64,000 bases of DNA from Arthrobacter sp. FB24 (GTDB lineage: Bacteria > Actinomycetota > Actinomycetes > Actinomycetales > Micrococcaceae), in assembly GCF_000196235.1 (NCBI RefSeq), contig NC_008541.1, positions 1,984,001-2,048,000 on the forward strand, given 5' to 3'. The position numbers and the translations under genes were made by a program. The notes beneath the pieces were generated by a model. The model was not told the DNA's origin. It was given only the letters and a program-made list of their open reading frames with translations, and made no database searches. Shown piece after piece: positions 1 to 64,000 of this stretch (within the stretch, counting starts at the first letter, position 1; each line of letters opens with the position of its first letter).

Positions 1-161
1 CCGGCCGGGGGAGTTGATCACTTTCCTGTACCCGGGTAGCCACTATCGGCTCCGGGAACCCCGGGCGAGCAGGCCGCTCCGTTCATCAAGGAAGCCCAAG
101 GCTTTCCACAAGATCAGCCGACAACAGGCCTTTTCACAAGTTAGGGAACTAGCGTTAGAGC

Positions 162-617
162 ATGTCCATTGCATCCTCAGGAGTCGAAGGCTCGGACCGT
201 GTTCCATCCGGGAACACGTCCTTCGGCGACCCTCCGGAGCAGGGTACGGACGCGCAGGCCGATCCGCCGTGGCTGGATCCCGAGGTCCTCCTGGACATGG
301 AGGACCAGTTAGGCGGCCCGGCAATCCCTTTGGCTTTTGCGCGTGACTATGCCCGGCTGTGGGACCAGCGGCAACGTGCCTTGGTGGTCGCAATAGAGGA
401 CGAGGACCGCGACGCCGCCCTTGATGCGGTGATCAGCGTGAAAGTCTCCTCGGCCATGGTGGGAGGGGCGCGGATGTCCCGGCTCGCGGAGTCCCTGGAG
501 ACTTGCATCCGAAACGGGGACTTCCCCGCGGGACGGGCGCTGCTGGACACGTTTGCCGGCTACGGCGCGGCCACAGTGAACGAATTACGGACGCGCTACA
601 TCACGAAGGCAATCTAG
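162..617 (+). CDS. HPt-like protein lacking the phospho-acceptor histidine
   Basis: A 151-residue soluble protein. The first 40 residues are polar and low in complexity; residues 45-150 are helical and resemble a histidine-phosphotransfer (HPt) four-helix bundle. The usual motif HxLKGSS is present only as ISVKVSS followed by AMVGG, so the phosphorylatable His is replaced by Ile while the Lys and Ser-Ser are kept. The fold is therefore likely HPt, but phosphotransfer through that site is not possible. It lies next to an OmpR-type regulator encoded on the opposite strand, convergent with only 26 bases between them. A binding or inhibitory role towards a kinase or receiver is plausible. The start ATG has only a weak upstream purine run (TTAGGGA). 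Confidence 0.75.
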   Translation: MSIASSGVEGSDRVPSGNTSFGDPPEQGTDAQADPPWLDPEVLLDMEDQLGGPAIPLAFARDYARLWDQRQRALVVAIEDEDRDAALDAVISVKVSSAMVGGARMSRLAESLETCIRNGDFPAGRALLDTFAGYGAATVNELRTRYITKAI

Positions 618-643
618 CTGGAAGCTGCCCGCCAGGGAGAGGA

Positions 644-1426
644 CTATGACGGTCCGGCGGTCCGTTCCGCTCTTTCCGGCGCCAGCCGGTACCCCACACC
701 GCGGACAGTCTGCAGCCAGCGTGGCTCTTCCGCGTTGTCCCGGAGTTTGCGGCGAAGATTGCCGATATGGACCTCAACCGCCCGCTCATCGGCTTCGCTG
801 ATATAGGCATCCTCGCTGTAGTAGTCACCACGCACAACCCGAACCAGTTCAGACCTGGACCGGACTGCTCCGGCTCCGCGCATTAACTCAAGAAGGAGGT
901 CAAATTCGCTGCGGGTCAACTCAACAGGGGCCCCGTCAAGGGCCGCTGTCCGGCTCGCGGCGTTCAGCGCGAGGCTATTATGCCGTAGCGTGCCCGGCGC
1001 TTCGAAAGCCGCGGGCCGGTCCGCCGATGCGGCCGGCTCGCCGCCGAAGGTGTCCTGCCGTGGACGGCGCATCAGGGCCGAGATCCTGGCACGAAGCTCC
1101 AGCGGGCGGAACGGTTTGGTGATGTAGTCATCGGCTCCGCCATGAAGGGCGGTCAACAGGTCAGGCTCGTCAGTCCTGCCGGTGAGCATCACGACATACG
1201 CGGTGCTGAACTGCCGGATCCGCCGCAAAACCTCGAACCCGTCAATATCCGGCAGGCCGATATCCAGCGTCACGACATTGGGCTGGTTATCCCTCACAAC
1301 GCCCACCCCCTCCCGGCCGGAGGAGGCACTGTGGACAACAAATCCCGCTTGAAGGAAAACAGCATGCAATAAATTGCGTACGTCGGCGTCGTCCTCAATG
1401 ACGACAGCCACGCCTAAATCGCTCAC
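644..1426 (-). CDS. OmpR/PhoB-family response regulator (intact paralog)
   Basis: A 260-residue two-component regulator with an N-terminal receiver (about residues 1-120) and a C-terminal winged helix ending in the typical RRKLRDN and GVGYRLAP motifs. The receiver shows the acidic pair EDD, the phosphorylation Asp in DIGLPDIDG, the conserved Thr in MLTGRTDEP and Lys in ITKPFRP. I place the start at GTG 1426 because the paralog at 10323 starts with ATG at exactly the same residue (SDLGVAVVIED). The frame remains open upstream to 1537, but that extension is not shared. The cognate kinase is probably the membrane kinase at 2469-4250. It is nearly a duplicate of the regulator interrupted by the IS21 element. 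Confidence 0.9.
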   Translation of the reverse strand: MSDLGVAVVIEDDADVRNLLHAVFLQAGFVVHSASSGREGVGVVRDNQPNVVTLDIGLPDIDGFEVLRRIRQFSTAYVVMLTGRTDEPDLLTALHGGADDYITKPFRPLELRARISALMRRPRQDTFGGEPAASADRPAAFEAPGTLRHNSLALNAASRTAALDGAPVELTRSEFDLLLELMRGAGAVRSRSELVRVVRGDYYSEDAYISEADERAVEVHIGNLRRKLRDNAEEPRWLQTVRGVGYRLAPERAERTAGPS

Positions 1427-1493
1427 GGCGACCACCCCTATTCGCCCGGGCATGCTGCGGCGGCCCAGCACCGCCGCGGTATTCATGCCGCAT

Positions 1494-1506
1494 TTCCAAG
1501 CTACAA
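1494..1506 (-). promoter_or_regulatory. Shared 13-mer upstream of response regulator 1
   Basis: The 13-mer TTCCAAGCTACAA (read on the plus strand) lies 68 bases upstream of the regulator start at 1426. The identical 13-mer lies 68 bases upstream of the paralogous regulator start at 10323. Read in the gene direction it is TTGTAGCTTGGAA, so it could be a promoter -35 region or an autoregulatory site. The function is inferred only from conserved position. Confidence 0.4.
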
Positions 1507-1860
1507 GGAACGAATCCTTTTGCCTATTTTTATTCATTTATGAAAAAAGCCTTATAGGCCAACTCAGACAGCCCCGCCGTAACTCCACAGCGAAGGCTCA
1601 CAGGTGAAGACCACGCGGCTGGAAGCCTCAATCTTCCCGCCAGCCCGCGGCGATACACGCCGCGGTCCTGTTGCTGCGCCGGTCCGCCGCCGGAGAACGT
1701 CACCTGCCTCGTGAGTTCAGGACCCGGAACCGCCCCGGATTTCTTACCTGCAATCGTGAGCAAATATTGAGCCTTTTGCGCGGTCATCCTGAGCTTGACT
1801 GTGTAGTGGCGCCGTTTCCCGCTACGATCAGCGCGTTCTTCCAATTTGAAAGGTTCCCTT

Positions 1861-1995
1861 GTGGATTTTCTCCGCTACGTCACCGCTCTTGCCATATTCA
1901 TGGCCGTATCGCTCATCGTGGCGGTATGCGCCCATGCGATGATTCTGCGACATTCAAAGCGGAAAGCCGCGGCCTCCTCCGGCATCGGGAAATAG
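1861..1995 (+). CDS. Small single-pass membrane protein (44 aa)
   Basis: A short frame starting with GTG 1861, preceded by GAAAGG seven bases upstream. The 44-residue product has one strongly hydrophobic segment (about residues 7-29) followed by a basic tail, RHSKRK. That charge pattern suggests an N-out, C-in membrane microprotein. It is followed after nine bases by a second membrane microprotein in the same orientation. The two sit between a response regulator and a histidine kinase, so a sensory accessory role is possible. I do not recognise the family. Confidence 0.5.
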   Translation: MDFLRYVTALAIFMAVSLIVAVCAHAMILRHSKRKAAASSGIGK

Positions 1996-2004
1996 GACCC
2001 CGCC

Positions 2005-2124
2005 GTGCCTTATATCGACATCAATCCGCACCGCAAGGGCCCGCGATGGCCTGCATACCTTGCGCTGGCGGCCCTGGCTGTTGTTACAGCCGTTGTAGTA
2101 GTGGCCGCCCTGTCCGCGCGGTAG
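2005..2124 (+). CDS. Small membrane protein (39 aa), second of a tandem pair
   Basis: GTG 2005 is preceded by TAGGAC at a suitable distance and opens a 39-residue frame. The N-terminal 14 residues are polar and basic (PHRKGPRW), followed by an Ala/Val/Leu-rich transmembrane helix running almost to the end. It lies nine bases after the preceding microprotein and is probably co-transcribed with it. No family is recognised. Support comes from the ribosome binding site, the membrane profile and the tandem arrangement. Confidence 0.45.
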   Translation: MPYIDINPHRKGPRWPAYLALAALAVVTAVVVVAALSAR

Positions 2125-2468
2125 CGGGGCATCAGGAGAGGTCCCCGACCGGTACGAGCCCGCTAGCGGCCAGCTTGAGGTCCCTGCCTAATTGCAGGGC
2201 CGGGGAAAGCACCCGCGTGCCTTGCAACCCAGCCAGGCTGTGGTCGCCAGGTCGACCGGCAGGCGGTCACCGACTCGTTGGGGGAGACAGTTCTCCTCCG
2301 CCTTGGCGGCGGTGGCACCTTTCTCCTTACTAACGGCACCGCCTTGCCTTTCGACTCCGCTTTCCGGGTCTCATGCGCTGAGGCCCCTCGCTGTGCACGA
2401 CTGCGGTCCGGCCAGCTGTCCCTTTGACGGGACTGCAGCGTGCTGGGTTCCGCAAGGTTCCGCCCGGA
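2125..2468. other. Intergenic stretch without a convincing gene
   Basis: About 340 bases between the second microprotein and the 3' end of the histidine kinase gene. It contains GC-rich imperfect inverted repeats around 2240-2275, but no clear T-tailed terminator and no riboswitch consensus that I recognise. Confidence 0.4.
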
Positions 2469-4250
2469 TCAATGTGCTCGTTCGGTGTCCACATTGGCTG
2501 GTCCCTCCGCGGGACACTGTTGAGGATCCTGGTCTTGGCGTGCCCTGGGAAGGCTCACGGTGAATGTGCTGCCCAGGTCTGGTTTGCTGGTTACAGTGGC
2601 GCTGCCGCCGTGGTTTTCCACGATTCGTTTCACGATGCCCAGTCCCAACCCAACGCCGGGCATTGCAGATTCCCGAACGCGACTGGACCTGTAGTAACGG
2701 GTGAAGATGTGGGGGAGGTCTTGTTCGCTGATGCCCATGCCTGTGTCGGTGACTGAAAAGCAGGCCTGGTCGTTGGTCTCCCAGGCCCGAACGGTCACGA
2801 CATCCCCTGGCTGGGAGTACTTAATGGCGTTCGTCAGGAGGTTGTCCAAAACCTGGGCAAGCCTTTCCGGGTCAGCGGTGATCCAGAAAGCCCGGGAGAC
2901 TTCATTCACGATTGTCACCCACCGGCCGTCAGCCCGCGGCTTCGCTGAGACAACACACTTTCGAACCAGATCCCCCAGATCCATTCTTTGGGGGTGGACG
3001 CCCATTGAATCTGACGAGACGGTGAGCAGCCCCGACACCAGGTTCAGCAGCTTCTCAGCATTATTTTGGGCCATCCCCAGAAACAGTTCATGCTGCCCCG
3101 CGGTTTCCTCCTCGCCATCCAGCACCAGATCCAGGTAGCCGAGTATGGACATCAGCGGAGTCCGGAATTCATGCGAAATATTGGCCACGAAGTCGTCCTT
3201 GAGGGCAAGCGCGTTCACCAGGTCAGTAACGTCGCCGAATGCCAGGACTGATCCCGCGAAGTTTCCGTCCCTGTCCTTCATTGCCCGTGCCGTCGAGGAC
3301 AGAACACGCTGATTTGGCGGGGCACCGACGCGGATGAGGTAGTCCGAAAAGGACTGGCCAAGGGTCGCGCGCGCGACGGGACGGTACTCAGCGGGAACGG
3401 GGGTAATACCGTCGTTTGCAAGGATATTCAGATCCGGCTCGGCGGTTTCGGGCTCGCCCGTCGGGGCGGCCAGCGAGCGGTTGCGGCGATGCTGCTCGTT
3501 CATCAAAATGTCGCGGCCCGCGGCATCCACGGCATGTACGCCCACCCCCACCGTTTCCAGCATGGTGTCCAACAACCGCTGCCGTTCCAGGCTTACCTCA
3601 TAAGACCTGCGAAGCTCTGCGTCCTTCGCCTTCAGCCGTGCTTCCTGACTGGCGATGCTGCTCACCAATATATGGACCGCCAAGGCAATGACCGTCATGA
3701 TCGCCGGGAGCAGGAAGGGACGCACGACATCGGCCGGGGTGGCGGAAACTCCGACAAGCAGCGGCACCGCGACGACCATGACCGCTCCCACGGCACTTAG
3801 GAGCACACCGTTTCTGCCTAAGGCGGCTGCCAGCCAGATAACCGGAAACACCAGAAGAAGCCCCAGGCTTGTGACGGAGTCGGCAGCGACCTCACGCGCC
3901 AGTGCAACGACCACAAAATCCAGCAGCGGCACAACCACGAAGCTTCCCGGGGGCAGGAGATTCCACGGAAGGAAGGCACACAGGGCCAGAATGGCCAGGG
4001 CCAGGAATAAAGCCGACCGAAACGAAGTAGTGCCGAGAATGTGCGGGCTAACGACCGCCAGAATGGCAGTGACCAACAGGAGCGCCACAGTCAGCGGAAG
4101 TTGGCTGAGCAGCATGCTTCGCCGCTGGGTAAGGTCACCGAAGTATTTATTTCGCACGTGATGGGCAAGATCCGTGGTGAGAGACTCTTCCTGTGCTCCC
4201 GCTGCAATGTTGGTCGATGTTCCTGTTCCCATGATGCCCCCCGGCTTCAA
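2469..4250 (-). CDS. Membrane-bound PAS sensor histidine kinase
   Basis: A 593-residue sensor kinase. Residues 48-200 form about six hydrophobic segments, followed by a short coiled linker, a PAS-like domain (about 225-345), a HisKA dimerisation domain with the H-box SHEFRTP (His360) and an HATPase_c domain. The N-box reads NLLTNAIKYS, the G1 box DTGMGIS and the G2 box GLGLGIV, so all catalytic elements are present. The gene reads in the same direction as the interrupted response regulator upstream (remnant at 4649-4867) and the intact regulator downstream (644-1426). Before the IS21 insertion it was probably the distal gene of a regulator-kinase pair. The insertion may have changed its expression. 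Confidence 0.92.
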   Translation of the reverse strand: MKPGGIMGTGTSTNIAAGAQEESLTTDLAHHVRNKYFGDLTQRRSMLLSQLPLTVALLLVTAILAVVSPHILGTTSFRSALFLALAILALCAFLPWNLLPPGSFVVVPLLDFVVVALAREVAADSVTSLGLLLVFPVIWLAAALGRNGVLLSAVGAVMVVAVPLLVGVSATPADVVRPFLLPAIMTVIALAVHILVSSIASQEARLKAKDAELRRSYEVSLERQRLLDTMLETVGVGVHAVDAAGRDILMNEQHRRNRSLAAPTGEPETAEPDLNILANDGITPVPAEYRPVARATLGQSFSDYLIRVGAPPNQRVLSSTARAMKDRDGNFAGSVLAFGDVTDLVNALALKDDFVANISHEFRTPLMSILGYLDLVLDGEEETAGQHELFLGMAQNNAEKLLNLVSGLLTVSSDSMGVHPQRMDLGDLVRKCVVSAKPRADGRWVTIVNEVSRAFWITADPERLAQVLDNLLTNAIKYSQPGDVVTVRAWETNDQACFSVTDTGMGISEQDLPHIFTRYYRSSRVRESAMPGVGLGLGIVKRIVENHGGSATVTSKPDLGSTFTVSLPRARQDQDPQQCPAEGPANVDTERAH

Positions 4251-4648
4251 CCTGACCTTTGCCGCGAATCCCGCGGATGATCAAAACTTCGTCCCACTGC
4301 TCACTCTATTCACAGCCAGCCACATGGCAAGACCGGAACTCAACCCACACACGTCCGCGCACACTGACGCGGTGTGGCGACGAACCTACTGTTCCGACAT
4401 AAATCCAATGTTGACGACGTAGTACATGGCGAAGCCGGCTTGGTGGACCAAACTGACGAACGTCACCATGCGGTACCTGGAGCGACCTGCCGGACCGTGC
4501 CACCCGACCTGATACCCGGGATACTCACGGCCAGCCCCATGATCGGTGGCGACCGGAGGATGGGGTCCGTGCAGGCGCCGGTATAGAATTCCAGCTCAGC
4601 CCCATGCTTGATGCCGGCATTTTCAAATGGGCACCGCCGGTCACCGGT
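4251..4648. other. Intergenic spacer between kinase and interrupted regulator
   Basis: About 400 bases separating the start of the kinase gene from the 3' end of the interrupted regulator. No reading frame here has family character. It should hold any private promoter of the kinase, but I cannot point to one with confidence. Confidence 0.35.
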
Positions 4649-4867
4649 TTATGACCGGCCGTCCCGCCGCGCCGCGTCGGGCGCCAGGCGGTACCCGATG
4701 CCACGGACGGTTTGCAGCCACCGGGGCGACTCCGGGTCTTCGCGGAGCTTCCGGCGTAGATTTCCGATGTGCACCTCTACGGCGCGCTGGTCTGAATCAC
4801 TGATGTAGGTGTCCTGGCTGTAGAAATCACCCCGTACCACACGTACGAGTTCTGTTCTTGAACGCAC
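4649..4867 (-). pseudogene. C-terminal fragment of response regulator 2, cut off by the IS21 element
   Basis: This encodes the winged-helix end of an OmpR-family regulator, closely matching the C-terminus of the regulator at 644-1426 (SRTELVRVVRGDF, RRKLREDP, GIGYRLAP). The reading frame continues a few codons into the transposon end, where a TTG could act as an accidental start. The rest of the gene lies at 9757-10323 on the far side of the element. Joining the two flanks and removing one CGCAC copy restores the continuous reading GAVRSRTEL. The gene is therefore inactivated by insertion within an Arg codon region at the start of the DNA-binding domain. Confidence 0.9.
4863..4867. repeat. 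5-bp target-site duplication, left copy
   Basis: The pentamer CGCAC immediately precedes the TGA end of the element and is repeated at 9752-9756 after the other end. Because the flanks reconstitute an intact regulator gene once one copy is removed, this is a true target duplication rather than chance. Confidence 0.85.
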
Positions 4868-4881
4868 TGATTGTGTCAACG

Positions 4882-4920
4882 TGATCGGAGCCCACTAGGA
4901 CGGCCCGAACGGTACCCACC
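4882..4920. repeat. Left terminal inverted repeat of the IS21-type element
   Basis: This 39-bp block is the exact reverse complement of 9699-9737. The outer 14 bases (4868-4881) match the other end only partly, keeping TGA and TG.CA positions. No second internal copy was found on this side. Confidence 0.9.
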
Positions 4921-5060
4921 CGTCGGACGTCCGGGGATGATGTTGTGAGGGTGTCTAGGGGTTCTTGGCGTGGTTTCTGGGTCTGTGAAAACACTGCCGC
5001 GGGTTGGGACGATACCCGGGGTCCCGGTTGTTGGAAGCTGGCGTCTGGCGGAGTAGTGCG

Positions 5061-5453
5061 TCAGAGGTAGCTGCAGATTTGTTCGGGATCGCAGCTTGCG
5101 TCGGTCCCGGACGCGGCAGTGGCGTGAAGGCCGGCGACGATGGATCGCAGCGCCATTAGTTCAGAAATCTGGTGGTCCAGTTCGGCCAGCTGGTTGGAGA
5201 GAAGGTCTTGGACGTGGGCGCAGGGGGCTTCTCCGGCGTCACGGAGGCTAAGAATTTCGCGTATTTGGGTCAGGGCGAGGCCTGCGGCCCGTCCGCGGCG
5301 GATGAATTCGAGCCTGGCCACGGAGTCGTCATGGTAGTCCCGGTAGCCGTTAGAGGATCTTTTCGCTGCCGGGAGAAGCCCGCTGTCCTCGTAGAAACGC
5401 AGCGTCTTGGTTGTCATCCCTGCCGCTGCCGCGGCCTCACCGATACGCATCAT
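5061..5453 (-). CDS. merR: MerR-family heavy-metal-responsive regulator of the mer operon
   Basis: About 130 residues from ATG 5453; a second ATG follows at once. The N-terminal winged helix begins MRIGEAAAAAGMTTKTLRFYE, the MerR signature, followed by the long dimerisation helix. Cysteines at APCAHV, DASC and EQIC match the layout of metal-binding members: one Cys at the start of the dimer helix and two in the C-terminal loop. Divergent transcription from merA across a 20-bp-spacer promoter is the classical arrangement. It probably represses and, with Hg(II), activates merA. Specificity for Hg rather than another soft metal is inferred from the neighbour. The frame is open further upstream to 5558, but that extension would cover the operator and lacks MerR character. 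Confidence 0.85.
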   Translation of the reverse strand: MMRIGEAAAAAGMTTKTLRFYEDSGLLPAAKRSSNGYRDYHDDSVARLEFIRRGRAAGLALTQIREILSLRDAGEAPCAHVQDLLSNQLAELDHQISELMALRSIVAGLHATAASGTDASCDPEQICSYL

Positions 5454-5491
5454 GAACTCATTTCTTAGCAGGCGGCCAGGACGGCGATTCC

Positions 5492-5523
5492 TTGACATTC
5501 CAGTGTAGGGGAAGGTTGAGAAT
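5492..5523 (+). promoter_or_regulatory. MerR-type operator/promoter of merA
   Basis: TTGACA (5492-5497) is followed after 20 bp by GAGAAT (5518-5523). The over-long spacer contains an imperfect dyad with TTCC and GGGGAAGG arms, typical of promoters that MerR proteins activate by twisting DNA. It lies between the divergent merR and merA starts. Confidence 0.7.
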
Positions 5524-5622
5524 GGGATGCAGAGCTGGTCTTCGGTTGAAGGCTGCACATGGCGGTCGGTTGAGCAACAGGTGTGCTGGCGGCTGCTTCC
5601 CTTCCATCTTCAGGAGTCCCTC

Positions 5623-7065
5623 GTGTCGGCAGCATCTTTCGATTATGACCTGGCCATTATCGGTTCCGGCGGGGCTGCTTTCGCTGCGGCCATCCGGGCA
5701 ACCAGCCGTGGCAAGCGGGTGTTGATGGTGGAGCGCAGCACTGTGGGAGGCACGTGCGTGAACACGGGCTGCATCCCGTCCAAGGCCCTGCTGGCCGCCG
5801 CGGAAGCCCGCCATGTCGCCCTCGATGCTTCCGGACGGTTCCCCGGTATCAGCACCTCCGCAGAGCCGGTGGATATGCCCGAACTGGTCGCCGGGAAGCG
5901 CTCACTGGTCGAATCCATGCGGTCAGAGAAGTATGTGGATCTCGCCGCGGGCTATGGATGGAACCTGCAGCGGGGGACGGCGGTGTTCGCCGGAACCGCA
6001 GCCGCACCGGTTTTGAACATCACCGCCCCGGGCGGAACCACCGAGACAGTCAGCGCGGAACACTACCTGGTCGCGACCGGCTCCACCCCCTGGATCCCTG
6101 AAGTGCCGGGAATGGACGAGGTGGATTATCTGACGTCCACGAGTGCGATGGAGCTGCAGGACGTTCCCGCTTCGATGCTGGTGGTGGGCGGCGGGTATGT
6201 GGCGCTGGAGCAGGCGCAGCTTTTCGCCCGGCTCGGCACGGAGGTGACCATCCTGGTCCGGTCCAAGCTCGCCTCGGCCGAAGAGCCTGAAGCCGGGCAT
6301 GCCCTCGCCGGTGTCTTCGCCGATGAGGGTATCCGGGTCGTCCGTCGAGCGACAGCGTCCTCGGTCCGGACCGATGAGGTGTCGGGGGACGTGGTCGTGG
6401 ATGCTTCCGTCTCAGGAGGAAACGAGGAATTCAGGGCCGCGCGCCTGCTCATGGCAACAGGCCGGCGCCCGGTCACGGAGGATTTGAACCTTTGCATGGT
6501 CGGCGTTGAAACCGGGGACCGCGGGGAAGTCCTGGTCGACGGGAGCCTTCGCAGTACTAATCCGAGGATCTGGGCCGCGGGTGATGTGACGGGTCACCCG
6601 GAGTTCGTTTATGTCGCCGCCGCGCACGGGGCCCTGATGGTGGAGAACGCCTTTGAGGGTGCCGGGCGTGAGGTCGATTACCGGCACCTGCCCCGGGTCA
6701 CGTTTACCAGCCCTGCCCTGGCCGCTGTCGGGATGACGGACAAGGAAGCGAACCAGGCAGGGATCCGGTGCATGTGCCGGGTTCTGCCGCTCAAATTTAT
6801 CCCTCGCGCGCTGGTGAACCGTGATACCCGCGGCTTCATCAAGATCGTTGCCGACGCGGACACGGGTCGGATTGTAGGGATCACTGTCGTGGGTAAGGAC
6901 GCCGGGGACATCGCCGCCGCAGGGATTTACATTCTGGAGGCCGGGATGACCGTTGATCAGGTCGCGAATCTCTGGAGCCCCTATCTGACCATGGCCGAAG
7001 GCATCAAGATAGCAGCCCAGTCCTTCACTACTGACGTCTCCAAACTGTCCTGTTGCGCGGCATGA
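5623..7065 (+). CDS. merA: Mercuric reductase
   Basis: A flavoprotein disulfide reductase that reduces Hg(II) to volatile Hg(0) with NADPH in the cytoplasm. The GTG at 5623 is preceded by AGGAG (5612-5616), giving 480 residues. The frame extends upstream to 5527 but would run through the promoter. An FAD-binding GSGGAAFAAA lies at residues 14-23, and the redox pair is in GGTCVNTGCIPSK (Cys45/Cys50). A second Rossmann motif, GGGYVALEQAQ, and the FAD motif WAAGDV follow. The C-terminal vicinal pair SCCAA (Cys477/478) is the diagnostic MerA feature that hands Hg to the active site. There is no N-terminal NmerA metal-binding domain. No merT, merP or merB lies in the element, so uptake must be non-specific or encoded elsewhere. 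Confidence 0.93.
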   Translation: MSAASFDYDLAIIGSGGAAFAAAIRATSRGKRVLMVERSTVGGTCVNTGCIPSKALLAAAEARHVALDASGRFPGISTSAEPVDMPELVAGKRSLVESMRSEKYVDLAAGYGWNLQRGTAVFAGTAAAPVLNITAPGGTTETVSAEHYLVATGSTPWIPEVPGMDEVDYLTSTSAMELQDVPASMLVVGGGYVALEQAQLFARLGTEVTILVRSKLASAEEPEAGHALAGVFADEGIRVVRRATASSVRTDEVSGDVVVDASVSGGNEEFRAARLLMATGRRPVTEDLNLCMVGVETGDRGEVLVDGSLRSTNPRIWAAGDVTGHPEFVYVAAAHGALMVENAFEGAGREVDYRHLPRVTFTSPALAAVGMTDKEANQAGIRCMCRVLPLKFIPRALVNRDTRGFIKIVADADTGRIVGITVVGKDAGDIAAAGIYILEAGMTVDQVANLWSPYLTMAEGIKIAAQSFTTDVSKLSCCAA

Positions 7066-7117
7066 AGTGGTCAACGACAACCTATGTGTTCGTGGGGCGG
7101 GCGGCCGCGGCTACCTT

Positions 7118-7933
7118 TTAGTGCGCGTTCCTTGTCAGGCTGTGGGCGAGGCGGTAGGAATCGGTGCCGGTTTCGATGATGGTGCCGTTGAACGTCAGCC
7201 GGTCAACGATCGCGGCGCAGAGGCGCGGGTCGGTGAATGTCTTGGTCCAGCCGGAGAACGACTCGTTGGAAGCGATGGCGATGGAGTTCTTCTCTTCGCG
7301 TTCGGTGAGGACCTGGAAGAGGAGTTCGGCGCCGCGCCGGTCCAGTTCCATATAGCCGAGCTCGTCAATGCAGAGCAGGTCCACTCGGCCGTATCTGGCG
7401 ATGGTCTTGGCGAGGACTTTGTCGTCGGCGGCTTCGACGAGTTCGTTCACGAGCCGGGTGGCCAAAGTGTATTTGACCCGGTATCCCTTCTCCGCCGCGG
7501 CGGTGCCCAGCCCGATAAGCAGGTGGGATTTGCCGGTTCCGGAGTCCCCGATCAGGCATAGCGGTGCACCTTTTCGAATCCATTCGCCGGTAGCGAGGGT
7601 ATGGATGGTAGCGGGGTTGATGTTCGTGTTCGCGTCGAAATCGAAATCACCGAGCCATTTATCCCGGGGAAAGTTCGCGGCTTTGACGCGTCGGATTGAG
7701 GAGCGACGGTCCCGGTCATCGCATTCGGCCAGCAGCAGCTCGGCCAGGAAGCCTTGGTAAGAGAGTTGTTCCTTCCCCGCGACGGTCAGAGCTTCGTCCA
7801 GAACCGCCCGGATGGTGGGCAGGCGCAATCGGCGGCATGCTTGGTCCACGGCCGCGACCGCGGCCTGCTCAGTCAGACCGCGGCGCCGTCGCAGGGTTGG
7901 GGTGATGGTGGTGGCCGGTGCGGTGGGGCTCAT
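7118..7933 (-). CDS. istB: IS21-family helper ATPase IstB
   Basis: A 271-residue AAA+ ATPase related to DnaC. Walker A reads GDSGTGKSHL and Walker B reads LLCIDELGYM, with the usual basic N-terminal region. It acts with the IstA transposase in target selection and strand transfer. Its ATG overlaps the istA stop in an ATGA arrangement, indicating translational coupling. The length is normal for the family, and no frameshift is seen. Confidence 0.95.
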   Translation of the reverse strand: MSPTAPATTITPTLRRRRGLTEQAAVAAVDQACRRLRLPTIRAVLDEALTVAGKEQLSYQGFLAELLLAECDDRDRRSSIRRVKAANFPRDKWLGDFDFDANTNINPATIHTLATGEWIRKGAPLCLIGDSGTGKSHLLIGLGTAAAEKGYRVKYTLATRLVNELVEAADDKVLAKTIARYGRVDLLCIDELGYMELDRRGAELLFQVLTEREEKNSIAIASNESFSGWTKTFTDPRLCAAIVDRLTFNGTIIETGTDSYRLAHSLTRNAH

Positions 7934-9606
7934 GAGATGTTTTCCTTCGACGCGGTTCCTGCGGAGTGTTCGGTGCGTTTGGCCAGCAGCTCGTCATAGG
8001 CGCTGATCGCCGGGAGCGGCCGCTTGTCTGGAGGGAGCCCGGCGATGACCGCCGCCGGGTCCATCAGCCGGCGCTGGGTCAGGCTGACAACTCGTTGCAC
8101 TTTCGCTTCAGCATGAGCACCGCGATGACGGTCAGGACGGGACCCACCAGCAGGGATGCTGGAGGCATGTCGGCGGCCTTCAACCGCCACGACGTCGGCA
8201 CTGACGGCACCTACTCCAAGGGCTGCGGTGATCCCTGCCTCGATGTCTTCGGCTTCCATCGATCGGTGCAGCAGCAGGACGTCAATCAGTTCACGGGTCC
8301 CCGCGGCATCACCGTTGACCCTGCGCGAGGCAGACCAGAAGGCGTCATGGGCGCTGGTGAAAGCACCCGACTCCCGCGCCCTGGCCAAAGCAGTGGAACC
8401 AGGCAAAGCGCCGGGCTTGGTCTTGAGGACCTCCAGATAATGGTCCAACTGGACCGACTGCCCGCCCTTGGCAATAATCCGCTGGTGCCGGGCCGCCACC
8501 GCGCGGCCGTCGAACACCACAACTTCGGATGCCCGCAATGAAACCCGGACCCGCCGACCGATGAACCGTGCTGGCACCGAGTACTTCACCATCCGCACGG
8601 TGATCATTGAGGACCGGTCCACTCTCGGGTTCAACACCAGACCGGGATCGAACTCGTCGGCCGGCAACGGTGCCAGGAACGGGCGCTCGGCGGCGAAGTC
8701 CTGGCCGATAGTGCGGATCCTGCCATCAATCCGCCGCTGATCGTCTTGAACCTCCCGGCTCCGGATCCAGTCGTTGAGCTCATCAAGGGACCTCGCCACG
8801 GGCATCGGGGTCAGCCGGTTGCGGCGGAACCAGCCCACCTCGCCCTCGACCCCGCCTTTCTCGTGAGCGCCGGCAAGACCTGGCTGGCAATAAAAGGCAT
8901 CAAATCCATAGAACGAGCGAAACAACACCCACCGGTCATTCTCCAGGCGGTTCCGCCCCTGACCGAACACCACGGCCCTGACGGCACTGGTGAGGTTGTC
9001 ATAGCGGATATGTTTGACCGGCACGCCGCCGATCTCGTTGAACGCCTCGACGTGGCCTTCCAGAAACGCTTCCTGGGCCTGGGTGGGGTAAATCCGGTGG
9101 ATGGCTTTGCCGGAGTGAGAAAGCCGGAAGATGAACATGTGGCATTTCGTCTTTACCCCGTCCAGCACGATCCAGACTTCACCGAAGTCCACTTCCGCTT
9201 CCGCGCCCGGGGCGTGCTCCTGAGGAACAAATACCTCAACCCGGCGGCCGGCCTCCACATCGATCTGCGCCCGGCGGACCCGAACGTAGTCACGCACCGT
9301 CGAATACGACAACTCGTCCGCTCCATGCTCCTCGATGAGCCGGGCAAGAATCCTCCGGGCAGTGTGACGCTGCTTCCTCGGCGCCGTCGTGTCCTCGACG
9401 AGCATGGCGTCGATCGTCGGTTTATAAGGATCAAGCCGCGGCGAGGACCGTACAGGAGTTTTACGCTCTGGCGGGACCGGGGAACTTAACGCCTTACGCA
9501 CGGTTTTCCGCGCCACCTGGTGCCTGCGGGCAAGCTCCCGGATTGACGCGCCCTCCACCCGGGCATCCCTCCGAATCTGCGCGAACAACTCCACTCTTGA
9601 CCCCAT
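7930..9606 (-). CDS. istA: IS21-family transposase IstA
   Basis: A 558-residue DDE transposase. An N-terminal helix-turn-helix (SIRELARRHQVARKTVRKAL, about residues 19-38) is followed by an rve integrase core. Candidate catalytic residues are Asp in VDFGEVW, Asp in IRYDNLTSAV and Glu in EKGGVEGEVGW. A C-terminal beta-rich region carries the usual VPARFIGRRVRV-type segment. The gene begins about 145 bases inside the right end of the element and is intact, so the element may still be mobile. Confidence 0.95.
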   Translation of the reverse strand: MGSRVELFAQIRRDARVEGASIRELARRHQVARKTVRKALSSPVPPERKTPVRSSPRLDPYKPTIDAMLVEDTTAPRKQRHTARRILARLIEEHGADELSYSTVRDYVRVRRAQIDVEAGRRVEVFVPQEHAPGAEAEVDFGEVWIVLDGVKTKCHMFIFRLSHSGKAIHRIYPTQAQEAFLEGHVEAFNEIGGVPVKHIRYDNLTSAVRAVVFGQGRNRLENDRWVLFRSFYGFDAFYCQPGLAGAHEKGGVEGEVGWFRRNRLTPMPVARSLDELNDWIRSREVQDDQRRIDGRIRTIGQDFAAERPFLAPLPADEFDPGLVLNPRVDRSSMITVRMVKYSVPARFIGRRVRVSLRASEVVVFDGRAVAARHQRIIAKGGQSVQLDHYLEVLKTKPGALPGSTALARARESGAFTSAHDAFWSASRRVNGDAAGTRELIDVLLLHRSMEAEDIEAGITAALGVGAVSADVVAVEGRRHASSIPAGGSRPDRHRGAHAEAKVQRVVSLTQRRLMDPAAVIAGLPPDKRPLPAISAYDELLAKRTEHSAGTASKENIS

Positions 9607-9654
9607 CCCGGCCCTCCCGTCGTCGATCCAACACTGGATGGATCAACGTTCACA

Positions 9655-9685
9655 GGTGGGTACCATTCAAGCCGTCATTAGGTTC
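9655..9685. repeat. Internal subterminal repeat at the right end (second transposase-binding site)
   Basis: A diverged direct copy of the right terminal repeat (GGTGGGTACC followed by a similar GCCGTC...TAGG stretch), offset by 44 bp from the terminal copy at 9699. IS21 elements commonly have multiple subterminal repeats bound by IstA. The left end appears to lack this second copy. Confidence 0.65.
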
Positions 9686-9698
9686 GGCATGTCCGGCT

Positions 9699-9737
9699 GG
9701 TGGGTACCGTTCGGGCCGTCCTAGTGGGCTCCGATCA
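9699..9737. repeat. Right terminal inverted repeat of the IS21-type element
   Basis: An exact 39-bp reverse complement of the left repeat at 4882-4920. It starts GGTGGGTACC and ends GGCTCCGATCA on the plus strand. Confidence 0.9.
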
Positions 9738-10323
9738 GACTGTCATACTCACGCACCGCCCCGGCGGCGCACAGGAGGTCGTGTAGTAGATCAAACTCGC
9801 TTCGCGTGAGCTCCAGCGCTTCCCCTGCAAGCTCGGCCGTCCGGCTTTTGGAGTTTAATGACAGCCCGTTGTGCTGCAGGACGCCCTCGCGCCGGTCGGC
9901 AACGGTTGAATGTGCCGGTGCTGCCGAAGTTGGCTCCTTGCCGGTCGGGTTGTGCCGCGGCCGGCGCATCATGGCTGCGATCCGGGCCCGCACTTCCCGG
10001 GGGCGGAACGGTTTGGTGATGTAGTCGTCCGCTCCGGCATGCAGTGCGGTCAACACGTCCGGCTCCTCGGTCCTGCCGGTAAGCATCATCACGTAGGCGT
10101 GGCTGAACTGGCGGATGCGCCGTAGAACTTCAAAGCCGTCGATGTCCGGCAGGCCAACATCCAATGTCACGATATTCGCCTGCTTATCCCTAACGACTTC
10201 CACTCCCTCGCGGCCGCTCGAGGCCGAGTGCACCTCGAACCCTGCCTGAAGGAGCACCGCCTCCAGAAGGTTCCGCATATCATCGTCGTCTTCAATGACG
10301 ACAGCCACGCCTAAATCACTCAT
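9721..10323 (-). pseudogene. N-terminal fragment of response regulator 2 (receiver domain), truncated by the IS21 element
   Basis: From ATG 10323, preceded by GTGGGGG, the frame encodes a complete receiver domain (EDDDD, DVGLPDIDG, TGRTEEP, ITKPFRP), the linker and the first strands of the winged helix. After GAV it runs into the transposon end and stops at 9721. The missing 73 codons survive at 4649-4867. The product would be a receiver with a broken DNA-binding domain (200 residues). It could still accept phosphate and so compete with the intact paralog, but it cannot be a normal transcription factor. Confidence 0.9.
9752..9756. repeat. 5-bp target-site duplication, right copy
   Basis: CGCAC directly after the element's TCA end; it matches 4863-4867. 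Confidence 0.85.
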
Positions 10324-10390
10324 GGCCCCCACTTTGTTACGGGGCCAATTTTCCCTATCAGCCCAGTACCGACAAGAAATCAACCTCATC

Positions 10391-10403
10391 TTCCAAGCTA
10401 CAA
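10391..10403 (-). promoter_or_regulatory. Shared 13-mer upstream of response regulator 2
   Basis: TTCCAAGCTACAA, identical to 1494-1506 and at the same 68-base distance from its regulator start. It is a probable conserved promoter or autoregulatory element of the duplicated regulators. Confidence 0.4.
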
Positions 10404-10604
10404 CGCCATACCGGCTTTGTGTAACCTTTCCCCGCATCGCAGAATGAACATTGTTCAAATATGTTTACGCTGTCACCGCCAACATCCTGCGGGGTGTTGC
10501 TTGAAACGCCGCTCGAGTCGTACAGGCTGCGGTCGGCTTTTCGCATGGCGAAGCAGATGATTTATCCCATTATCAACCGGCATTGAGCTGAAGATTTATT
10601 CTGT

Positions 10605-10620
10605 GTCACATTTTAGTGAC
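10605..10620. promoter_or_regulatory. GTCAC-N6-GTGAC dyad upstream of the STAS-like gene
   Basis: A perfect 5-bp inverted repeat with an AT-rich six-base centre, about 65 bases before the preferred start codon. It is a candidate operator. Its presence argues against using the GTG at 10603 as the start. Confidence 0.35.
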
Positions 10621-10683
10621 TCAGGTGTAAAGTTATATCGTAGCTATTCTCGGCCGGTTGACCTTCGTTGGTTCCCGGCGGAA

Positions 10684-11088
10684 ATGAGTCTGAAGGCAGT
10701 GCGGGGGGTGGAGGAATCGGAGGTCCTGATTGGGGAAACCAAGGGCACAATCGGACTGGCAGCCGGTATTCTCCACCTGCGGTGGGCCCCCGGTCAGTCC
10801 ATCAACGAGGAAGATGCCCTCGCCGCCATGACAGCGGCCCGGAAGATATGCGGGAGCCAACGTTATCCCCTGCTTGTCACTTTGGCCGCGCCAGTTTGGC
10901 TAAGTTGCAGAGCGCGGAAGGTTCTTACTCGTCCGGGACCGGCCACCCGGATCGCCCTGCTGGGGTCATCACCGGTTGACGCCGTGATGGCCAAATTCTT
11001 TCTGGCCGGCAACTCCCTGCCCTGCCCGGCACGGTACTTCACGTCAGCTGACAAGGCCGCGGCCTGGCGTAGAGACATGGCCCGATGA
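10684..11088 (+). CDS. STAS/SpoIIAA-like protein (DUF7793-type)
   Basis: A 134-residue soluble protein from ATG 10684. The frame is also open from GTG 10603, but those bases include a GTCAC-N6-GTGAC dyad and lack domain character, so the later start is preferred. A beta strand GTIGLAAGILHLRWAPGQ opens a SpoIIAA/STAS-like alpha-beta fold, with a later IALLGSSPVDAVMAKFFL segment and a C-terminal YFTSADKAAAW helix. Proteins of this type are common in Arthrobacter genomes and are suspected regulatory partners. The location next to c-di-GMP and two-component genes is consistent with that. The biochemical function is unknown. Confidence 0.65.
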   Translation: MSLKAVRGVEESEVLIGETKGTIGLAAGILHLRWAPGQSINEEDALAAMTAARKICGSQRYPLLVTLAAPVWLSCRARKVLTRPGPATRIALLGSSPVDAVMAKFFLAGNSLPCPARYFTSADKAAAWRRDMAR

Positions 11089-11235
11089 GAACGGTACCAG
11101 GTCTGCACACCCGCATGGATTGTCGGTGGAGGCAGCCGCGGTCTTTCCCGGCATCCCGTCCTGACAGGGACCTGAGCCAACACTCAACACGGCGGCCGGA
11201 AACGGAAGCGCCCAACACGAAAGGGATGCCGGCAC

Positions 11236-11448
11236 GTGGACGAAGACCATGCGACCCCGCAAAACGACCGCCTCAGTTCGCTGGCGGTCCAACTCGATGA
11301 CGTTCTCACCCGGTTGGAGTCCGCCCTGGGCGGCCGGCCATTGTTTGTGGTGGAGAAGATCGTTGCTCAGGAGTTACGCCGGTCCATTCCGGGCGCTAGA
11401 TTCAGCAAGGAAGATATCAGGCGATGGTCGGCAGAGATGTCCAGCTGA
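11236..11448 (+). CDS. Small hypothetical protein (70 aa)
   Basis: A GTG start with AAAGGG upstream opens a 70-residue soluble, charged, mostly helical protein (LAVQLDDVLTRLESALGG, then SKEDIRRWSAEMS). It has no transmembrane segment and no motif I recognise. It lies about 150 bases downstream of the STAS-like gene on the same strand and convergent with the GGDEF-EAL gene. Codon use matches the neighbours, so it is probably real. Confidence 0.5.
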   Translation: MDEDHATPQNDRLSSLAVQLDDVLTRLESALGGRPLFVVEKIVAQELRRSIPGARFSKEDIRRWSAEMSS

Positions 11449-11717
11449 AGGTACCCGGGGCGCTTTCCTCACTGGCGACGTCCTCTGGAACTAGTGATGC
11501 AGGCAGGCACTCTTCGCAGCACTTGTACGTATCGGGCATAGCGCTCTTCCAGTTCGGAGGGAGCTCCGCAGCACGGAACCCCGGAAGCCTTGTCGGGAGC
11601 AAGCGTTATCCTCAGGGCAAGATGCTCCTCCGGCCGAACATGGTCCCCTGAGCTGCGGATGCGTTGACGGGCGTTCTGCAGGAGATCCTGCCGACGGCCC
11701 TGCCTTTGATGACTTGT

Positions 11718-14189
11718 CTATCGGGAATCCCGACGAAGGATTGCGTCGGGAAGGGCCGCCGCCAGCCATGCCGGGACACGCTCAGCCGGCAGGGGTTTGC
11801 TCCACAGGAAGCCTTGGGCGAGGGGTACGCGCAGACGGCGAAGTTCGGAAAGCTGGTCCTGGGTTTCCACCCCTTCCGCTATCACCCCGAGGTCCAGGCT
11901 TCCGGCCATGCCGAGGACGAGTTCGATAATGGTCGCGCCGTGAGGGTCGTTTCCGAGTTCTTCAACGAAAGTGCGATCTATTTTCAATGTCCGGGCTGAG
12001 AGCCACTTCAAATAACTCAAGGATGAGTACCCGGTGCCGAAATCATCGATGGAGAGCCCGACGCCAAGGCGGGAGAGCCGGTGCAGGGTTTCCTTGGGCA
12101 GGTCCGGCTGGTCCATCAGCACCGTTTCAGTGACTTCCAAGTGGACCGCAGCTGGGTCAATGCCGGCGGCGAGGATGGCCGCTTCCACAAGATCCGGGAA
12201 GTCCTTCGCCACGAGCTGGCGACCGGAAACATTCACTGCCGCGGAAAAGTTCTCCGCGCCACACAGCTCCCTCCGCCATTCCTGTACCTGGCGGAAGGCC
12301 TCCTCCAGGACCCACGTGCCAATGGGGAGGATCAGGCCCGTCTCCTCGGCAACCGGAATGAACGTATCAGGCGGGATCGAACCGTGAACCGGATGGTGCC
12401 ATCGCAGCAACGCCTCAAAACCGACAGGGGTTTCGGTGGCGATCTCGATGATTGGCTGGTAGTTGAGGGAGAGCTCACCGCGGCCCAGGGCCAGCCTCAG
12501 ATCGGATTCAAGGTCCAGCCTACCTGCGGCACTCCCGGTCATCCGCACGTCATAGACCGCAGAGGAATCACCCCCTGCTGATTTGGCCCGGTACATCGCA
12601 GAATCTGCTCCCTGCAGCATCAATTCGGCCGTGTCCTCCGCGCCCGCCAATGCGATGCCGATGCTGACATTCAGGTAAATCCTGCGCCCGTCGACCTCGA
12701 AGGGAAGGCGGGTGGATTCCCGGATCCGTTCAGCCAGCACCTTGGCACCACGCATCAGGAGGTTCTCGCAGACCACGACGAATTCATCGCCCCCGAACCG
12801 GGCCACCGTATCGCCGGCTCTCACCGCGGCCTTCAGCCGTTCTCCCAGCAGTATGAGTATCGTGTCACCGGCTCCATGGCCGATGCCGTCATTGATCAGT
12901 TTGAACCGATCCACGTCGACGAACATCACCACCGGCCGGGAGGCCCGGTCCAGACAGCCCTGGAGTACCTCGGTGACCATGTATCGGTTCGGCAGGCCGG
13001 TCAGGGCGTCATGGCGGGCCCGCCACTCCAGAATCTGCTCTGCGTTCTTCCGCTCAGTGATGTCCAAGACAGTGTCCAGGAACCGGAGAGGTCTGCCGTC
13101 CGGACTCTTAGCGCTCCGGATCCGTGAATGCAGCCACCTCAGCTCGCCGTCCCCCTTCAGGATCCGGTATTCAAAATCCGCGGAGTCCGCCCCGTTCTCC
13201 AGGCTCTTCCACACTTGGCGAACCAGGTCCTGGTCCTCCGGGTGCGTCAGCCCCAGCATCGCCTCGCGGGTATCCAATGCGTTATCCGCCCGTCCGATGA
13301 TCCGGGAAAACTCCTCCGAATGCCACGTCTCACCGGTTGCCACAATGTACTCGATGCTTCCGACGTGGGCCATCTCCTGGGCGGCCAGAAGTCGTTCACG
13401 CTCGGCCGCAGCTGCTGCCTTCAGCCGCTGAATCTCGGTGACGTCCCTGGCAATCGCTGAAGCACCCACCTGGGCGCCATCCGGACCATAAACAGGAGAT
13501 ACGGTCAGCTCCACGTCGATCAACGACCCGTCCCTGCAGCGCCAGCGCGCGTGCACCCCGGTGACGAACGTTCCGCCGCCAATGCGTGCTGCGACGTCAC
13601 TGTCGAAACCGGACGCATCACGGGTAGTCAGCAGGCGGTAGCTCTGCCCTACAGCCTCCCGGGAACTCCAGCCGAACATTCGGGTGGCCCCGGCGTTCCA
13701 GCTCGTAATAGCCCCGGTGAGATCAGCGCCGATGATCGCATCCCCTGAAGATTCCACCATCGCTGAGAGCCGCCGCAGGATCGCCTCACTGTGCTTACGG
13801 TCCGTGATGTCCTTCGAAATGGCCACCACCGCCACCGGCACCGTGTGCCGGCCGCGAATCGGGCTGACCGTAGCATGCACCGGGAAGTCACGGCCCGTAC
13901 GGTGCCGCATCCAGAGCTCACCGGCCCAGTCCCGGCCATGGGCGAGTGTCTCCGCGATCTCCTGAACGGTGGCCCGCTGCCCTGGCGGCTCAGCTCCGCC
14001 GATAATTCCGAGATCAGTAATCTTCATCCCCAGCGCGTCCCCGGGGCGGAGCCCGTAGAGCCGCTCCGACGCGCGGTTCCAGTACGTAATCCTCCACTGC
14101 TCGTCCATGCCAATAACTGACTGCCCAATTTCATCAAGCAGCAGTGACTGCATTATCAGATCATCATGATGCTCCTGAGCCATTGACAT
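11718..14189 (-). CDS. Multi-PAS GGDEF-EAL cyclic-di-GMP signalling protein
   Basis: An 823-residue cytoplasmic protein. Three PAS/PAC modules occupy about residues 15-385, with internal repeats of the type ITYWNRAS and ITSWNAGA. A GGDEF domain (about 390-560) carries an intact RFGGDEF active-site motif. A C-terminal EAL domain (about 570-815) contains FEALLRWHHP, NVSGRQL, DDFGTGYSSL and IAEGVET. Both cyclase and phosphodiesterase signatures look intact, so it may be bifunctional or switch with PAS input. No transmembrane segment is visible. It closes the signalling block and reads away from the scar region at 14.2-16.3 kb. Confidence 0.93.
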   Translation of the reverse strand: MSMAQEHHDDLIMQSLLLDEIGQSVIGMDEQWRITYWNRASERLYGLRPGDALGMKITDLGIIGGAEPPGQRATVQEIAETLAHGRDWAGELWMRHRTGRDFPVHATVSPIRGRHTVPVAVVAISKDITDRKHSEAILRRLSAMVESSGDAIIGADLTGAITSWNAGATRMFGWSSREAVGQSYRLLTTRDASGFDSDVAARIGGGTFVTGVHARWRCRDGSLIDVELTVSPVYGPDGAQVGASAIARDVTEIQRLKAAAAAERERLLAAQEMAHVGSIEYIVATGETWHSEEFSRIIGRADNALDTREAMLGLTHPEDQDLVRQVWKSLENGADSADFEYRILKGDGELRWLHSRIRSAKSPDGRPLRFLDTVLDITERKNAEQILEWRARHDALTGLPNRYMVTEVLQGCLDRASRPVVMFVDVDRFKLINDGIGHGAGDTILILLGERLKAAVRAGDTVARFGGDEFVVVCENLLMRGAKVLAERIRESTRLPFEVDGRRIYLNVSIGIALAGAEDTAELMLQGADSAMYRAKSAGGDSSAVYDVRMTGSAAGRLDLESDLRLALGRGELSLNYQPIIEIATETPVGFEALLRWHHPVHGSIPPDTFIPVAEETGLILPIGTWVLEEAFRQVQEWRRELCGAENFSAAVNVSGRQLVAKDFPDLVEAAILAAGIDPAAVHLEVTETVLMDQPDLPKETLHRLSRLGVGLSIDDFGTGYSSLSYLKWLSARTLKIDRTFVEELGNDPHGATIIELVLGMAGSLDLGVIAEGVETQDQLSELRRLRVPLAQGFLWSKPLPAERVPAWLAAALPDAILRRDSR

Positions 14190-14472
14190 CCCCCCGGACG
14201 GCCGCAGTTAGTAGGCACTGCCCTTCACGTCACCGGTGTCGGGAGTACGTGCCATTCTGAGGTGTAGCCTAGCCGGGACTTGCGGCTGCGCCTATAGATG
14301 TAGGGGTGTTCCTGCAGTCGACCCAAACCGCGGGATTCCGGGTTTTCGTCGGCCGATTACCTTGAGACAGACCGCCGGGTTCCGGCAGACGCGGAGGTGC
14401 CCAGGGCAGCTCCCGTGCAAGCGGGCGAGCTCGACCGGCCAAGAGTCTAGAGCAGTGCCTCAGCGTCCGGTA

Positions 14473-15006
14473 TCACTGCATGCAGGCGAGGTTTGGTTCT
14501 ACGCCCGGGACGAAGTCGGGGCGTCGAAGGGGCTCAGGGCGTGGGCTGGGGCCGGTCAGGTCGATGGGCAACTGGATCGATGTGCGGGAGCCCGGGCTGT
14601 GGTGGTGGGCGGTGAACTCGTCGAGGAACGATTGGAGCAGGTCGACGTGCTGACGGGAGTCGGCAACGTGCTCGGCGTAGGAGGAGAGGACACTTGGGTC
14701 TGTGCGGCCTGGACGAGCTCGGGGTGGCGTAGACCGTGCCGGGCTGCGTCTAGCCAAAGGGCCGTTCGTGTCGGGGAGTCGCTCGTGAATCTCCTCTCGC
14801 ACGCCCGACTGCCCGATGATCGCGACCGCCAACGCAGCCGCGGAGCGCGCGGTGCGAGGGAGCGCGTCGAGGACACGCAGCTCCATCCAGCCGCGGGGAG
14901 GGATTGGAGGGAAGAGCGTCGTGAGGTGATACCAGAAGTCGTCGTTGGTTGGCCACCCCATCTCGTGCCCCGGGATGTTCGTCGGTTTCCAACAAAAGGG
15001 CCGCAC
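14473..15006 (-). pseudogene. egtA: Frameshifted 3' remnant of a glutamate-cysteine ligase-like gene (EgtA type)
   Basis: The frame reading from 15006 contains GWPTNDDFWYHLTTLFPP followed by a GWMELRVLDALP-like segment, the signature of the C-terminal half of actinobacterial EgtA. Around 14785 the similarity jumps to another frame (LWLDAARHGLRHPELVQAA) and then returns to the first (SSYAEHVADSRQHVDLLQSF). There are therefore two compensating frameshifts. The N-terminal two thirds with the ATP-grasp-like catalytic core are absent. EgtA normally makes gamma-glutamylcysteine for ergothioneine. This copy cannot, and no egtB, egtC or egtD lies nearby. It is a decayed fragment next to a tRNA relic. 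Confidence 0.75.
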
Positions 15007-15135
15007 CGTACTACGATGCTTAGCCGGCGCCGGTCCGTTTCCGGACCCCTGCGCATCGTGTTCGACCGGAATCCCGCCCTGCCTGTGCGGCCGTCTAGCA
15101 GCCCGGTTGGGGTCGCCGAAGTAGACAAAAAGAGG

Positions 15136-15154
15136 GTGTGCACAATGTGCACAC
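15136..15154. repeat. 19-bp perfect palindrome, copy A
   Basis: GTGTGCACA-A-TGTGCACAC: nine-base arms around a single central base, with three further pairing bases outside one mismatch. The same palindrome, differing only in the central base, recurs at 15618. It is probably a protein-binding or recombination site. Confidence 0.6.
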
Positions 15155-15245
15155 TCTCGGCTTTGGATCAGGTCGTACTGGTGGCGGACTGGGTCGAATT
15201 CCGCATGTTTTCGGGACTTCCCAGTGTTTGCAAGGGCTGGAGTCC

Positions 15246-15267
15246 GGTTCGAGTCCCACCTCGGGCA
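15246..15267 (+). pseudogene. 3'-end fragment of a tRNA gene (attachment-site relic)
   Basis: The bases GGTTCGAGTCCCACC followed by TCGGGCA are the T-loop, the 3' half of the T-stem, and the 3' acceptor strand plus discriminator A of a tRNA, most like a tRNA-Leu with a GCCCGAG acceptor. The 5' half of the tRNA is absent: the preceding bases cannot form the T-stem. A terminator follows directly, as after a genuine tRNA. This is the typical footprint left by integrases that use the 3' end of a tRNA as the attachment site. Confidence 0.6.
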
Positions 15268-15273
15268 CGCATA

Positions 15274-15300
15274 ACCCCTCGTCAGAGGGGTTTTTGCTTT
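15274..15300 (+). terminator. Rho-independent terminator behind the tRNA fragment
   Basis: ACCCCTC, a four-base loop, GAGGGGT, then TTTTGCTTT. A short strong stem with a T-tract on the plus strand. Confidence 0.75.
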
Positions 15301-15483
15301 AATGTGTGGACATTGACCCTGGTCGGGTCCCTCTGACGTGGTCCGCGGTCTGTGCCTGGCGCCGCGGTCGCCTATTCGGTTGTGTGGGTGGTGGGGTCAG
15401 GACCCTGGCTGGTGGGCCCTCCGCCTGCCGGAATCTAGGGGTACGGTGGTCCTTTCTTTCTCTTTCCGGCCGCCAGTTGTTGG

Positions 15484-15532
15484 CCTTCACTCATTCATGG
15501 CCAGTAATTGTGGTGACGACATGACCAAGCGG
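15484..15532. repeat. 49-bp imperfect direct repeat, copy 1
   Basis: It shares CCTTCAC, TTCATG, CGACATGAC and GCGG at the same offsets with 15691-15739. Confidence 0.45.
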
Positions 15533-15617
15533 AACTTTCTTCGAGGATCACCCTCGGATTGCTGCTTCTGCGAGCCAGGTAGAGGCCGCTCATCGCGTGT
15601 TTGTCCGGCCAAAGGGC

Positions 15618-15636
15618 GTGTGCACATTGTGCACAC
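15618..15636. repeat. 19-bp perfect palindrome, copy B
   Basis: GTGTGCACA-T-TGTGCACAC, identical to the copy at 15136 except for the central base. A further half-site, TGTGCAC, follows at about 15640. Confidence 0.6.
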
Positions 15637-15690
15637 CTTTGTGCACGCCGGCTTTTTGACCCGCATTTTGATCCCTTCCTCATGGGTCTG

Positions 15691-15739
15691 CCTTCACCAG
15701 TTCATGCAGGTCTCTTTTGCAGGCGACATGACTTTGCGG
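15691..15739. repeat. 49-bp imperfect direct repeat, copy 2
   Basis: The partner of 15484-15532, 207 bp downstream. Confidence 0.45.
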
Positions 15740-15760
15740 CACGGATCGTCGGTGTCGGTG

Positions 15761-15785
15761 GACGTTCCCGTTTAGCGGGAACGTC
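15761..15785. repeat. Perfect 10-bp hairpin
   Basis: GACGTTCCCG, loop TTTAG, CGGGAACGTC. There is no T-tract, so it is not a standard terminator; it could be an operator or a structural element. Confidence 0.45.
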
Positions 15786-16335
15786 TCCGCGGGTATCCGA
15801 GGCTATGGCGCACGATCCGTCGATGGAGTGCAGGTGTGTGGGATCCGGACTCTTCTTCCGGGGGCCGTCCTGGTTCGGTTGATTCCGTTGACGCCACCGA
15901 TGTTTCTGTCAGATTTCGGCGTCGTTCTGATATCGGAGTCACCGCTGGCTTTGAGGGTCCGGAGTGCAACTTTGGATCGTGAGCGGCGCAGAGCGCCCTG
16001 GTTGCGTGCAGGAGCCGCCCAGCGATGATGGGGATCAGAATGACGTTGCCTCTGGTGGTTCATGGAGGTGCGGGAGCAAGGCGGCACGATTGACAGAAGC
16101 GCGGACGCGGGATCTCTAGGGTGGATAGAACTCGAACAACTGGAAGGAACTGGCGACACGGCCTGACAGGCGGATCGGCCATACGGCGATCGAAGCGGTA
16201 CGACCATCCGGCGACGGGGAGATGAAACGATTCATTTGAGCGTCACTCAACGTCGTTTGTTTAACACGGAACGGGCCTCGTGAAGAGAATCAACGTCGTG
16301 ATTCGGACGTGGGATTCTTACCAGGAACAGAGAAA

Positions 16336-16373
16336 GCCAGGGGCTCCCCGTTGCGAGCGTGGGAGACCCTGGC
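16336..16373 (-). terminator. Terminator downstream of gabD
   Basis: GCCAGGG and GGGAG-type arms form a 13-pair stem with one mismatch around a 12-base loop. On the minus strand it is followed by TTTCTCTGTT, 25 bases after the gabD stop. Confidence 0.75.
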
Positions 16374-16397
16374 GGCTTGTGCAGCCTCTCCGCTGAA

Positions 16398-17879
16398 CTA
16401 GCTGGCGTAAGGGTCAGCTACGCCTATGTATTGGGTGTCGAGGTATTCTTCGATGCCTTCGTGGCCGCCTTCGCGGCCCAGACCGGACTGCTTGACGCCG
16501 CCGAACGGTGCGGCTGCGTTGGAGATGACGCCGGTGTTGAGGCCGAGCATGCCGGTTTCGAGGCGTTCGCCCATCCGGATGCCGCGGTTCAGGTCGCGGG
16601 TGTAGACGTAGGCGGCCAGGCCGTACTCGGTGTTGTTCGCGAGCCGGACGGCCCCGTCCTCGGTGGTGAAGGTGATGATGGGGGCGACGGGTCCGAAGAT
16701 TTCCTCGGACAGGATGCGGGTGCCTTCGGTGACGCCAGTGAGGATGGTGGGCTCGTAGAAGTAGCCTGGGCCGTCCACGGGTCGGCCGCCGATCACGGCG
16801 GCGGCGCCGGAGTCGATGGCGTTCGTGACGAGTTCGTGGACTTTATCCCTGCTCTTCGCATCGATCAGGGGACCGACCTTGGACTCCGGCTCCGTGCCGC
16901 GGGCCGTCGTCATGTCGGCCATTTTCACGGCGAATTTTTCGATGAATTGGGTTGCCACGGACTTGTGGACGATGAAACGGTTCGCGGCCGTGCAGGCCTC
17001 GCCCATGTTCCGCAGCTTGGCCAGCATCGCCCCGGTGACGGCGGCGTCGATGTCGGCGTCTTCGAAGACGATGAACGGGGCGTTGCCGCCGAGTTCCATC
17101 GAGGTGCGCAGCACGGTTTCGGAGGCGTCGGCGAGCAGGCGGCGGCCGATCTCGGTGGATCCAGTGAAGGAGAGCTTGCGGAGCCGGGTGTCCTTGATCA
17201 GCGGACCGGTGGTGGCGCCCGCGGTGGTGGAGGGGATGACATTCAGGACACCGGCGGGCAGTCCGGCTTCCTGCATGAGCGCGGCGAAGAGCTGGGAGGT
17301 CAGTGGTGTGAGTTTGGCGGGTTTGAGGATCATGGTGCAGCCGGCGGCCACGGCGGGGGCGATCTTGCGGGTGGCCATGGCCAGCGGGAAGTTCCACGGG
17401 GTGATCAGCAGGCAGGGACCCACGGGCTTCTTAGTGACCAGGAGCCGGGATTTGCCGTCCGGGGAGACCGAGTAGCGGCCGGAGGTGCGGACGGCTTCTT
17501 CGGAGAACCAACGCAGGAATTCGGCGGCGTAGGTGACCTCGCCGCGGGCCTCGGCTAGTGGTTTGCCCATTTCCACGGTCATGAGCAGGGCGAAGTCTTC
17601 GGCGCGGGCGGTGACCATTTCGAAGGCGCGGCGCAGGATTTCGCCGCGTTCACGGGCCGGGACCTGTGCCCAGGAGTCCTGCGCGGCAGCGGCCGCGTCC
17701 AGGGCCGCGAGGCTGTCCTCGACTCCTGCGTCAGCGATGGCCATGAGGATCTTGCCGGTGGCGGGGTCTTCGACCTCGAACGTCTTACCGGACGCGGCCG
17801 GGCGCCACTGCCCGTTGATCAGCAGGCCGGTCGGGACGGAATCCAGCACCGCGTCCTCTCGGTTATGGGTTATGGACAT
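16398..17879 (-). CDS. gabD: NAD(P)-dependent succinate-semialdehyde dehydrogenase family protein
   Basis: A 493-residue aldehyde dehydrogenase. The cofactor-binding segment PWNFPLAM includes the oxyanion Asn163. The general base Glu262 lies in MELGGNAPF and the nucleophile Cys296 in GEACTAANRF. The C-terminal EIFGPVAP and FGGVKQSGLGREGG motifs are typical of the GabD/SSADH subgroup. It oxidises an aldehyde such as succinate semialdehyde to the acid; the exact aldehyde here is uncertain. The start has AAGGAAAATA upstream. It follows an SDR gene by about 100 bases on the same strand and may be co-transcribed. It marks the left edge of the catabolic island. Confidence 0.88.
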   Translation of the reverse strand: MSITHNREDAVLDSVPTGLLINGQWRPAASGKTFEVEDPATGKILMAIADAGVEDSLAALDAAAAAQDSWAQVPARERGEILRRAFEMVTARAEDFALLMTVEMGKPLAEARGEVTYAAEFLRWFSEEAVRTSGRYSVSPDGKSRLLVTKKPVGPCLLITPWNFPLAMATRKIAPAVAAGCTMILKPAKLTPLTSQLFAALMQEAGLPAGVLNVIPSTTAGATTGPLIKDTRLRKLSFTGSTEIGRRLLADASETVLRTSMELGGNAPFIVFEDADIDAAVTGAMLAKLRNMGEACTAANRFIVHKSVATQFIEKFAVKMADMTTARGTEPESKVGPLIDAKSRDKVHELVTNAIDSGAAAVIGGRPVDGPGYFYEPTILTGVTEGTRILSEEIFGPVAPIITFTTEDGAVRLANNTEYGLAAYVYTRDLNRGIRMGERLETGMLGLNTGVISNAAAPFGGVKQSGLGREGGHEGIEEYLDTQYIGVADPYAS

Positions 17880-17983
17880 TATTTTCCTTCATCCAGTGCT
17901 TGGTTTCGCGCCTAGGGCGCATGAAATGGGCGATGGCCAGATCCACCCGCGTGAAAGTATGAGCACACCTGGCCAACGGGTGC

Positions 17984-18760
17984 TCAGCTGCGCATGCTAA
18001 GGGGCAGCTCCGGCGTCGCTGCCTGGGTGTTGCCCAGGGACTGCAGCCGCGTGGCCACGACACTTATCTCGGCGATGTTGCTACGGGGTGGCAGGCTAAC
18101 GGCGCAATAGGCGGCCTCGGCAACATCGTCCGGATGGACTGCCCAGTCCCTGACCTCCCGGGGTGGCGGGCTCGGACGCAGGTCAAGGATGGGGGTGTCT
18201 ACGATGCCAGGCAGGATGCTGCACACCCGGATGCCGTTACCGTGCTCGTCCCGGGAGGCGCCACGGGCGAGACCCAGCAGCGCGGACTTCGACGCCCCGT
18301 ACGCTGCCCCACTGTGGTCCGGCCAGCTCGCAGCAATGCTCGAGATTATGACGACGTCGCCGTGCTTTTCACGCAACTGATCCAGGGTGGCGGACAAAAG
18401 GGTGAAAACTCCGTAGACGTTGGTCTTCATGATGTGATCGAAGCTTTCGTCGTCCAGCTCCGCGAAGCGCCGGCGCGGAACGTTAGTGCCGGCCGCGCAG
18501 ATGAGGGTGTCGATGGGATCCTCGACTGAGAGCCGCTGGGCGAGGGCGCGGGCCCCGGCCGTGTCCGAGACGTCCAGGGCATGCGGCACAAACTGTCCGC
18601 TGAGAAGATGTTCAGGGCTTACTGCATTCAGGGCTTCCTGCCGACGGGCTACGCCATGTACCCGGGCGCCGGCTGCGAGGAACCGGCGGACTACGCTGGC
18701 ACCGATTCCGCTGCTAGCTCCTGTGACGAGGGCCACCCGGCCCTCAAGATTTCTCTCCAT
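17984..18760 (-). CDS. SDR-family oxidoreductase
   Basis: A 258-residue classical short-chain dehydrogenase. The NAD(P) motif TGASSGIG lies at residues 13-20 and CAAG near 88-91; the catalytic Ser is at about 140-141, with Tyr154 and Lys158 in YGASK. The Ala-Arg-Arg after beta2 (GVARR) suggests a preference for NADP. The substrate is unknown. A GGAGG site six bases before the ATG supports the start. It is the first gene of a likely two-gene unit with gabD and diverges from the MHS transporter, suggesting a shared regulatory region at 18761-18999. Confidence 0.85.
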   Translation of the reverse strand: MERNLEGRVALVTGASSGIGASVVRRFLAAGARVHGVARRQEALNAVSPEHLLSGQFVPHALDVSDTAGARALAQRLSVEDPIDTLICAAGTNVPRRRFAELDDESFDHIMKTNVYGVFTLLSATLDQLREKHGDVVIISSIAASWPDHSGAAYGASKSALLGLARGASRDEHGNGIRVCSILPGIVDTPILDLRPSPPPREVRDWAVHPDDVAEAAYCAVSLPPRSNIAEISVVATRLQSLGNTQAATPELPLSMRS

Positions 18761-18999
18761 GATTTTCCTCCAAAAGTTGATGAGCCGCGTTCGCAGTTCT
18801 CTGCCTCGTTGCGATCTAAGTTATCACTTGACAGACAAGAAGTCCGCATGGTGATGTTAATCCTAGATGGCGTGCCCCTCCGGCACCCTCCAAGTACCAG
18901 AATGATTTGGATCCGCTGCTGCGGCATCACAAATCAATTCGTGCTTGGTATCAACCGAGTCAAGCCACTGCGCGTGGCTTTCCAACGCGGGAGCATTCA

Positions 19000-20301
19000 A
19001 TGACGATTGTTGAGCAGAACCCAGCCCAACCCCAGACAGCCCCCGGACGCATCCGGCTTCAACGTAAATCCTTGCTCGCCACGGGCGTGGGTAACCTGCT
19101 CGAATGGTTCGACTGGACCATTTACACGGTTGCGTCCGTGTACCTAGCGGGCAGTCTCTTTAACTCCGGCAACCCGATGTCGTCACTGCTCAGCACACTG
19201 GCTGTCTTTGCCGTCGGCTTTCTAATGCGGCCCATCGGTGGACTCGTTTTTGGTCCCCTGGCGGACAAATGGGGGCGCCGTAAAGTGCTGCTCACCACCA
19301 TGTTCCTCATGGCCGGTGCCAGTTTGGGAATTGCCCTGATTCCGTCCTACGCGTCGATCGGCAGTTGGGCCTCCTTCCTGCTGCTAGTGGCACGGCTGGT
19401 CCAGGGCTTTGCCCACGGCGGAGAGGCAACGACGTCGTACGCATATATCGCGGAGATTGCCCCGCCCAAGCGACGCGGCCTGTGGTCCAGCACAGTCTTC
19501 ATAGCCGTAGGCTCCGGTTCCCTACTCGCCACCTTCTTCATGGCACTCCTTACTGGCGTCCTCAGCAAGACTGAAATGATGGAGTGGGGATGGCGGTTAC
19601 CCTTCGCCGCTGGTGCCTTGCTCGCTGTGGCTGCATTGTGGTTGCGCCGGGGCATGATGGAAAGCGAGCACGTGGCCACTGCCCCCGGCGGCAGCGCGGT
19701 GACGCCATGGAGTCCCCGTCAAGTCTTCCAGGCCGGGGTGAAGCTGTTCCTGTACGAGGCAGGCTCCACTTTGACCTATTACACCTGGGTGACCTCGGCG
19801 GCGATCTATGCCATTGGCGTCAAGGGGATGGATCCGGGTCAGGCTTTCTTCATGAGCGTGATCGCACAAGTGGTGTACATTGCGTTCCTGCCGGTTTCGG
19901 GATGGATCTCGGACCACTGGGGCCGCAAGGCAACGACCCTGATCTCCCTGGTAGGTATTGCAGCCACCGTTTTCCCCCTATGGGGTTTGATGTCGAGTGA
20001 GCCCTGGACGTTGCTGGTGGCTCAGACCGTCGGGCTGTTGCTGGTTGCGTTCATCACAGGGTCTAAACCAGCCGCCATCTCCGAGCAGATCCCGACACGA
20101 TACCGCACCCGCATCTTCGGAGTCTCAATCTCACTGGGCGTTGCAGTCTGCGGCGGAACGGCGTCCTACCTGAGTACATGGTTGTACTCCATCGGATCCG
20201 GTTGGATATTCAACGTCTACGTCATCGCTGTCGCAGCAGTATCCAGTGCTGTCGTTCTTACTTGGAAAAACAACAAAGGCGTCCCATTGGATCAGATTTA
20301 G
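19000..20301 (+). CDS. MFS transporter of the metabolite:H+ symporter (MHS) family
   Basis: A 433-residue membrane protein from ATG 19000, which has GGGAG upstream. The frame is open to 18907, but that part has no hydrophobic or family character. About 12 transmembrane helices are visible. The MHS signature GNLLEWFDWTIY opens helix 1, and GPLADKWGRRKVL is the loop 2-3 motif. The central RLVQGFAHGGE motif is typical of KgtP/ProP/ShiA-like symporters of organic acids and compatible solutes. It is followed 82 bases later by an MDR dehydrogenase on the same strand, so the transported compound is probably oxidised by that enzyme. Confidence 0.9.
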   Translation: MTIVEQNPAQPQTAPGRIRLQRKSLLATGVGNLLEWFDWTIYTVASVYLAGSLFNSGNPMSSLLSTLAVFAVGFLMRPIGGLVFGPLADKWGRRKVLLTTMFLMAGASLGIALIPSYASIGSWASFLLLVARLVQGFAHGGEATTSYAYIAEIAPPKRRGLWSSTVFIAVGSGSLLATFFMALLTGVLSKTEMMEWGWRLPFAAGALLAVAALWLRRGMMESEHVATAPGGSAVTPWSPRQVFQAGVKLFLYEAGSTLTYYTWVTSAAIYAIGVKGMDPGQAFFMSVIAQVVYIAFLPVSGWISDHWGRKATTLISLVGIAATVFPLWGLMSSEPWTLLVAQTVGLLLVAFITGSKPAAISEQIPTRYRTRIFGVSISLGVAVCGGTASYLSTWLYSIGSGWIFNVYVIAVAAVSSAVVLTWKNNKGVPLDQI

Positions 20302-20383
20302 CCAAAGCTCGCCCGTTTCCCGCCTTACGTTCCCGGCGTCGCCCATGGCGCGCCGGGAACTTTCGTTTCCGGAAGGATTCATC

Positions 20384-21415
20384 ATGAGCATATCGACCAA
20401 GTCGCTGCCCCTCCCGACGTCGGCGCCCGCCGCTGTCCGTACTTCCCTGCAGCCCCGCAGCATTCGCGTATTCGAACAGGACCTCCCAGTTCCTGGCCCT
20501 GGCGAGGTCCTGGTCCGGACCGAGTACTGCGGACTGTGCGGATCCGACCTGCATATCTGGAATGGCGATGACGGGTACGACTGGGTACCTTGCGGCACCG
20601 TGCTGGGACACGAGATAGTGGGAACTGTGGTCCGAGTAAACGGATCGTCAGCAATCGCGCCCGGGACACGCGTTGTCGCGGTGGCGCAGTCTGGTTGCGG
20701 CGACTGCCCGGCCTGCGCATCGGAGTACGCCAACGGCTGCGCCCACAGGCTCACCTTGGGCCTCTCACAGGACGGCGGGGCGGCCGGCTTTGTCCGCATC
20801 CCGTTTGCGCAGCTGATCCCGGTACCTGAACACATACCTGCGCTGACCGCGGTTCTCACGGAACCACTGTCGGTGGCAGCCCGGGCCGTGGCCAGCCGCG
20901 GACTCGTCACGCATGCCGACGCCGTGGTGGTCAGCGGCCCCGGCACGATCGGCATACTTGCGGCTCTGGTGTGCAAGCACCTCGGCGCACGCGTTGTACT
21001 CAAGGGGCCGGAACGCGACGTTGCTGCACGCTCCGGACTGGCGGCACAGCTTGGTCTTGAGTTGGTGGCGGAGCTGCCGCCCGGGTACCGGCCGAACGTC
21101 TGGATCGAAGCGGCCGGCGCCGCTGCGGCACTGGACGACGCCGTCCGCGAGCTGTCTGTCCTGGGCCGTCTCGTGGTGGTCGCTTTGTACGGCTCCCCTC
21201 CGGTGGTGGCGGCCAACGATGCCGTGCGCAAGGAACTGAACGTCATCACCAGCTACAGTTCACATCGCGCTGACTATCAGCTTGCCCTCCGCATTCTCCA
21301 GGAACGACCCGACCTGGGCGATCTCCTGGTGGACGTGGTGCCGCTTCGGAATATTGCTCTGGCATTCGAGAAGGTGGGTCGAGGAATAGCGCCGAAAGTA
21401 GCCGTCGCGCCCTAG
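20384..21415 (+). CDS. Zinc-dependent MDR alcohol/polyol dehydrogenase
   Basis: 343 residues from ATG 20384, preceded by GGAAGG. The catalytic zinc ligands are Cys52 (GLCGSD) and His76-Glu77 (LGHE). The structural zinc lobe is complete (Cys105, 108, 111, 119). The Rossmann loop is SGPGTIG. It belongs to the sorbitol/threonine/L-iditol dehydrogenase branch and probably oxidises a secondary alcohol with NAD. It sits directly downstream of an MHS transporter and ends before a strong shared terminator. Confidence 0.87.
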   Translation: MSISTKSLPLPTSAPAAVRTSLQPRSIRVFEQDLPVPGPGEVLVRTEYCGLCGSDLHIWNGDDGYDWVPCGTVLGHEIVGTVVRVNGSSAIAPGTRVVAVAQSGCGDCPACASEYANGCAHRLTLGLSQDGGAAGFVRIPFAQLIPVPEHIPALTAVLTEPLSVAARAVASRGLVTHADAVVVSGPGTIGILAALVCKHLGARVVLKGPERDVAARSGLAAQLGLELVAELPPGYRPNVWIEAAGAAAALDDAVRELSVLGRLVVVALYGSPPVVAANDAVRKELNVITSYSSHRADYQLALRILQERPDLGDLLVDVVPLRNIALAFEKVGRGIAPKVAVAP

Positions 21416-21552
21416 CGGCACGAAGACAATGGTCCTTGGGGCTCCGGGGTCAGCGGGCTCAGGACATGTGCAGGCACGGATCCGGCTTTGCTGCCGTGGA
21501 AGGACGCATGCGGGTAGTGCTTGCCGCCATCCAGCTTATCGGTGAGGACGCA

Positions 21553-21588
21553 CGAAAGGCGGGCGGAACCAGTTCCGCCCGCCTTTCG
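21553..21588. terminator. Bidirectional terminator between convergent units
   Basis: A 16-bp perfect stem with a four-base loop (CGAAAGGCGGGCGGAA paired with its complement) between the MDR gene on the plus strand and the SDR gene on the minus strand. Confidence 0.8.
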
Positions 21589-21618
21589 ACGATGGCCTTG
21601 ACTCAGCTGCGCTAACAG

Positions 21619-22386
21619 CTAACTGAACGTTCCATCGATGGTGAGGCCGCCGTCGATCTTGATTAGCTCCCCATGGACAAAGGATGCGTCGGGGGACAGG
21701 AGGAACGCGATGACCGAGGCGATTTCCTCGGGTTCCGCGAGCCGGCCCAGGGGAGTGCGCCCGATGAGGGTCGTTTCACTAAGCGTTCCGTTTCGCAGGC
21801 CACTGCGGACCATCTCGGTGTTGACGTATCCAGGCGCCACTGCATTGACGCGGATGCCGTGGCGGCCCCATTCAACCGCCAGGGTTCGTGTCAGGCCGAG
21901 CATGCCAGTCTTGGCGGTGGCGTATGCAGTTCGGCCCGGCAGCCCCAAGGTGGAGCCAACTGAACCTATGTTGACAATGGAGCCACGCGCGGCCTTGAGC
22001 ATCGGATAGAACGTTTTGGCCATGAGCATGGAACCGGTCAGGTGAATGTCCAGGAGTCGGCGCCACTGGGCGATGTCGAGTTCCTCAGCCGGCTGCCGGA
22101 GGATATTTCCCGCACAGTTGACCAAGCCGTCGATCCGTGCGGTTTCGTCCGCGACAGCCGCATGGAGGGAATCGACGCTTACCTCGTCGGCAACGTCCAC
22201 ACCGAAGCCCAAGTGCGCGGAGCCCACCGGGTATTGCCTGTTGAGTTCCTCGGCGAGATCCTTGGCAGGTCCTTCATTGAGGTCGGCCACGATAATGCGC
22301 CAGCCGCGACTGGCGAGAGTGTTTGCCGCTTGCGCGCCGATTCCTTGCGCGCCGCCTGTAATCAGGGCGGTAGTGGGAGCGTTCAT
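21619..22386 (-). CDS. SDR-family oxidoreductase (FabG-like)
   Basis: 255 residues. The TGGAQGIG cofactor motif is at residues 10-17 with Asp35 after beta2 (ADLN), favouring NAD; NCAGN is at 90-94; the triad is Ser142, Tyr155 and Lys159. The C-terminus ends in the common IDGGLTIDG. It is probably a polyol or keto-sugar dehydrogenase rather than a fatty-acid enzyme, since it is the last gene of the MDR-transketolase-PfkB operon. AGGAGAAG upstream supports the start. Confidence 0.87.
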   Translation of the reverse strand: MNAPTTALITGGAQGIGAQAANTLASRGWRIIVADLNEGPAKDLAEELNRQYPVGSAHLGFGVDVADEVSVDSLHAAVADETARIDGLVNCAGNILRQPAEELDIAQWRRLLDIHLTGSMLMAKTFYPMLKAARGSIVNIGSVGSTLGLPGRTAYATAKTGMLGLTRTLAVEWGRHGIRVNAVAPGYVNTEMVRSGLRNGTLSETTLIGRTPLGRLAEPEEIASVIAFLLSPDASFVHGELIKIDGGLTIDGTFS

Positions 22387-22422
22387 TATTGTTGCTTCTC
22401 CTTGAACTATATGTGTGACGGC

Positions 22423-23520
22423 TCAGTAATGGTTGAGGCGGAAGGTAGCATCAGGCTCCTGCACGGTGACGTCTGGAGTTCCGTTAAGGCTTTGGAGCAG
22501 GGTTGTCGAACAGGCGACAGCCAGTGCTCCCCAGGCCGCGGATCGTGCCAGGGCGGCGGAAAACGCTATGGTCCAGGGACTTCCGCCGTTACCACACGTG
22601 ATGGTGCTTCCTTCACTTAAGAAGCCCGCCAGGGCCGCGTCGCCGGCGCCGGTGGTGTTGATAACCGGGGCTGTTGGAACGCGGGCCCATCGGACACCGT
22701 TCGGGCAGACCCCGATCAAACCGTCGGCGCCCATGCTGGCGAGGACCGTGCCGACTCCTGCGTCCACGAGTTCCCGGGCTGCCGCTACAACGTCCCCGAG
22801 AGTCGACAATTGGCGCCCGGCGACGGACTCCAATTCCGGTAGGTTCGGTTTCACTAGGTCAACCAGGCCGCTCGTAGCCCAGCGACCCAGGTCGGCACCG
22901 TTGACATCCAGACATACTTTGACCCCAAGCTGCTGGACCTGTGCTAGCAGCCATCGAAGATCCACAGGGTTCCCGTCGGTTGTCATGGGCAGGGCTCCCG
23001 CCACGACCAGCCAGTCGGCGTCCAAAGTGCGGAGCTCATCCAGGGTGGCCTCGCACACTGACCGCCATTCGGCCTCCGGCAGGAGTCCTGGCTTCTGGTT
23101 GGCGTTAGTGGTGGATCCGTCCGAGGAAACCAGCACGGTGTTGATGCGCGTGGGGGGCGACACGAGAACCGTGCGGATAAGCTCGCCCTCCCGGCGCATG
23201 AGTTCCAGCCCGGAAGGATCCTTGGCCGATACCGGCGCGACCGCGCGGGTGAGGTTACCGGCCAGCCGCAGGGTGCGGGCGACGTTGATGCCGTTTCCAC
23301 CCAAGTACTGCTCGACAGTGAGCGCCCGGTTGACGGTCCCGGGCACCAAATCTTCAAAGAAGTAGACACGGTCCACCACCGGGGACGGAGTCAGTGTCAC
23401 CACGACCTGCCGTCTGCCGACAGCCTCTTGCTCTGACTCCTTCCCGGTTCGGCGGGTGCTGAGCGCCCCGTGCCGGGCGGCTTCTCCTGCGCGGCTGGTC
23501 TTTTGAGTGATGAGGCTCAT
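22423..23520 (-). CDS. PfkB-family sugar kinase (1-phosphofructokinase / tagatose-6-phosphate kinase type)
   Basis: A 365-residue ribokinase-fold kinase with a non-conserved N-terminal extension of about 35 residues. The FruK/LacC pattern begins VVVTLTPSPVVDRVY. The substrate loop reads GGNGINVA where fructose-1-phosphate kinases usually have GGKGINVA. The C-terminal nucleotide and catalytic motif is NTTGAGDA, with the catalytic Asp present. The Lys-to-Asn change in the sugar-phosphate loop suggests a different substrate, possibly an unphosphorylated or shorter ketose. It lies between the split transketolase and an SDR, consistent with phosphorylating a ketose before cleavage. Confidence 0.82.
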   Translation of the reverse strand: MSLITQKTSRAGEAARHGALSTRRTGKESEQEAVGRRQVVVTLTPSPVVDRVYFFEDLVPGTVNRALTVEQYLGGNGINVARTLRLAGNLTRAVAPVSAKDPSGLELMRREGELIRTVLVSPPTRINTVLVSSDGSTTNANQKPGLLPEAEWRSVCEATLDELRTLDADWLVVAGALPMTTDGNPVDLRWLLAQVQQLGVKVCLDVNGADLGRWATSGLVDLVKPNLPELESVAGRQLSTLGDVVAAARELVDAGVGTVLASMGADGLIGVCPNGVRWARVPTAPVINTTGAGDAALAGFLSEGSTITCGNGGSPWTIAFSAALARSAAWGALAVACSTTLLQSLNGTPDVTVQEPDATFRLNHY

Positions 23521-23540
23521 AGGGATCAGCGTCCCGTTGG

Positions 23541-24473
23541 CTAGTCGTCGGCCAGGGCGTGGCTGACTTGCTCAGCGACGCGCACTGCCGAAAGCCCGTA
23601 CTTGTCGAGCAGGTACGCGTTTGGAGCGGATTCGGACCAGGCGTCTGCCAAGCCAAGTCGGGTGACAGTCTTGCCAAGCGTGGTGCCGGTGACGAGCTCG
23701 CTAACGAGCCCGCCGAGTCCTCCGATAATGCTGTGCTCTTCGATGGTGAAGATCGGGGCAGGCCCGGACAGGGCCGTCAACAGGGCCGCCTCGTCCAGGG
23801 GCTTGAGACACGGAACATGCACGACGCGCGTCTCGATTCCCTCTGCCGCCAGCAGGCCGGCAGCATCCATCACTCGGGAGCTCTGGACGCCCGTGGAGAC
23901 CAGGATGGCACCGTCGCCCTCGCGCAGGATATGGACTGCCCCCTGGACAAAGGAATAGCCAGGGTTAAAGACGTCGGCGACGGCGTCCCGGGCAAGCCGC
24001 AGGTATACCGGGCCCTCGTGTTCCGCCGCCCACCGGGTTGCTGCCTCGGCTTCCACGGCATCGGCCGGGGCGATTACGGTCATGCCCGGCATGGCCCGCA
24101 TGATGGCAAGGTCCTCGATGTCCTGGTGCGTCTTGCCGCTGCTGCCGTTGAGCAACCCTGCGTAGGAAGCGGCAATCTTCACCGGCGCACCGGTCTGAGA
24201 CACCAGCATGCGAATCGGATCGAGGGCGCGGTGGGTCAGGAAGACGCCGAACGTGGACAGCCATGGTCGGAAGCCCAACGTAGACAGACCGAACGCTACA
24301 CCGACCATGTTCTGTTCCGCTATACCGATTTCGAAGAAGCGGTCCGGGAAGGCGTCTGCGAAAAGGTCGGCTTTGGTTGATGTGGCGAGGTCCCCGTCCA
24401 CGACGGCCACCCGCAAGTCCGTACGGGCGAGGTCCACAAGGGTCTGTCCCCAAACGTCGCGTTGCGCCTTCAC
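23541..24473 (-). CDS. Transketolase, C-terminal subunit
   Basis: 310 residues covering the pyrimidine-binding and C-terminal domains of a transketolase split over two genes. The catalytic Glu lies in EIGIAEQNM. The segments GLSTLGFRPWLSTFGVFL, THQDIEDLAIMR and MTVIAPADAVEAEAA are typical. Its ATG overlaps the stop of the N-terminal subunit gene by four bases, so stoichiometric synthesis is likely. Split transketolases in catabolic operons generally act on unusual ketose phosphates rather than in the pentose phosphate pathway. Confidence 0.93.
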   Translation of the reverse strand: MKAQRDVWGQTLVDLARTDLRVAVVDGDLATSTKADLFADAFPDRFFEIGIAEQNMVGVAFGLSTLGFRPWLSTFGVFLTHRALDPIRMLVSQTGAPVKIAASYAGLLNGSSGKTHQDIEDLAIMRAMPGMTVIAPADAVEAEAATRWAAEHEGPVYLRLARDAVADVFNPGYSFVQGAVHILREGDGAILVSTGVQSSRVMDAAGLLAAEGIETRVVHVPCLKPLDEAALLTALSGPAPIFTIEEHSIIGGLGGLVSELVTGTTLGKTVTRLGLADAWSESAPNAYLLDKYGLSAVRVAEQVSHALADD

Positions 24474-25363
24474 TTTGCTTCTCCTTCGAATGTCTGGCCG
24501 AGCTCTGCTGCTGCGGTGGTCAGCTGGTCCTTAGTGGCCACGCCGTTATGCCACTTGTACGTGCCTTCGGCGAACGACACACCCTTGCCCTTCGTCGTCT
24601 TAGCGAGAATCACCGTTGGTTTGTCGGATCCGCGCAGTTCCCGGACGCGATCGAATGCTGCCTGAATCTCGTCGAAGTCGTGGCCGTCGATGTTGATGAC
24701 GTTCCAGCCGAAGCTGCTGAAGACTCCTGTCAGGTCCACTCCGGCCCACGGATTGGAGCGATCGAAGCGGTCACCTTCTTCCGAGACCGGCCAGCCGTAT
24801 TGCTGGAGCCCGTTGAGATCGACGACCGCGGTCAGGTTGTCCAATTTGAAGCGGCGGCATGTGTGGACTGCCTCCCAGACCATGCCTTCTTCGAGTTCAC
24901 CATCACCCAGCATGACCCAGGTGTGGAAATCGGCGCCCAGCCGCTTTGCGGCCAGGGCCATTCCGGCGCCCGCCGACAGGCCCTGGCCCAAGGAGCCGCT
25001 GGATGAGTCGACGCCCGGCGTCAGTTTCATGTCGGGGTGTCCCTGCAGTCGGGAACCGCCTTGATCAAAGGTGGCCAGTTCCTCCACCGGGAAATACCCG
25101 CGCAATGCCAGCACGGCGTATAACCCGATGGCGCAGTGGCCCTTAGAGAGGATGAAACGGTCCCGGGACGGTTCCTGTGGGTTGCGCGGGTCAACGGAAA
25201 GCTCGTTGAAATAGAGGTAGACGAGCAGGTCCATCGCCGAGAGCGGGCCACCGATGTGGCCGGCCTTGGCGTCCGCCACCGTCTGGAGGACGTGCCATCG
25301 ACCGCGGGAGGCCAGTTCTTGGAGTTCGGCGGTCGTCGCACGAATTTCTTGTTTGGTTGACAT
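24470..25363 (-). CDS. Transketolase, N-terminal (TPP-binding) subunit
   Basis: 297 residues containing the thiamine-diphosphate domain. GHIGGPLSAMDLL and SKGHCAIGLYAVLA are substrate and cofactor loops. The GDGELEEGMVWEA segment, with a following Asn (VVDLNG), is the Mg/TPP motif. It pairs with the downstream C-terminal subunit to form an alpha2beta2-type transketolase that transfers a two-carbon unit. The start has a purine-rich leader. It follows the MDR gene by about 85 bases. Confidence 0.93.
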   Translation of the reverse strand: MSTKQEIRATTAELQELASRGRWHVLQTVADAKAGHIGGPLSAMDLLVYLYFNELSVDPRNPQEPSRDRFILSKGHCAIGLYAVLALRGYFPVEELATFDQGGSRLQGHPDMKLTPGVDSSSGSLGQGLSAGAGMALAAKRLGADFHTWVMLGDGELEEGMVWEAVHTCRRFKLDNLTAVVDLNGLQQYGWPVSEEGDRFDRSNPWAGVDLTGVFSSFGWNVINIDGHDFDEIQAAFDRVRELRGSDKPTVILAKTTKGKGVSFAEGTYKWHNGVATKDQLTTAAAELGQTFEGEAK

Positions 25364-25449
25364 GACATTGTCCTCATTGATCGTAGTCAGGAAGTCGTGA
25401 GTAAAAGATTACCGTTATGCGGACTGGTTGTCCATTGAATGAGAAGTAT

Positions 25450-26481
25450 CTAATTGTTGCTGCGCACGATCACCTTGACTGCCCCGGCGGCGGAGCGCGC
25501 CTCCGCAAAGGCATCGGCAACGGCCTCGAGGGGATATTCGGATATCGGGACTCCTGCGAGTCCAAGTGCCCGGTTTCCGATGAGCTGCACGGATTCGGCG
25601 AAATCGGCCGGTTCGTAAACCCGGACGCCGATGATTTCCTGCTCGGCAAAGGCGAGCTCACGCAGATCGATATTGGCCGGTCCGTGGTGCACGGCGACGA
25701 TCACGATGCGTCCTCGAACCGGCGCCGCCTCCGTTAGTGCCGGCGTGACACTGGAGTGCCCGGCGCAGTCAAACACAACGTCCGCCGTGGCCTCGCGATT
25801 TTCGCGAGCGACCGGAGAGTCCTGCGGAGCAAGGGCCCTGAAGCCGAGTGCCTCAACAATGTGCCGGCGCTGCTCACTTGGCTCGACAAGGAGCACATCC
25901 TTGGCGCCGCGAAACCTCGCCACGAGGGCCACCAGGATTCCTATCGGCCCGGCACCGAAGATTAGTACCTTCTCTCCCGGTGCCAACCGCGAGCGACGGA
26001 CGGCGTGGACCGCCACGGCCAGGGGTTCGGCCAGAGCCGCTTCGGTCGCCGGCGCGTCGGCGGAGAACGCGAAGAGGTTCGACACCGGAACGGCCAGGAC
26101 TTCAGTCATGGAGCCCGGGACGTCGATGCCCAGGAGGCGCAGGTTCCGGCAGACATGCCCCAGCCCTTTTAGGCAGGCACCGCACTGACCGCAAGGCAAC
26201 AGTGGATTGACAGCGACCCTCGTGCCCGCGGGAATTCCGCTCCCGCCTGGTTCCTCCAGAATGCCGGTGATCTCATGCCCCAGGATGAGTGGCATTGCGG
26301 CACGGGGATGGCGGCCGTCAACAATTGGAAAGTCGGAACCGCAGATGCCGGTGTATGACACGCGGACCAGGGCTGCGCCGGGGCCCGGACTGGGTTTCGG
26401 GACATGCTGGACCTCGAAATGGTGGGCGGCGGAAAGAACCGCGGCCCGGATTCCGGTGGTGAGGGTGGTTGAGGGCGACAT
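25450..26481 (-). CDS. Zinc-dependent MDR dehydrogenase
   Basis: 343 residues. Catalytic zinc: Cys47 (GICGSD) and His69-Glu70. Structural zinc: Cys97, 100, 103 and 111. The Rossmann loop is GAGPIG. The LGIDVPGSMTEVLAVP region resembles L-idonate/sorbitol-type dehydrogenases. As first gene of the operon MDR, transketolase N, transketolase C, PfkB, SDR, it probably oxidises a polyol to the ketose that PfkB then phosphorylates. AAGGAGCAG precedes the ATG. It diverges from the tandem IclR regulators. Confidence 0.88.
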   Translation of the reverse strand: MSPSTTLTTGIRAAVLSAAHHFEVQHVPKPSPGPGAALVRVSYTGICGSDFPIVDGRHPRAAMPLILGHEITGILEEPGGSGIPAGTRVAVNPLLPCGQCGACLKGLGHVCRNLRLLGIDVPGSMTEVLAVPVSNLFAFSADAPATEAALAEPLAVAVHAVRRSRLAPGEKVLIFGAGPIGILVALVARFRGAKDVLLVEPSEQRRHIVEALGFRALAPQDSPVARENREATADVVFDCAGHSSVTPALTEAAPVRGRIVIVAVHHGPANIDLRELAFAEQEIIGVRVYEPADFAESVQLIGNRALGLAGVPISEYPLEAVADAFAEARSAAGAVKVIVRSNN

Positions 26482-26533
26482 CGACTGCTCCTTTGAATGT
26501 CCGAACTGTTCTTTGGGGCTAGCCTCTTCAAGC

Positions 26534-26568
26534 TATCACCAAGTGGACGGCATTTCCGCAAGGTGATA
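26534..26568. promoter_or_regulatory. Inverted repeat in the MDR-IclR divergent promoter region
   Basis: TATCACC (26534-26540) and GGTGATA (26562-26568), perfect 7-bp arms 21 bases apart, between the divergent MDR and IclR genes. It is a candidate IclR operator. Confidence 0.45.
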
Positions 26569-26668
26569 ACTCGGAACGCGGCGGGGGGGAATGTTCCAAA
26601 TCTTGCGTCTTGGTACCCAGATACGTATCGTGACTCATGAATGAATGTCCGCTACGTGAGAGGTTCCA

Positions 26669-27484
26669 ATGTCGGAAGCAGTCGACCCCAGCGGTGGAAT
26701 GAACCTGGTGACAAAATCCGCCCTGGTCCTCCAAGTCATAGCGGATGCCGGCGAACTCTCAGTGAATGAACTCGCCGAACGCACCGGGGAGCCCGCCAGC
26801 TCCCTGTATCGGCTCCTCTCAACGCTAGAAATGATCGGATGGGTCGAGCCGGGGTCACGTCGAGGGAAGATGCGCCTGGGTCTCGGATTTGTCAGGCTCG
26901 GTGCCAGGCTGGAGTCGCAGCTGGATCTGCGCGAACTCGCCAGGCCCGAGCTCGAGAGGCTCCACGCAGAAACCGGTCAGACTGCGTTCCTCTGTATCCG
27001 AAGAGGGCTTCGTGCCGTGTGCATCGACCGAATTGACGGCCTCGATGTCCAGATACACAACCTGAGGCTGGGCGAGTCAATGCCTCTGGGGCAGGGGGCC
27101 GCGCCGCGTGCCATTCTGGCATTCGAATCTGCCGATATCGTTGAACGCTACCTCCGGGAACTGCCGGATGATCCCCTGTTCGGACCAGTGGCCCCGAGCC
27201 CCGAAAGCCTGCGGGAAAAACTTTCAGAAACGGCTGCTGCTGGAGTGGCCGTGGCCCACGACGATTGGGGCCAGGGAATCGGGGGGGTTGGCGCACCGAT
27301 CTTCAACCACAAGGGTTCAGTGGTGGGCGCGCTGTCCATCAGCGGGCAGACGCATCGCGTATTCCACAGCGGCTACGATCTCGTCGCAAGCGTCAAATCG
27401 GCGGCCGATACCGTCAGTCGCGCACTGGGCGCATTGCGCGCCACGGAAAGCGCCCCGGACCTCCACGAAAGAAGGGCAGTCTAG
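26669..27484 (+). CDS. IclR-family transcriptional regulator (first of a tandem pair)
   Basis: 271 residues. The N-terminal winged helix (about 12-75; LSVNELAERTGEPASSLYRLLSTLE) is followed by the IclR effector domain with ETGQTAFLCIRRGLRAVCIDRI and a C-terminal VGALSISG segment. The start ATG has GAGAGG upstream. The stop overlaps the start of the next IclR gene by one base. It diverges from the MDR-transketolase operon, which it probably controls in response to a pathway intermediate. Confidence 0.9.
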   Translation: MSEAVDPSGGMNLVTKSALVLQVIADAGELSVNELAERTGEPASSLYRLLSTLEMIGWVEPGSRRGKMRLGLGFVRLGARLESQLDLRELARPELERLHAETGQTAFLCIRRGLRAVCIDRIDGLDVQIHNLRLGESMPLGQGAAPRAILAFESADIVERYLRELPDDPLFGPVAPSPESLREKLSETAAAGVAVAHDDWGQGIGGVGAPIFNHKGSVVGALSISGQTHRVFHSGYDLVASVKSAADTVSRALGALRATESAPDLHERRAV

Positions 27485-28224
27485 TGGCCGCGAAACCGAT
27501 CCGTGTCATGGCAAATAGCGCCGATCTGCTCAATGCGCTGGCGGACCGCGGTCCGCTGTCGGTGGTGGACATCGCCGATGAACTATCGATGCCCCGTCCC
27601 AGCGTGTACCGGTTGCTGGATGCCCTTCAACACGTTGGCCTCATAGGGCTGCGGGACGATGGCCGTGCCCAGTTGGGAACTGAAATTCTGCACCTTGCCG
27701 ACGCTGCTGTTGAGGGTATCCCGGAAGTACGCGCTGCCCGCCCGGCGATGGCCCGCCTGAACGAACAGACCGGACAGACGGTGTACCTTTGTGCCCTCCG
27801 CCATCAGATGGTTGCGTGCCTGGATTGGGTTAAGGGTACGAAGGTCACTCTCCTGCTCCTCAATCCCGGAGGAACCCTTCCACCGCATGCGGGCGCGGCC
27901 TCACGTGCCATCCTGGCCTGGGATGAGCCGCTTCGATGGCATGTAACTTCGGCGGCCCCGTTGCAGAAACTCACCCCACATACCCTCGTAACAGCACACC
28001 AGATTGAAGCAGATGCCGTGCTCACCCGCGACCGTGGCTTCAGTATCTCCGACGAGGACGTGACTATCGGAGTTGCTGCTTTGGGCGTGCCATTGTTTGA
28101 CACCCGGGGCGAATTGCGTGGGGCGTTGTCCGTCGCCGGGCTCCGCGACGATATCGTCCCGCATCAGGACGAGTACGGGGCGTTGTTGAAGGAAGCGGCG
28201 GCGGAGATTTCGGCCGCGATCTAG
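27484..28224 (+). CDS. IclR-family transcriptional regulator (second of a tandem pair)
   Basis: 246 residues from GTG 27484, which overlaps the preceding stop as TAGTG and has GAAGGG upstream. The frame is open further upstream, but inside the first regulator. The winged helix reads LSVVDIADELSMPRPSVYRLLDALQ. The effector domain carries EQTGQTVYLCALRH, PPHAGAASRAILAW and LRGALSVAG. It differs markedly from the first IclR, so the pair may form a heteromer or sense two ligands. The stop overlaps that of a convergent small gene. Confidence 0.88.
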   Translation: MAAKPIRVMANSADLLNALADRGPLSVVDIADELSMPRPSVYRLLDALQHVGLIGLRDDGRAQLGTEILHLADAAVEGIPEVRAARPAMARLNEQTGQTVYLCALRHQMVACLDWVKGTKVTLLLLNPGGTLPPHAGAASRAILAWDEPLRWHVTSAAPLQKLTPHTLVTAHQIEADAVLTRDRGFSISDEDVTIGVAALGVPLFDTRGELRGALSVAGLRDDIVPHQDEYGALLKEAAAEISAAI

Positions 28225-28496
28225 GGGAGCGCCGCCGTCGAGCAGAGGACGAATTCGTAGCCTTCGCTTATGTCGAACAGTCGCCGCAGGTTGACGCCTT
28301 CGGCCTTCAGCCACACTTTTCGAAAATCCTCGCTGACGATCTCGACAACCCCTGAGTGGACCTCAGCACCATCGCGCTCAATTTTGACGTGATCGCCAGG
28401 TTCGGGTCTGTAAACGGCCGCTAAGCTTGGGCCGCAGTCAGCAGGCTCAAGAGGAACTTGGCCCGTCATCAGGCGACCGCACAATGGCTCGGCCAC
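28221..28496 (-). CDS. Small hypothetical protein (up to 91 aa)
   Basis: Up to 91 residues, with an internal ATG at residue 11 as the alternative start. The C-terminal 60 residues (GDHVKIERDGAEVHSGVVEIV, then KAEGVNLRRLFDI) look like a compact beta-barrel domain that could bind nucleic acid or ligand. It is convergent with the second IclR gene, sharing four bases at the stops. No family is recognised. Confidence 0.5.
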   Translation of the reverse strand: MAEPLCGRLMTGQVPLEPADCGPSLAAVYRPEPGDHVKIERDGAEVHSGVVEIVSEDFRKVWLKAEGVNLRRLFDISEGYEFVLCSTAALP

Positions 28497-28961
28497 GTGC
28501 TGTGGTGTTCCCGATCATCCGATGCCATCGCATAGCCGGAGATGTCCAGTTGAGCCGTAATTGACTGGCCAACAGAGCCCTGGAACAGATACTTCCTCAG
28601 CGCAGCTCCTGGGGCGTCAGGGACAATTCGCGGGTTGGAGCCATTCATTTAGTATTCCGTCCGACTTGAAGGATGCCTGCAGGGTGATTCCTGGCAACTA
28701 TTATCGTACAATGGACTTAGTATCCGTTCCATGAGACTCTATATTTCCTTCGATCCAGATGATCTCGCAGTGGCACTTTTGCCGGAGCTCCTTGCTTCCC
28801 GGCACGCCTCGGCCGGCATCATCTCCAGGACGAGGGACTAGGTAGAGAGAGGCGCTTAATGAACAATTGTCAGTGCGAGGCGCAATCTGCGGCGTTGCCA
28901 TCATGACCACGTGCAAGATGATGGGAGCAGCTGCCGCCCTTGGGACGGAGAGGTGACTGCC
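28497..28961. other. Intergenic region upstream of the HAD gene
   Basis: About 465 bases, AT-richer around 28690-28760. No convincing gene; it should hold the HAD gene promoter. No strong repeat or terminator is visible. Confidence 0.4.
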
Positions 28962-29741
28962 GTGAATCCTGTGATGAACAGTCGGGAGGATCCTTCGGAG
29001 TTTCGCCGTGCTTTCGGCTTGTGGCAGCCGCGCGGCGTGGTCTTTGACTGTGATGGGCTGCTGATGGATACCGAATCATTGTGGATGCTGACCCAACGTA
29101 GCGTCAGCGAGAGCCACGGGGTCCTGTTTGACGCCGAATTTCAACGCAAACTGGTCGGCCTTCCAGCGAGCCGAATCGGGCCGCTCATTGCCGGTCGTGC
29201 GGGATCAGATCCGGGCAGGGTCATTGATCAGTTACTACGGGTGAACATAACCATGGTCGCTCAATCTGCTGCGCCAATGCCAGGCGCGCGGCGTTTTGTC
29301 GCCGCCGCCTCCTTGCGTGTGGCTACCGCAGTGGCCAGCAACTCGGCACGTCGCATACTGGATACCGCCTTGCTTCGTGGGGATTTCGGCGCAGGTTTCG
29401 ACATCACGGTATCGGCCGACGAGGTCGCGCATCCGAAGCCGGCCCCCGACGTCTATCTCGCCGCAGCAGACGCCCTGGACCTGGATCCGAAGGATTGCCT
29501 TGCGATTGAGGATTCCGAGGCCGGCGCCGCTTCAGCACGCTCCGCCGGAATGAAGGTTATCGCCATTCCCACTCCGGGCCAGCAACCTTGGGCGCACCTG
29601 ACTCGTGACTCGCTTGAGGCGTCCGACCTCCTAAGTTGGGTCGAGGAGTGGCGGCCAACGACAGCGCCAGGACAGAGTTCCAAGCCCGCCCGCCTCACCG
29701 GGAGCACCGCGGAACCCTGGAACCCGAAAGCGGCTGGGTAG
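28962..29741 (+). CDS. HAD-superfamily sugar phosphatase / beta-phosphoglucomutase-like hydrolase
   Basis: 259 residues from GTG 28962, preceded by GGAGAGG. Motif I is DCDGLLMDTE (nucleophile Asp29, acid Asp31), motif II ASNSARR, motif III HPKPAPDVY with the Lys, and motif IV IEDSEAG. The helical cap between motifs I and II is of the beta-PGM/phosphatase type. It probably dephosphorylates or isomerises a sugar phosphate from the nearby kinases. The C-terminal 35 residues after LLSWVEE are unstructured and extend beyond the usual family length. Confidence 0.85.
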   Translation: MNPVMNSREDPSEFRRAFGLWQPRGVVFDCDGLLMDTESLWMLTQRSVSESHGVLFDAEFQRKLVGLPASRIGPLIAGRAGSDPGRVIDQLLRVNITMVAQSAAPMPGARRFVAAASLRVATAVASNSARRILDTALLRGDFGAGFDITVSADEVAHPKPAPDVYLAAADALDLDPKDCLAIEDSEAGAASARSAGMKVIAIPTPGQQPWAHLTRDSLEASDLLSWVEEWRPTTAPGQSSKPARLTGSTAEPWNPKAAG

Positions 29742-29966
29742 GCGTTCCAATGCCGTATCAGGGGTCTCCGGCCGAGGCGAGCTGGTCCGTGCACACGCCG
29801 ACCTCGCGGCCCCTCGTTTGAGAACCCATCCTTCGCTTCTGGCGGGACCGGCCTGTCCACCAGGGTCAGTGCGACGCAGGCCTGGTCCAGCAGGCCGAGC
29901 GAAACCCGATCAGGCCGCTGCACCAGCCTGGCGGAAGAATTCTGAAGACGGCCGGCCAGTGTCCCA

Positions 29967-30896
29967 TCAGCCAGCGTGTTGTGCAGAGTCAGAGGGGCTG
30001 GTTCGTGACTGGCGAATTGCGCTTTGGTAAGTCTGCTTGAGATGTTCAACTGTCGCGTCATAGTGCCTGCTGGCATAGGTTGCGTACAGGATGTCGATGA
30101 CGAGCAACTGCCCCCACTTGCTCGTCACGGATTCCCCGTAGAGTTCCCCGCCACTGGGGACGGTGGCCGTATAGAGCACAACGTCCGCGTAATTGCGCAG
30201 CGGGGAACCTTCGGCTCCGGTGATGGCAATGGTCGCCGCACCACGTTGCCGAGCGAGATGCATTGCATCGATGATCGGGGTGCTGCGCCCGGAGTCGCTG
30301 ATGCCGATCAGCAAATCACCGGGTTCAATGATCGCTGCCAGCATGACCTGAATTGTGGTGTCGCGGTAAAGCATGCATTTCTTGCCGGCACGGGTGAAGC
30401 GCATGACTGCTTCCTCGGCGGCAATGCTGGACGACCCCATGCAGCTGAAAATCACGGTGTTCGACGCATCGATCAGGTCTACAGCCCGCTGAATTGCCTC
30501 AACATCCTGCCGTTGACCGGTGCGCCGCAGGGACTGGACGCTGCTGCGCTCGACCTTTCCCGCGATCTCAGCGGCTGTGTCGCCGCGGTTGACGCCTTCG
30601 TATACGACCTCAGAATCTGCCGTGCGGGCACTCGTGGCAGCCTTGGAAATAAACGTGGCTTCGGCCAGGCCCAGCAGCATTGATTTGTAACCGTCAATGC
30701 CCAGTTCCTTGACGAATCGGGACACCGTGGACTCACCGACCCCGGCTGCCACAGCCAGTTCCGAAATGGTCATGGTTTGCGCTTGCTCCGGGGACTTCAG
30801 CACCGCTTCTGCGACCTGGCGGAGTGAAGGCGGGAGGTACGGCAGCCGCCCCGAGATCCGGTGCAGCAGTCCGCCGCCGGTGATGGTCTCCGTCAT
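29967..30896 (-). CDS. RpiR/MurR-family transcriptional regulator
   Basis: 309 residues with an N-terminal HTH_6 domain (about 20-95; MTISELAVAAGVGESTVSRFVKELG) and a C-terminal SIS domain (about 140-280; VIFSCMGSSSIAAEE and GISDSGRSTPIIDAM) that binds phosphorylated sugars. It is the last gene of the ten-gene operon that starts at 39652. The operon promoter region carries two AT-centred dyads that are plausible RpiR operators, so autogenous control by a sugar-phosphate intermediate is likely. GGAGACTGC precedes the ATG. Confidence 0.9.
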   Translation of the reverse strand: MTETITGGGLLHRISGRLPYLPPSLRQVAEAVLKSPEQAQTMTISELAVAAGVGESTVSRFVKELGIDGYKSMLLGLAEATFISKAATSARTADSEVVYEGVNRGDTAAEIAGKVERSSVQSLRRTGQRQDVEAIQRAVDLIDASNTVIFSCMGSSSIAAEEAVMRFTRAGKKCMLYRDTTIQVMLAAIIEPGDLLIGISDSGRSTPIIDAMHLARQRGAATIAITGAEGSPLRNYADVVLYTATVPSGGELYGESVTSKWGQLLVIDILYATYASRHYDATVEHLKQTYQSAIRQSRTSPSDSAQHAG

Positions 30897-30918
30897 ATTG
30901 CAGTCTCCGGTCTAGTCC

Positions 30919-31878
30919 CTAGGTGGCGAGGGCGTGAAGCAGGTTGTCCACAGCGGCCTGTGTGGCTCGGTCCACGCTTTCCTTAGTGTATCCACCGATG
31001 TGCGGCGTTGTGATGACCCTCGGGTGCGTAATCAGCCGGCTGGGTGCAGGGGGTTCGGAACTGAACACGTCGGTGGCCAGATACTCGACCTGCCCGGAGT
31101 CGAGAGCCTGTAGCAGCGCCTCGTCGTCGATCAGGGATGCCCGCGCAGTGTTGATGACGCCGGTACCCCATTGGAGCAGCCGGATTGCCGCGGCTCCGAG
31201 AACCGGTTGCCCGGACGGCGGAGTGTGCAGCGATACGACGTGGCTCGATGACAAAACACGCTCCCGTGGTGCCCATGAGAAGTCGGGCGAAGGAGCGAAC
31301 GATGTCACGGGATATTCGTCGAAGGCAATCACCTTCATGCCTAGTCCAAGCGCCATCGTCGCAACCCGCCGGCCGATCTGGCCGCATCCGATCAGACCAA
31401 GGACTTTCCCTGACACTTCATTGCCGGGCCGGCGGTTCCATTGGCCCGACTTCAGCTGGGCATCGTGCCAGGGGATGCTGCGGCTCCCGGCCAGAATCAG
31501 TGCGATGGTAAGTTCCGCTACTCCCTGCGAGTTGGCGCCTGGCGCGGTGAGTACGTTGATCCCCAGACGCTCGGCCGCTTCGACATCGATCGAATCCACG
31601 CCGACGCCGTTCCGGGAGATGGCTTTCAGCCGAGTAAGGTCCTCCAGTACCTGTCCGGAAAGGCGTTCGGTGCCCGCAAGGTAGCCGACGCACTCCGACA
31701 CGCCGGCGCGGATCTGATCTTCATTGGGCACTGCACCGGGAGACGGATAAACCAGTTCGTATCCTGCGCGTTCCAGCTTCTGCAGGGCAGGGTGCCCCCC
31801 GTCTGACAAGGAGCGGGGGGTCACTGCAATGCGGCCGTTGCGGCCTGGCTCGGTGAGGTTCAGCGAAGCCATGGACAT
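30919..31878 (-). CDS. D-2-hydroxyacid dehydrogenase family protein (phosphoglycerate dehydrogenase-like)
   Basis: 319 residues. The Rossmann loop GLIGCGQIGRRVA lies in the middle. The conserved Arg is in NTARASLID, the Glu in the SSEPP-containing region and the His in TPHIGGYT. It should interconvert a 2-hydroxyacid and a 2-ketoacid with NAD(P)H. Its ATG overlaps the stop of the cupin isomerase gene by one base. In this operon it may reduce or oxidise the acid produced after aldol cleavage or lactone opening. Confidence 0.87.
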   Translation of the reverse strand: MSMASLNLTEPGRNGRIAVTPRSLSDGGHPALQKLERAGYELVYPSPGAVPNEDQIRAGVSECVGYLAGTERLSGQVLEDLTRLKAISRNGVGVDSIDVEAAERLGINVLTAPGANSQGVAELTIALILAGSRSIPWHDAQLKSGQWNRRPGNEVSGKVLGLIGCGQIGRRVATMALGLGMKVIAFDEYPVTSFAPSPDFSWAPRERVLSSSHVVSLHTPPSGQPVLGAAAIRLLQWGTGVINTARASLIDDEALLQALDSGQVEYLATDVFSSEPPAPSRLITHPRVITTPHIGGYTKESVDRATQAAVDNLLHALAT

Positions 31879-32468
31879 CAGGCCTGCCAGCGTGGGTTGT
31901 CAATGAACTCCGCCTTGCCATCGCGCTCCACGCATAGTTTCCGGAAGCCCTTGGTTTCAATGGTTCCGTAGTCGTGTCCGGCGTGCCCGGGGAATGCGAA
32001 GAATGTGACCAGGGGCTCCGTGGCGGAGACGTTGATGCTTCGGTGGGCGTAGCGCCGCGGAACGTACACGGCCTGGCCGGGCGTGAATTCGGCAGCCTGC
32101 CAGTCACCTTCGGGGTTCTCCATCAGCATGTAACCGCGGCCGCTCAAGCAGTAGTAGATCTCCGCCGTGTCCAGGACTTCATGGAAGTGACCCTTGGTCA
32201 TGTGGTATTCGTCGCCTACTTTTCCCGGATAGGTGATGCTGGTCCCGTAGGCAACGTCGCCGCTGGTAGAGGGCACACCCATGTCGAAGAACTCGTAGAC
32301 AAGTGTGTCCTCCTGGGCGAGCTGGGCGTCCGCGGCTTCCTGGTCGGCGTACATATCAGCCATTGCTGACAGTCGGCGCTGCAGGGGGGCCTTGGTGGTT
32401 GACAGTCCGGTGGTGACATTGAAGTCGGTGACTACTGCTTTGACGGTGGTTGCGGGGGAGGCGTTCAT
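31878..32468 (-). CDS. Cupin-type phosphoglucose isomerase-like protein
   Basis: 196 residues with the archaeal/cupin PGI fold. The metal ligands known from Pyrococcus PGI (His-x-His, Glu, His) are all present with conserved spacing: His94 and His96 in TKGHFHE, Glu103 in TAEIYYC, His142 in RRYAHRS. The TKGHFH and GRGYMLMEN segments are diagnostic. The enzyme interconverts an aldose and a ketose phosphate. A bacterial cupin PGI inside a catabolic operon, rather than the standard pgi, suggests a non-glucose substrate. It overlaps the AroE-like gene by four bases. Confidence 0.9.
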   Translation of the reverse strand: MNASPATTVKAVVTDFNVTTGLSTTKAPLQRRLSAMADMYADQEAADAQLAQEDTLVYEFFDMGVPSTSGDVAYGTSITYPGKVGDEYHMTKGHFHEVLDTAEIYYCLSGRGYMLMENPEGDWQAAEFTPGQAVYVPRRYAHRSINVSATEPLVTFFAFPGHAGHDYGTIETKGFRKLCVERDGKAEFIDNPRWQA

Positions 32469-33427
32469 GAGGGGTTCTCCTTCTGGGATACGGTGTGGGC
32501 AATGTCGGAAAGACGGTCGAAATCCGCTCCATGGGTGGGTATGTCGATATCGAATACGTCGGCGATCACTCTGGTCCAGCCATGAATGAAGTAGACCCAG
32601 CCGTCTTCGACCCGGACCTGGAGCTCCGGGTGTTGTGCACGGGCCTGATCCAGGAAGACGAGGTCTCCGCGGTAGTTGAAATCCCAGGCAATGGCCCCCT
32701 GGGGGAAAATGACGCCGTCCGTCAAGGGCGAGCCCGGACGGTCCTTTCCCAAGCCCGTGGCGTTGATGATCACCGATCCAGGGGATGCGTTGGCGACGAC
32801 TTCATCATTGGTCGATCCAGCTGTGGCCTGGACGTATGTGATCGGCAGCGCGCTCCCGAGCCGGGCGTGCATGGCCTGCATTTCCTCGAGCCGCAGGTTC
32901 CGGCGATTGGTGACGATGATCTTTTTGGGTCCCGGCAGGCCGGCAGCGGCCCGCTTATGCAGATACAGTGTGAGGGCCAGCGAGGAGCCGCCCGCGCCGA
33001 GCAGCACCAGGTCCGCTGACGAGTCTTCCCAGTAGTTCTCGGGAAGGATGGCTTCCAGGGACAGGCCGCTGGTGACGGCGTCCATAGCATTGCCCCACAA
33101 CAGTGGGGACCGTTTGCTGATGCTGCTGATTTCATGGAGAAGCTGTGCGTCAGGGCCAAATTCGTCGAAGAGGTCCCGGGCTGCGCTGACGATGTCCAGC
33201 TTGTGGGTCGTCACGAGTGCGCCGAGCGACATTGGGTCGGATTTTATGAATCCGACGACGTCCCGGTAGGCCTCCGGCGGAGCACCCAAAGGAAGGTCGA
33301 TGCCCTTGAGGCTGGCGTCAAGGTCGAGCTCTTTTGCCCACGCCGGGAAAACTTTCATGATGGAGGATTTGTTTGTCGTGACACCGATGAAGTACATCGT
33401 CGGTTCGACGGCGGGCAGTAGCGTCAC
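32465..33427 (-). CDS. Shikimate dehydrogenase (AroE)-like NAD(P) dehydrogenase
   Basis: 320 residues with the AroE/quinate dehydrogenase fold. Lys76 in LVTTHK and Asp116 in GNAMDAV occupy the positions of the catalytic Lys/Asp pair. GAGGSS (144-149) is the nucleotide loop and INATGLGKDRPGSPL is the conserved C-terminal loop. The substrate loops differ from true AroE (TTH for the usual VPxK context), so a ring-like or cyclitol or sugar-acid substrate is more likely than shikimate. The gene is tightly packed between FGGY kinase and cupin isomerase genes, 9 bases and minus 4 bases away. Confidence 0.8.
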   Translation of the reverse strand: MTLLPAVEPTMYFIGVTTNKSSIMKVFPAWAKELDLDASLKGIDLPLGAPPEAYRDVVGFIKSDPMSLGALVTTHKLDIVSAARDLFDEFGPDAQLLHEISSISKRSPLLWGNAMDAVTSGLSLEAILPENYWEDSSADLVLLGAGGSSLALTLYLHKRAAAGLPGPKKIIVTNRRNLRLEEMQAMHARLGSALPITYVQATAGSTNDEVVANASPGSVIINATGLGKDRPGSPLTDGVIFPQGAIAWDFNYRGDLVFLDQARAQHPELQVRVEDGWVYFIHGWTRVIADVFDIDIPTHGADFDRLSDIAHTVSQKENPS

Positions 33428-33436
33428 AGGGCGCTC

Positions 33437-34966
33437 CTAGGGATTGGTGGTAGATGGGGTGGCGGGTTCGTGCTCTTCCCAGTTGCAGGCGCGGGTGACG
33501 GCCTTTTGCCACCCGGCGTACAGGGCAGAGCGTTTTTCTTCAGACATGTCCGGGGTGAAGGCCCGGTCAAGTGCGAATGTGTCACGCAGTTCGTCTTTGC
33601 TCGCCCAGAACCCACAGGCAAGGCCCGCCAGAAGCGCGGCTCCGCGTGCCGTGGATTCGACTTGCCGGGGACGGAGGACCGGGACGTTGACCATGTCGGC
33701 CTGGAACTGCATGAGGAAGTTGTTCCGCACCGCACCGCCGTCGACACGGATTTCGGAGACGGGGAGTCCGGCATCGGCCTCCATGCAATCGATGACGTCC
33801 TTGATCTGGAACGCAATGGATTCGAGCGTGGCCCGGATGATGTGGTTGCGGCTCGAGCCACGGGTGAGTCCGAGGATCGCGCCGCGGGCATACGGGTCCC
33901 AGTACGGCGCGGCCAGGCCGGTGAACGCGGGAACAACGTATACCCCGCCGGAATCCTCCACCCGCATTGCGGCGTACTCACTGTCGGCCGAATCATAGAT
34001 GACCCGGAGCTCATCCCGTAGCCATTGGATGGACGCCGCGGCCACGAAAATCAGTCCTTCAAGCGCATATTCAACTTCGCCGTTGATTCCCCAGGCAATG
34101 GTGGTCAGCATTCCGTTCGCCGAGCTGACTGGTTTGTCGCCGGTATTCATGACCAGACTGGCGCCGGTGCCGTAAGTCGCCTTGACCATGCCGCGGTCGA
34201 AGCACGCCTGCCCGAACAGAGCCGCCTGCTGGTCTCCGATTGCCGAGGCGACCGGGATATGGGCGCCCGCAAAGATTCCGTCGCAGGTGTGTCCGTAGAC
34301 TTCGCTGCTTGGCCGGACGTCGGGGAGCATTAGACGCGGTACGCCCAGCTCCCCGAGGAGTTTGTCGTCCCAGTCCAGGGTGTTGATGTCGAAGAGCATC
34401 GTCCTCGCCGCATTGGAGTAATCGGTGACATGCGCGGCCCCGGCAGTCAGGTTCCAAATGATCCAGCTGTCGATGGTGCCGAAGCACAGCTCGCCGGCCT
34501 CCGCACGGGCCCGTGCACCGGGGACGTTGTCCAGGATCCACGCGATTTTGGTGCCGGAGAAGTAGGCGTCGATGACCAGCCCGGTCGTGGACCGGACATG
34601 CTCCTCCAGACCCTTCTCTTTGAGGCCGTCGCATACTCCGGCCGTGCGCCTGTCCTGCCACACGATGGCGTTCATGATGGGCTTGCCCGTGTCCCTGTCC
34701 CAGACGACTGTGGTTTCACGCTGGTTCGTGACGCCGACCGCACCGATGTCGTGCGGATCGATCCCGGCTCCCTGAAGGGCACGCCGTGCCACGGCCAGTT
34801 GTGTATTCCAGATCTCCATGGGATCGTGTTCCACCCACCCCGGCTTGGGGTAGATCTGGGTGAACTCCTGGCTCGCTTCGCCTACGATCTCTACCTTTGA
34901 GTCATAGATGATTGCCCGGATACCGGTTGTCCCGGCATCCAGCGCCATGATGTACTTCGTTGTCAT
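33437..34966 (-). CDS. glpK: FGGY carbohydrate kinase, glycerol kinase-like
   Basis: 509 residues with the actin-like FGGY fold. [13 protein letters not shown] is the phosphate-1 loop, [13 protein letters not shown] is typical of glycerol kinase, DQQAALFGQ carries the catalytic Asp and [14 protein letters not shown] is the C-terminal ATP region. By sequence it looks like GlpK. The neighbours (cupin isomerase, AroE-like enzyme, GatD-like dehydrogenase, KDPG aldolase) are not a glycerol regulon, and glpF and glpD are absent. It may therefore phosphorylate another polyol or ketose. Confidence 0.83.
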
Positions 34967-35011
34967 CGCCGGTCCATTTCTGTGTGCGTTGCGGATTCGA
35001 GGTGCAGCGCT

Positions 35012-36061
35012 TTAGTTCGATTCGAAGAGGATCATGGCCTTCATCCCTTGGCCTGATCCGGCGTAGTCCATGGCCTTTTCGATGTCATCCAGTGTGAACG
35101 TCTGGCTGATCAGTGGCGAGAGGTCCAGCCTGCCCTCCCCCACGAGGCTGAGGGCGGACGCATAATCGGAATTGCTGGAACCCGTTGTACCGGTCAGAGT
35201 CAGCCCCTGGTAGTGGACCCGGTTGGTGTCAAGGGCAACAGGTTGCGCTTTGCCGAGTCCGGCAAAGAAATTGACTCTTCCGTGCGTTGCCAGCAGGTCG
35301 ACGGCCTGAGCCTGTACCTCGGGCTTGGAGACGCAGGTCAGGGCAACATCGACTCCCAGACCACCGGTTTCCTCGGCCACGACAGTGGCCAGGTCGCGTT
35401 CGGTGAGGTTGACCAGCACATCGGCGCCGAGAGTACCCGCGAAGTCGAGCCGCGGTTGCCGGTTGTTCGAAACGATGACTTTCCGGGCGCCGTAGAGCTT
35501 TGCCAGCATGACGTGACAGGCCCCGATGGGTCCGGCACCCATGATCAGCACGGTGGAGTCCGGTCGGACATCAAGTTTGCTGACCGCGTTGTAGCAGCAC
35601 GAGAGTGGTTCGACCAGTGCGGCCTCGGCATAGCCCACAGTCTCCGGAAGGTGGAACACGTTGCCTCGGTTGAGGGCAAAGCGGGGTATCCGGACGTACT
35701 CCTGGAAGCCCCCGTCCATCGTGATGCCGAAGGCTTCATAGGAGGGGCACATGTTGTTCAGCCCAACGAGGCAGTTGGGGCATGTCCCGCAGCCGACGTT
35801 GGGCGTAACGCTGACGCGGTCTCCGACGGCGTAACCACTGACCTCGCTGCCCGCCTCCACAATCTCGCCGGCAAACTCGTGCCCAAGAACACGCGGAGTC
35901 CCTTCCGGAAGCTTGAAATGCCCGTTGGCGGCAATCCGACGGTCTGTGCCGCAGATCGACGCGGCCCGGACTCTGATGATGATGTCACCCGCGTCGGCGG
36001 ACGGTCTGGGGATGTCATCGACCCTGATATTTCCGGGGGAGTGAAGCCGTGCGGCTTTCAT
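35012..36061 (-). CDS. Zinc-dependent MDR dehydrogenase
   Basis: 349 residues from ATG 36061, which overlaps the previous stop as ATGA. The open frame continues to 36238, but only inside the upstream gene. Catalytic zinc: Cys37, His61-Glu62. Structural zinc: Cys91, 94, 97 and 105. The Rossmann loop is GAGPIG. It is related to sorbitol/threonine dehydrogenases. It forms a back-to-back MDR pair with the upstream GatD-like enzyme, so two successive alcohol oxidations or an epimerisation by oxidation and reduction are possible. Confidence 0.88.
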   Translation of the reverse strand: MKAARLHSPGNIRVDDIPRPSADAGDIIIRVRAASICGTDRRIAANGHFKLPEGTPRVLGHEFAGEIVEAGSEVSGYAVGDRVSVTPNVGCGTCPNCLVGLNNMCPSYEAFGITMDGGFQEYVRIPRFALNRGNVFHLPETVGYAEAALVEPLSCCYNAVSKLDVRPDSTVLIMGAGPIGACHVMLAKLYGARKVIVSNNRQPRLDFAGTLGADVLVNLTERDLATVVAEETGGLGVDVALTCVSKPEVQAQAVDLLATHGRVNFFAGLGKAQPVALDTNRVHYQGLTLTGTTGSSNSDYASALSLVGEGRLDLSPLISQTFTLDDIEKAMDYAGSGQGMKAMILFESN

Positions 36062-37125
36062 GATGTGCGTACCTCTTCCTGCGCCTCGGCGGCCACGGCG
36101 AAGAGCACCTTGTTGTACCAGATGGAGCGGTCCGTAAGACGGCGGAACACGGCCGGTGCTTCGTCCAGGGGGCGGACGTGGCTGATCAGTTCGTCCACGT
36201 GCAGGTCGCGGCCGAGGTGGGCGATGACCATGTCCCATTCGCTGCGGCCCTTCGGGGTGACCTTGGCGTTCCAGGTCCCGTACAGCCTCAGCTCCCGCCG
36301 AAGCAGGGACGAGACTGCGTCCTTGGCCAGGTGCAGGTCGCCACTAAGGTCACCGAGCAGGACGACTTGTCCTTGGACCGAGGCTGATTCAATGGCCTGG
36401 ATGAGCGCTTTCGGGTTTCCGGTGGCCTCGACAGCTATCTGCGGGCCCCAGCCGTCCGTGGCTGCTCGGGCAAGATCTGCGGTGTTCCCGGTCTTGGCGT
36501 CAATGGTTTCGAAACCGAGCCGCGACATGATCTCGAGCTTCCGATCGTCGATGTCCGCCACCAGCACGCGCGAGCAACCAAGGATTCGCAGCCATTGAGC
36601 GGCCAAGGCGCCGATCGGGCCCGCGCCAATTACGAGGGCAGTGGTATGAGTGGGGATCTGCACCTTGAGCATTGCGTGCAGGGCCACCCCGGCGGGCTCG
36701 ACCATTGCCGCGTGTGTCAGGGGCATGTCGTTCGGAACCCGGAAAATGCTTTGTTCGGGAACCCACATCCGTTCGGACATTGCCCCGTGACGTCGAGACC
36801 CGAAGTAGTCGTATCCCGTTCCGAGAGCGTACTCGCCGATTTCGGACATGGGATCCCCGTGCCTGTGCAGCAGCGGGAAAACCGCAGCCCGGTCCCCGGC
36901 GCTCAGGTGGGGGCTGTCGGGGGCTTCCTCGACGATGGCCGAAAATTCATGTCCGAGCACCAGAGGGTAATGGTAGGCCTTGCCGTGCCCGTAGCGCAGG
37001 ACGTCTGATCCGCAGACGCCGACGGCGCCGACGCGGACCAGAACGGGGTTTTCGCCGACTGGTTGCGGTTCCGGAATGTCCGCATATTCGAGGTCGTTGA
37101 GTCCGTTGAGGATTGCAGCCTTCAT
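36058..37125 (-). CDS. MDR dehydrogenase, galactitol-1-phosphate dehydrogenase-like, without structural zinc site
   Basis: 355 residues. Catalytic ligands Cys38 (GVCGSD) and His59-Glu60 are present, and the Rossmann loop is GAGPIG. The lobe that normally holds four structural cysteines reads LLHRHGDPMSEIGEYALG, with no Cys. The segments YFGSRRHGAMSERM and LLRRELRLYGTWNAK resemble GatD. It may oxidise a polyol phosphate such as galactitol-1-phosphate to a ketose phosphate. The loss of structural zinc is unusual for this branch. Confidence 0.83.
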   Translation of the reverse strand: MKAAILNGLNDLEYADIPEPQPVGENPVLVRVGAVGVCGSDVLRYGHGKAYHYPLVLGHEFSAIVEEAPDSPHLSAGDRAAVFPLLHRHGDPMSEIGEYALGTGYDYFGSRRHGAMSERMWVPEQSIFRVPNDMPLTHAAMVEPAGVALHAMLKVQIPTHTTALVIGAGPIGALAAQWLRILGCSRVLVADIDDRKLEIMSRLGFETIDAKTGNTADLARAATDGWGPQIAVEATGNPKALIQAIESASVQGQVVLLGDLSGDLHLAKDAVSSLLRRELRLYGTWNAKVTPKGRSEWDMVIAHLGRDLHVDELISHVRPLDEAPAVFRRLTDRSIWYNKVLFAVAAEAQEEVRTS

Positions 37126-37131
37126 GGCGGC

Positions 37132-37971
37132 TTAGACCTCCATACCGTAGCGGTGGGCTTTGTGCGTGGGGTAGAGGGCGATCTGGGGGATGGTAACGTC
37201 CGGGGTGCGGGTGGCGACGAAGAGGGTGATTTCCGCAACGTTGTCCACTTCGATGCAGCTGGCGTGGATGCCTTCCTCGATTTCCTTCTTGTCGAGCCAG
37301 CCGTCGATGTAGGCGGGGACGTCGCCGTCGTACAGACCCTTGTCGATGATCTCGGTCATCGGAGTCTTGACGTGGGAGGGGTTGATGACGGTGACGCCGA
37401 TCTTCTTGTCTTTGCCCTCCAGGAGGATGTTCTTGCTGAACCCCATCAGGCCGTGCTTTGAGGCGCGGTACGGGCTGTGGCCCGGGCCGGAGGCGACACG
37501 GGCGGAGGACGATCCCATGTTAATGATGCGGCCGCCGTTTTCCTGCTTTTCCATGATCCGGAACGCCTCACGGCACATCAGGAAGACAGCGGTCAGGTTC
37601 GGAGTCATGGTCTTGTTCCACTCATCCAGGGTGACGTCGACGACGGGCGGTGCCAGTGAGTCGCGACCGGCGCTGTTGACGATCAGGTCCACGCTTCCCC
37701 AGTTGGTTTTGGCCCACGCGAACAGGTCTATTACGGACTGTTCGTCGGTGACGTCGGCGAGAATGGAATGGACGTCCCCGCGTCCGTAGCCGCGGATGCT
37801 GGCGGTGACCTTCTCGAGACGTTCTTCATCGATGTCGACCAGGAGGACCTTGCTTTCGTTGGCTGCGAAGATCCGGGCGACGGCTTCGCCGATTCCGGAA
37901 GCTGCGCCGCTGATGATGGCGACTTTGCCGGCCAGGGCGACTCCGGTCTGGGGGACGTATGTTTCGCTCAT
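37132..37971 (-). CDS. SDR-family oxidoreductase
   Basis: 279 residues. SGAASGIG at 21-28, with Asp after beta2 (LVDID) favouring NAD; NSAG at 99-102; catalytic Ser154-156, Tyr168 and Lys172 (YRASK). There is an N-terminal extension of about 14 residues and a C-terminal tail with many basic and His residues. The substrate is unknown, probably a sugar alcohol or keto-sugar. CAGGAGAAATC precedes the ATG. It is six bases before the GatD-like gene in the same operon. Confidence 0.87.
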   Translation of the reverse strand: MSETYVPQTGVALAGKVAIISGAASGIGEAVARIFAANESKVLLVDIDEERLEKVTASIRGYGRGDVHSILADVTDEQSVIDLFAWAKTNWGSVDLIVNSAGRDSLAPPVVDVTLDEWNKTMTPNLTAVFLMCREAFRIMEKQENGGRIINMGSSSARVASGPGHSPYRASKHGLMGFSKNILLEGKDKKIGVTVINPSHVKTPMTEIIDKGLYDGDVPAYIDGWLDKKEIEEGIHASCIEVDNVAEITLFVATRTPDVTIPQIALYPTHKAHRYGMEV

Positions 37972-38027
37972 TGTGATTTCTCCTGTTGGTATTGAAACTG
38001 TGGTGGTGAGGTTTGGGGATGGCCTGC

Positions 38028-38696
38028 TTAGGCCCGGGTTCCCGCCGTGCGGGAGCGTGGGGAGCTGGCGGCGAGTTCAGCTGCCTGGCCTGCCTTGGTG
38101 GTGATTTCCTCCCAGCGCCGGCCGGTTACGGCATCCTTGGTGGCGATCCAGGATCCGCCGCAGGCTGCCACGGATGGCTGGGCCAACCACGCTGAGACGG
38201 TGTCTGCGGTGATCCCGCCGGTGGGCATGAACGACACGTCCGGGTACGGGGCGCTGAGGGCCTTGACCAGGGGTATGCCGCCGATGGCCTCGGCCGGGAA
38301 GAGCTTGAGTAAACGCAGCCCCAGGGACCGCGCCGCCTCGATTTCTGACGGCGAGGTGACGCCTGGGATGATCGGGATCGAGCGTTGCCTGGCCCGCTCC
38401 ACGACCGAGGCGTTGAGCCCCGGGGAGACGATGAAGTGTGCACCGGCGTCTGCTGCTGCATCGACGTCGTCTTCGGACAGGATGGTTCCGGCCCCGACCA
38501 GCAGTCCTGGGACGTTGTCCACCATGCGGGCGATGGCGTCGGCCGCAACGGGGGTTCTGAAGGTGATCTCCGCGACGGGAAGGCCCGCGTCGACAAGCGT
38601 CTTGCCCAGCGGAATTGCGTCGTCGGCATATTCGATTTCAATGACTGGCACTATCGCGAGCTCGCGAAGTCTCTGGAGCAGGTCCTCGGCGTTCAT
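38028..38696 (-). CDS. eda: KDPG/KDPGal-type aldolase (Entner-Doudoroff aldolase family)
   Basis: 222 residues from ATG 38696, which overlaps the stop of the MBL gene by four bases and has AAAGG upstream. The frame is open to 38783 inside that gene. Class I aldolase: the Schiff-base Lys131 lies in LKLFPAEAIGG. The general acid/base Glu43 and phosphate-binding Arg47 lie in AEITFRTP, with GAGTIL at 68-73. It cleaves a 2-keto-3-deoxy-sugar acid phosphate to pyruvate and an aldehyde. No Edd-type dehydratase is encoded in the window, so the precursor acid must be made by an enzyme elsewhere or by another route. Confidence 0.9.
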   Translation of the reverse strand: MNAEDLLQRLRELAIVPVIEIEYADDAIPLGKTLVDAGLPVAEITFRTPVAADAIARMVDNVPGLLVGAGTILSEDDVDAAADAGAHFIVSPGLNASVVERARQRSIPIIPGVTSPSEIEAARSLGLRLLKLFPAEAIGGIPLVKALSAPYPDVSFMPTGGITADTVSAWLAQPSVAACGGSWIATKDAVTGRRWEEITTKAGQAAELAASSPRSRTAGTRA

Positions 38697-39652
38697 GCCG
38701 GTTGCCTTCTTTCGTTCTGCGGGACGTTGGCTGTCCGGGCGGGGGTGATGTGGTACGCCTGTCCGAGTGACGGGAGCGTCCACTGCACGTCGCCGGCCAG
38801 GTGCGTGAACTCCTGTGCCGCCTCGCCGGGGTCTACTGTGTTGAAGTCAAAGAGGCCGAAGTGGTGCCCGACGACGGCCGGGATGTCCGCCGCCGCGCAC
38901 AGTTCGAGGGCTTCATTCACCGTGAAGTTCCCCGGCACCCCGTTCTGAAGCCGGTGGCTGTCCCTACCGTTGATGGGGAGCAGCGCAAGGTCGACCCGCA
39001 TGTTGCGGAGGAGTTCTGCCTGGCCCTGGTAGGGGACGCAGTCACCAGAGTGGTATATCTTCACGCCTGCGATGTCGATGATGTAGCCCAGGAAAACGGA
39101 ATCCCCGTTGATGTCGGTTTCCAGATCTTCGTGGGCTGCCGGGACGACGGTGACGCTGATGTCGCTGGCTAGTTCCACGCTGCTGCCGGCTGTGACCGGA
39201 ATCAACAGCTCGACGGGGATGTGCCGGTCCATGGCCACCTGGGTTCGTGCCCTGGGGGCAAGGAAGAAGGGACGGTTCCTCGTCTGCAGGGCCCGGACGG
39301 TCTCCGGATCCAAATGGTCAGTATGGGCGTGGCTGTGAAGAACAGCCTGTATGCCCACCATCTGTTCCGGGTCCACAGGGACTGGATGAAGGCGAGTGTG
39401 CGGGAAGACGGTCCCCGCGTATTTAGTGGCGAGACTGTCCGAGAGATAGGGATCAATGAGTATCCGGCGTCCGTCGTGTTCCAGAGCAAATCCGGCCTGA
39501 CCCAACCACCAGAACCTGACGTCCCCCGATGGAGCGGCGGCAGCGGTGAGATAGTCTGCCCCCGGTCCGTCGGGAATTAGACGGACCAGAGGGAAGTTCA
39601 CAGGGTCACCATCCGCTTCGGAGGGAACGGTCGGTGCTTCCACGTCGATCAC
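38693..39652 (-). CDS. Metallo-beta-lactamase-fold hydrolase, UlaG-like lactonase
   Basis: 319 residues if started at GTG 39652; the N-terminus is uncertain because the frame is open to 40213 and a later GTG at about residue 18 is possible. The motif HSHAHTDH gives His108, His110, Asp112 and His113, and IYHSGD and VGHHFG supply the remaining metal ligands. The layout resembles L-ascorbate-6-phosphate lactonase (UlaG), which opens sugar lactone rings. As first gene of the operon it could open a lactone before the KDPG-type aldolase acts. It diverges from glmS. Confidence 0.8.
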   Translation of the reverse strand: MIDVEAPTVPSEADGDPVNFPLVRLIPDGPGADYLTAAAAPSGDVRFWWLGQAGFALEHDGRRILIDPYLSDSLATKYAGTVFPHTRLHPVPVDPEQMVGIQAVLHSHAHTDHLDPETVRALQTRNRPFFLAPRARTQVAMDRHIPVELLIPVTAGSSVELASDISVTVVPAAHEDLETDINGDSVFLGYIIDIAGVKIYHSGDCVPYQGQAELLRNMRVDLALLPINGRDSHRLQNGVPGNFTVNEALELCAAADIPAVVGHHFGLFDFNTVDPGEAAQEFTHLAGDVQWTLPSLGQAYHITPARTANVPQNERRQPA

Positions 39653-39831
39653 GCGGCCATCGGAGGCTGCCGCGTGTGCGACGGTGACACGGTGGCGCTG
39701 TTTCCCGGAGAAGTTTGCCACAAAGCCGTGACACGCCGTTGTGTGCGATTGAACATTTTCGGTGCCTTTCTGGTGTCCAGTAAGCGGTCGCCGTTGCCAT
39801 TGGCGTTGCTCTTGATCACACAGTAGCAAGA

Positions 39832-39849
39832 ATTTTCCAACCAGAAAAT
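39832..39849. promoter_or_regulatory. Dyad ATTTTC-N6-GAAAAT in the divergent promoter region
   Basis: A perfect 6-bp inverted repeat between the MBL operon and glmS. Together with the adjacent dyad it is a candidate site for the RpiR regulator of the operon. Confidence 0.5.
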
Positions 39850-39852
39850 AGT

Positions 39853-39871
39853 TTGGGAAGAAAATTCCCAA
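39853..39871. promoter_or_regulatory. Dyad TTGGGAA-N5-TTCCCAA in the divergent promoter region
   Basis: Perfect 7-bp arms with an AAAA-rich centre, 20 bases before the glmS start and immediately next to the previous dyad. It is well placed to repress both directions. Confidence 0.55.
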
Positions 39872-39890
39872 CAGATGTAAGCTGGGGGCC

Positions 39891-41786
39891 ATGTGTGGAA
39901 TCGTGGGATATGTCGGAAGCGTCAACCAAGACCAGGGCAATATCGAAAATCGTGCCCTGAACGTCGTCCTCGGTGGCTTGAGCCGCCTTGAATACAGGGG
40001 GTACGACTCGGCGGGCGTGGCCGTGCTCGCTGACCGCGGGATCAGCTCCCGAAAGAAAGCTGGAAAGTTAGCGAATCTTGAAAACCTTCTCCGCTCCAAC
40101 CCGCTGCCCCCCGCGCAGGTAGCCATAGGCCATACGCGGTGGGCCACGCACGGGGCGCCGACGGACGCGAACGCCCATCCGCACCTTGCTGATGATGGCC
40201 GATTGGCTGTCATTCATAACGGGATCATCGAAAATTCCGGCCCGTTGCGGGGCCGCTTGACGGCCCGTGGCCACGTGTTTCTCTCGGAGACCGACACCGA
40301 AGTCGCAGCTGCGCTACTGGCTCATGTCTACCTCACCCTGGGTGGAGATCAGGCTGGCGGTGATGCTCTGGCGGCAGCCATGCGCCGTACCTGCGCGGAG
40401 CTGGAGGGGTCCTTCACGCTTCTTGCGGTACATAGCAACCATCCCGGACTCATCGTCGCGGCGCGGAGGAATTCCCCGCTCGTGGTTGGCCGGGGTGAAC
40501 GCGAAAATTTTCTCGGATCGGATGTGTCGGCATTCATAGACTCAACCCGCCGCGCCATTGAGCTCGGGCAGGATCAGGTTGTCAGCCTCACGGCTGACGA
40601 AGTGACCATCACTGATTTCCACGGCAAACGCGCTGCCGGTAAGGAATTCGTCGTCGACTGGGACGCCAGCTCGGCCACGAAGGATGGCCATTCCTCGTTC
40701 ATGGCGAAGGAGATCCAAGAGCAGCCAGAAGCGGTCCGCCGCACTCTCCGGGAGAGGATAGGAGCAGACGGGACCCTGTCTCTGGGCCAGCTTGGAATCA
40801 GCGACGCAGCTCTGGCCGGCGTCCGGAAGATCATCGTCGTGGCCTGCGGTACGGCCTCCTATGCCGGGCAGATTGCGAAATACGCCATAGAGCGCTGGTC
40901 CAGGATTCCGGTTGAAGTCGACTTTGCCCACGAGTTCCGTTACCGCTGTCCGATGCTTGATGACAGGACGCTGGTGATAGCCATATCGCAGTCCGGCGAG
41001 ACGATGGACACGCTGATGGCCGTGCGGTACGCCCTTGAACAAGGAGCCAAGGTGCTCGCCATCTGCAACACCGTGGGAGCGACTATTCCGCGTGAATCCG
41101 ACGGTGTGTTGTACACGCATGCAGGTCCTGAGGTGGCCGTGGCCTCCACTAAGGCGTTCCTTACCCAGGTGACAGCCGCGCTCCTGCTCGCTCTCTACCT
41201 TGCCCAGTTGCGGGGGACCGGGGACCCGCTGGAAATTTCCGGGGCAATCCTCGAACTAGGAGGCATGCCGGAAAAGATCCAACGGGCACTGGCGGCGGAG
41301 GAACAGATCGCCGCGCTCGCCGAATCGCTAGCCGATGCGACGGCGGTACTCTTCATCGGTAGGCATGTCGGGCACCCAGTGGCCATGGAGGGGGCCCTGA
41401 AGCTGAAGGAGCTGGCGTACATTCACGCCGAAGGCTTTGCAGCCGGCGAGCTTAAGCATGGTCCGATTGCCCTCATCGAGCCCGGACAGCCGGTCGTCGT
41501 CATTGTGCCCTCACCCGTGAGTAGCCGGACGCTTCACGCGAAGATGATGTCGACGATCCAGGAGATCAAGGCGCGCGGCGGTCGCGTCATCGGCGTCTGT
41601 GAAGAAGGGGACGCAGTGACGGGGGCCTGGGCGGATGTGGTGGTGGCCGTGCCGGCATCAAATCCGCTTCTGGCGCCACTACTAACTACCATCCCGCTGC
41701 AAATTTTTGCTGCCAGGCTGGCGAACGCGAAGGGGCTGGACATTGACCAGCCTCGGAACCTCGCCAAGTCAGTCACCGTAGAATAG
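39891..41786 (+). CDS. glmS: Glutamine--fructose-6-phosphate aminotransferase (isomerizing) family
   Basis: 631 residues. It begins MCGIVGYVGS with the nucleophilic Cys2 of class II glutamine amidotransferases (domain about 1-240), followed by two SIS domains. These contain IVVACGTASYAGQIAKYAIE, AISQSGETMDTL and the C-terminal QIFAARLANAKGLDIDQPRNLAKSVTVE. The standard enzyme makes glucosamine-6-phosphate for the cell wall. Placement between a sugar-catabolic operon and a sugar ABC transporter, rather than with cell-wall genes, suggests a second copy. It may serve a specialised amino-sugar reaction or compensate for glucosamine-6-phosphate depletion. GGGGG precedes the ATG. Confidence 0.9.
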   Translation: MCGIVGYVGSVNQDQGNIENRALNVVLGGLSRLEYRGYDSAGVAVLADRGISSRKKAGKLANLENLLRSNPLPPAQVAIGHTRWATHGAPTDANAHPHLADDGRLAVIHNGIIENSGPLRGRLTARGHVFLSETDTEVAAALLAHVYLTLGGDQAGGDALAAAMRRTCAELEGSFTLLAVHSNHPGLIVAARRNSPLVVGRGERENFLGSDVSAFIDSTRRAIELGQDQVVSLTADEVTITDFHGKRAAGKEFVVDWDASSATKDGHSSFMAKEIQEQPEAVRRTLRERIGADGTLSLGQLGISDAALAGVRKIIVVACGTASYAGQIAKYAIERWSRIPVEVDFAHEFRYRCPMLDDRTLVIAISQSGETMDTLMAVRYALEQGAKVLAICNTVGATIPRESDGVLYTHAGPEVAVASTKAFLTQVTAALLLALYLAQLRGTGDPLEISGAILELGGMPEKIQRALAAEEQIAALAESLADATAVLFIGRHVGHPVAMEGALKLKELAYIHAEGFAAGELKHGPIALIEPGQPVVVIVPSPVSSRTLHAKMMSTIQEIKARGGRVIGVCEEGDAVTGAWADVVVAVPASNPLLAPLLTTIPLQIFAARLANAKGLDIDQPRNLAKSVTVE

Positions 41787-41859
41787 CCCCGATGGCCATA
41801 GATAGAACTTTCTGCCGAAACTATGGTCATGACGGGAAATTCCTGCTACTTTGATGCTG

Positions 41860-41875
41860 TTACCAATGACGGTAA
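41860..41875. promoter_or_regulatory. Dyad TTACC-N6-GGTAA upstream of the ABC importer
   Basis: A 5-bp perfect inverted repeat between glmS and the substrate-binding protein gene. It is a possible operator. Confidence 0.3.
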
Positions 41876-41957
41876 TGCCACTGCAGCACCAACTGGTCCC
41901 GGCCGCATAGGTTCTGCCGCCAGAGCGCCTGCAGTGCACATTCAGAGAGGGCCCACC

Positions 41958-43124
41958 ATGTTTCAACGGAGAAACCGCTACCGGGGGAGCGCGGCAGTAG
42001 CCGTGCTTGCCTGCCTTGTCGCACTGACCACGGCCTGCGGTCCCGCCCCGGCCAGCCAGACGTCACAGGCAGACTCCGAGGCGTCAGCGGCGTTCACGGC
42101 AAAAATCACCGCCGACGTCGCAGCTGCAACCGCACCGCAGACCACCACGACCAACCCCGTCCCAGCCAGCGCATCGCTCTCCAACGGGCCCAAGAAGATC
42201 GTGATCATTCCTTGTTCCATGGCCGTGGAAGGGTGCGCGCGGCCGGCCCGTTCAACGCAGGAAGCCTCGCGGCTGCTTGGCTGGGACGCGAGCATCGACG
42301 ACCCCGCGAGCGACAGCACCAAGATCTCCGCGGCCATCCAGCGGGCAGTCTCCCGGAAAGTCGATGCCATCGCGTTGACGTCCATCGACGCCGCTGCAGT
42401 TCAGGGTGACATCAAGTCGGCCAGGGATGCAGGCATCGCCGTCACCTGCAACATGTGCGGCAACAAGGATGACCTTTACCAGTCGCTGATTCCAGCTCTG
42501 GACGCAAACAACAAAGCAGGATACCTCTTGGGGGAGTTCGCGTTCCTTGAAGCGCGCAAGCGTTTCAATTCAGCACCGAAATTCATCGTCCTGACCGATC
42601 CGGAATTCGACACCGTGAAGGCGCGCGTGAGCGGCCTCAAACAGTTCATTGAGGACTGCAAGGCTGCCGGAGCAGGTTGCGAGCAGGTAGCCGAGAGCTC
42701 GTTCCTGGCAGGTGAAATCAGCACCGTCGCGCCAGGGCGCGTTGCCCAGTTGGCCCGCAGCAACCCGCGCTACAACGTGCTGTTCGCAGGATTCGACGCG
42801 GCCATGCTGTTCTTCTCCCAGGGGCTACAGCAGGCAGGGCTGGCTGATTCCAAGAAAGCTTTCGGAATTTCGGTGGACGCCGACGTGGCCAATACCGAGA
42901 TGATCCGCAAGGGGGGTTTCCAGGCGGCGTCCATCGGATTCGCCTTCGGCCGTGCAGGTTACGGCCAGGTGGACAATCTCAACAGGATCTTCAGTGGCCA
43001 GAAGCCGCAGGACCAGGGCATCACCGGCAAGCTCGTTACAGCGGAGAACGCCCCGGCTTCCGGCGGCTGGGACGGAGACTTCGACGGAGTCGCCCTTTAC
43101 AAGGGACTGTGGAAGGTCGGCTGA
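41958..43124 (+). CDS. Sugar ABC transporter substrate-binding lipoprotein
   Basis: 388 residues from ATG 41958, with GAGAGG upstream. A lipoprotein signal peptide has basic MFQRRNRYR, a hydrophobic core and lipobox LTTAC. The mature part is a periplasmic-binding-protein type I fold of the ribose/xylose group: DASIDDPASDSTKISAAIQRAV, KVDAIALTSIDAAAVQ and FGISVDADVANTEMIRKG. It captures the sugar outside the membrane and delivers it to the permease encoded downstream. The ATPase gene follows after one base. Confidence 0.9.
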   Translation: MFQRRNRYRGSAAVAVLACLVALTTACGPAPASQTSQADSEASAAFTAKITADVAAATAPQTTTTNPVPASASLSNGPKKIVIIPCSMAVEGCARPARSTQEASRLLGWDASIDDPASDSTKISAAIQRAVSRKVDAIALTSIDAAAVQGDIKSARDAGIAVTCNMCGNKDDLYQSLIPALDANNKAGYLLGEFAFLEARKRFNSAPKFIVLTDPEFDTVKARVSGLKQFIEDCKAAGAGCEQVAESSFLAGEISTVAPGRVAQLARSNPRYNVLFAGFDAAMLFFSQGLQQAGLADSKKAFGISVDADVANTEMIRKGGFQAASIGFAFGRAGYGQVDNLNRIFSGQKPQDQGITGKLVTAENAPASGGWDGDFDGVALYKGLWKVG

Positions 43125-43125
43125 C

Positions 43126-44676
43126 GTGAACACCGCCGATTCGCCCCGCACTGTCCTGACGTTGCGGGGCCTGTCCAAGACCTTCGTCGGACAAAAGGCT
43201 CTCGATACGGTGGCCCTGGAGCTGCGCGCGGGGGAAGTACACGCGCTCCTGGGCCAGAACGGCTGCGGAAAGTCGACGCTTATCAAATGCCTTGCAGGGT
43301 TCCATCATCCCGACGAAGGCGCAGAAATGACCCTCGACGGCGTTCCCGTCACGTTGCCTTTCGAGCCCGCCCAAGCGGCGGCAATGGGTCTGGTGTTCGT
43401 GCATCAGGACCTTGGACTCATTCCGAACCTGTCCATCACCGAGAACTTCGAAGCCTCAAGGAGCTACGGATCGGGGTTGTTTTCGAGGATCCGCTGGTCG
43501 CGAATGCGGGAAAACACCGTTGCGGAACTCGCCCGCTTGGGGCACGCCGACCTCGACCCCAACACCCCCGTGGGGCGCTTGCCGATCGCGCAACAGACCA
43601 TCGTGGCGATAGCCAGGGCGCTCAGCTCAGCCGGTGAAGGGGCCAAGGTTCTGGTGCTGGATGAGCCCACGGCTGCTTTGCCCGACTCGGAAGCTGCGCT
43701 GCTCTTCGCCGCCGTCCGGAAAGTGGTTGAAAGCGGCGTGGCTGTGCTCTATGTGACCCATAAACTCGAAGAGCTGGCCTCGTTCGCGGACCGGGCCACG
43801 GTCCTGCGGGATGGCCGGAATATTGAAACCATCGGCATCGCTGACACGGATCGTAAGAGCCTTGTCCGCCTGATCGTGGGGCGGGACGTCGAGGCTTTGC
43901 CCCTCGCCCGTGAGCTGGGGATGCCAGGACGTGAGCTCATGGACGTCCGGGGACTAACCGGAAAACGACTGAAGGATGTCTCATTCACGATCCGTGCCGG
44001 CGAAATCATCGGCGTCGCCGGGATGCTCGGATCCGGCCGGAGTGAACTCGCCCGCATACTCTTTGGCGCCCAGGAACCCGTCCGTGGCACCATCACAGTC
44101 AAAGGCAGTGAATGCCGGTTCCGGACGCCGAGGGACGCGGTGGCGCGGAAGATCGCACTCATCCCAGAGAACCGTCGTCGGGACGGCGGAGTGCTGGACA
44201 TGAGCGTCGGGGAGAACCTCACCATTACGTCCATCGACCGGTTCTGGCGGCGAGTCAGGCTCTCAACCGGAACGGAACGAAAGTGGATAGCTCAAAAGAT
44301 CGGCGAGTACGACGTCAGACCGGCGTCCTCCCAAAGGCTTTTCAAGGTGCTGTCCGGGGGAAACCAGCAAAAAGTGGTCATCGCCAAATGGCTGGAAACC
44401 AGTCCCGACATTGTCATCTTCGACGAACCCGTCCAAGGTGTGGACATCGGCGCCCGCGCGGAGATATTCGACCTCATCAACCGCGCGGCTGAACGGGGCG
44501 CCGCGGTCGTGCTGATCTCTTCCGAGATCGAACAGATGATTGCCCTCAGTCATCGGATCCTCATTCTCCGGCATGGACGCATCGTTGCCGAGGAATCAAC
44601 CGCCGGCCTTACCGCCGGCAAGGTCACGCAGTCGATGTACTTCGACGGCGAACGAACTAAGGAAACAACGTCATGA
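43126..44676 (+). CDS. Sugar ABC transporter ATP-binding protein (double ATPase, RbsA/MglA type)
   Basis: 516 residues from GTG 43126, one base after the preceding stop. Two ABC domains are present. The first has Walker A LGQNGCGKST and Walker B LVLDEPTAALP. The second has the degenerate P-loop GMLGSGRSE, signature LSGGNQQKVVIAKWL and Walker B VIFDEPVQGVDIG, the usual asymmetry in this family. It powers import with the permease, whose start overlaps its stop by four bases. Confidence 0.92.
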   Translation: MNTADSPRTVLTLRGLSKTFVGQKALDTVALELRAGEVHALLGQNGCGKSTLIKCLAGFHHPDEGAEMTLDGVPVTLPFEPAQAAAMGLVFVHQDLGLIPNLSITENFEASRSYGSGLFSRIRWSRMRENTVAELARLGHADLDPNTPVGRLPIAQQTIVAIARALSSAGEGAKVLVLDEPTAALPDSEAALLFAAVRKVVESGVAVLYVTHKLEELASFADRATVLRDGRNIETIGIADTDRKSLVRLIVGRDVEALPLARELGMPGRELMDVRGLTGKRLKDVSFTIRAGEIIGVAGMLGSGRSELARILFGAQEPVRGTITVKGSECRFRTPRDAVARKIALIPENRRRDGGVLDMSVGENLTITSIDRFWRRVRLSTGTERKWIAQKIGEYDVRPASSQRLFKVLSGGNQQKVVIAKWLETSPDIVIFDEPVQGVDIGARAEIFDLINRAAERGAAVVLISSEIEQMIALSHRILILRHGRIVAEESTAGLTAGKVTQSMYFDGERTKETTS

Positions 44677-45707
44677 CCTCGACCCTCGACCCGTCATCTG
44701 CCCCATCAACAGCCCGTGAGCCTAGAAAAACCGGATTTCGCATCCTGCGAAGGCGGCAAAATGAGGCGCTGCCATTGTTCTTCGCCCGGATAGCGCTGCC
44801 GCTGCTCCTGATGCTCCTGATTATCGTTTTCTCCCTTGCGGCCCCCGACACCTTTGCAACGGTGGACAACCTCAAAACAGTGCTGAACCTGCAGGCGGTA
44901 CTGACAATCCTTGCAATCGGGCTGCTCCTTCCGCTGATCGTCGGAGAACTTGATCTCTCCGTGGCTGCCAACCTGGGCCTCGGACTGATCCTGGTGACAG
45001 GCCTGACTTCACAGCAGGGCATGCCGGCGGTCCCCGCCATGATCGCCGCCATTGCGGCCTGCACCGCTGTTGGACTAATCAACGGCCTGCTGGTCAGCAA
45101 GGTGGGGATCAACTCCTTCATCGTCACTATTGGCATGAGCACCATCCTCACCGGACTTATCGGCGCCTACACGCTCGGGAACGTCTTCTACGAGAACATC
45201 CCCGAGGAGCTAACCGGGCTCGGGCAAGGCAACCTGCTCGGCATTCCCTTGCCCGTGGTCGTCGCGGCAGCCATAGGGCTGATTGTCTGGTACATACTGT
45301 CCCAGACGCCCGCCGGGCGCTTTCTGTACGCAATTGGCGGGTCGAGGGATGCCGCGCGCCTCTCCGGGATCGCCGTACCGCGGTTCACCATTGGAGCGTT
45401 CGCTGGGGCGGGGGCCCTGGCCGGAATCGCCGGTGTGATCCAGGCAGGAATCCTCGGAAGCGGCAGCCCAACGGTGGGCCCCCCCATGCTGCTTCCTGCC
45501 TATGCCGCAGTTTTTTTGGGCGCCACCGCGTTCCTCCCGGGTACTTTTAACGTGTGGGGCACCATCGTCGCCGTCATAACCCTCCAGGTCGGCACCACAG
45601 GGCTGGCACTCATCGGAGCGCCGTTCTGGATTGAGCCGTTGTTCACCGGAACGGCCCTCATTGCCGCAGTCGCCGCAACCAGATTCCTGCGCGGCGAAGC
45701 CACCTAG
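44673..45707 (+). CDS. Sugar ABC transporter permease (RbsC type)
   Basis: 344 residues with about 8-10 transmembrane helices after a charged N-terminus of about 30 residues. The family motif LIVGELDLSVAANLGL and the coupling segment GGSRDAARLSGIAVPR are visible. AAGGAAAC precedes the ATG, which overlaps the ATPase stop. It completes the importer with the two preceding genes. Confidence 0.92.
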   Translation: MTSTLDPSSAPSTAREPRKTGFRILRRRQNEALPLFFARIALPLLLMLLIIVFSLAAPDTFATVDNLKTVLNLQAVLTILAIGLLLPLIVGELDLSVAANLGLGLILVTGLTSQQGMPAVPAMIAAIAACTAVGLINGLLVSKVGINSFIVTIGMSTILTGLIGAYTLGNVFYENIPEELTGLGQGNLLGIPLPVVVAAAIGLIVWYILSQTPAGRFLYAIGGSRDAARLSGIAVPRFTIGAFAGAGALAGIAGVIQAGILGSGSPTVGPPMLLPAYAAVFLGATAFLPGTFNVWGTIVAVITLQVGTTGLALIGAPFWIEPLFTGTALIAAVAATRFLRGEAT

Positions 45708-45759
45708 GCGCTGCATCAAGACCTGAATAAGCCACCACAACAACAAGAAGGCGAAACAC

Positions 45760-46554
45760 GTGAACATCAATCTTGAAGGAAAAAAAGCGCTGGTTACAGG
45801 GTCCAGTCAGGGAATCGGGCTCGCGATTGCCAAGGGCCTCGCGGCGGCGGGTGCCACCGTGACCATCACAGGACGCAATCCGGAACGGGTGGAGAAAGCC
45901 GCCCAGACGGTTAACAATCTCAACCTTCCAGGAACCCTGATACCACTGGCTGTTGACCTCTGCTCGGACGAGGGAACCGCCCAACTCTTCGAGGCTCTTC
46001 CCGCCGTGGACATCCTGATCAATAACCTGGGCATTTTTGAGCCCAAGTCGTTCTTCGACATCGACGACGACGAATGGATCCGATATTTCGAAGTCAACGT
46101 CCTCACGGGAATCAAGACTGCCCGCCAGTACCTTCCGGGGATGATGAAGGGCGGCTGGGGTCGAGTCGTATTCATCTCGAGCGAATCTGCACTGCAGATT
46201 CCGCCAGAAATGATGCACTACGGAGCAACAAAGACTATGCAGCTTGGAATCTCACGGGGGCTGGCGGAACTGACCGCCGGGACTGGAGTTACCGTCAACT
46301 CAGTGCTTCCAGGACCGACCTTCTCCGAGGGCGTATCCGACTTCGTTGTGAAGATGGGCGGTGACTCCCAGCTCTCCGCCCAGGAACAGACCGACGACTT
46401 CGTCAGGGAGCACCGACCGACCTCGCTGCTCCAGCGCGCAGCGACAACAGACGAGGTCGCCAACCTGGTCGTCTATCTCAGTTCCCCGCAAGCGTCGGCG
46501 ACCGTGGGCGCCGCCGTTTCCGTGGATGGCGGCACCCGCCGAGCAATCTTCTAA
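45760..46554 (+). CDS. SDR-family oxidoreductase
   Basis: 264 residues from GTG 45760, with AAGAAGG upstream. TGSSQGIG at 13-20, catalytic Ser140/141, Tyr154 and Lys158 (YGATK). The usual NNAG motif is NNLG. The basic residue after beta2 (TGRN) suggests NADP use. The C-terminus ends in the common VDGGTRRAIF. It is the last gene of the glmS-ABC cluster, followed by a strong terminator, and probably oxidises or reduces the imported compound. Confidence 0.87.
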   Translation: MNINLEGKKALVTGSSQGIGLAIAKGLAAAGATVTITGRNPERVEKAAQTVNNLNLPGTLIPLAVDLCSDEGTAQLFEALPAVDILINNLGIFEPKSFFDIDDDEWIRYFEVNVLTGIKTARQYLPGMMKGGWGRVVFISSESALQIPPEMMHYGATKTMQLGISRGLAELTAGTGVTVNSVLPGPTFSEGVSDFVVKMGGDSQLSAQEQTDDFVREHRPTSLLQRAATTDEVANLVVYLSSPQASATVGAAVSVDGGTRRAIF

Positions 46555-46613
46555 GAAGCACCCCAGGAGTTCACGGCTCAAGCGGAGGAGGGGCGCGGGA
46601 GGGGCGGGCACGG

Positions 46614-46647
46614 GAGGGGCGGGCACGGGCGTGCCCACCCCTCTTTT
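46614..46647 (+). terminator. Terminator after the glmS-ABC-SDR cluster
   Basis: GAGGGG-C-GGGCACG paired with CGTGCCC-A-CCCCTC and followed by TTTT. The upstream arm lies within a duplicated GGGAGGGGCGGGCAC unit (about 46598-46625), so part of the stem sequence is present twice. Confidence 0.8.
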
Positions 46648-46659
46648 GCACATACGCCG

Positions 46660-46805
46660 CAATTGAGCGCTGGTTAAGCCGCCCCCGTGGGATCAGCATC
46701 TTGCTTGGGCAGAACCGCCGCTCCAAGCGCGGAATTGTCGCCGCCTCTTCTGGCGGAACCCGCACCGGGCTGGCCACTCACCGCGGTGCCGAACGGGCGC
46801 TCCTC
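46660..46805 (+). pseudogene. Decayed ABM-family monooxygenase-like gene
   Basis: In shifting frames this stretch reads IERW.SR, then WDQHLA, then SAELSPPLLAEPAPGWPLTAVP. This matches, in order, the segments IERWSSR, WEQHLA and NAELAPLLAEP plus WPLTAVP of the intact ABM protein at 62438-62749. At least two frameshifts and loss of the N-terminal half mark it as a pseudogene. The parallel position behind an ABC-importer cluster suggests that both sugar importers once carried the same small protein as their last gene. Confidence 0.75.
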
Positions 46806-47089
46806 AAGTCGACGCTGTAATTCTGCTTCGTCGCGCACCGGAGTTTCGGTGACAGCCCGGGAGCCCAGCCGACGTGTTCAACCGGCAGCACGTCATGGAG
46901 CTCGTGCACGCATCCGAAGTGGCCACTGCCGACCACGAGGACGAGAAATGTCAGCATGTCCAAATTCATGCCCGCGCGGCTAATTCCCATTGGAGAACAC
47001 GTCTATGGGGAGCAGGAGATCGAGCGTCCACACAGTGGCTTCGCCGAATATTTCGCTATGTCGGATTGATTGGAAGAGGGAGAGTGAAC

Positions 47090-48646
47090 GTGACACGTAT
47101 TGGCATTGTGGCCGAGTTGGGTCGCGAGACGAGGGTGGCGGCAACGCCTGCCACCGTCGGGCAGTTGTTGGGGTTGGGCTACGAGGTTGTGGTCGAGAAG
47201 GGTGCGGGGGAGTCCGCGTCATTCCGTGACGAGGCCTACGAGGCGGCGGGTGCGCTGATTGTGGGCGCCGATGACGCGTGGGGCAGTGAGGTGGTGTTGC
47301 GGATCAATCCGCCCACCGAGGAGGAGATCGGCCGGCTGGCTGACGGCGCCACGCTGATCGGTACGCTGAGCCCGGGCCTGCGTCCGGAACTGGTGGAGGC
47401 ACTGGCGGCGCGGCCGATCACGGCGCTGGCGCTGGATGCCGTGCCGCGCATCTCGCGGGCGCAGTCGATGGACGTGCTGAGTTCGATGGCGAACATTGCC
47501 GGCTACCGCGCCGTGATTGAGGCAGCCCACGAATTCGGCCGGTTCTTCACCGGCCAGGTGACTGCGGCCGGCAAGGTTCCGCCGGCCAAGGTCCTGGTGG
47601 CCGGTGCCGGGGTCGCAGGCCTGGCCGCGATCGGTGCGGCGTCCAGCCTGGGTGCGATCGTCCGCGCAACCGACCCGCGGCCCGAGGTGGCCGACCAGGT
47701 GAAGTCCATCGGCGGAACCTACCTCAAGGTCGAGGTGGAAGAAGAGATGAAGTCCGCCGACGGCTATGCCAAGGCCACGTCCGAGGCGTACAACGCCCGC
47801 GCGGCGGAGATCTATTCCGAGCAGGCCCGGGACGTGGACATCATCATCACCACGGCCCTGATCCCGGGGCGTCCGGCGCCGAAGCTGCTCACGGCCGAGG
47901 ACGTGGCCGGCATGAAGTCCGGCAGCGTGATCGTTGACATGGCTGCCGGGCAGGGCGGGAACGTGGAAGGCTCGGTGGCCGGGGAACGGGTGGTCACGGA
48001 GAACGGTGTGGTGATCCTTGGTTACACCGACCTCCCGGCCCGGTTGCCGGCGCAGGCGTCCCAGCTGTACGGGACGAACATGCTGAACCTGCTCAAGCTC
48101 CTGACGAAGGAGAAGGACGGGGTGCTGCGGATCGATTTCGACGACGTCGTGCAGCGTTCAGTGACCGTGGTGCGCGACGGGGAGAAGACCTGGCCGCCGC
48201 CGCCGGTCCAGGTCTCCGCCGCACCGACGGCGCAGACGCAGAGCCCAGCCGCGGAGAGCACTGCGCCGAAGAAGAAGGAAGGCCTCAGCGCCGCCGGCAA
48301 GGCCGGTCTTTTTGCCGCGGGCATTGCCGCGTTGTTTGTGGTCAACACGGTGGCGCCGGCTCCGCTGCCGCAGCATTTCACGGTGCTGATGCTTTCGGTG
48401 GTGGTGGGCTTCTACGTCATCGGGAAGGTGCACCATGCCCTTCACACCCCGCTGATGTCGGTCACCAACGCCATCTCCGGGATCATCGTGGTCGGTGCCC
48501 TGTTGCAGGTCACCTCGGAGAACCCCGTCATGCAGGTTCTCGCCGCCGTCGCGGTCCTGCTGGCCAGTATCAACATTTTCGGCGGGTTCGCTGTCACCCG
48601 GCGGATGCTCGCGATGTTCTCCCGTGGTGAGAAGGCACGTTCATGA
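47090..48646 (+). CDS. pntA: NAD(P) transhydrogenase subunit alpha (fused alpha1-alpha2)
   Basis: 518 residues from GTG 47090; GAGGG lies nine bases upstream, while the GTG at 47084 is too close to it. Residues 1-380 form the NAD(H)-binding domain I with the alanine-dehydrogenase-like fold ([33 protein letters not shown]). A Pro/Ala-rich linker follows, and then four transmembrane helices in the last 110 residues. With PntB it couples proton entry to hydride transfer from NADH to NADP+. It lies between two sugar-dehydrogenase clusters, where it could balance NADH and NADPH. Confidence 0.93.
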
Positions 48647-48693
48647 GCGCCGTACCCGAAGCAGCAGCAGGAATCCTAACGAGGAGTTTTACC

Positions 48694-50121
48694 GTGTCCG
48701 ACGCCGTCTCCGGTCCGTTGACCGCCGACTCCATCGCGGGGGCGGCCTACATTGTCGCGGCCCTGCTGTTCATCCTCAGCCTTGCCGGGCTGAGCAAACA
48801 TGAAAAGGCCCGGGCAGGGGTCATCTACGGCATTGCCGGGATGGTTATCGCCTTGGCGGCCACCGTCTGGCTGACCGTGCAGGGCGCCTGGGGCACGGGC
48901 CACGGCCTGACCGGGCTCATCCTGCTCTTGGCCGCGGTGCTGGTCGGCGGCGCCATCGGGCTCTGGCGCGCCCGTGTGGTGGAGATGACGGGCATGCCCG
49001 AACTCATCGCCCTGCTGCACAGCTTCGTTGGCCTCGCCGCGGTACTCGTCGGCTGGAACGGGCACCTCGAAGCCCCCGCGCTGTCCCCGGACCTGATGGC
49101 CGTCCACCATGCCGAGGTCTTCATCGGTGTCTTCATCGGCGCGGTGACCTTCACCGGCTCGATCGTGGCGTTCCTGAAACTCTCGGCCCGGATGAAGTCC
49201 TCACCGCTGATGCTGCCGGGGAAGAACGCCATCAACCTCGGCGCCCTCGTCGCGTTCGTCGCCCTCACCGTCTGGTACGTCAACGACTCCCAGCTGTGGC
49301 TCCTGATCGTTGTCACCATCCTCGCCCTGGGGCTGGGCTGGCACCTGGTCGCCTCCATCGGCGGCGGGGACATGCCTGTGGTTGTCTCCATGCTCAACAG
49401 CTACTCCGGCTGGGCCGCGGCAGCCGCGGGCTTCCTGCTCAACAACGACCTGCTCATCATCACCGGCGCCCTGGTGGGCTCCTCCGGTGCCTACCTGTCC
49501 TACATCATGTGCAAGGCCATGAACCGGTCCTTCATCTCCGTGATCGCCGGCGGCTTCGGCATCGCCGCCCCCGCCAGCAAGGGGGACGTTGACCACGGCG
49601 AGCACCGCGAAATCACGGCCCAGGCCACCGCGGAAATGCTGGCCAACGCCTCGTCCGTCGTCATCACCCCCGGCTACGGCATGGCCGTCGCCCAGGCCCA
49701 GTACCCCGTCGCCGAACTCGCCCACCAGCTCCGCGAACGCGGCGTGAACGTCAGGTTCGGCATCCACCCGGTCGCCGGACGCCTGCCCGGACACATGAAC
49801 GTGCTCCTCGCCGAGGCAAAGGTCCCGTACGACATCGTCCTTGAAATGGACGAGATCAACGAGGACCTAGACGGGACCTCGGTGGTCCTGGTGATCGGGG
49901 CAAACGACACCGTCAACCCCGCCGCGGCCGAGGACCCGTCCAGCCCCATCGCGGGCATGCCCGTCCTGCGCGTCTGGGAAGCAGACAACGTCGTGGTGTT
50001 CAAGAGATCCATGGCCGCAGGCTACGCCGGCGTCCAGAACCCGCTGTTCTTCCGCGACAACTCCCAAATGCTCTTCGGCGACGCCAAAGCCCGCGTCGAA
50101 GACATCCTCAAAGCGTTCTAA
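48694..50121 (+). CDS. pntB: NAD(P) transhydrogenase subunit beta
   Basis: 475 residues from GTG 48694, chosen because GAGGAG lies eight bases upstream and the protein then begins just before [22 protein letters not shown], as in known PntB. An earlier ATG at 48643 would overlap pntA by four bases and add 17 residues. About eight to nine transmembrane helices precede the NADP-binding domain III ([47 protein letters not shown]). It forms the proton channel with PntA. Confidence 0.93.
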
Positions 50122-50424
50122 GCGAACGGAGGACGGAGGCGACGGGACGTCGTGTCAGATGACGGGTTTTCGCCTCCCCGCAATACCACAGCACGAATAC
50201 GATGGCCGTCGCGACGATCCGGGAGAGGTACCAGCTCCCGGATCACTCGCGCCGGACAATGATTTGGGAACTCGGCACGAACCCGCCGCGTGAGCATCGT
50301 GGCCCGAGACTGGACCGCAGGCCCCGGCCACACCCTTTACCTGCAAACCCCAACCGACTGAACAAGCTGCTGCCCGCGGTGGCCATGCCAGCGAAAATTT
50401 CGCAGCAAAGGCGTCGTGAACTCG
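50122..50424. other. Intergenic region after pntB with a hairpin
   Basis: About 300 bases between convergent pntB and the LLM gene. A 10-bp perfect stem (GATCCGGGAG, loop of nine, complement) lies at 50216-50244 without a T-tract. No gene is seen. Confidence 0.45.
50216..50244. terminator. Hairpin between convergent pntB and LLM genes
   Basis: GATCCGGGAG and CTCCCGGATC arms. It lacks a T-run, so it may be a structural stop for transcripts from either side rather than a canonical terminator. Confidence 0.4.
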
Positions 50425-51468
50425 TCAACTGCGAGCAACGCCGTGGGGAGGTTCCGGCGCCTCACCGCTGAAGGCGGGCAGCACATGCTCGGCTATCTCT
50501 TCGAGAGCCTCTTCGACTGGCCGGGAACTGGGACGGAAGTTAAGTGCAACGTGCGCAATACCCGCGCCCTCGAGCTCGCAGAGATAGCTTTGCAGCTGGC
50601 GGCGCCCCAAACGCGCCCCGAACCTGATGGGCTCTGCCGGGGCGTCGGGGTCGTCGAGCAGATCCACCAGCATCGTGGTAATCGCCGGTTTGTACTCGCC
50701 CCCCGGGACTGAGTGTTTCCATTTGTCCGTTACGGGCTTCATGAAATGGGCCGGACGGTGATAGGTCATGTAGCCGTCCATGTTTTCGGCCACCCACTCC
50801 GTGCTCTGCTGGGCACGCCCCACCGCGATCAGCGGAATTGACCCCTCATGTGGTGCCGGAAGGACCTTCATGCTGGCACTCGGGAGTTCAGCGCTGTCGC
50901 GCCAGAGACGCCTGAGCGTACTCACGGCTGTTCGGTACTGTTCGCCGCGCGACTCAAAGTCCACGCCGAAATTCGGATACTCAGCGGGACGGTCCCCGGA
51001 GGCGACACCGAGGATCAGCCGTCCCCCGGACAGCTGATCGACGGTGGCCGCCATTTTCGCAACATGCAGCGGGTGCCGCAGAGGCAGCACGACGGCGGCT
51101 GTTCCCAACAGAATGTTGTCGGTGACACCAGTGAGGAACCCGAGATAGGCAAACGGGTCAAAAACCTGTCCGGCGTCACCGAACTCCGGAATCCACAACG
51201 GCACGTCACGCAGCCACAACGCCTTGAAACCCAGCTTGTCCGCGAGCACTGCCCGCTCGCGATGTTGCCGCAGGTCCGGTATTCCGAAGGGTGAGGTCAG
51301 TTCCTTCCCGGCCGGGCCGCGAGCAGCGAAGTCGTTGTCGAGGGGGAGCTCGACCCCCAGGGTCATTCCCCGGCCCTGCCTGCTCAGAGCATCTAGTGCG
51401 CGAAACCGCGGCTGACCTGATTTCCGGGCTTGAGTGGATGAGAAGGCGGCCGTACGATCCGAAGTCAT
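50425..51468 (-). CDS. LLM-class flavin-dependent oxidoreductase
   Basis: 347 residues with the luciferase-like TIM barrel (F420 or FMN type). VELPLDNDFA opens the barrel. GFKALWLRDVPLWIPEFGD and ILLGTAAVVLPLRHPLHVAK are typical, as is the SGGRLILGVASGDRPAEYPNFGVDFESRGEQ block. It resembles the BA3436-type subgroup of this superfamily; the substrate is unknown. GGAAGCAATC precedes the ATG. It is followed in the upstream direction by the MFS gene 29 bases away, so the two may share a transcript under MarR control. Confidence 0.87.
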   Translation of the reverse strand: MTSDRTAAFSSTQARKSGQPRFRALDALSRQGRGMTLGVELPLDNDFAARGPAGKELTSPFGIPDLRQHRERAVLADKLGFKALWLRDVPLWIPEFGDAGQVFDPFAYLGFLTGVTDNILLGTAAVVLPLRHPLHVAKMAATVDQLSGGRLILGVASGDRPAEYPNFGVDFESRGEQYRTAVSTLRRLWRDSAELPSASMKVLPAPHEGSIPLIAVGRAQQSTEWVAENMDGYMTYHRPAHFMKPVTDKWKHSVPGGEYKPAITTMLVDLLDDPDAPAEPIRFGARLGRRQLQSYLCELEGAGIAHVALNFRPSSRPVEEALEEIAEHVLPAFSGEAPEPPHGVARS

Positions 51469-51497
51469 GATTGCTTCCTTGAGGTGGTGAGGTTCCG

Positions 51498-52718
51498 CTA
51501 GATTGATGCTTCTACGACGGCGTCAGTCACGGTTTGAGAGGTGTTGTCGCCAATAATGGCCGCCGTTTTAGAGCGTTTGGCGCCGGCTGCGGCGATGGCC
51601 ATCACGCCGAGGCCCAGGAGGGTGATGCCGGCTCCGGCCCAGATGGGTGAGGTGTAGCCGAGGCCGGCGGTAATGGTCACGCCGCCGAGCCAGGCGCCGA
51701 GGGCGTTGCCGACGTTGAACGCGCCGATGTTGGCGCCGGAGGCCAAAGTGGGGGCGCTGTGGGCGTATTTCATGACCCGCATCTGCAGTCCGGGGACCGT
51801 CGCGAAGCCGAAGCCGCCGAGCAGGACTATGGAGGCGATGGTGAGGGGCTGGTTGCCGGCGGTCAGCGCGAACCCCACGAGGACCGCCACGAGCACAGCC
51901 AGGACCACCAGAAGGGTGCGGTCCACGTTCCGGTCCGCCGCCTTGCCGCCCACGGTGTTGCCGATGAACAGTCCGATGCCGAAGAGGATCAGGAGCCAGG
52001 GCACGGTGGAGGCGGCGAAGCCGGTGACCTCGGTGAGGGTGTAGGCGATGTAGGTGAAGGCGCCGAACATGCCGCCGTAGCCGAGGATGGTGACGAGGAT
52101 GGACAGCCAGACCTGGCCGGAGCGGAAGGCCCGCAGTTCGCTGCGGAGGCTCCCGGGGGCGGTGTCGCCGCGGCCGGTCTTAGGGACCAGGGTCAGGATG
52201 CCGACGAGGGCCAGGACGCCGATGCCCGTGATGGCCCAGAAGGTGGAGCGCCAGCCGGCGGCCTGGCCGAGCATGGTGCCGAACGGCACGCCCAGGACGT
52301 TGGCGGCGGTGAGTCCGGTGAACATGATGGCGATGGCGCCGGCTTTCTTAGTGGGGGCCACCATGTCCGCGGCCACGACTGCCCCAATGCCGAAGAACGC
52401 GCCGTGGGCCAGGGCGGCCACAATCCGGCCGATCATCATCATGGAGTAGTCGGGGGCGATGGCGGAGACCAGGTTGCCGGCAATGAACAGCACCAGCAGG
52501 ACGGCCAGGACCGGCTTGCGTTCGAAGCGTGTCACGGCCGCCGTGAGCAGCAGGGCGCCGACGACGACGGCGAGCGCATAGCCGGAGATCAGCCAGCCGG
52601 CCGTGGCCTCGCTGACGCTGAAGTCTGCGGCGACCTCGGGCAGCAGGCCCATGATCACGAACTCGGTGAGTCCGATACCGAACCCGCCGAGGGCTAGGGC
52701 TAACAGGCCAATAGGCAT
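51498..52718 (-). CDS. MFS transporter, drug:H+ antiporter (DHA1) type
   Basis: 406 residues with 12 predicted membrane helices. It starts MPIGLLALALGGFGIGLTEF, typical of the AraJ/Cml-like efflux group. The loop motif after helix 2 is TRFERKPVL, and GLTAANVLGVPFGTMLG is a helix-5 antiporter motif. It probably exports small toxic molecules. The start has AAGGAGCTTC upstream. It is divergent from a MarR regulator, the normal arrangement for an inducible efflux pump. Confidence 0.9.
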   Translation of the reverse strand: MPIGLLALALGGFGIGLTEFVIMGLLPEVAADFSVSEATAGWLISGYALAVVVGALLLTAAVTRFERKPVLAVLLVLFIAGNLVSAIAPDYSMMMIGRIVAALAHGAFFGIGAVVAADMVAPTKKAGAIAIMFTGLTAANVLGVPFGTMLGQAAGWRSTFWAITGIGVLALVGILTLVPKTGRGDTAPGSLRSELRAFRSGQVWLSILVTILGYGGMFGAFTYIAYTLTEVTGFAASTVPWLLILFGIGLFIGNTVGGKAADRNVDRTLLVVLAVLVAVLVGFALTAGNQPLTIASIVLLGGFGFATVPGLQMRVMKYAHSAPTLASGANIGAFNVGNALGAWLGGVTITAGLGYTSPIWAGAGITLLGLGVMAIAAAGAKRSKTAAIIGDNTSQTVTDAVVEASI

Positions 52719-52767
52719 AGTGAAGCTCCTTCAAAACTGTACGGAATGGGGTAGGGCGCGTAAGCTT

Positions 52768-52825
52768 ATAGTTGCAGACGCGTTATTTATTGTTGCACAA
52801 GCAGATACCACGCGCAAGCAACTAT
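52768..52825. promoter_or_regulatory. Inverted repeats in the MFS-MarR divergent region
   Basis: ATAGTTGC (52768-52775) and GCAACTAT (52818-52825) are perfect 8-bp arms. Two TTGTTG-containing AT-rich copies lie around 52790 and 52830. This is a good candidate for MarR operator sites. Confidence 0.5.
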
Positions 52826-52881
52826 TATTTGTTGTGCCCCGTTTCATATCCGTGGGGTACGCGATTCGAAGGGAAGTACAC

Positions 52882-53331
52882 ATGGGCATCAAGGACGACG
52901 CCGTTGAAGTCCGCGCGCAGGGCTGGCGGACCCTCGCGGCCCTGCACGGCCTGATCGAGTCGGAACTGGAACGCTCGCTGCAGGCCGAAGCCCAGCTCTC
53001 CGTCGTCGAATACACCGTGCTCGATGCCTTGAGCCGGCAGGACGGCTGGCACATGCGCATGCAGCAGCTGGCCCGCGCCACCGCGCTCAGCGCCAGCGCC
53101 ACCACGCGGCTGGTAAACAGGCTCGAGGACCGCGGCCTGCTGACCCGCATCCTCTGCGCCGATGACCGGCGCGGCATCTACACCGAACTCACCGACAACG
53201 GAATCAGGCTGCTTGAAGAGGCACGCCCCACCCACGACGCCACGCTGGAACGCGCCCTCGCCGAAGCCCAGACAGTACCCGAACTGGCCCCGCTGGTCGA
53301 CGCGCTACCCAAACTGCACGCATCCGTTTGA
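52882..53331 (+). CDS. MarR-family transcriptional regulator
   Basis: 149 residues from ATG 52882, with GGGAAG upstream. The winged helix MRMQQLARATALSASATTRLVNRLEDRGLLTR (about residues 57-90) is followed by the wing DDRRGIYTELTDNG and C-terminal dimerisation helices. It probably represses the divergent MFS/LLM unit and releases DNA on binding a phenolic or drug-like ligand. The frame is open further upstream, but that region is the operator. Confidence 0.9.
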   Translation: MGIKDDAVEVRAQGWRTLAALHGLIESELERSLQAEAQLSVVEYTVLDALSRQDGWHMRMQQLARATALSASATTRLVNRLEDRGLLTRILCADDRRGIYTELTDNGIRLLEEARPTHDATLERALAEAQTVPELAPLVDALPKLHASV

Positions 53332-53610
53332 AATGCGCAAGCTGGGCGAGTTCAATGTGGCTCGAACGGAATTCCGTTAGCACATGAGTAGATTTGAAAG
53401 ACGGGGTTGACTCGAGGTTTGCGATGATAGCTCCGCGGATCGCCGAATCACCCGCAGCGTTGGAGTGCTGGCCGCATAGTAGTTTGCCAAGCGCAGCATG
53501 TGTTCTGGCATTCGGCGATGTCACGGGTATGGACTGTCGGTGCACGGCTTACCGGAAGATAACGGTCCAAGCGTCATCGCCACCGGGGCATACCAACTCG
53601 CCCGAATGTA

Positions 53611-53648
53611 CGATAGCCGCCCCGCTCGTAAGTGCGGGGCGGCTATCG
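53611..53648. terminator. Strong hairpin, 15-bp perfect stem
   Basis: CGATAGCCGCCCCGC, an eight-base loop, then the complement. It is GC-rich, with no T-tract on either side. It is a likely bidirectional transcription stop between convergent genes. Confidence 0.6.
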
Positions 53649-53715
53649 CGAATCGCCTTCTGGCGTAGGCAACGTTCTCAGCTCGTTGCAGTCAACCGCC
53701 ACCCGCAGAAGTTCC

Positions 53716-53747
53716 CGGCAGTTGCCCGGCGAGCCGGGCAACTGCCG
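53716..53747. terminator. Strong hairpin, 15-bp perfect stem
   Basis: CGGCAGTTGCCCGGC, a two-base loop, then the complement, 45 bases downstream of the SDR stop on the minus strand. It is a near-perfect palindrome. Confidence 0.6.
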
Positions 53748-53792
53748 CTGTCCGCTACTGACTCCTGGGGCGTGGTGCAGTTTCGTAGTTGA

Positions 53793-54578
53793 TCACATCG
53801 AGGAGTACTCATTGCCTGGCAGGTCGCCGTTGACCGTGTACCCACCATCTACGGCGAGAACTGCGCCGGTCGAGTACGACGCCTCCTCCGACGCTAGGTA
53901 GGCGATCGCCGACGCGACCTGTTCGGCCTGTGCGACGGAACCGAGAGGGATGCGGCTCTCCAATGCAGAGAGAACCTCGGGCGTGTACATGGGTGTGGTC
54001 AGAGCCGACCACGTGGCGCCCGGCCGTACCGCGTTGACGGTGATGCCGTACTCGGCCCAGTCGGCTGCGAGCGTGAAAGTCAGGGCCTCGATCCCGCCCT
54101 TGGAGGCGGCATAGCCTGCCGAGTCGCGAAGAGAAATCGCGGCGTGGATTGACGATACGTTGACGATCCGACCAGGCTGGCTGGCCGCCACCAGATGGCG
54201 GGCGACGGCGGTAGACATGAGGAATGCCCCGCGGAGGTTGACGCCGATTACGGCATCGAAGTCCTCTACGCTCATCTCAAGCGCAGGCGTGATCTTAAGA
54301 ATGCCGGCGCAGTTGACCAGACAGTAGGGTACGCCCAGCCGGTCGACAACCGCCCGCACCGACCCCTCCACGGAGCGTTTTTCGGAGACGTCAGCGGCGA
54401 AAGGAGCGGCGCGGCCGCCAATCTGATCGATGAGCCTAACCGTCTCATCCGCACCCTCTTGCGAGATATCAAAAACTGCTACCAGCGCACCCTCCGAGGC
54501 GAGCCGCAGGGCTGTAGCACGACCGATCCCTGCGCCTGCTCCGGTAACGATGGCGACTTTTCCCTCGAATCGGTTCAT
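53793..54578 (-). CDS. SDR-family oxidoreductase
   Basis: 261 residues. TGAGAGIG at 12-19, with Asp37 after beta2 (VFDIS) favouring NAD; NCAG at 89-92; Ser142, Tyr156 and Lys160 (YAASK). It ends in AVDGGYTVNG. It is probably a sugar or polyol dehydrogenase, as it is the last gene of the operon SMP-30, MDR, mutarotase-like, SDR and overlaps the mutarotase-like gene by four bases. Confidence 0.87.
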   Translation of the reverse strand: MNRFEGKVAIVTGAGAGIGRATALRLASEGALVAVFDISQEGADETVRLIDQIGGRAAPFAADVSEKRSVEGSVRAVVDRLGVPYCLVNCAGILKITPALEMSVEDFDAVIGVNLRGAFLMSTAVARHLVAASQPGRIVNVSSIHAAISLRDSAGYAASKGGIEALTFTLAADWAEYGITVNAVRPGATWSALTTPMYTPEVLSALESRIPLGSVAQAEQVASAIAYLASEEASYSTGAVLAVDGGYTVNGDLPGNEYSSM

Positions 54579-55588
54579 GTCTTCACTCCCAGTTGCGCCA
54601 CACCCGTTGCGTCCATCCCGATGGGGATCTCCTTCTGGGAGATCGGCTGCACGCCCAGGGTAAGTTCGATCTGCAGCGTGTCACCGCCGGAGATCTTGAT
54701 CGCGCCATGTTCGCTCTCAAGGGGGCCGAACGGCGAAGTGGTGTGCGGCTCCACTGCGACGATGTGCGCTGTGCCCCACCACGGGTAGCCGCCAGGCGCG
54801 TGGGCTTCTTCCCAGATCCAGAGTTCGGGGAGGATTTCTGCGGGCCACGACATCGTTACCAAGAGATCCGATCCCGGGGATTTAAGCCCGAACCAGCCTT
54901 CGGAGACCGTAGCGTACAGTAGGTCGGCACTGCGTGATCCTGCTGGTGCCAGATTAAAGACCCCGACGCCGTCAACAAGGGAAGCGTCGATCCGAGCGCC
55001 GGGGGCATGCAGTTGCGAGGAGGAAAACTTTTCCGGATGACTCGTCAAGGCGGCGAAGGCGCCGTACACCTGGCCTGACCCCGCAATGGTCTGGGTATTG
55101 AATGCGGGGTGGAAGCCCCAGTGGACCGGCAGTTCGGTGTCGGAAATGTTCTCGACGCGAGCGGAGACATGAAGTACTCCGCCATCAAGTCGGAACGTCT
55201 TCGTCAAAGCGAACGGGTACCGCGTGAGCACGGTAGTACACGTCAGCGTCGACTCCGTTTGCTCTACGGTCCAGGGTCGTCGCAGCGCCTCCCCGTGGAA
55301 AGGCAGAGTTGCCCCTTCTACTTCTGTCGCAGGTCCGGCGTTCGGAAAAAGTTCCTGCATGCCGCCTGGGTAGTTGTCGAAGTACGAACGAGGATCAGTA
55401 TCGTAGTCGCCCCGCACAGGCGGCAATCCGCGCGACCTCGGGTTCTGCCAGAGAACTTCGGTCTCCGTCGGGCGCCAGATCACTGAAAGGACATCCGCAC
55501 CGCGCTCAGGGTTGACGGTGACAGCAAGCAGGTCGCTCTCAAGCCGGTAGGTTTGACAGTCGGCATTCCGTGAGATTGTCACCATCAT
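54575..55588 (-). CDS. Aldose 1-epimerase (mutarotase)-like protein
   Basis: About 337 residues from ATG 55588, which overlaps the preceding stop as ATGA. A TTG at 55594 and a second ATG at 55585 are alternatives. It has the galactose-mutarotase beta-sandwich: RGADVLSVIWRPTETEVLW, NAGP and LPFHGEALRRPW near the N-terminal third, HWGFHPAFN in the middle and VAVEPHTTSPFG near the end, where the catalytic Glu is expected. It should interconvert anomers of the sugar that the neighbouring dehydrogenases oxidise. Confidence 0.83.
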   Translation of the reverse strand: MMVTISRNADCQTYRLESDLLAVTVNPERGADVLSVIWRPTETEVLWQNPRSRGLPPVRGDYDTDPRSYFDNYPGGMQELFPNAGPATEVEGATLPFHGEALRRPWTVEQTESTLTCTTVLTRYPFALTKTFRLDGGVLHVSARVENISDTELPVHWGFHPAFNTQTIAGSGQVYGAFAALTSHPEKFSSSQLHAPGARIDASLVDGVGVFNLAPAGSRSADLLYATVSEGWFGLKSPGSDLLVTMSWPAEILPELWIWEEAHAPGGYPWWGTAHIVAVEPHTTSPFGPLESEHGAIKISGGDTLQIELTLGVQPISQKEIPIGMDATGVAQLGVKT

Positions 55589-56619
55589 GCCCAACCGATT
55601 ACGGTTTTGCCCACGCTGCCGTTCGCGAAATCGGCGAAAGCTGCCGGACCGTCTTCGATGTTCGAGATGCGGGTAATGATCGGGTCGAGGTCGACGCTGT
55701 GCTTCTCAACTTCTCTGACAGCTTCCATCATGAGTGGGACGCTGAACACGAACATGCCTCGTAGTGTCACTTGACGCATGATGAGATCGGGAACGGGATC
55801 GATATCGAATCCGGGCCCGAGACCGACGAACACGACGGTTCCCCATGTGCGTACCCCTTCGAGCGCCGCGCGCCGGCCATGGATATTGCCTGAGGTCTCG
55901 ATAACGACATCCGCCCTTTCTGCACGGAGCGTGGAGATGTCGAAATTGTTGGAGTCGTAGACGTCCGTGAACCCGATCTTTGAGGCGAATTTGCGACGTT
56001 GCGGACTCGGGTCGGTCGCGATGGCGTGGAGGCCCAAAGCTCTTGCCCAGGTGAGCACAGCAAGGCCGACAGGTCCGGCGCCGATCACAAGCACCGTTCC
56101 TCCCGGGCGCACCTCGGAACGTTGGATCGCCTGATATGCGGTGGTAGCCCCGCAGGCCAGGAACGCACCGGTGGCGAAGCTCACCGAGTCCGGCAGCACC
56201 ACGGCGTCCTTCGCCGTCACGATGACTTGGTCCTGGCAACCACCTGGCCGGTTGAGGGAGTACACACGTGCGTTTTCGCAGTGCACGTCCCAACCCTTGC
56301 GGCAGGTTTCGCAGGTTCCACACCCGGAGTAGTGCTGAATTGCGACGCGGTCGCCGACGCTTGGGTGGGTGACACCCGGGCCGATCGATGCGACAACACC
56401 GGCTATCTCGTGACCTGGGGTCATTTCGGGGGAGCGCGGCTGGGTGGCGTTCTGCATCTGGTTGTGGGTCATATGGAAGTAGTGCAAATCGCTGCCGCAA
56501 AGGCCGGCGGCCTTCACGTCCAGCACGATCTCACCGGGACCCGCTTCCGGGAGCGCGGCATCGACAACGGAGACGCGGTCCTTCTCGGCGAAGCGCAGGG
56601 CGCGAACGGTTGTGGTCAT
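55585..56619 (-). CDS. Zinc-dependent MDR dehydrogenase
   Basis: 344 residues. Catalytic zinc: Cys41 (GLCGSD) and His70-Glu71. Structural zinc: Cys100, 103, 106 and 114 in SGCGTCETCRKGWDVHC. The Rossmann loop is GAGPVG, followed by ATDPS. The insert around YFHMTHNQMQNATQ is longer than usual. It is coupled to the mutarotase-like gene and 14 bases after the SMP-30 gene. An aldose-oxidising role that yields a lactone for SMP-30 is plausible. Confidence 0.87.
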   Translation of the reverse strand: MTTTVRALRFAEKDRVSVVDAALPEAGPGEIVLDVKAAGLCGSDLHYFHMTHNQMQNATQPRSPEMTPGHEIAGVVASIGPGVTHPSVGDRVAIQHYSGCGTCETCRKGWDVHCENARVYSLNRPGGCQDQVIVTAKDAVVLPDSVSFATGAFLACGATTAYQAIQRSEVRPGGTVLVIGAGPVGLAVLTWARALGLHAIATDPSPQRRKFASKIGFTDVYDSNNFDISTLRAERADVVIETSGNIHGRRAALEGVRTWGTVVFVGLGPGFDIDPVPDLIMRQVTLRGMFVFSVPLMMEAVREVEKHSVDLDPIITRISNIEDGPAAFADFANGSVGKTVIGWA

Positions 56620-56633
56620 GATGATCCTTTCAG

Positions 56634-57542
56634 TCAGGCGGCCGGCGCGTCGACGCGGGCGGCCATGAGGACAGATTCGTTCGTGGTTGTTGGATCGCTA
56701 GTGCCCAAGGTCGGGCTACAGCACAGAAAGAGCGTCCGGCCATCTTCCCCGCCGAGGGCAAGTGAATAGACGCTTAGCTCGCCGACGTCGATCGACTCAA
56801 CGATTTCGCCTTCCGGTGAGACCCGGAGGGCAGCATGGGAGTTTGATGATGCCACCCAGATTGCGCCGTCAGAATCGGTTGCGAGGCCATCGGGGAGAAC
56901 TTCGAGTTCCCGGGTGGCCCTGGCGATGTCGAGGTAGTCGGGAGCTTCGCCGAACTGCTTCCAGGTGCGGCTGGTGCCCAGCTCCGGGCGGCCGTCGGCG
57001 CCGACGGAGCAGTAGAACGCAGATAGGCGGGCCGCAAATGTCTCCGCCACGATGATCTCAGTGCGGTTGGGCGTGAAGACGATGCCGTTAGGGAACACCA
57101 GTCCGGGCGCAATGAGGTCGGCTGTTCCGTCGGGCGACACCCGCACAAGTCCCGTCCGTTGCAGCGAATCGGGATGGGCGTCAGAATTGCCGAAGCTGCC
57201 GACCAGCGCCCAGCCTTCCGGGGTCACCAGCATGTCATTCGCATAGCCGGTGATGAGGTTCCCGAAGCGTGCGTGAGCTGACAGTTTGCGGCCGTCCCAG
57301 CGCATGACTGCACGGTTTAACATCGATGTGACCAGGAGCGAGCCGTCTGGGGAAAACCCCAGTCCGGATGGGCGGCCGGGAACCGAGCACACGGTTTCGT
57401 GGGTGCCCGACGGGTCGAACCGCAGCACCCTCTCCGAGTAGAAGTCGGAGGCGAATAGCGCCCCTTCGTGCCAGCGCGGGCTCTCTAGGAAGCTAAATCC
57501 GGATGCGATTGTTGTCGCTTCCTCACAGGGGGAACGGGACAC
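56634..57542 (-). CDS. SMP-30/gluconolactonase family protein
   Basis: 302 residues from GTG 57542, with AAGAAGG upstream. A six-bladed propeller of the SMP-30/LRE type is indicated by the metal-binding Glu in FLESPRW, Asn-Asp in TGYANDMLV and Asp in PDGLATDSDGAIWVAS. It hydrolyses sugar lactones to aldonic acids. As first gene of the operon it fits the order mutarotase, dehydrogenase, lactonase for oxidative aldose degradation. It is divergent from the MDR-ABC importer unit. Confidence 0.88.
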   Translation of the reverse strand: MSRSPCEEATTIASGFSFLESPRWHEGALFASDFYSERVLRFDPSGTHETVCSVPGRPSGLGFSPDGSLLVTSMLNRAVMRWDGRKLSAHARFGNLITGYANDMLVTPEGWALVGSFGNSDAHPDSLQRTGLVRVSPDGTADLIAPGLVFPNGIVFTPNRTEIIVAETFAARLSAFYCSVGADGRPELGTSRTWKQFGEAPDYLDIARATRELEVLPDGLATDSDGAIWVASSNSHAALRVSPEGEIVESIDVGELSVYSLALGGEDGRTLFLCCSPTLGTSDPTTTNESVLMAARVDAPAA

Positions 57543-57583
57543 CGCTTACACCTTCTTCATCGAAGTGGAATATTTTCATTGGG

Positions 57584-57598
57584 CGGACAGCATGTCCG
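57584..57598. promoter_or_regulatory. Dyad CGGACA-N3-TGTCCG in the divergent promoter region
   Basis: A perfect 6-bp inverted repeat about 40 bases upstream of the SMP-30 start. It is a candidate operator for the aldose-oxidation unit. Confidence 0.5.
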
Positions 57599-57671
57599 TA
57601 ATACAGTACACCTGGAGCGTTTGGCGCGCTGCGCCCGAGTGCGGCGGAGATGTGACCGCCGATTGATCATG

Positions 57672-57685
57672 GGAATTTAATTTCC
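57672..57685. promoter_or_regulatory. Dyad GGAA-N6-TTCC with AT-rich centre
   Basis: It lies between the divergent SMP-30 and MDR genes and resembles the dyads upstream of glmS in arm and centre composition. Confidence 0.4.
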
Positions 57686-57791
57686 ACAAAGTCTACGCCA
57701 ATGGTAGTAATTTCTAAAAAGCATGCATAAGATGGACGCTAAGTCCGACAAGAGATAAGTCGATCTGAAATCATTCGCGAAGGAGCGAGCA

Positions 57792-58844
57792 ATGCTGAGC
57801 GGTTCCCTTACAGCCACGATGAAGGCCGTCGTATTCGACGAAGGGTCATCCTGGAGCCTGGAGCAGATCTCCATTCCCGTGCCCGGACGGGGCGAAGTGC
57901 TGCTGCGTCCGATACGCGTGGGTGTGTGTGGGACGGACGAACACCTCCTTCATGGAGGCTTCATCGCGAAGTTCCCACTGATACCGGGCCACGAGATCGT
58001 CGCAGAGGTCGCGGCCTATGGCGACGGCACGACAGGCCCGGCCGTTGGCAGCGAAGTGGTCGTAGACCCGACTGTATTCTGCGGCGACTGTCCATCGTGT
58101 AAGAGAGGACAGCCAGGTTACTGCGCCAGTTTCGGATCGCTCGGCTGCGACCGCTCGGGCGGCTTTGCAGACTATATGATCGCCAGCGCATCAAAGATCT
58201 TTCCCACGGGCGGTCTCCACCCCGACATAGCAGTGCTGACCGAGCCAACTGCCTGCGCCCTGCACGGAGTCGACGTGCTGGCCCTCAAGCCGGCTTCCGA
58301 CGTGCTGATCTTTGGCGCAGGTCCGACCGGCCTCATCCTCGCCCAACTGCTGCGAATGGCCGGCGCAGCGCGAGTCACCGTCGCCGCCCCCACTGCCTCC
58401 AAGCTCGCCGTCGCACTTAAGCAAGGAGCGAACCACGCCGTTCAGATCGACCGCGCGAATCCGGACGCCGCCGCCGAGGAGTTGCGGCGAATCGCGCCTG
58501 AGGGCTTCGATGCGGTTATCGAGGCAACCGGATCTACATCGGTACTTGAGCTCGGCCTCAGCCTCACCCGCAACGGCGGCACAGTTCTCGTCTATGGACT
58601 CGCCGGAGAAAACGCCCTCGCAGTTGTGAAACCCTACGAAGTTTTCAGCCGGGAACTCACCATCAAAGGTTCATTTGCCCAGGCCAACTGCATCGGGCGT
58701 GCCCTATTCGCGCTTCAGTCCGGCCAGATCTCGACTGCCGGGATTGTCACAAGTGTCGTCAATCTCGACCAGTTTCAGACCGCCCTCGATAACCTGCACG
58801 ATTCCGAGCAGATCAAGTCGGTCGTAATTCCCACTCGTCCCTGA
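57792..58844 (+). CDS. Zinc-dependent MDR polyol dehydrogenase
   Basis: 350 residues. ATG 57792 has AAGGAG seven bases upstream; the ATG at residue 10 is an alternative. Catalytic zinc: Cys46 (GVCGTD) and His67-Glu68. Structural zinc: Cys97, 100, 103 and 111. The Rossmann loop is GAGPTG, followed by AAPTASK. The overall pattern resembles D-arabinitol/sorbitol dehydrogenases. It is first gene of an operon with a ribose-type importer, so the imported compound may be a polyol or an aldose. Confidence 0.87.
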   Translation: MLSGSLTATMKAVVFDEGSSWSLEQISIPVPGRGEVLLRPIRVGVCGTDEHLLHGGFIAKFPLIPGHEIVAEVAAYGDGTTGPAVGSEVVVDPTVFCGDCPSCKRGQPGYCASFGSLGCDRSGGFADYMIASASKIFPTGGLHPDIAVLTEPTACALHGVDVLALKPASDVLIFGAGPTGLILAQLLRMAGAARVTVAAPTASKLAVALKQGANHAVQIDRANPDAAAEELRRIAPEGFDAVIEATGSTSVLELGLSLTRNGGTVLVYGLAGENALAVVKPYEVFSRELTIKGSFAQANCIGRALFALQSGQISTAGIVTSVVNLDQFQTALDNLHDSEQIKSVVIPTRP

Positions 58845-58897
58845 CAACCCACACGAAGCCGTGAGGCAGTTCCAGGACAAAACTTAGGAGCAAGTCT

Positions 58898-59854
58898 GTG
58901 AAAACAACCCGCAAAAACATGATTGCCAACGTCAGTGTTATCGCGGCCGTATGCGTGTTCGGATCGATCGGACTCACAGGATGCGCAACGGCATCCGGCG
59001 CCGCCGGCGACCGCCCGATGAAGATCGGAGTGACGGTCGCCAACAGCACCAATCCCTTCTTCCAACAGGAATCCAAGACCGCCGAAAGCTACGGCAAGTC
59101 GGTCGGCGCCGAGGTCCTCTCTCAGGTGGCCAATGAAGACGTGCAGACCCAGTCGAACCAGATCGACCAGTTCATCACTGCCGGGGTCAAATTCATCGTG
59201 ATCGACGCCGCCGACACCGACGGCGTCGGGCCGGCCGTCAAACGCGCCGTCAGTGCGGGCATCCCCGTCATCGGCGTTGACAACCAATCCAAGAATGCCA
59301 CCGTCAACATCACCACCGACAACAAACAGGCAGGCGAGATCTCGTGCCGTTCCCTGGCCGACAAGCTGGGCGGCAAAGGCAAAATAGCCATCCTGAACGG
59401 TACGCCGGTGTCCGCCGTTGACGATCGCGTCACCGGCTGCAAAGGCATTCTCGGTCAGTACCCCGACATCAAGATCGTGGCGGACCAGCGGGGTGAAAAC
59501 AGCCGTGACTCGGCATTGCCCATCGCCACAGATATCCTGACCGCAAACCCCGATCTTGACGGCTTCTTCGCTATCAACGACCCGAGCGCCGTTGGTGTGC
59601 AGCTAGCGGCCGAACAGAAGGGCGCATCGGTCGTCATCACGTCGGTCGACGGTGCCAGCTCGGCCACAGACGCGATCGCTGCCGGGGGTCTGATCACCGC
59701 AACTGCTGCGCAGGACCCTGCAGCGCTCATGCGCCAGGCCATTGATCTTGGGATCTCGATCGTGAACGGCAAGGAGCCTGATCAGAAAGTGATCCTCGTT
59801 CCGACGGAACTCGTCGACGCCTCGAATGTCGCCAAGTACAAGCCGTGGGGCTGA
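58898..59854 (+). CDS. Sugar ABC transporter substrate-binding lipoprotein (ribose type)
   Basis: 318 residues from GTG 58898, with AGGAG upstream. A signal peptide ends in lipobox LTGC. The type I periplasmic fold shows KIGVTVANSTNPFFQQES, FIVIDAADTDGVGPAVKRA, VIGVDNQSKNATVN and TDILTANPDLDGFFAINDP, a typical D-ribose/allose-binding layout. It is followed six bases later by the ATPase gene. Confidence 0.92.
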   Translation: MKTTRKNMIANVSVIAAVCVFGSIGLTGCATASGAAGDRPMKIGVTVANSTNPFFQQESKTAESYGKSVGAEVLSQVANEDVQTQSNQIDQFITAGVKFIVIDAADTDGVGPAVKRAVSAGIPVIGVDNQSKNATVNITTDNKQAGEISCRSLADKLGGKGKIAILNGTPVSAVDDRVTGCKGILGQYPDIKIVADQRGENSRDSALPIATDILTANPDLDGFFAINDPSAVGVQLAAEQKGASVVITSVDGASSATDAIAAGGLITATAAQDPAALMRQAIDLGISIVNGKEPDQKVILVPTELVDASNVAKYKPWG

Positions 59855-59860
59855 GAGACC

Positions 59861-61378
59861 TTGACTGACATGCTGGCCCCGCGAGTGGTTGCTCGCCTCC
59901 GGGGAGTGACAAAGTCGTTCGACGGAACGACTGTAGTAAGAAATGTCGACCTTGACTTCCGCTCGGGTGAGGTCCACGTGCTCGCGGGCGAGAACGGCGC
60001 AGGCAAGTCGACGCTGACGAAGCTGCTGGCAGGTATCCATCAGCCCGATCACGGCACGGTAGAGATCAACGGCCAGATGGGACCGTTTGATGTCAAGTCT
60101 TCCCGTACGGCCGGAGTTACGCTCGTCCACCAAGAACTCCTCATTGCGCCCAATCTGACCGTCGCCGACAACCTCGCAATGGGGCAGGAGAACCGCAATC
60201 GGTTCCGCGGCCTCGATCGAACTGCGACTTTGGAGAACGCCCGTGCGCAGCTCGCCCACATCGGCGCGACCTTCCCGGTCACGATGCGAGCGGAGGAACT
60301 TACCGTCGCTGATCATCAGCAGATCGAGATCGCCCGTGCCCTCGCGCAGAAACCGAAAATCCTGATTCTCGACGAGCCGACGTCCGCGCTGTCCTCCGCT
60401 GAGACTGAGCGGCTGCTGCGCATCGTGGACGAGCTTCGCCGAAACGGCACATCCGTTATCTACATCACGCATCGAATGGAGGAGATCGAAGCCCTGGCCG
60501 ATATCGTCAGCATCATGCGCGACGGATCGCTCGTCGAGACGATGCCGAAAGCCGAGGCAACCCCGGATGCGATCGTGCTCAGGATGGTGGGCCGAAAGAT
60601 CGACTCGCTGTTCACCGCGGAGCGACCGGAGCCTGGGAGAGTCGTTCTTCGGGTTGAACAACTCACCAACGGAAAAGACATCGGCCCGATTGATCTTGAT
60701 GTGCGGGCCGGTGAGGTTGTGGGAATCGGAGGCTTGATCGGATCCGGTCGGAGCGAGTTCGTGCGCCTCATCTTCGGAGCCGACAGAGCAAGTTCCGGCA
60801 CCGTCTCGGTCGACGGGTCCCCGGTCAACGTGACCGGGCCGGGCTCGGCGGTACGCGCCGGGATCGCGCTGCTCCCTGAGAGCAGGAAGACGCAGGGGCT
60901 TGTGCTTGACCAATCGATCGCCGCCAATATCGTGCTCGCGAGCCTCGGTCACATCTCCTCTGCTGGAGTCGTAACGCCCGCAGCAGTAAAGCGGGTTGCC
61001 AGCAAAGCGCAGAAACGGTTGGGGATCAAGTCGGCCTCACTCGGCCAAGAGGTGACCACACTCTCCGGCGGCAACCAGCAGAAAGTGCTGTTCGCGAAGT
61101 GGCTGGAGACCAAACCCAAGGTCCTGATTCTCGACGAGCCCACCCGTGGGGTCGATGTCGGAGCCAAAGCGGAGATCTACCAGATCATCAATGAGTGCGC
61201 TCATGCGGGCGTGGCGGTCCTTGTCATCTCGTCCGAACTGCCGGAGCTGATCGGACTCAGCAGCCGCGTACACGTCATGCGCGAGGGCCGGTTAGTTGCA
61301 GAAATCGACGCCCAGAGCCTTACCGAAGAGGCCGTCATGAACCATGCTTTCGGGATCGCCCAAGCGACCCAGGCTTAG
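59861..61378 (+). CDS. Sugar ABC transporter ATP-binding protein (RbsA type)
   Basis: 505 residues from TTG 59861; an in-frame ATG at 59870 is the alternative. Two ABC domains: Walker A GENGAGKST, LTVADHQQIEIARAL and LILDEPTSALSS in the first; GLIGSGRSEFVRLIFG, signature LSGGNQQKVLFAKWL and LILDEPTRGVDVGAKAEIY in the second. It energises import with the adjacent permease. Confidence 0.93.
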   Translation: MTDMLAPRVVARLRGVTKSFDGTTVVRNVDLDFRSGEVHVLAGENGAGKSTLTKLLAGIHQPDHGTVEINGQMGPFDVKSSRTAGVTLVHQELLIAPNLTVADNLAMGQENRNRFRGLDRTATLENARAQLAHIGATFPVTMRAEELTVADHQQIEIARALAQKPKILILDEPTSALSSAETERLLRIVDELRRNGTSVIYITHRMEEIEALADIVSIMRDGSLVETMPKAEATPDAIVLRMVGRKIDSLFTAERPEPGRVVLRVEQLTNGKDIGPIDLDVRAGEVVGIGGLIGSGRSEFVRLIFGADRASSGTVSVDGSPVNVTGPGSAVRAGIALLPESRKTQGLVLDQSIAANIVLASLGHISSAGVVTPAAVKRVASKAQKRLGIKSASLGQEVTTLSGGNQQKVLFAKWLETKPKVLILDEPTRGVDVGAKAEIYQIINECAHAGVAVLVISSELPELIGLSSRVHVMREGRLVAEIDAQSLTEEAVMNHAFGIAQATQA

Positions 61379-61399
61379 ACCATTAGGAGACCAGTTACC

Positions 61400-62410
61400 G
61401 TGACCATGTCCCAGCTTCAATCGCCGCCCTCCCCAGTGCTCGACAGAGTCCGTCCGGGGCGAGGCAGCGTCCTCGCAGCCCTCTCCCGAAGCGGACTCGT
61501 GGGGATCAGCGCCGCGCTCGTTTTGCTCGTGATAGTCATGGCATTGATCGCCCCGTATTTCTGGAGCGTCAACAACCTGATCGAAGTCGTCCGTCAGGTC
61601 GCGGCGATCGCTATCCTCGCCGCGGGAGGCACATTCGTCATCCTCACGAGCGGGATCGATCTCTCTGTCGGTTCCGCACTGGGTGTGACGGCCATGGTCT
61701 CCATCGTCATGGCCAACTCGGATGCGCCGTGGTTCATCGCGGTCGGCCTCGCCCTTATCGCCGGCGCGGTCATCGGCGCCATCAACGGCCTTTTCACTGC
61801 CCGATTTGCGTTGCCAGCGTTCATCGTAACGCTTGCCGCACTCACCTACTTGCGTGGATTTGTCTACGTTGGCACCGGCGGCACCACCCTCGTTCCGGAA
61901 AACGTGACCTTCTCCTGGATCGGTCAGGGACAAGTCCTAGGCATCCCGATTGCAGCCCTCGTCCTGATCGCGGTGTACGTCCTGGGCTGGTTCCTACTTG
62001 AGCGAACTGTCTTCGGCCGCCAGGTCTACGCGATCGGCGGCAATTCCGAGGCGGCCCGACTGAGCGGCATCCCAGTACGACGGATTATATTCAGTGTTTA
62101 CGTCATTTCCGGTCTCTGCGCCGGAATTGCGGGAGTCATCGTGTCGGCACGGCTTGAAAGCGCCGTTCCTGATCTCGGAAGCGGCTACGAACTCAACGCG
62201 ATCGCAGCAATCGTGCTCGGGGGTACCTCCCTGATGGGTGGCAGGGGGTCATTGATCGGTACTCTCGTCGGTGCGCTGTTCATCGCTGTGCTCTCAAACG
62301 GAATGACCTTGCTGAACGTGCAGTCGTTCTATCAGCAGATCATCATGGGTGCGGTCATCCTCCTAGCGGTCTTTGTCGACCGCCTACGTCGCGGAACATC
62401 CGTCGCCTAA
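61400..62410 (+). CDS. Sugar ABC transporter permease (RbsC type)
   Basis: 336 residues from GTG 61400, with AGGAG ten bases upstream; ATG 61406 is possible. About 8-10 helices follow an N-terminus of about 35 polar residues. The family segment LTSGIDLSVGSALGVTAM and the coupling motif GGNSEAARLSGIPVRR are present, with the late GGTSLMGGRGSLIGTLVGAL. It completes the second importer. Confidence 0.93.
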   Translation: MTMSQLQSPPSPVLDRVRPGRGSVLAALSRSGLVGISAALVLLVIVMALIAPYFWSVNNLIEVVRQVAAIAILAAGGTFVILTSGIDLSVGSALGVTAMVSIVMANSDAPWFIAVGLALIAGAVIGAINGLFTARFALPAFIVTLAALTYLRGFVYVGTGGTTLVPENVTFSWIGQGQVLGIPIAALVLIAVYVLGWFLLERTVFGRQVYAIGGNSEAARLSGIPVRRIIFSVYVISGLCAGIAGVIVSARLESAVPDLGSGYELNAIAAIVLGGTSLMGGRGSLIGTLVGALFIAVLSNGMTLLNVQSFYQQIIMGAVILLAVFVDRLRRGTSVA

Positions 62411-62437
62411 CCGGTTCTTACACCAGCAAAGGACATC

Positions 62438-62749
62438 ATGAATGGACTAGTAGTCGTCGTCAGCCTCAGCCCTGCAAACGGACATCGCGAAAAACTCCTC
62501 GCCGTTTGCCGCAAATACTGGCCCGGTGTCCAGGAAGAACCCGGATGCGAGCTATTCGCCCTCCACGAGGGCCCAGAGTCCTTCATGGTTATCGAGCGCT
62601 GGTCGAGTCGCTTGCTCTGGGAGCAGCACCTTGCCACGGCTGATAACGCCGCCCTCAACGCCGAGCTGGCACCGCTTCTAGCAGAGCCCGCGAATGTGTG
62701 GCCGCTAACTGCCGTGCCGATCGGTGACAAGTCGAAGGCAATCCTGTGA
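62438..62749 (+). CDS. ABM-family (antibiotic biosynthesis monooxygenase domain) protein
   Basis: 103 residues with the dimeric ferredoxin-like ABM fold. The pattern runs LVVVVSLSPANGHREKLLAV, then EPGCELFALHEGPESFMVIERWSS, then WEQHLATADNAALNAELAPLL. Members include YgiN-type quinol monooxygenases and small mutarotase-like or heme-degrading proteins; which one applies here is unclear. It sits 27 bases behind the permease with AAAGGAC upstream and is last in the MDR-ABC operon. A decayed copy lies behind the other importer cluster at 46660. Confidence 0.82.
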   Translation: MNGLVVVVSLSPANGHREKLLAVCRKYWPGVQEEPGCELFALHEGPESFMVIERWSSRLLWEQHLATADNAALNAELAPLLAEPANVWPLTAVPIGDKSKAIL

Positions 62750-62888
62750 TTCCTAGCGACACGTAAGGCTAGGGGTCAGACCGAGCTGTGGAGTGCGCCG
62801 GTACAAACACCTAGTGGGGAGCAGCCTCTGGCACAGCGCCGGCACTTTTCAATTCCGGTCCTGGCCTTACTCTCGGGCGGCATGATCC

Positions 62889-63160
62889 TTGTTCCGCGAA
62901 GTCCATTTCCGTCAGCTATTTACTGGAGAGGGCGGCAATGAAGCGGCGTTGATTTTGCCGGACGGGAAGAAATGGGATGCTCAAGATTTCGCCTCCAATC
63001 CCAAGGACTGGAGGACGCGTCATAGGCGCCATCTCACATGCCTTGGCTGCGGCTCCCGCGCCTTCTTTCAGCACAGTTCCAGGCGTGGGAGCCGAGCATC
63101 CTTTGATGCTCGGCCACGTCGGCGGACCTACCCCTCATTGCCTACAGCCGCGGCGTCTTC
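62889..63160 (+). pseudogene. Fragment with a possible CxxC zinc-ribbon domain
   Basis: The frame reads NEAALILPDGKKWDAQDF, then RHLTCLGCGSRAFFQ. This resembles the N-terminal CxxC domain of uncharacterised actinobacterial proteins in which a short LPDG sequence precedes a zinc ribbon. After about 75 residues it passes through a hairpin (63091-63114) and loses any protein character. There is no good start codon or ribosome binding site. I regard it as a gene remnant, with low certainty. Confidence 0.35.
63091..63114. terminator. Hairpin GCCGAGCATC-N4-GATGCTCGGC
   Basis: A perfect 10-bp stem with a CTTT loop and no T-tract. It lies 99 bases downstream of the GH15 gene stop on the minus strand and may end that transcript. 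Confidence 0.45.
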
Positions 63161-63212
63161 AAGTACCTGCAGTAACGGACCCGGCTTGCGTCGGCAGGCA
63201 CAGGACCGAAGC

Positions 63213-64000
63213 TCAATGTTTGGGATGCAGGCTGAGCCGGTCCACGCCGTGCATGGCGTCTGCCGCCCGCACTAGGGTCAGATGGGAGAAAGCTTGTGGA
63301 AAGTTTCCCGCCATCCGCTTTTCCTTCATTGAATATTCTTCGCTGAGCAGGCCCAGCTCGTTGGCGAGCCCGGCCAGCACGTCCATCAGGTTCCTGGCGT
63401 CGGCCCAGCGGCCTGACCGCGCGTACTGTTCCACTAGCCAGAAGGAGCATGCGAGGAACGCATGTTCTCCCGGTTCTAATCCGTCAACTCCTGTTTCGGT
63501 TCGGTAGCGCATCAGCAGGCCCTCGGTAGTGAGCAGCTCCTTTTCCAGCTGGTCAACCGTACCGAGCATGCGCTCATCGTCGTAGGCAAGGAAGCCAACC
63601 TGCGGCAAGGCCAGCAGAGCAGCGTCCGTCTGCCGACCGCCATAGGTTTGGGTGAAGGAGTTGAGGTCCCGGTTGAATCCGAGATCCATGATTTCCGTGG
63701 CCAATCCCTCACGGAGTTGCTCCCAATGCTCTGCCGGTCCAGGTAGGCCGTGATCGCGAACAGCCCGCACTCCGCTGTCAAAAGCGGCCCACATCATCAC
63801 CCGGGAGTGGGTGAAGTACTGGGCATCGCCGCGCATTTCCCACAGGCCGAAGTCTTTGTCCTCGAGGTGATTTTCCACGGATCCGAGCAGCGCACGCTGG
63901 AGTGCCCAGGAGAAGTGGTCTTCCTTGCCTCCGGCCAGCCGAAGCCTTTCAAGTGCCACCATCACTTCACCGACCACGTCAGCCTGGTACTGGGACACAG
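63213..64000 (-). CDS. Glycoside hydrolase family 15-type protein (partial, 5' end outside window)
   Basis: The C-terminal 262 residues of an (alpha/alpha)6-barrel glucoamylase/trehalase-like enzyme. DKDFGLWEMRGDAQYFTHSRVMMWAAFDSGVRA and the later GLEPGEHAFLACSFWLVEQYA are hallmarks of bacterial GH15 proteins; the Glu in PGEHAF is the likely catalytic base and the earlier Glu of LWEMR lies in the substrate site. The gene continues beyond the right edge, where the first two thirds should be. Typical substrates are alpha-glucans or trehalose. Its relation to the neighbouring importer is not known. Confidence 0.85.
   Translation of the reverse strand, partial: VSQYQADVVGEVMVALERLRLAGGKEDHFSWALQRALLGSVENHLEDKDFGLWEMRGDAQYFTHSRVMMWAAFDSGVRAVRDHGLPGPAEHWEQLREGLATEIMDLGFNRDLNSFTQTYGGRQTDAALLALPQVGFLAYDDERMLGTVDQLEKELLTTEGLLMRYRTETGVDGLEPGEHAFLACSFWLVEQYARSGRWADARNLMDVLAGLANELGLLSEEYSMKEKRMAGNFPQAFSHLTLVRAADAMHGVDRLSLHPKH

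Follow-up and report, generated by a model that had tools for sequence, protein, structure and literature searches.

A 4.9-kb IS21-family element carrying a mercuric reductase gene pair in Arthrobacter sp. FB24

The window, the whole stretch of 64,000 nucleotides analyzed here, comes from the genome of Arthrobacter sp. FB24. It holds an element with TG...CA tips, bordered on either side by CGCAC (Table 1). Joining the flanks minus one CGCAC copy gives a single open response-regulator frame of 308 residues, and the element is therefore a clean insertion into that gene. The original prediction described a CGCAC target duplication, which is present, and 39-bp perfect terminal inverted repeats, which needs a small correction: the 39 identical bases exist, but they occupy element positions 15-53, and identity begins 14 bp inside the tips. 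The outermost 14 bp of the two ends match at only 8 positions, so that the full terminal repeat is imperfect. The IS21 family is defined by a target duplication of 4-8 bp together with TG...CA ends and repeated inner motifs, and the ends of this element show all three.

The predicted istA-istB pair is intact. Both frames are whole, score above the NCBIfam cut-offs and overlap by 4 bp, with istB directly downstream. IstA aligns with structures of the IS5376 transposase and has Asp140, Asp203, and Glu254, which we take to be the catalytic residues; the Walker A motif of IstB lies at residues 129-136. The type of IstA and the adjoining IstB helper are both those of the IS21 family. The element resembles members such as IS21, IS5376, and ISPve1 in the order and overlap of the two genes, the DDE transposase with its AAA+ helper, the TG...CA tips, the repeated end motif, and the short target duplication. 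It differs in that two regulated passenger genes lie between istB and the distal end, which brings it to 4.9 kb; IS21 itself is ~2.1 kb. IstA with IstB would move the element as other IS21 elements are moved, by copy-out of a circle followed by paste-in.

The passenger pair consists of merA and a MerR-family gene, which diverge from a 169-bp spacer. The putative operator/promoter has a long spacer and a dyad that we take to be typical of the MerR family. By its score and by its redox (Cys45/Cys50) and C-terminal (Cys477-Cys478) cysteine pairs, MerA is a member of the mercuric reductase family, and its five best PDB matches are mercuric reductases; no HMA domain was found in it by Pfam scan. 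The divergent arrangement inside the same ends and the identity of MerA are as originally predicted. The naming of the regulator did not hold up: the protein scored 77 bits on the mercury MerR model TIGR02051 (cut-off 150.85), its top curated score was 97.1 against 143 on the NCBIfam Zn regulator model, and it reached none of the NCBIfam thresholds for MerR, CueR, ZntR, and CadR-PbrR. Since it lies under every curated regulator cut-off, the name "merR", in the sense of a mercury sensor, is not established.

Table 1. Coordinates of the element and its features in the window.
Feature	Position	Strand	Description
Whole element	4868..9751	.	4,884 bp, TG...CA tips; same bounds in full-length plasmid and chromosome copies
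Target duplication, left copy	4863..4867	.	CGCAC
Target duplication, right copy	9752..9756	.	CGCAC
Distal end, downstream of istB	4868..4920	+	inner 39 bp (4882-4920) identical to proximal end
MerR-family metal regulator	5061..5453	-	130 aa; Pfam MerR_1 and MerR-DNA-bind; Cys78, Cys121, Cys127
Putative MerR-type operator/promoter	5492..5523	+	TTGACA, 20-bp spacer, GAGAAT over TTCC-N8-GGAA dyad; read from sequence
merA, mercuric reductase core	5623..7065	+	480 aa; NCBIfam TIGR02053, 552.6 bits (cut-off 454.45)
istB, AAA+ helper ATPase	7118..7933	-	271 aa; NCBIfam NF038214, 252.7 bits (cut-off 200)
istA, DDE transposase	7930..9606	-	558 aa; NCBIfam NF033546, 243 bits (cut-off 160)
Inner copy of end motif	9655..9676	+	44 bp inside outer motif; direct repeat D3, 86%
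Proximal end, upstream of istA	9699..9751	-	inner 39 bp at 9699-9737

A single-unit IS21-family transposon with a mer cargo had been predicted; support was to come from additional copies sharing its ends and cargo but lying between different duplications. Such copies were found. Distinct mer copies with both ends number 15, that of the window included; flanks are available for 14, of which 13 carry their own exact duplication of 5-7 bp. In the remaining flanked copy (L012) the duplication matches at 4 of 5 bases. A split copy on pAD51, outside the 15, differs in the bases at its two outer borders. The full element is present on four plasmid records at 99.9-100% identity. Spread beyond the family was looked for in 396 genomes sampled from the order, and matches at E <= 1e-240 occurred only in the FB24 genome and in one other of the same genus (G110). 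Chance is excluded, since near-identical copies lie at other places between different duplications. The istA-istB pair, both ends, and merR-merA form one 4.9-kb unit present at many places with duplications of 5-7 bp.

Diverged intact copies were also found (L133, with IstA 96% and MerA 92% identical to those of the window; L050, with 99 and 97%). DNA divergence in the diverged copies is ~6% in istA and istB and ~9% in merA and merR. Values of dN/dS for the window against L133 and L150 were 0.10 and 0.11 for istA, 0.06 and 0.02 for istB, 0.15 and 0.16 for merA, and 0.25 and 0.22 for merR. Judged from these sequences, the mer cargo and the ist machinery are diverging together under purifying selection. 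In a tree of 52 IstA rows the five from mer elements group in a single clade (SH-aLRT 100); its neighbors hold other DNA in the slot between istB and the distal end.

The element is very probably a passenger-carrying IS21-family transposon, or "transporter IS": the passengers lie inside one pair of ends and move with it as a unit, as the exact duplications indicate. Other mer transposons are built differently. Elements of the Tn5053/Tn402 family (tniA-tniB-tniQ-tniR, 25-bp ends) likewise use a DDE transposase and an AAA+ partner protein to move a mer cargo, but no tniQ or tniR is found among the genes of this element, its ends and transposase are of IS21 type, and its four proteins match the IS21, MerA, and MerR families, an assignment against Tn5053/Tn402 membership that was made from the proteins. 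Tn21 and Tn501, of the Tn3 family, also carry a mer cargo within a unit transposon; here tnpA and tnpR are absent and the cargo is only a divergent merR-merA, without merT, merP, and merD. Passenger-carrying insertion sequences are already known as a kind, and a number of IS families contain transporter-IS (tIS) members, although the passage that says so does not name the IS21 family (PMC7986276). The mer element is like the transporter IS of other families in being one IS-type unit with passenger genes, and unlike them in that most examined members of one clade have a passenger segment, whose content changes. A literature search that covered few subscription journals, judged by titles, abstract openings, and passages, gave no description of a mer-carrying IS21 element or of passenger-carrying IS21 elements in general, and neither is described in passages of PMC9330008, PMC7371123, PMC11092175, PMC7986276, PMC8261052, PMC3534580, and PMC3910542.

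For this clade, the assumption that an IS21 element encodes IstA and IstB alone fails, and with it the view of the mer element as an exception. More than 450 bp separate istB from the distal end in 56 of the 63 distinct non-mer elements with set ends; the median slot length in these 63 is 1,299 bp, and only one is a plain element. Slot DNA, from the last istB codons to a common distal end of ~50-60 bp, is unrelated between lineages. Recognizable passengers include sigma factors, GGDEF, an amino-acid permease, GT87, RHS, and trpS; in many slots no known domain is recognized. Slot length alone is no proof of a passenger gene: 36 of 50 scanned slot ORFs had no Pfam family above cut-off. Anti-phage systems were rejected as an account of the passengers: PADLOC, run against 37 proteins (35 slot ORFs and the MerR and MerA of the window), matched one member in each of four families. 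With so many relatives holding other DNA in the same slot, these appear to be related elements that each serve as a small carrier of genes. Passengers located after istB are easy to overlook, since the IS21 family is usually regarded as made up of bare insertion sequences.

Ends were set blind to the flanks. Of 72 loci with flanks, those of mer elements among them, 58 showed a duplication of at least 5 bp; the 72 had been retained by a score counting the duplication, and with L071, L083, L115, L119, and L120, which passed only through that score, dropped, the count is 54 of 67. None of 1,416 shifted control comparisons gave a duplication of at least 5 bp. The 14 loci lacking a duplication at the blind-chosen pair include L054 and both trpS copies. 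No usable ends were obtained for 13 of 112 loci (L051, L053, L075, L084, L088, L089, L091, L092, L093, L114, L116, L136, L142). L115 and L141 passed only at threshold and are treated as doubtful, leaving 61 non-mer elements.

In four elements (L117, L111, L087, L057) the slot contains an old distal end, in the same orientation as the present one. The L117 slot repeats 467/471 bp of the L118 slot, with 88.7% identity, as far as a degraded end, beyond which lie a GGDEF gene and then a new end. Over 50 bp, the inner end of L111 shares 96% identity with the tip of L131. These two were found in a BLAST scan in which five rounds of shuffled slots gave no match; those of L087 and L057 come from looser end-matching without a shuffled control. 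A BLAST match in L124 adjoins the element's own tip and was left out. The four inner ends, one of them with a near before-state relative, suggest that a passenger is taken up through use of a more remote distal end, a reading drawn from non-mer elements, for no old inner end was seen in the mer element. The transposase would skip the old distal end and use a second copy farther downstream, thereby gaining a passenger, and the bypassed inner end would later decay. Passengers might instead enter by homologous or illegitimate recombination near the istB end, without a second distal end. In its favor, no old inner end was seen in 57 of the 61 non-mer elements at the sensitivity used; the same-orientation inner copies in four slots, and the L118 relative of one of them, speak against it, and we regard it as possible but somewhat doubtful.

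We lean, by a little, towards a wider picture in which the actinobacterial IS21 clade would be a general carrier of small genes, nearly all members having a passenger just after istB that is added or replaced serially through use of a farther distal end, and the mer transposon would be one successful product that spread within soil Micrococcaceae, on chromosomes as well as on conjugative plasmids. Should this reading of the clade be right, a plain IS can repeatedly turn into a gene-carrying transposon by a traceable step, the use of a second distal end, which the L117/L118 pair makes testable. The mer element also offers soil actinobacteria a compact means of carrying a mercuric reductase gene pair, which is found both on chromosomes and on conjugative plasmids.

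In the expected role of that pair, the MerR-family protein would sense a thiol-binding metal and turn on merA, and MerA would reduce Hg(II). The unit could be real and its role other than mercury resistance, if the regulator answers another metal or if merA, lacking a transporter, confers no useful resistance. The regulator scores higher on the Zn, Cu, and Cd/Pb models than on the MerR model, all below cut-off, and no mer transporter gene was found among the genes of the element. Arthrobacter sp. Rue61a has a merA 71% identical to that of the element, beside a MerR-family gene; it is presumably the gene discussed in a passage of PMC3534580, where the strain is reported as highly Hg-sensitive. 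The word "mercury" is absent from the main text of the FB24 genome paper. Additional merA genes are present on plasmids of FB24. Against this stand the score of MerA above its curated cut-off, its two cysteine pairs, and dN/dS well below 1 in merA and merR, and we consider a role outside mercury resistance unlikely.

It is very improbable that the mer genes form another mobile element, or were captured by chance, inside an otherwise normal IS21 element. Same-genus mer modules (MerA 72-79% identity) do occur in five stretches of 6.5-10.4 kb each with no istA/istB match, but relatives without 4921-7117, which the original prediction said would count against a single unit, are not the rule, the inverted pairs listed (25 of 30) include no convincing second end pair around that segment, where a short duplication is possible, every full-length copy found has the mer segment, and the joint divergence of mer and ist genes in the diverged copies, as well as the single IstA clade, contradicts nesting. 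A composite transposon was also rejected: there is a single istA-istB, the genome has only partial matches and no second full copy, and the flanks are the two halves of the response-regulator gene.

The IS21-family element carrying merR-merA in Arthrobacter sp. FB24 begins with TGA, ends with TCA and was read with CGCAC on both sides. Its ends show 8 matches in the outermost 14 bp followed by 39 identical bp, and an extra copy of the end motif sits 44 bp inward of the istA end. The istA and istB genes overlap by 4 bp; merR and merA are divergent, with a spacer in which TTGACA and GAGAAT, separated by 20 bp, overlie a dyad. A response-regulator gene is cut by the element into halves at 4600-4867 and 9757-10458 of the window. 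When the flanks were joined and one duplication removed, a single open frame of 308 residues was obtained, resembling the neighbour at 644-1537, itself an intact, similar response-regulator gene.

A plasmid search (46 records matched) revealed the complete element at 99.9-100% on four plasmid records. A fifth plasmid, pAD51, has the left 87%, with the remainder separated from it by an insert; in this split copy the outer borders differ between the two sides. Among the matches listed for 206 genomes of the genus, full-length copies at ~100% were found in at least eight genomes including FB24, with two such copies in G050, a 92% copy in G205 and partial or split copies in G116, G030, G171 and G122. 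After removal of between-collection duplicates, 15 distinct mer insertions with both ends remained, one of them a contig consisting of the element alone. Exact duplications of 5-7 bp border 13 of the 14 flanked insertions, and four of five bases agree in the remaining one, in line with the original prediction that the mer genes and the ist genes move as one unit. Inserts interrupt istA at differing points in two mer elements, L016 (pAD51, about 579-4907; about 4.3 kb, with two genes annotated as integrases) and L151 (5984-9750; about 3.8 kb). On plasmid pCZY (L015, 7001-7696) a left end and a merR-type gene, without the rest, adjoin a Fic-family gene; they are probably what is left of a truncated mer element.

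Farther afield, the mer half was matched in 35 of 395 sampled family genomes (E <= 1e-200), mostly as merA alone. Matches from the left end onward occurred in seven, six at 97-100% and G222, of another genus, at 84%. In an order-wide sample of 396 genomes (E <= 1e-240), matches were seen only in FB24 and G110. G222 retains the left end, merR, merA (MerA 88.5%) and a broken istB, with no IstA match within the 8.4 kb read; in G128 a fragment of istB adjoins a MerA at 80%, arranged in the same way. Because both genomes retain diverged mer genes with istB remnants, the association of mer with IS21 is old.

The IstA, IstB and MerA proteins of the element passed NCBIfam cut-offs; the MerR-family protein fell below every specific NCBIfam regulator cut-off. 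In an alignment of IstA with the IS5376 transposase, Asp140, Asp203 and Glu254, which we take to be the catalytic residues, fall in matching columns. MerA has the GTCVNTGCIPSK motif and a C-terminal Cys-Cys, and its top matches in a PDB search were mercuric reductases. Judged from this MerA, the element would be expected to confer mercury resistance. One report describes a mercury-sensitive strain that carries merA and a MerR-family gene (PMC3534580); the plasmid merA of that strain is 71% identical to that of the element. The FB24 genome paper names other metals, and the string "mercur" is absent from its main text (PMC3910542). Another merA-like gene (71% DNA identity) is present on all three FB24 plasmids (L006, L005 and L004 on C1, C2 and C3, respectively). 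The C3 copy (L149) has a merR-type gene alongside and no istA-istB match within the stretch read.

The FB24 copy was compared with two diverged mer copies, L133 and L150, using Nei-Gojobori counts in a custom script (dS = 0.16-0.28). The dN/dS values were 0.15-0.16 for merA, 0.22-0.25 for merR, 0.10-0.11 for istA and 0.02-0.06 for istB. At the sequence level, mer cargo and ist machinery have aged together. Five mer modules lacking istA-istB in the stretches read have MerA at 72-79%. In an IstA tree of 52 rows, built by a quick method with SH-aLRT as the only support measure, the mer elements form a single clade (support 100). Its neighbours carry a 570-bp slot (the DNA between istB and the distal end), RHS, two slots of ~480-490 bp, an ECF-sigma slot and a 797-bp slot. 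The simplest reading is that mer was gained once in this clade and that passengers change often from one near relative to another.

The idea of transporter IS (tIS), IS-type units carrying passenger genes, has been described (PMC7986276, PMC9330008); no account of passenger-carrying IS21 elements was found in the literature searched, ISfinder being outside its coverage. We surveyed 112 loci, all relatives of the FB24 IstA within Actinobacteria: the window, 11 early mer copies (L010-L013, L017-L023), 48 loci from an IstA scan of genome contigs, 40 regions chosen from the longer istA-istB matches among those listed for genus genomes, 10 plasmid loci picked from 60 listed IstA matches, L152 and L162. 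Usable ends were absent in 13, and de-duplication left 78 distinct elements (15 mer, 63 others). IstB alignments end at residues 262-270 of 271 across the 63 non-mer elements, and the slot border therefore lies at the last codons of istB. Slot length in these 63 has a median of 1,299 bp: 38 exceed 1000 bp, 18 measure 451-1000 bp, six 151-450 bp, and only L137 (Rhodococcus erythropolis pBD2) is at or below 150 bp. Leaving out the doubtful L115 and L141, 55 of 61 exceed 450 bp.

Ends were re-chosen from end sequences alone, so that the duplication could not steer the choice, using a score that favours the TTGACA tip motif, itself learned from earlier end tables. Of 72 flanked elements, those with mer among them, 58 then had an exact duplication of at least 5 bp, against 0 of 1,416 shifted comparisons; as this set was originally retained by a score counting the duplication, the figure without five loci passing only thereby is 54/67. 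The elements without a duplication at these ends were L012, L054, L067, L078, L081, L085, L100, L111, L115, L124, L131, L138, L141 and L152.

On the distal side, most pairs compared have about the last 50-60 bp in common (L069 and L082 share 124 bp). Within their slots, four elements have an old distal end pointing the same way: L117 and L111, found by a BLAST scan of 69 slots at 1e-4 (which also gave a tip-adjacent match in L124), and L087 and L057, found by the end search. L118 has a 471-bp slot and its own duplication; 465 bp of L117 match this slot at 88.7% up to a degraded end, beyond which lie a GGDEF gene, a fresh end and the duplication GTCATCG. The two seem to be a near before/after pair in which GGDEF was gained beyond the old distal end. 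In L111 the inner end outscores the outer and the duplication agrees with the outer; the duplication of L087 is also at the outer end, and L057 is a contig without flanks. The four old inner ends fit a route by which passengers may enter, in which a second distal end lying farther out comes into use.

Grouping of the slots by DNA, with plasmid loci excluded, gave 41 groups including mer, or 38 if the low-scoring L114-L116 are left out, and some groups have short pieces in common. Among 50 chosen slot ORFs, a Pfam family scored above cut-off in 14 and none did in 36.

Position of the FB24 element and passenger families identified in slots of related elements
Feature	Locus or window position	Length	Source
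Element	4868-9751	4,884 bp	
ECF sigma factor	L054, L119		Pfam
ANTAR-GAF	L066		Pfam
TetR + CPBP/Rce1-like protein	L071		Pfam
LysR-type	L073		Pfam
MerR-type	L085		Pfam
RHS repeats	L087		Pfam
Amino-acid permease	L110		Pfam
GT87 + DUF6355	L113		Pfam
GGDEF	L117		Pfam
Thioredoxin-like + MauE	L120		Pfam

PADLOC detected no defence enrichment in 37 proteins (35 slot ORFs plus MerR and MerA of FB24). A 3,911-bp element in which trpS (tryptophanyl-tRNA ligase) is annotated is present in identical copies on two plasmids from a single Microbacterium strain (L138, L152; 4354-8264), with different flanks and without an exact target duplication. FB24 itself has a second passenger-carrying IS21 element (L112, G000:C4:483791-494712, at 310-4841), with a 1,912-bp slot and the duplication TTTTGGC. 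Its slot ORF of 355 aa had no Pfam match; the slot DNA in parts resembles the RHS slot of L087.
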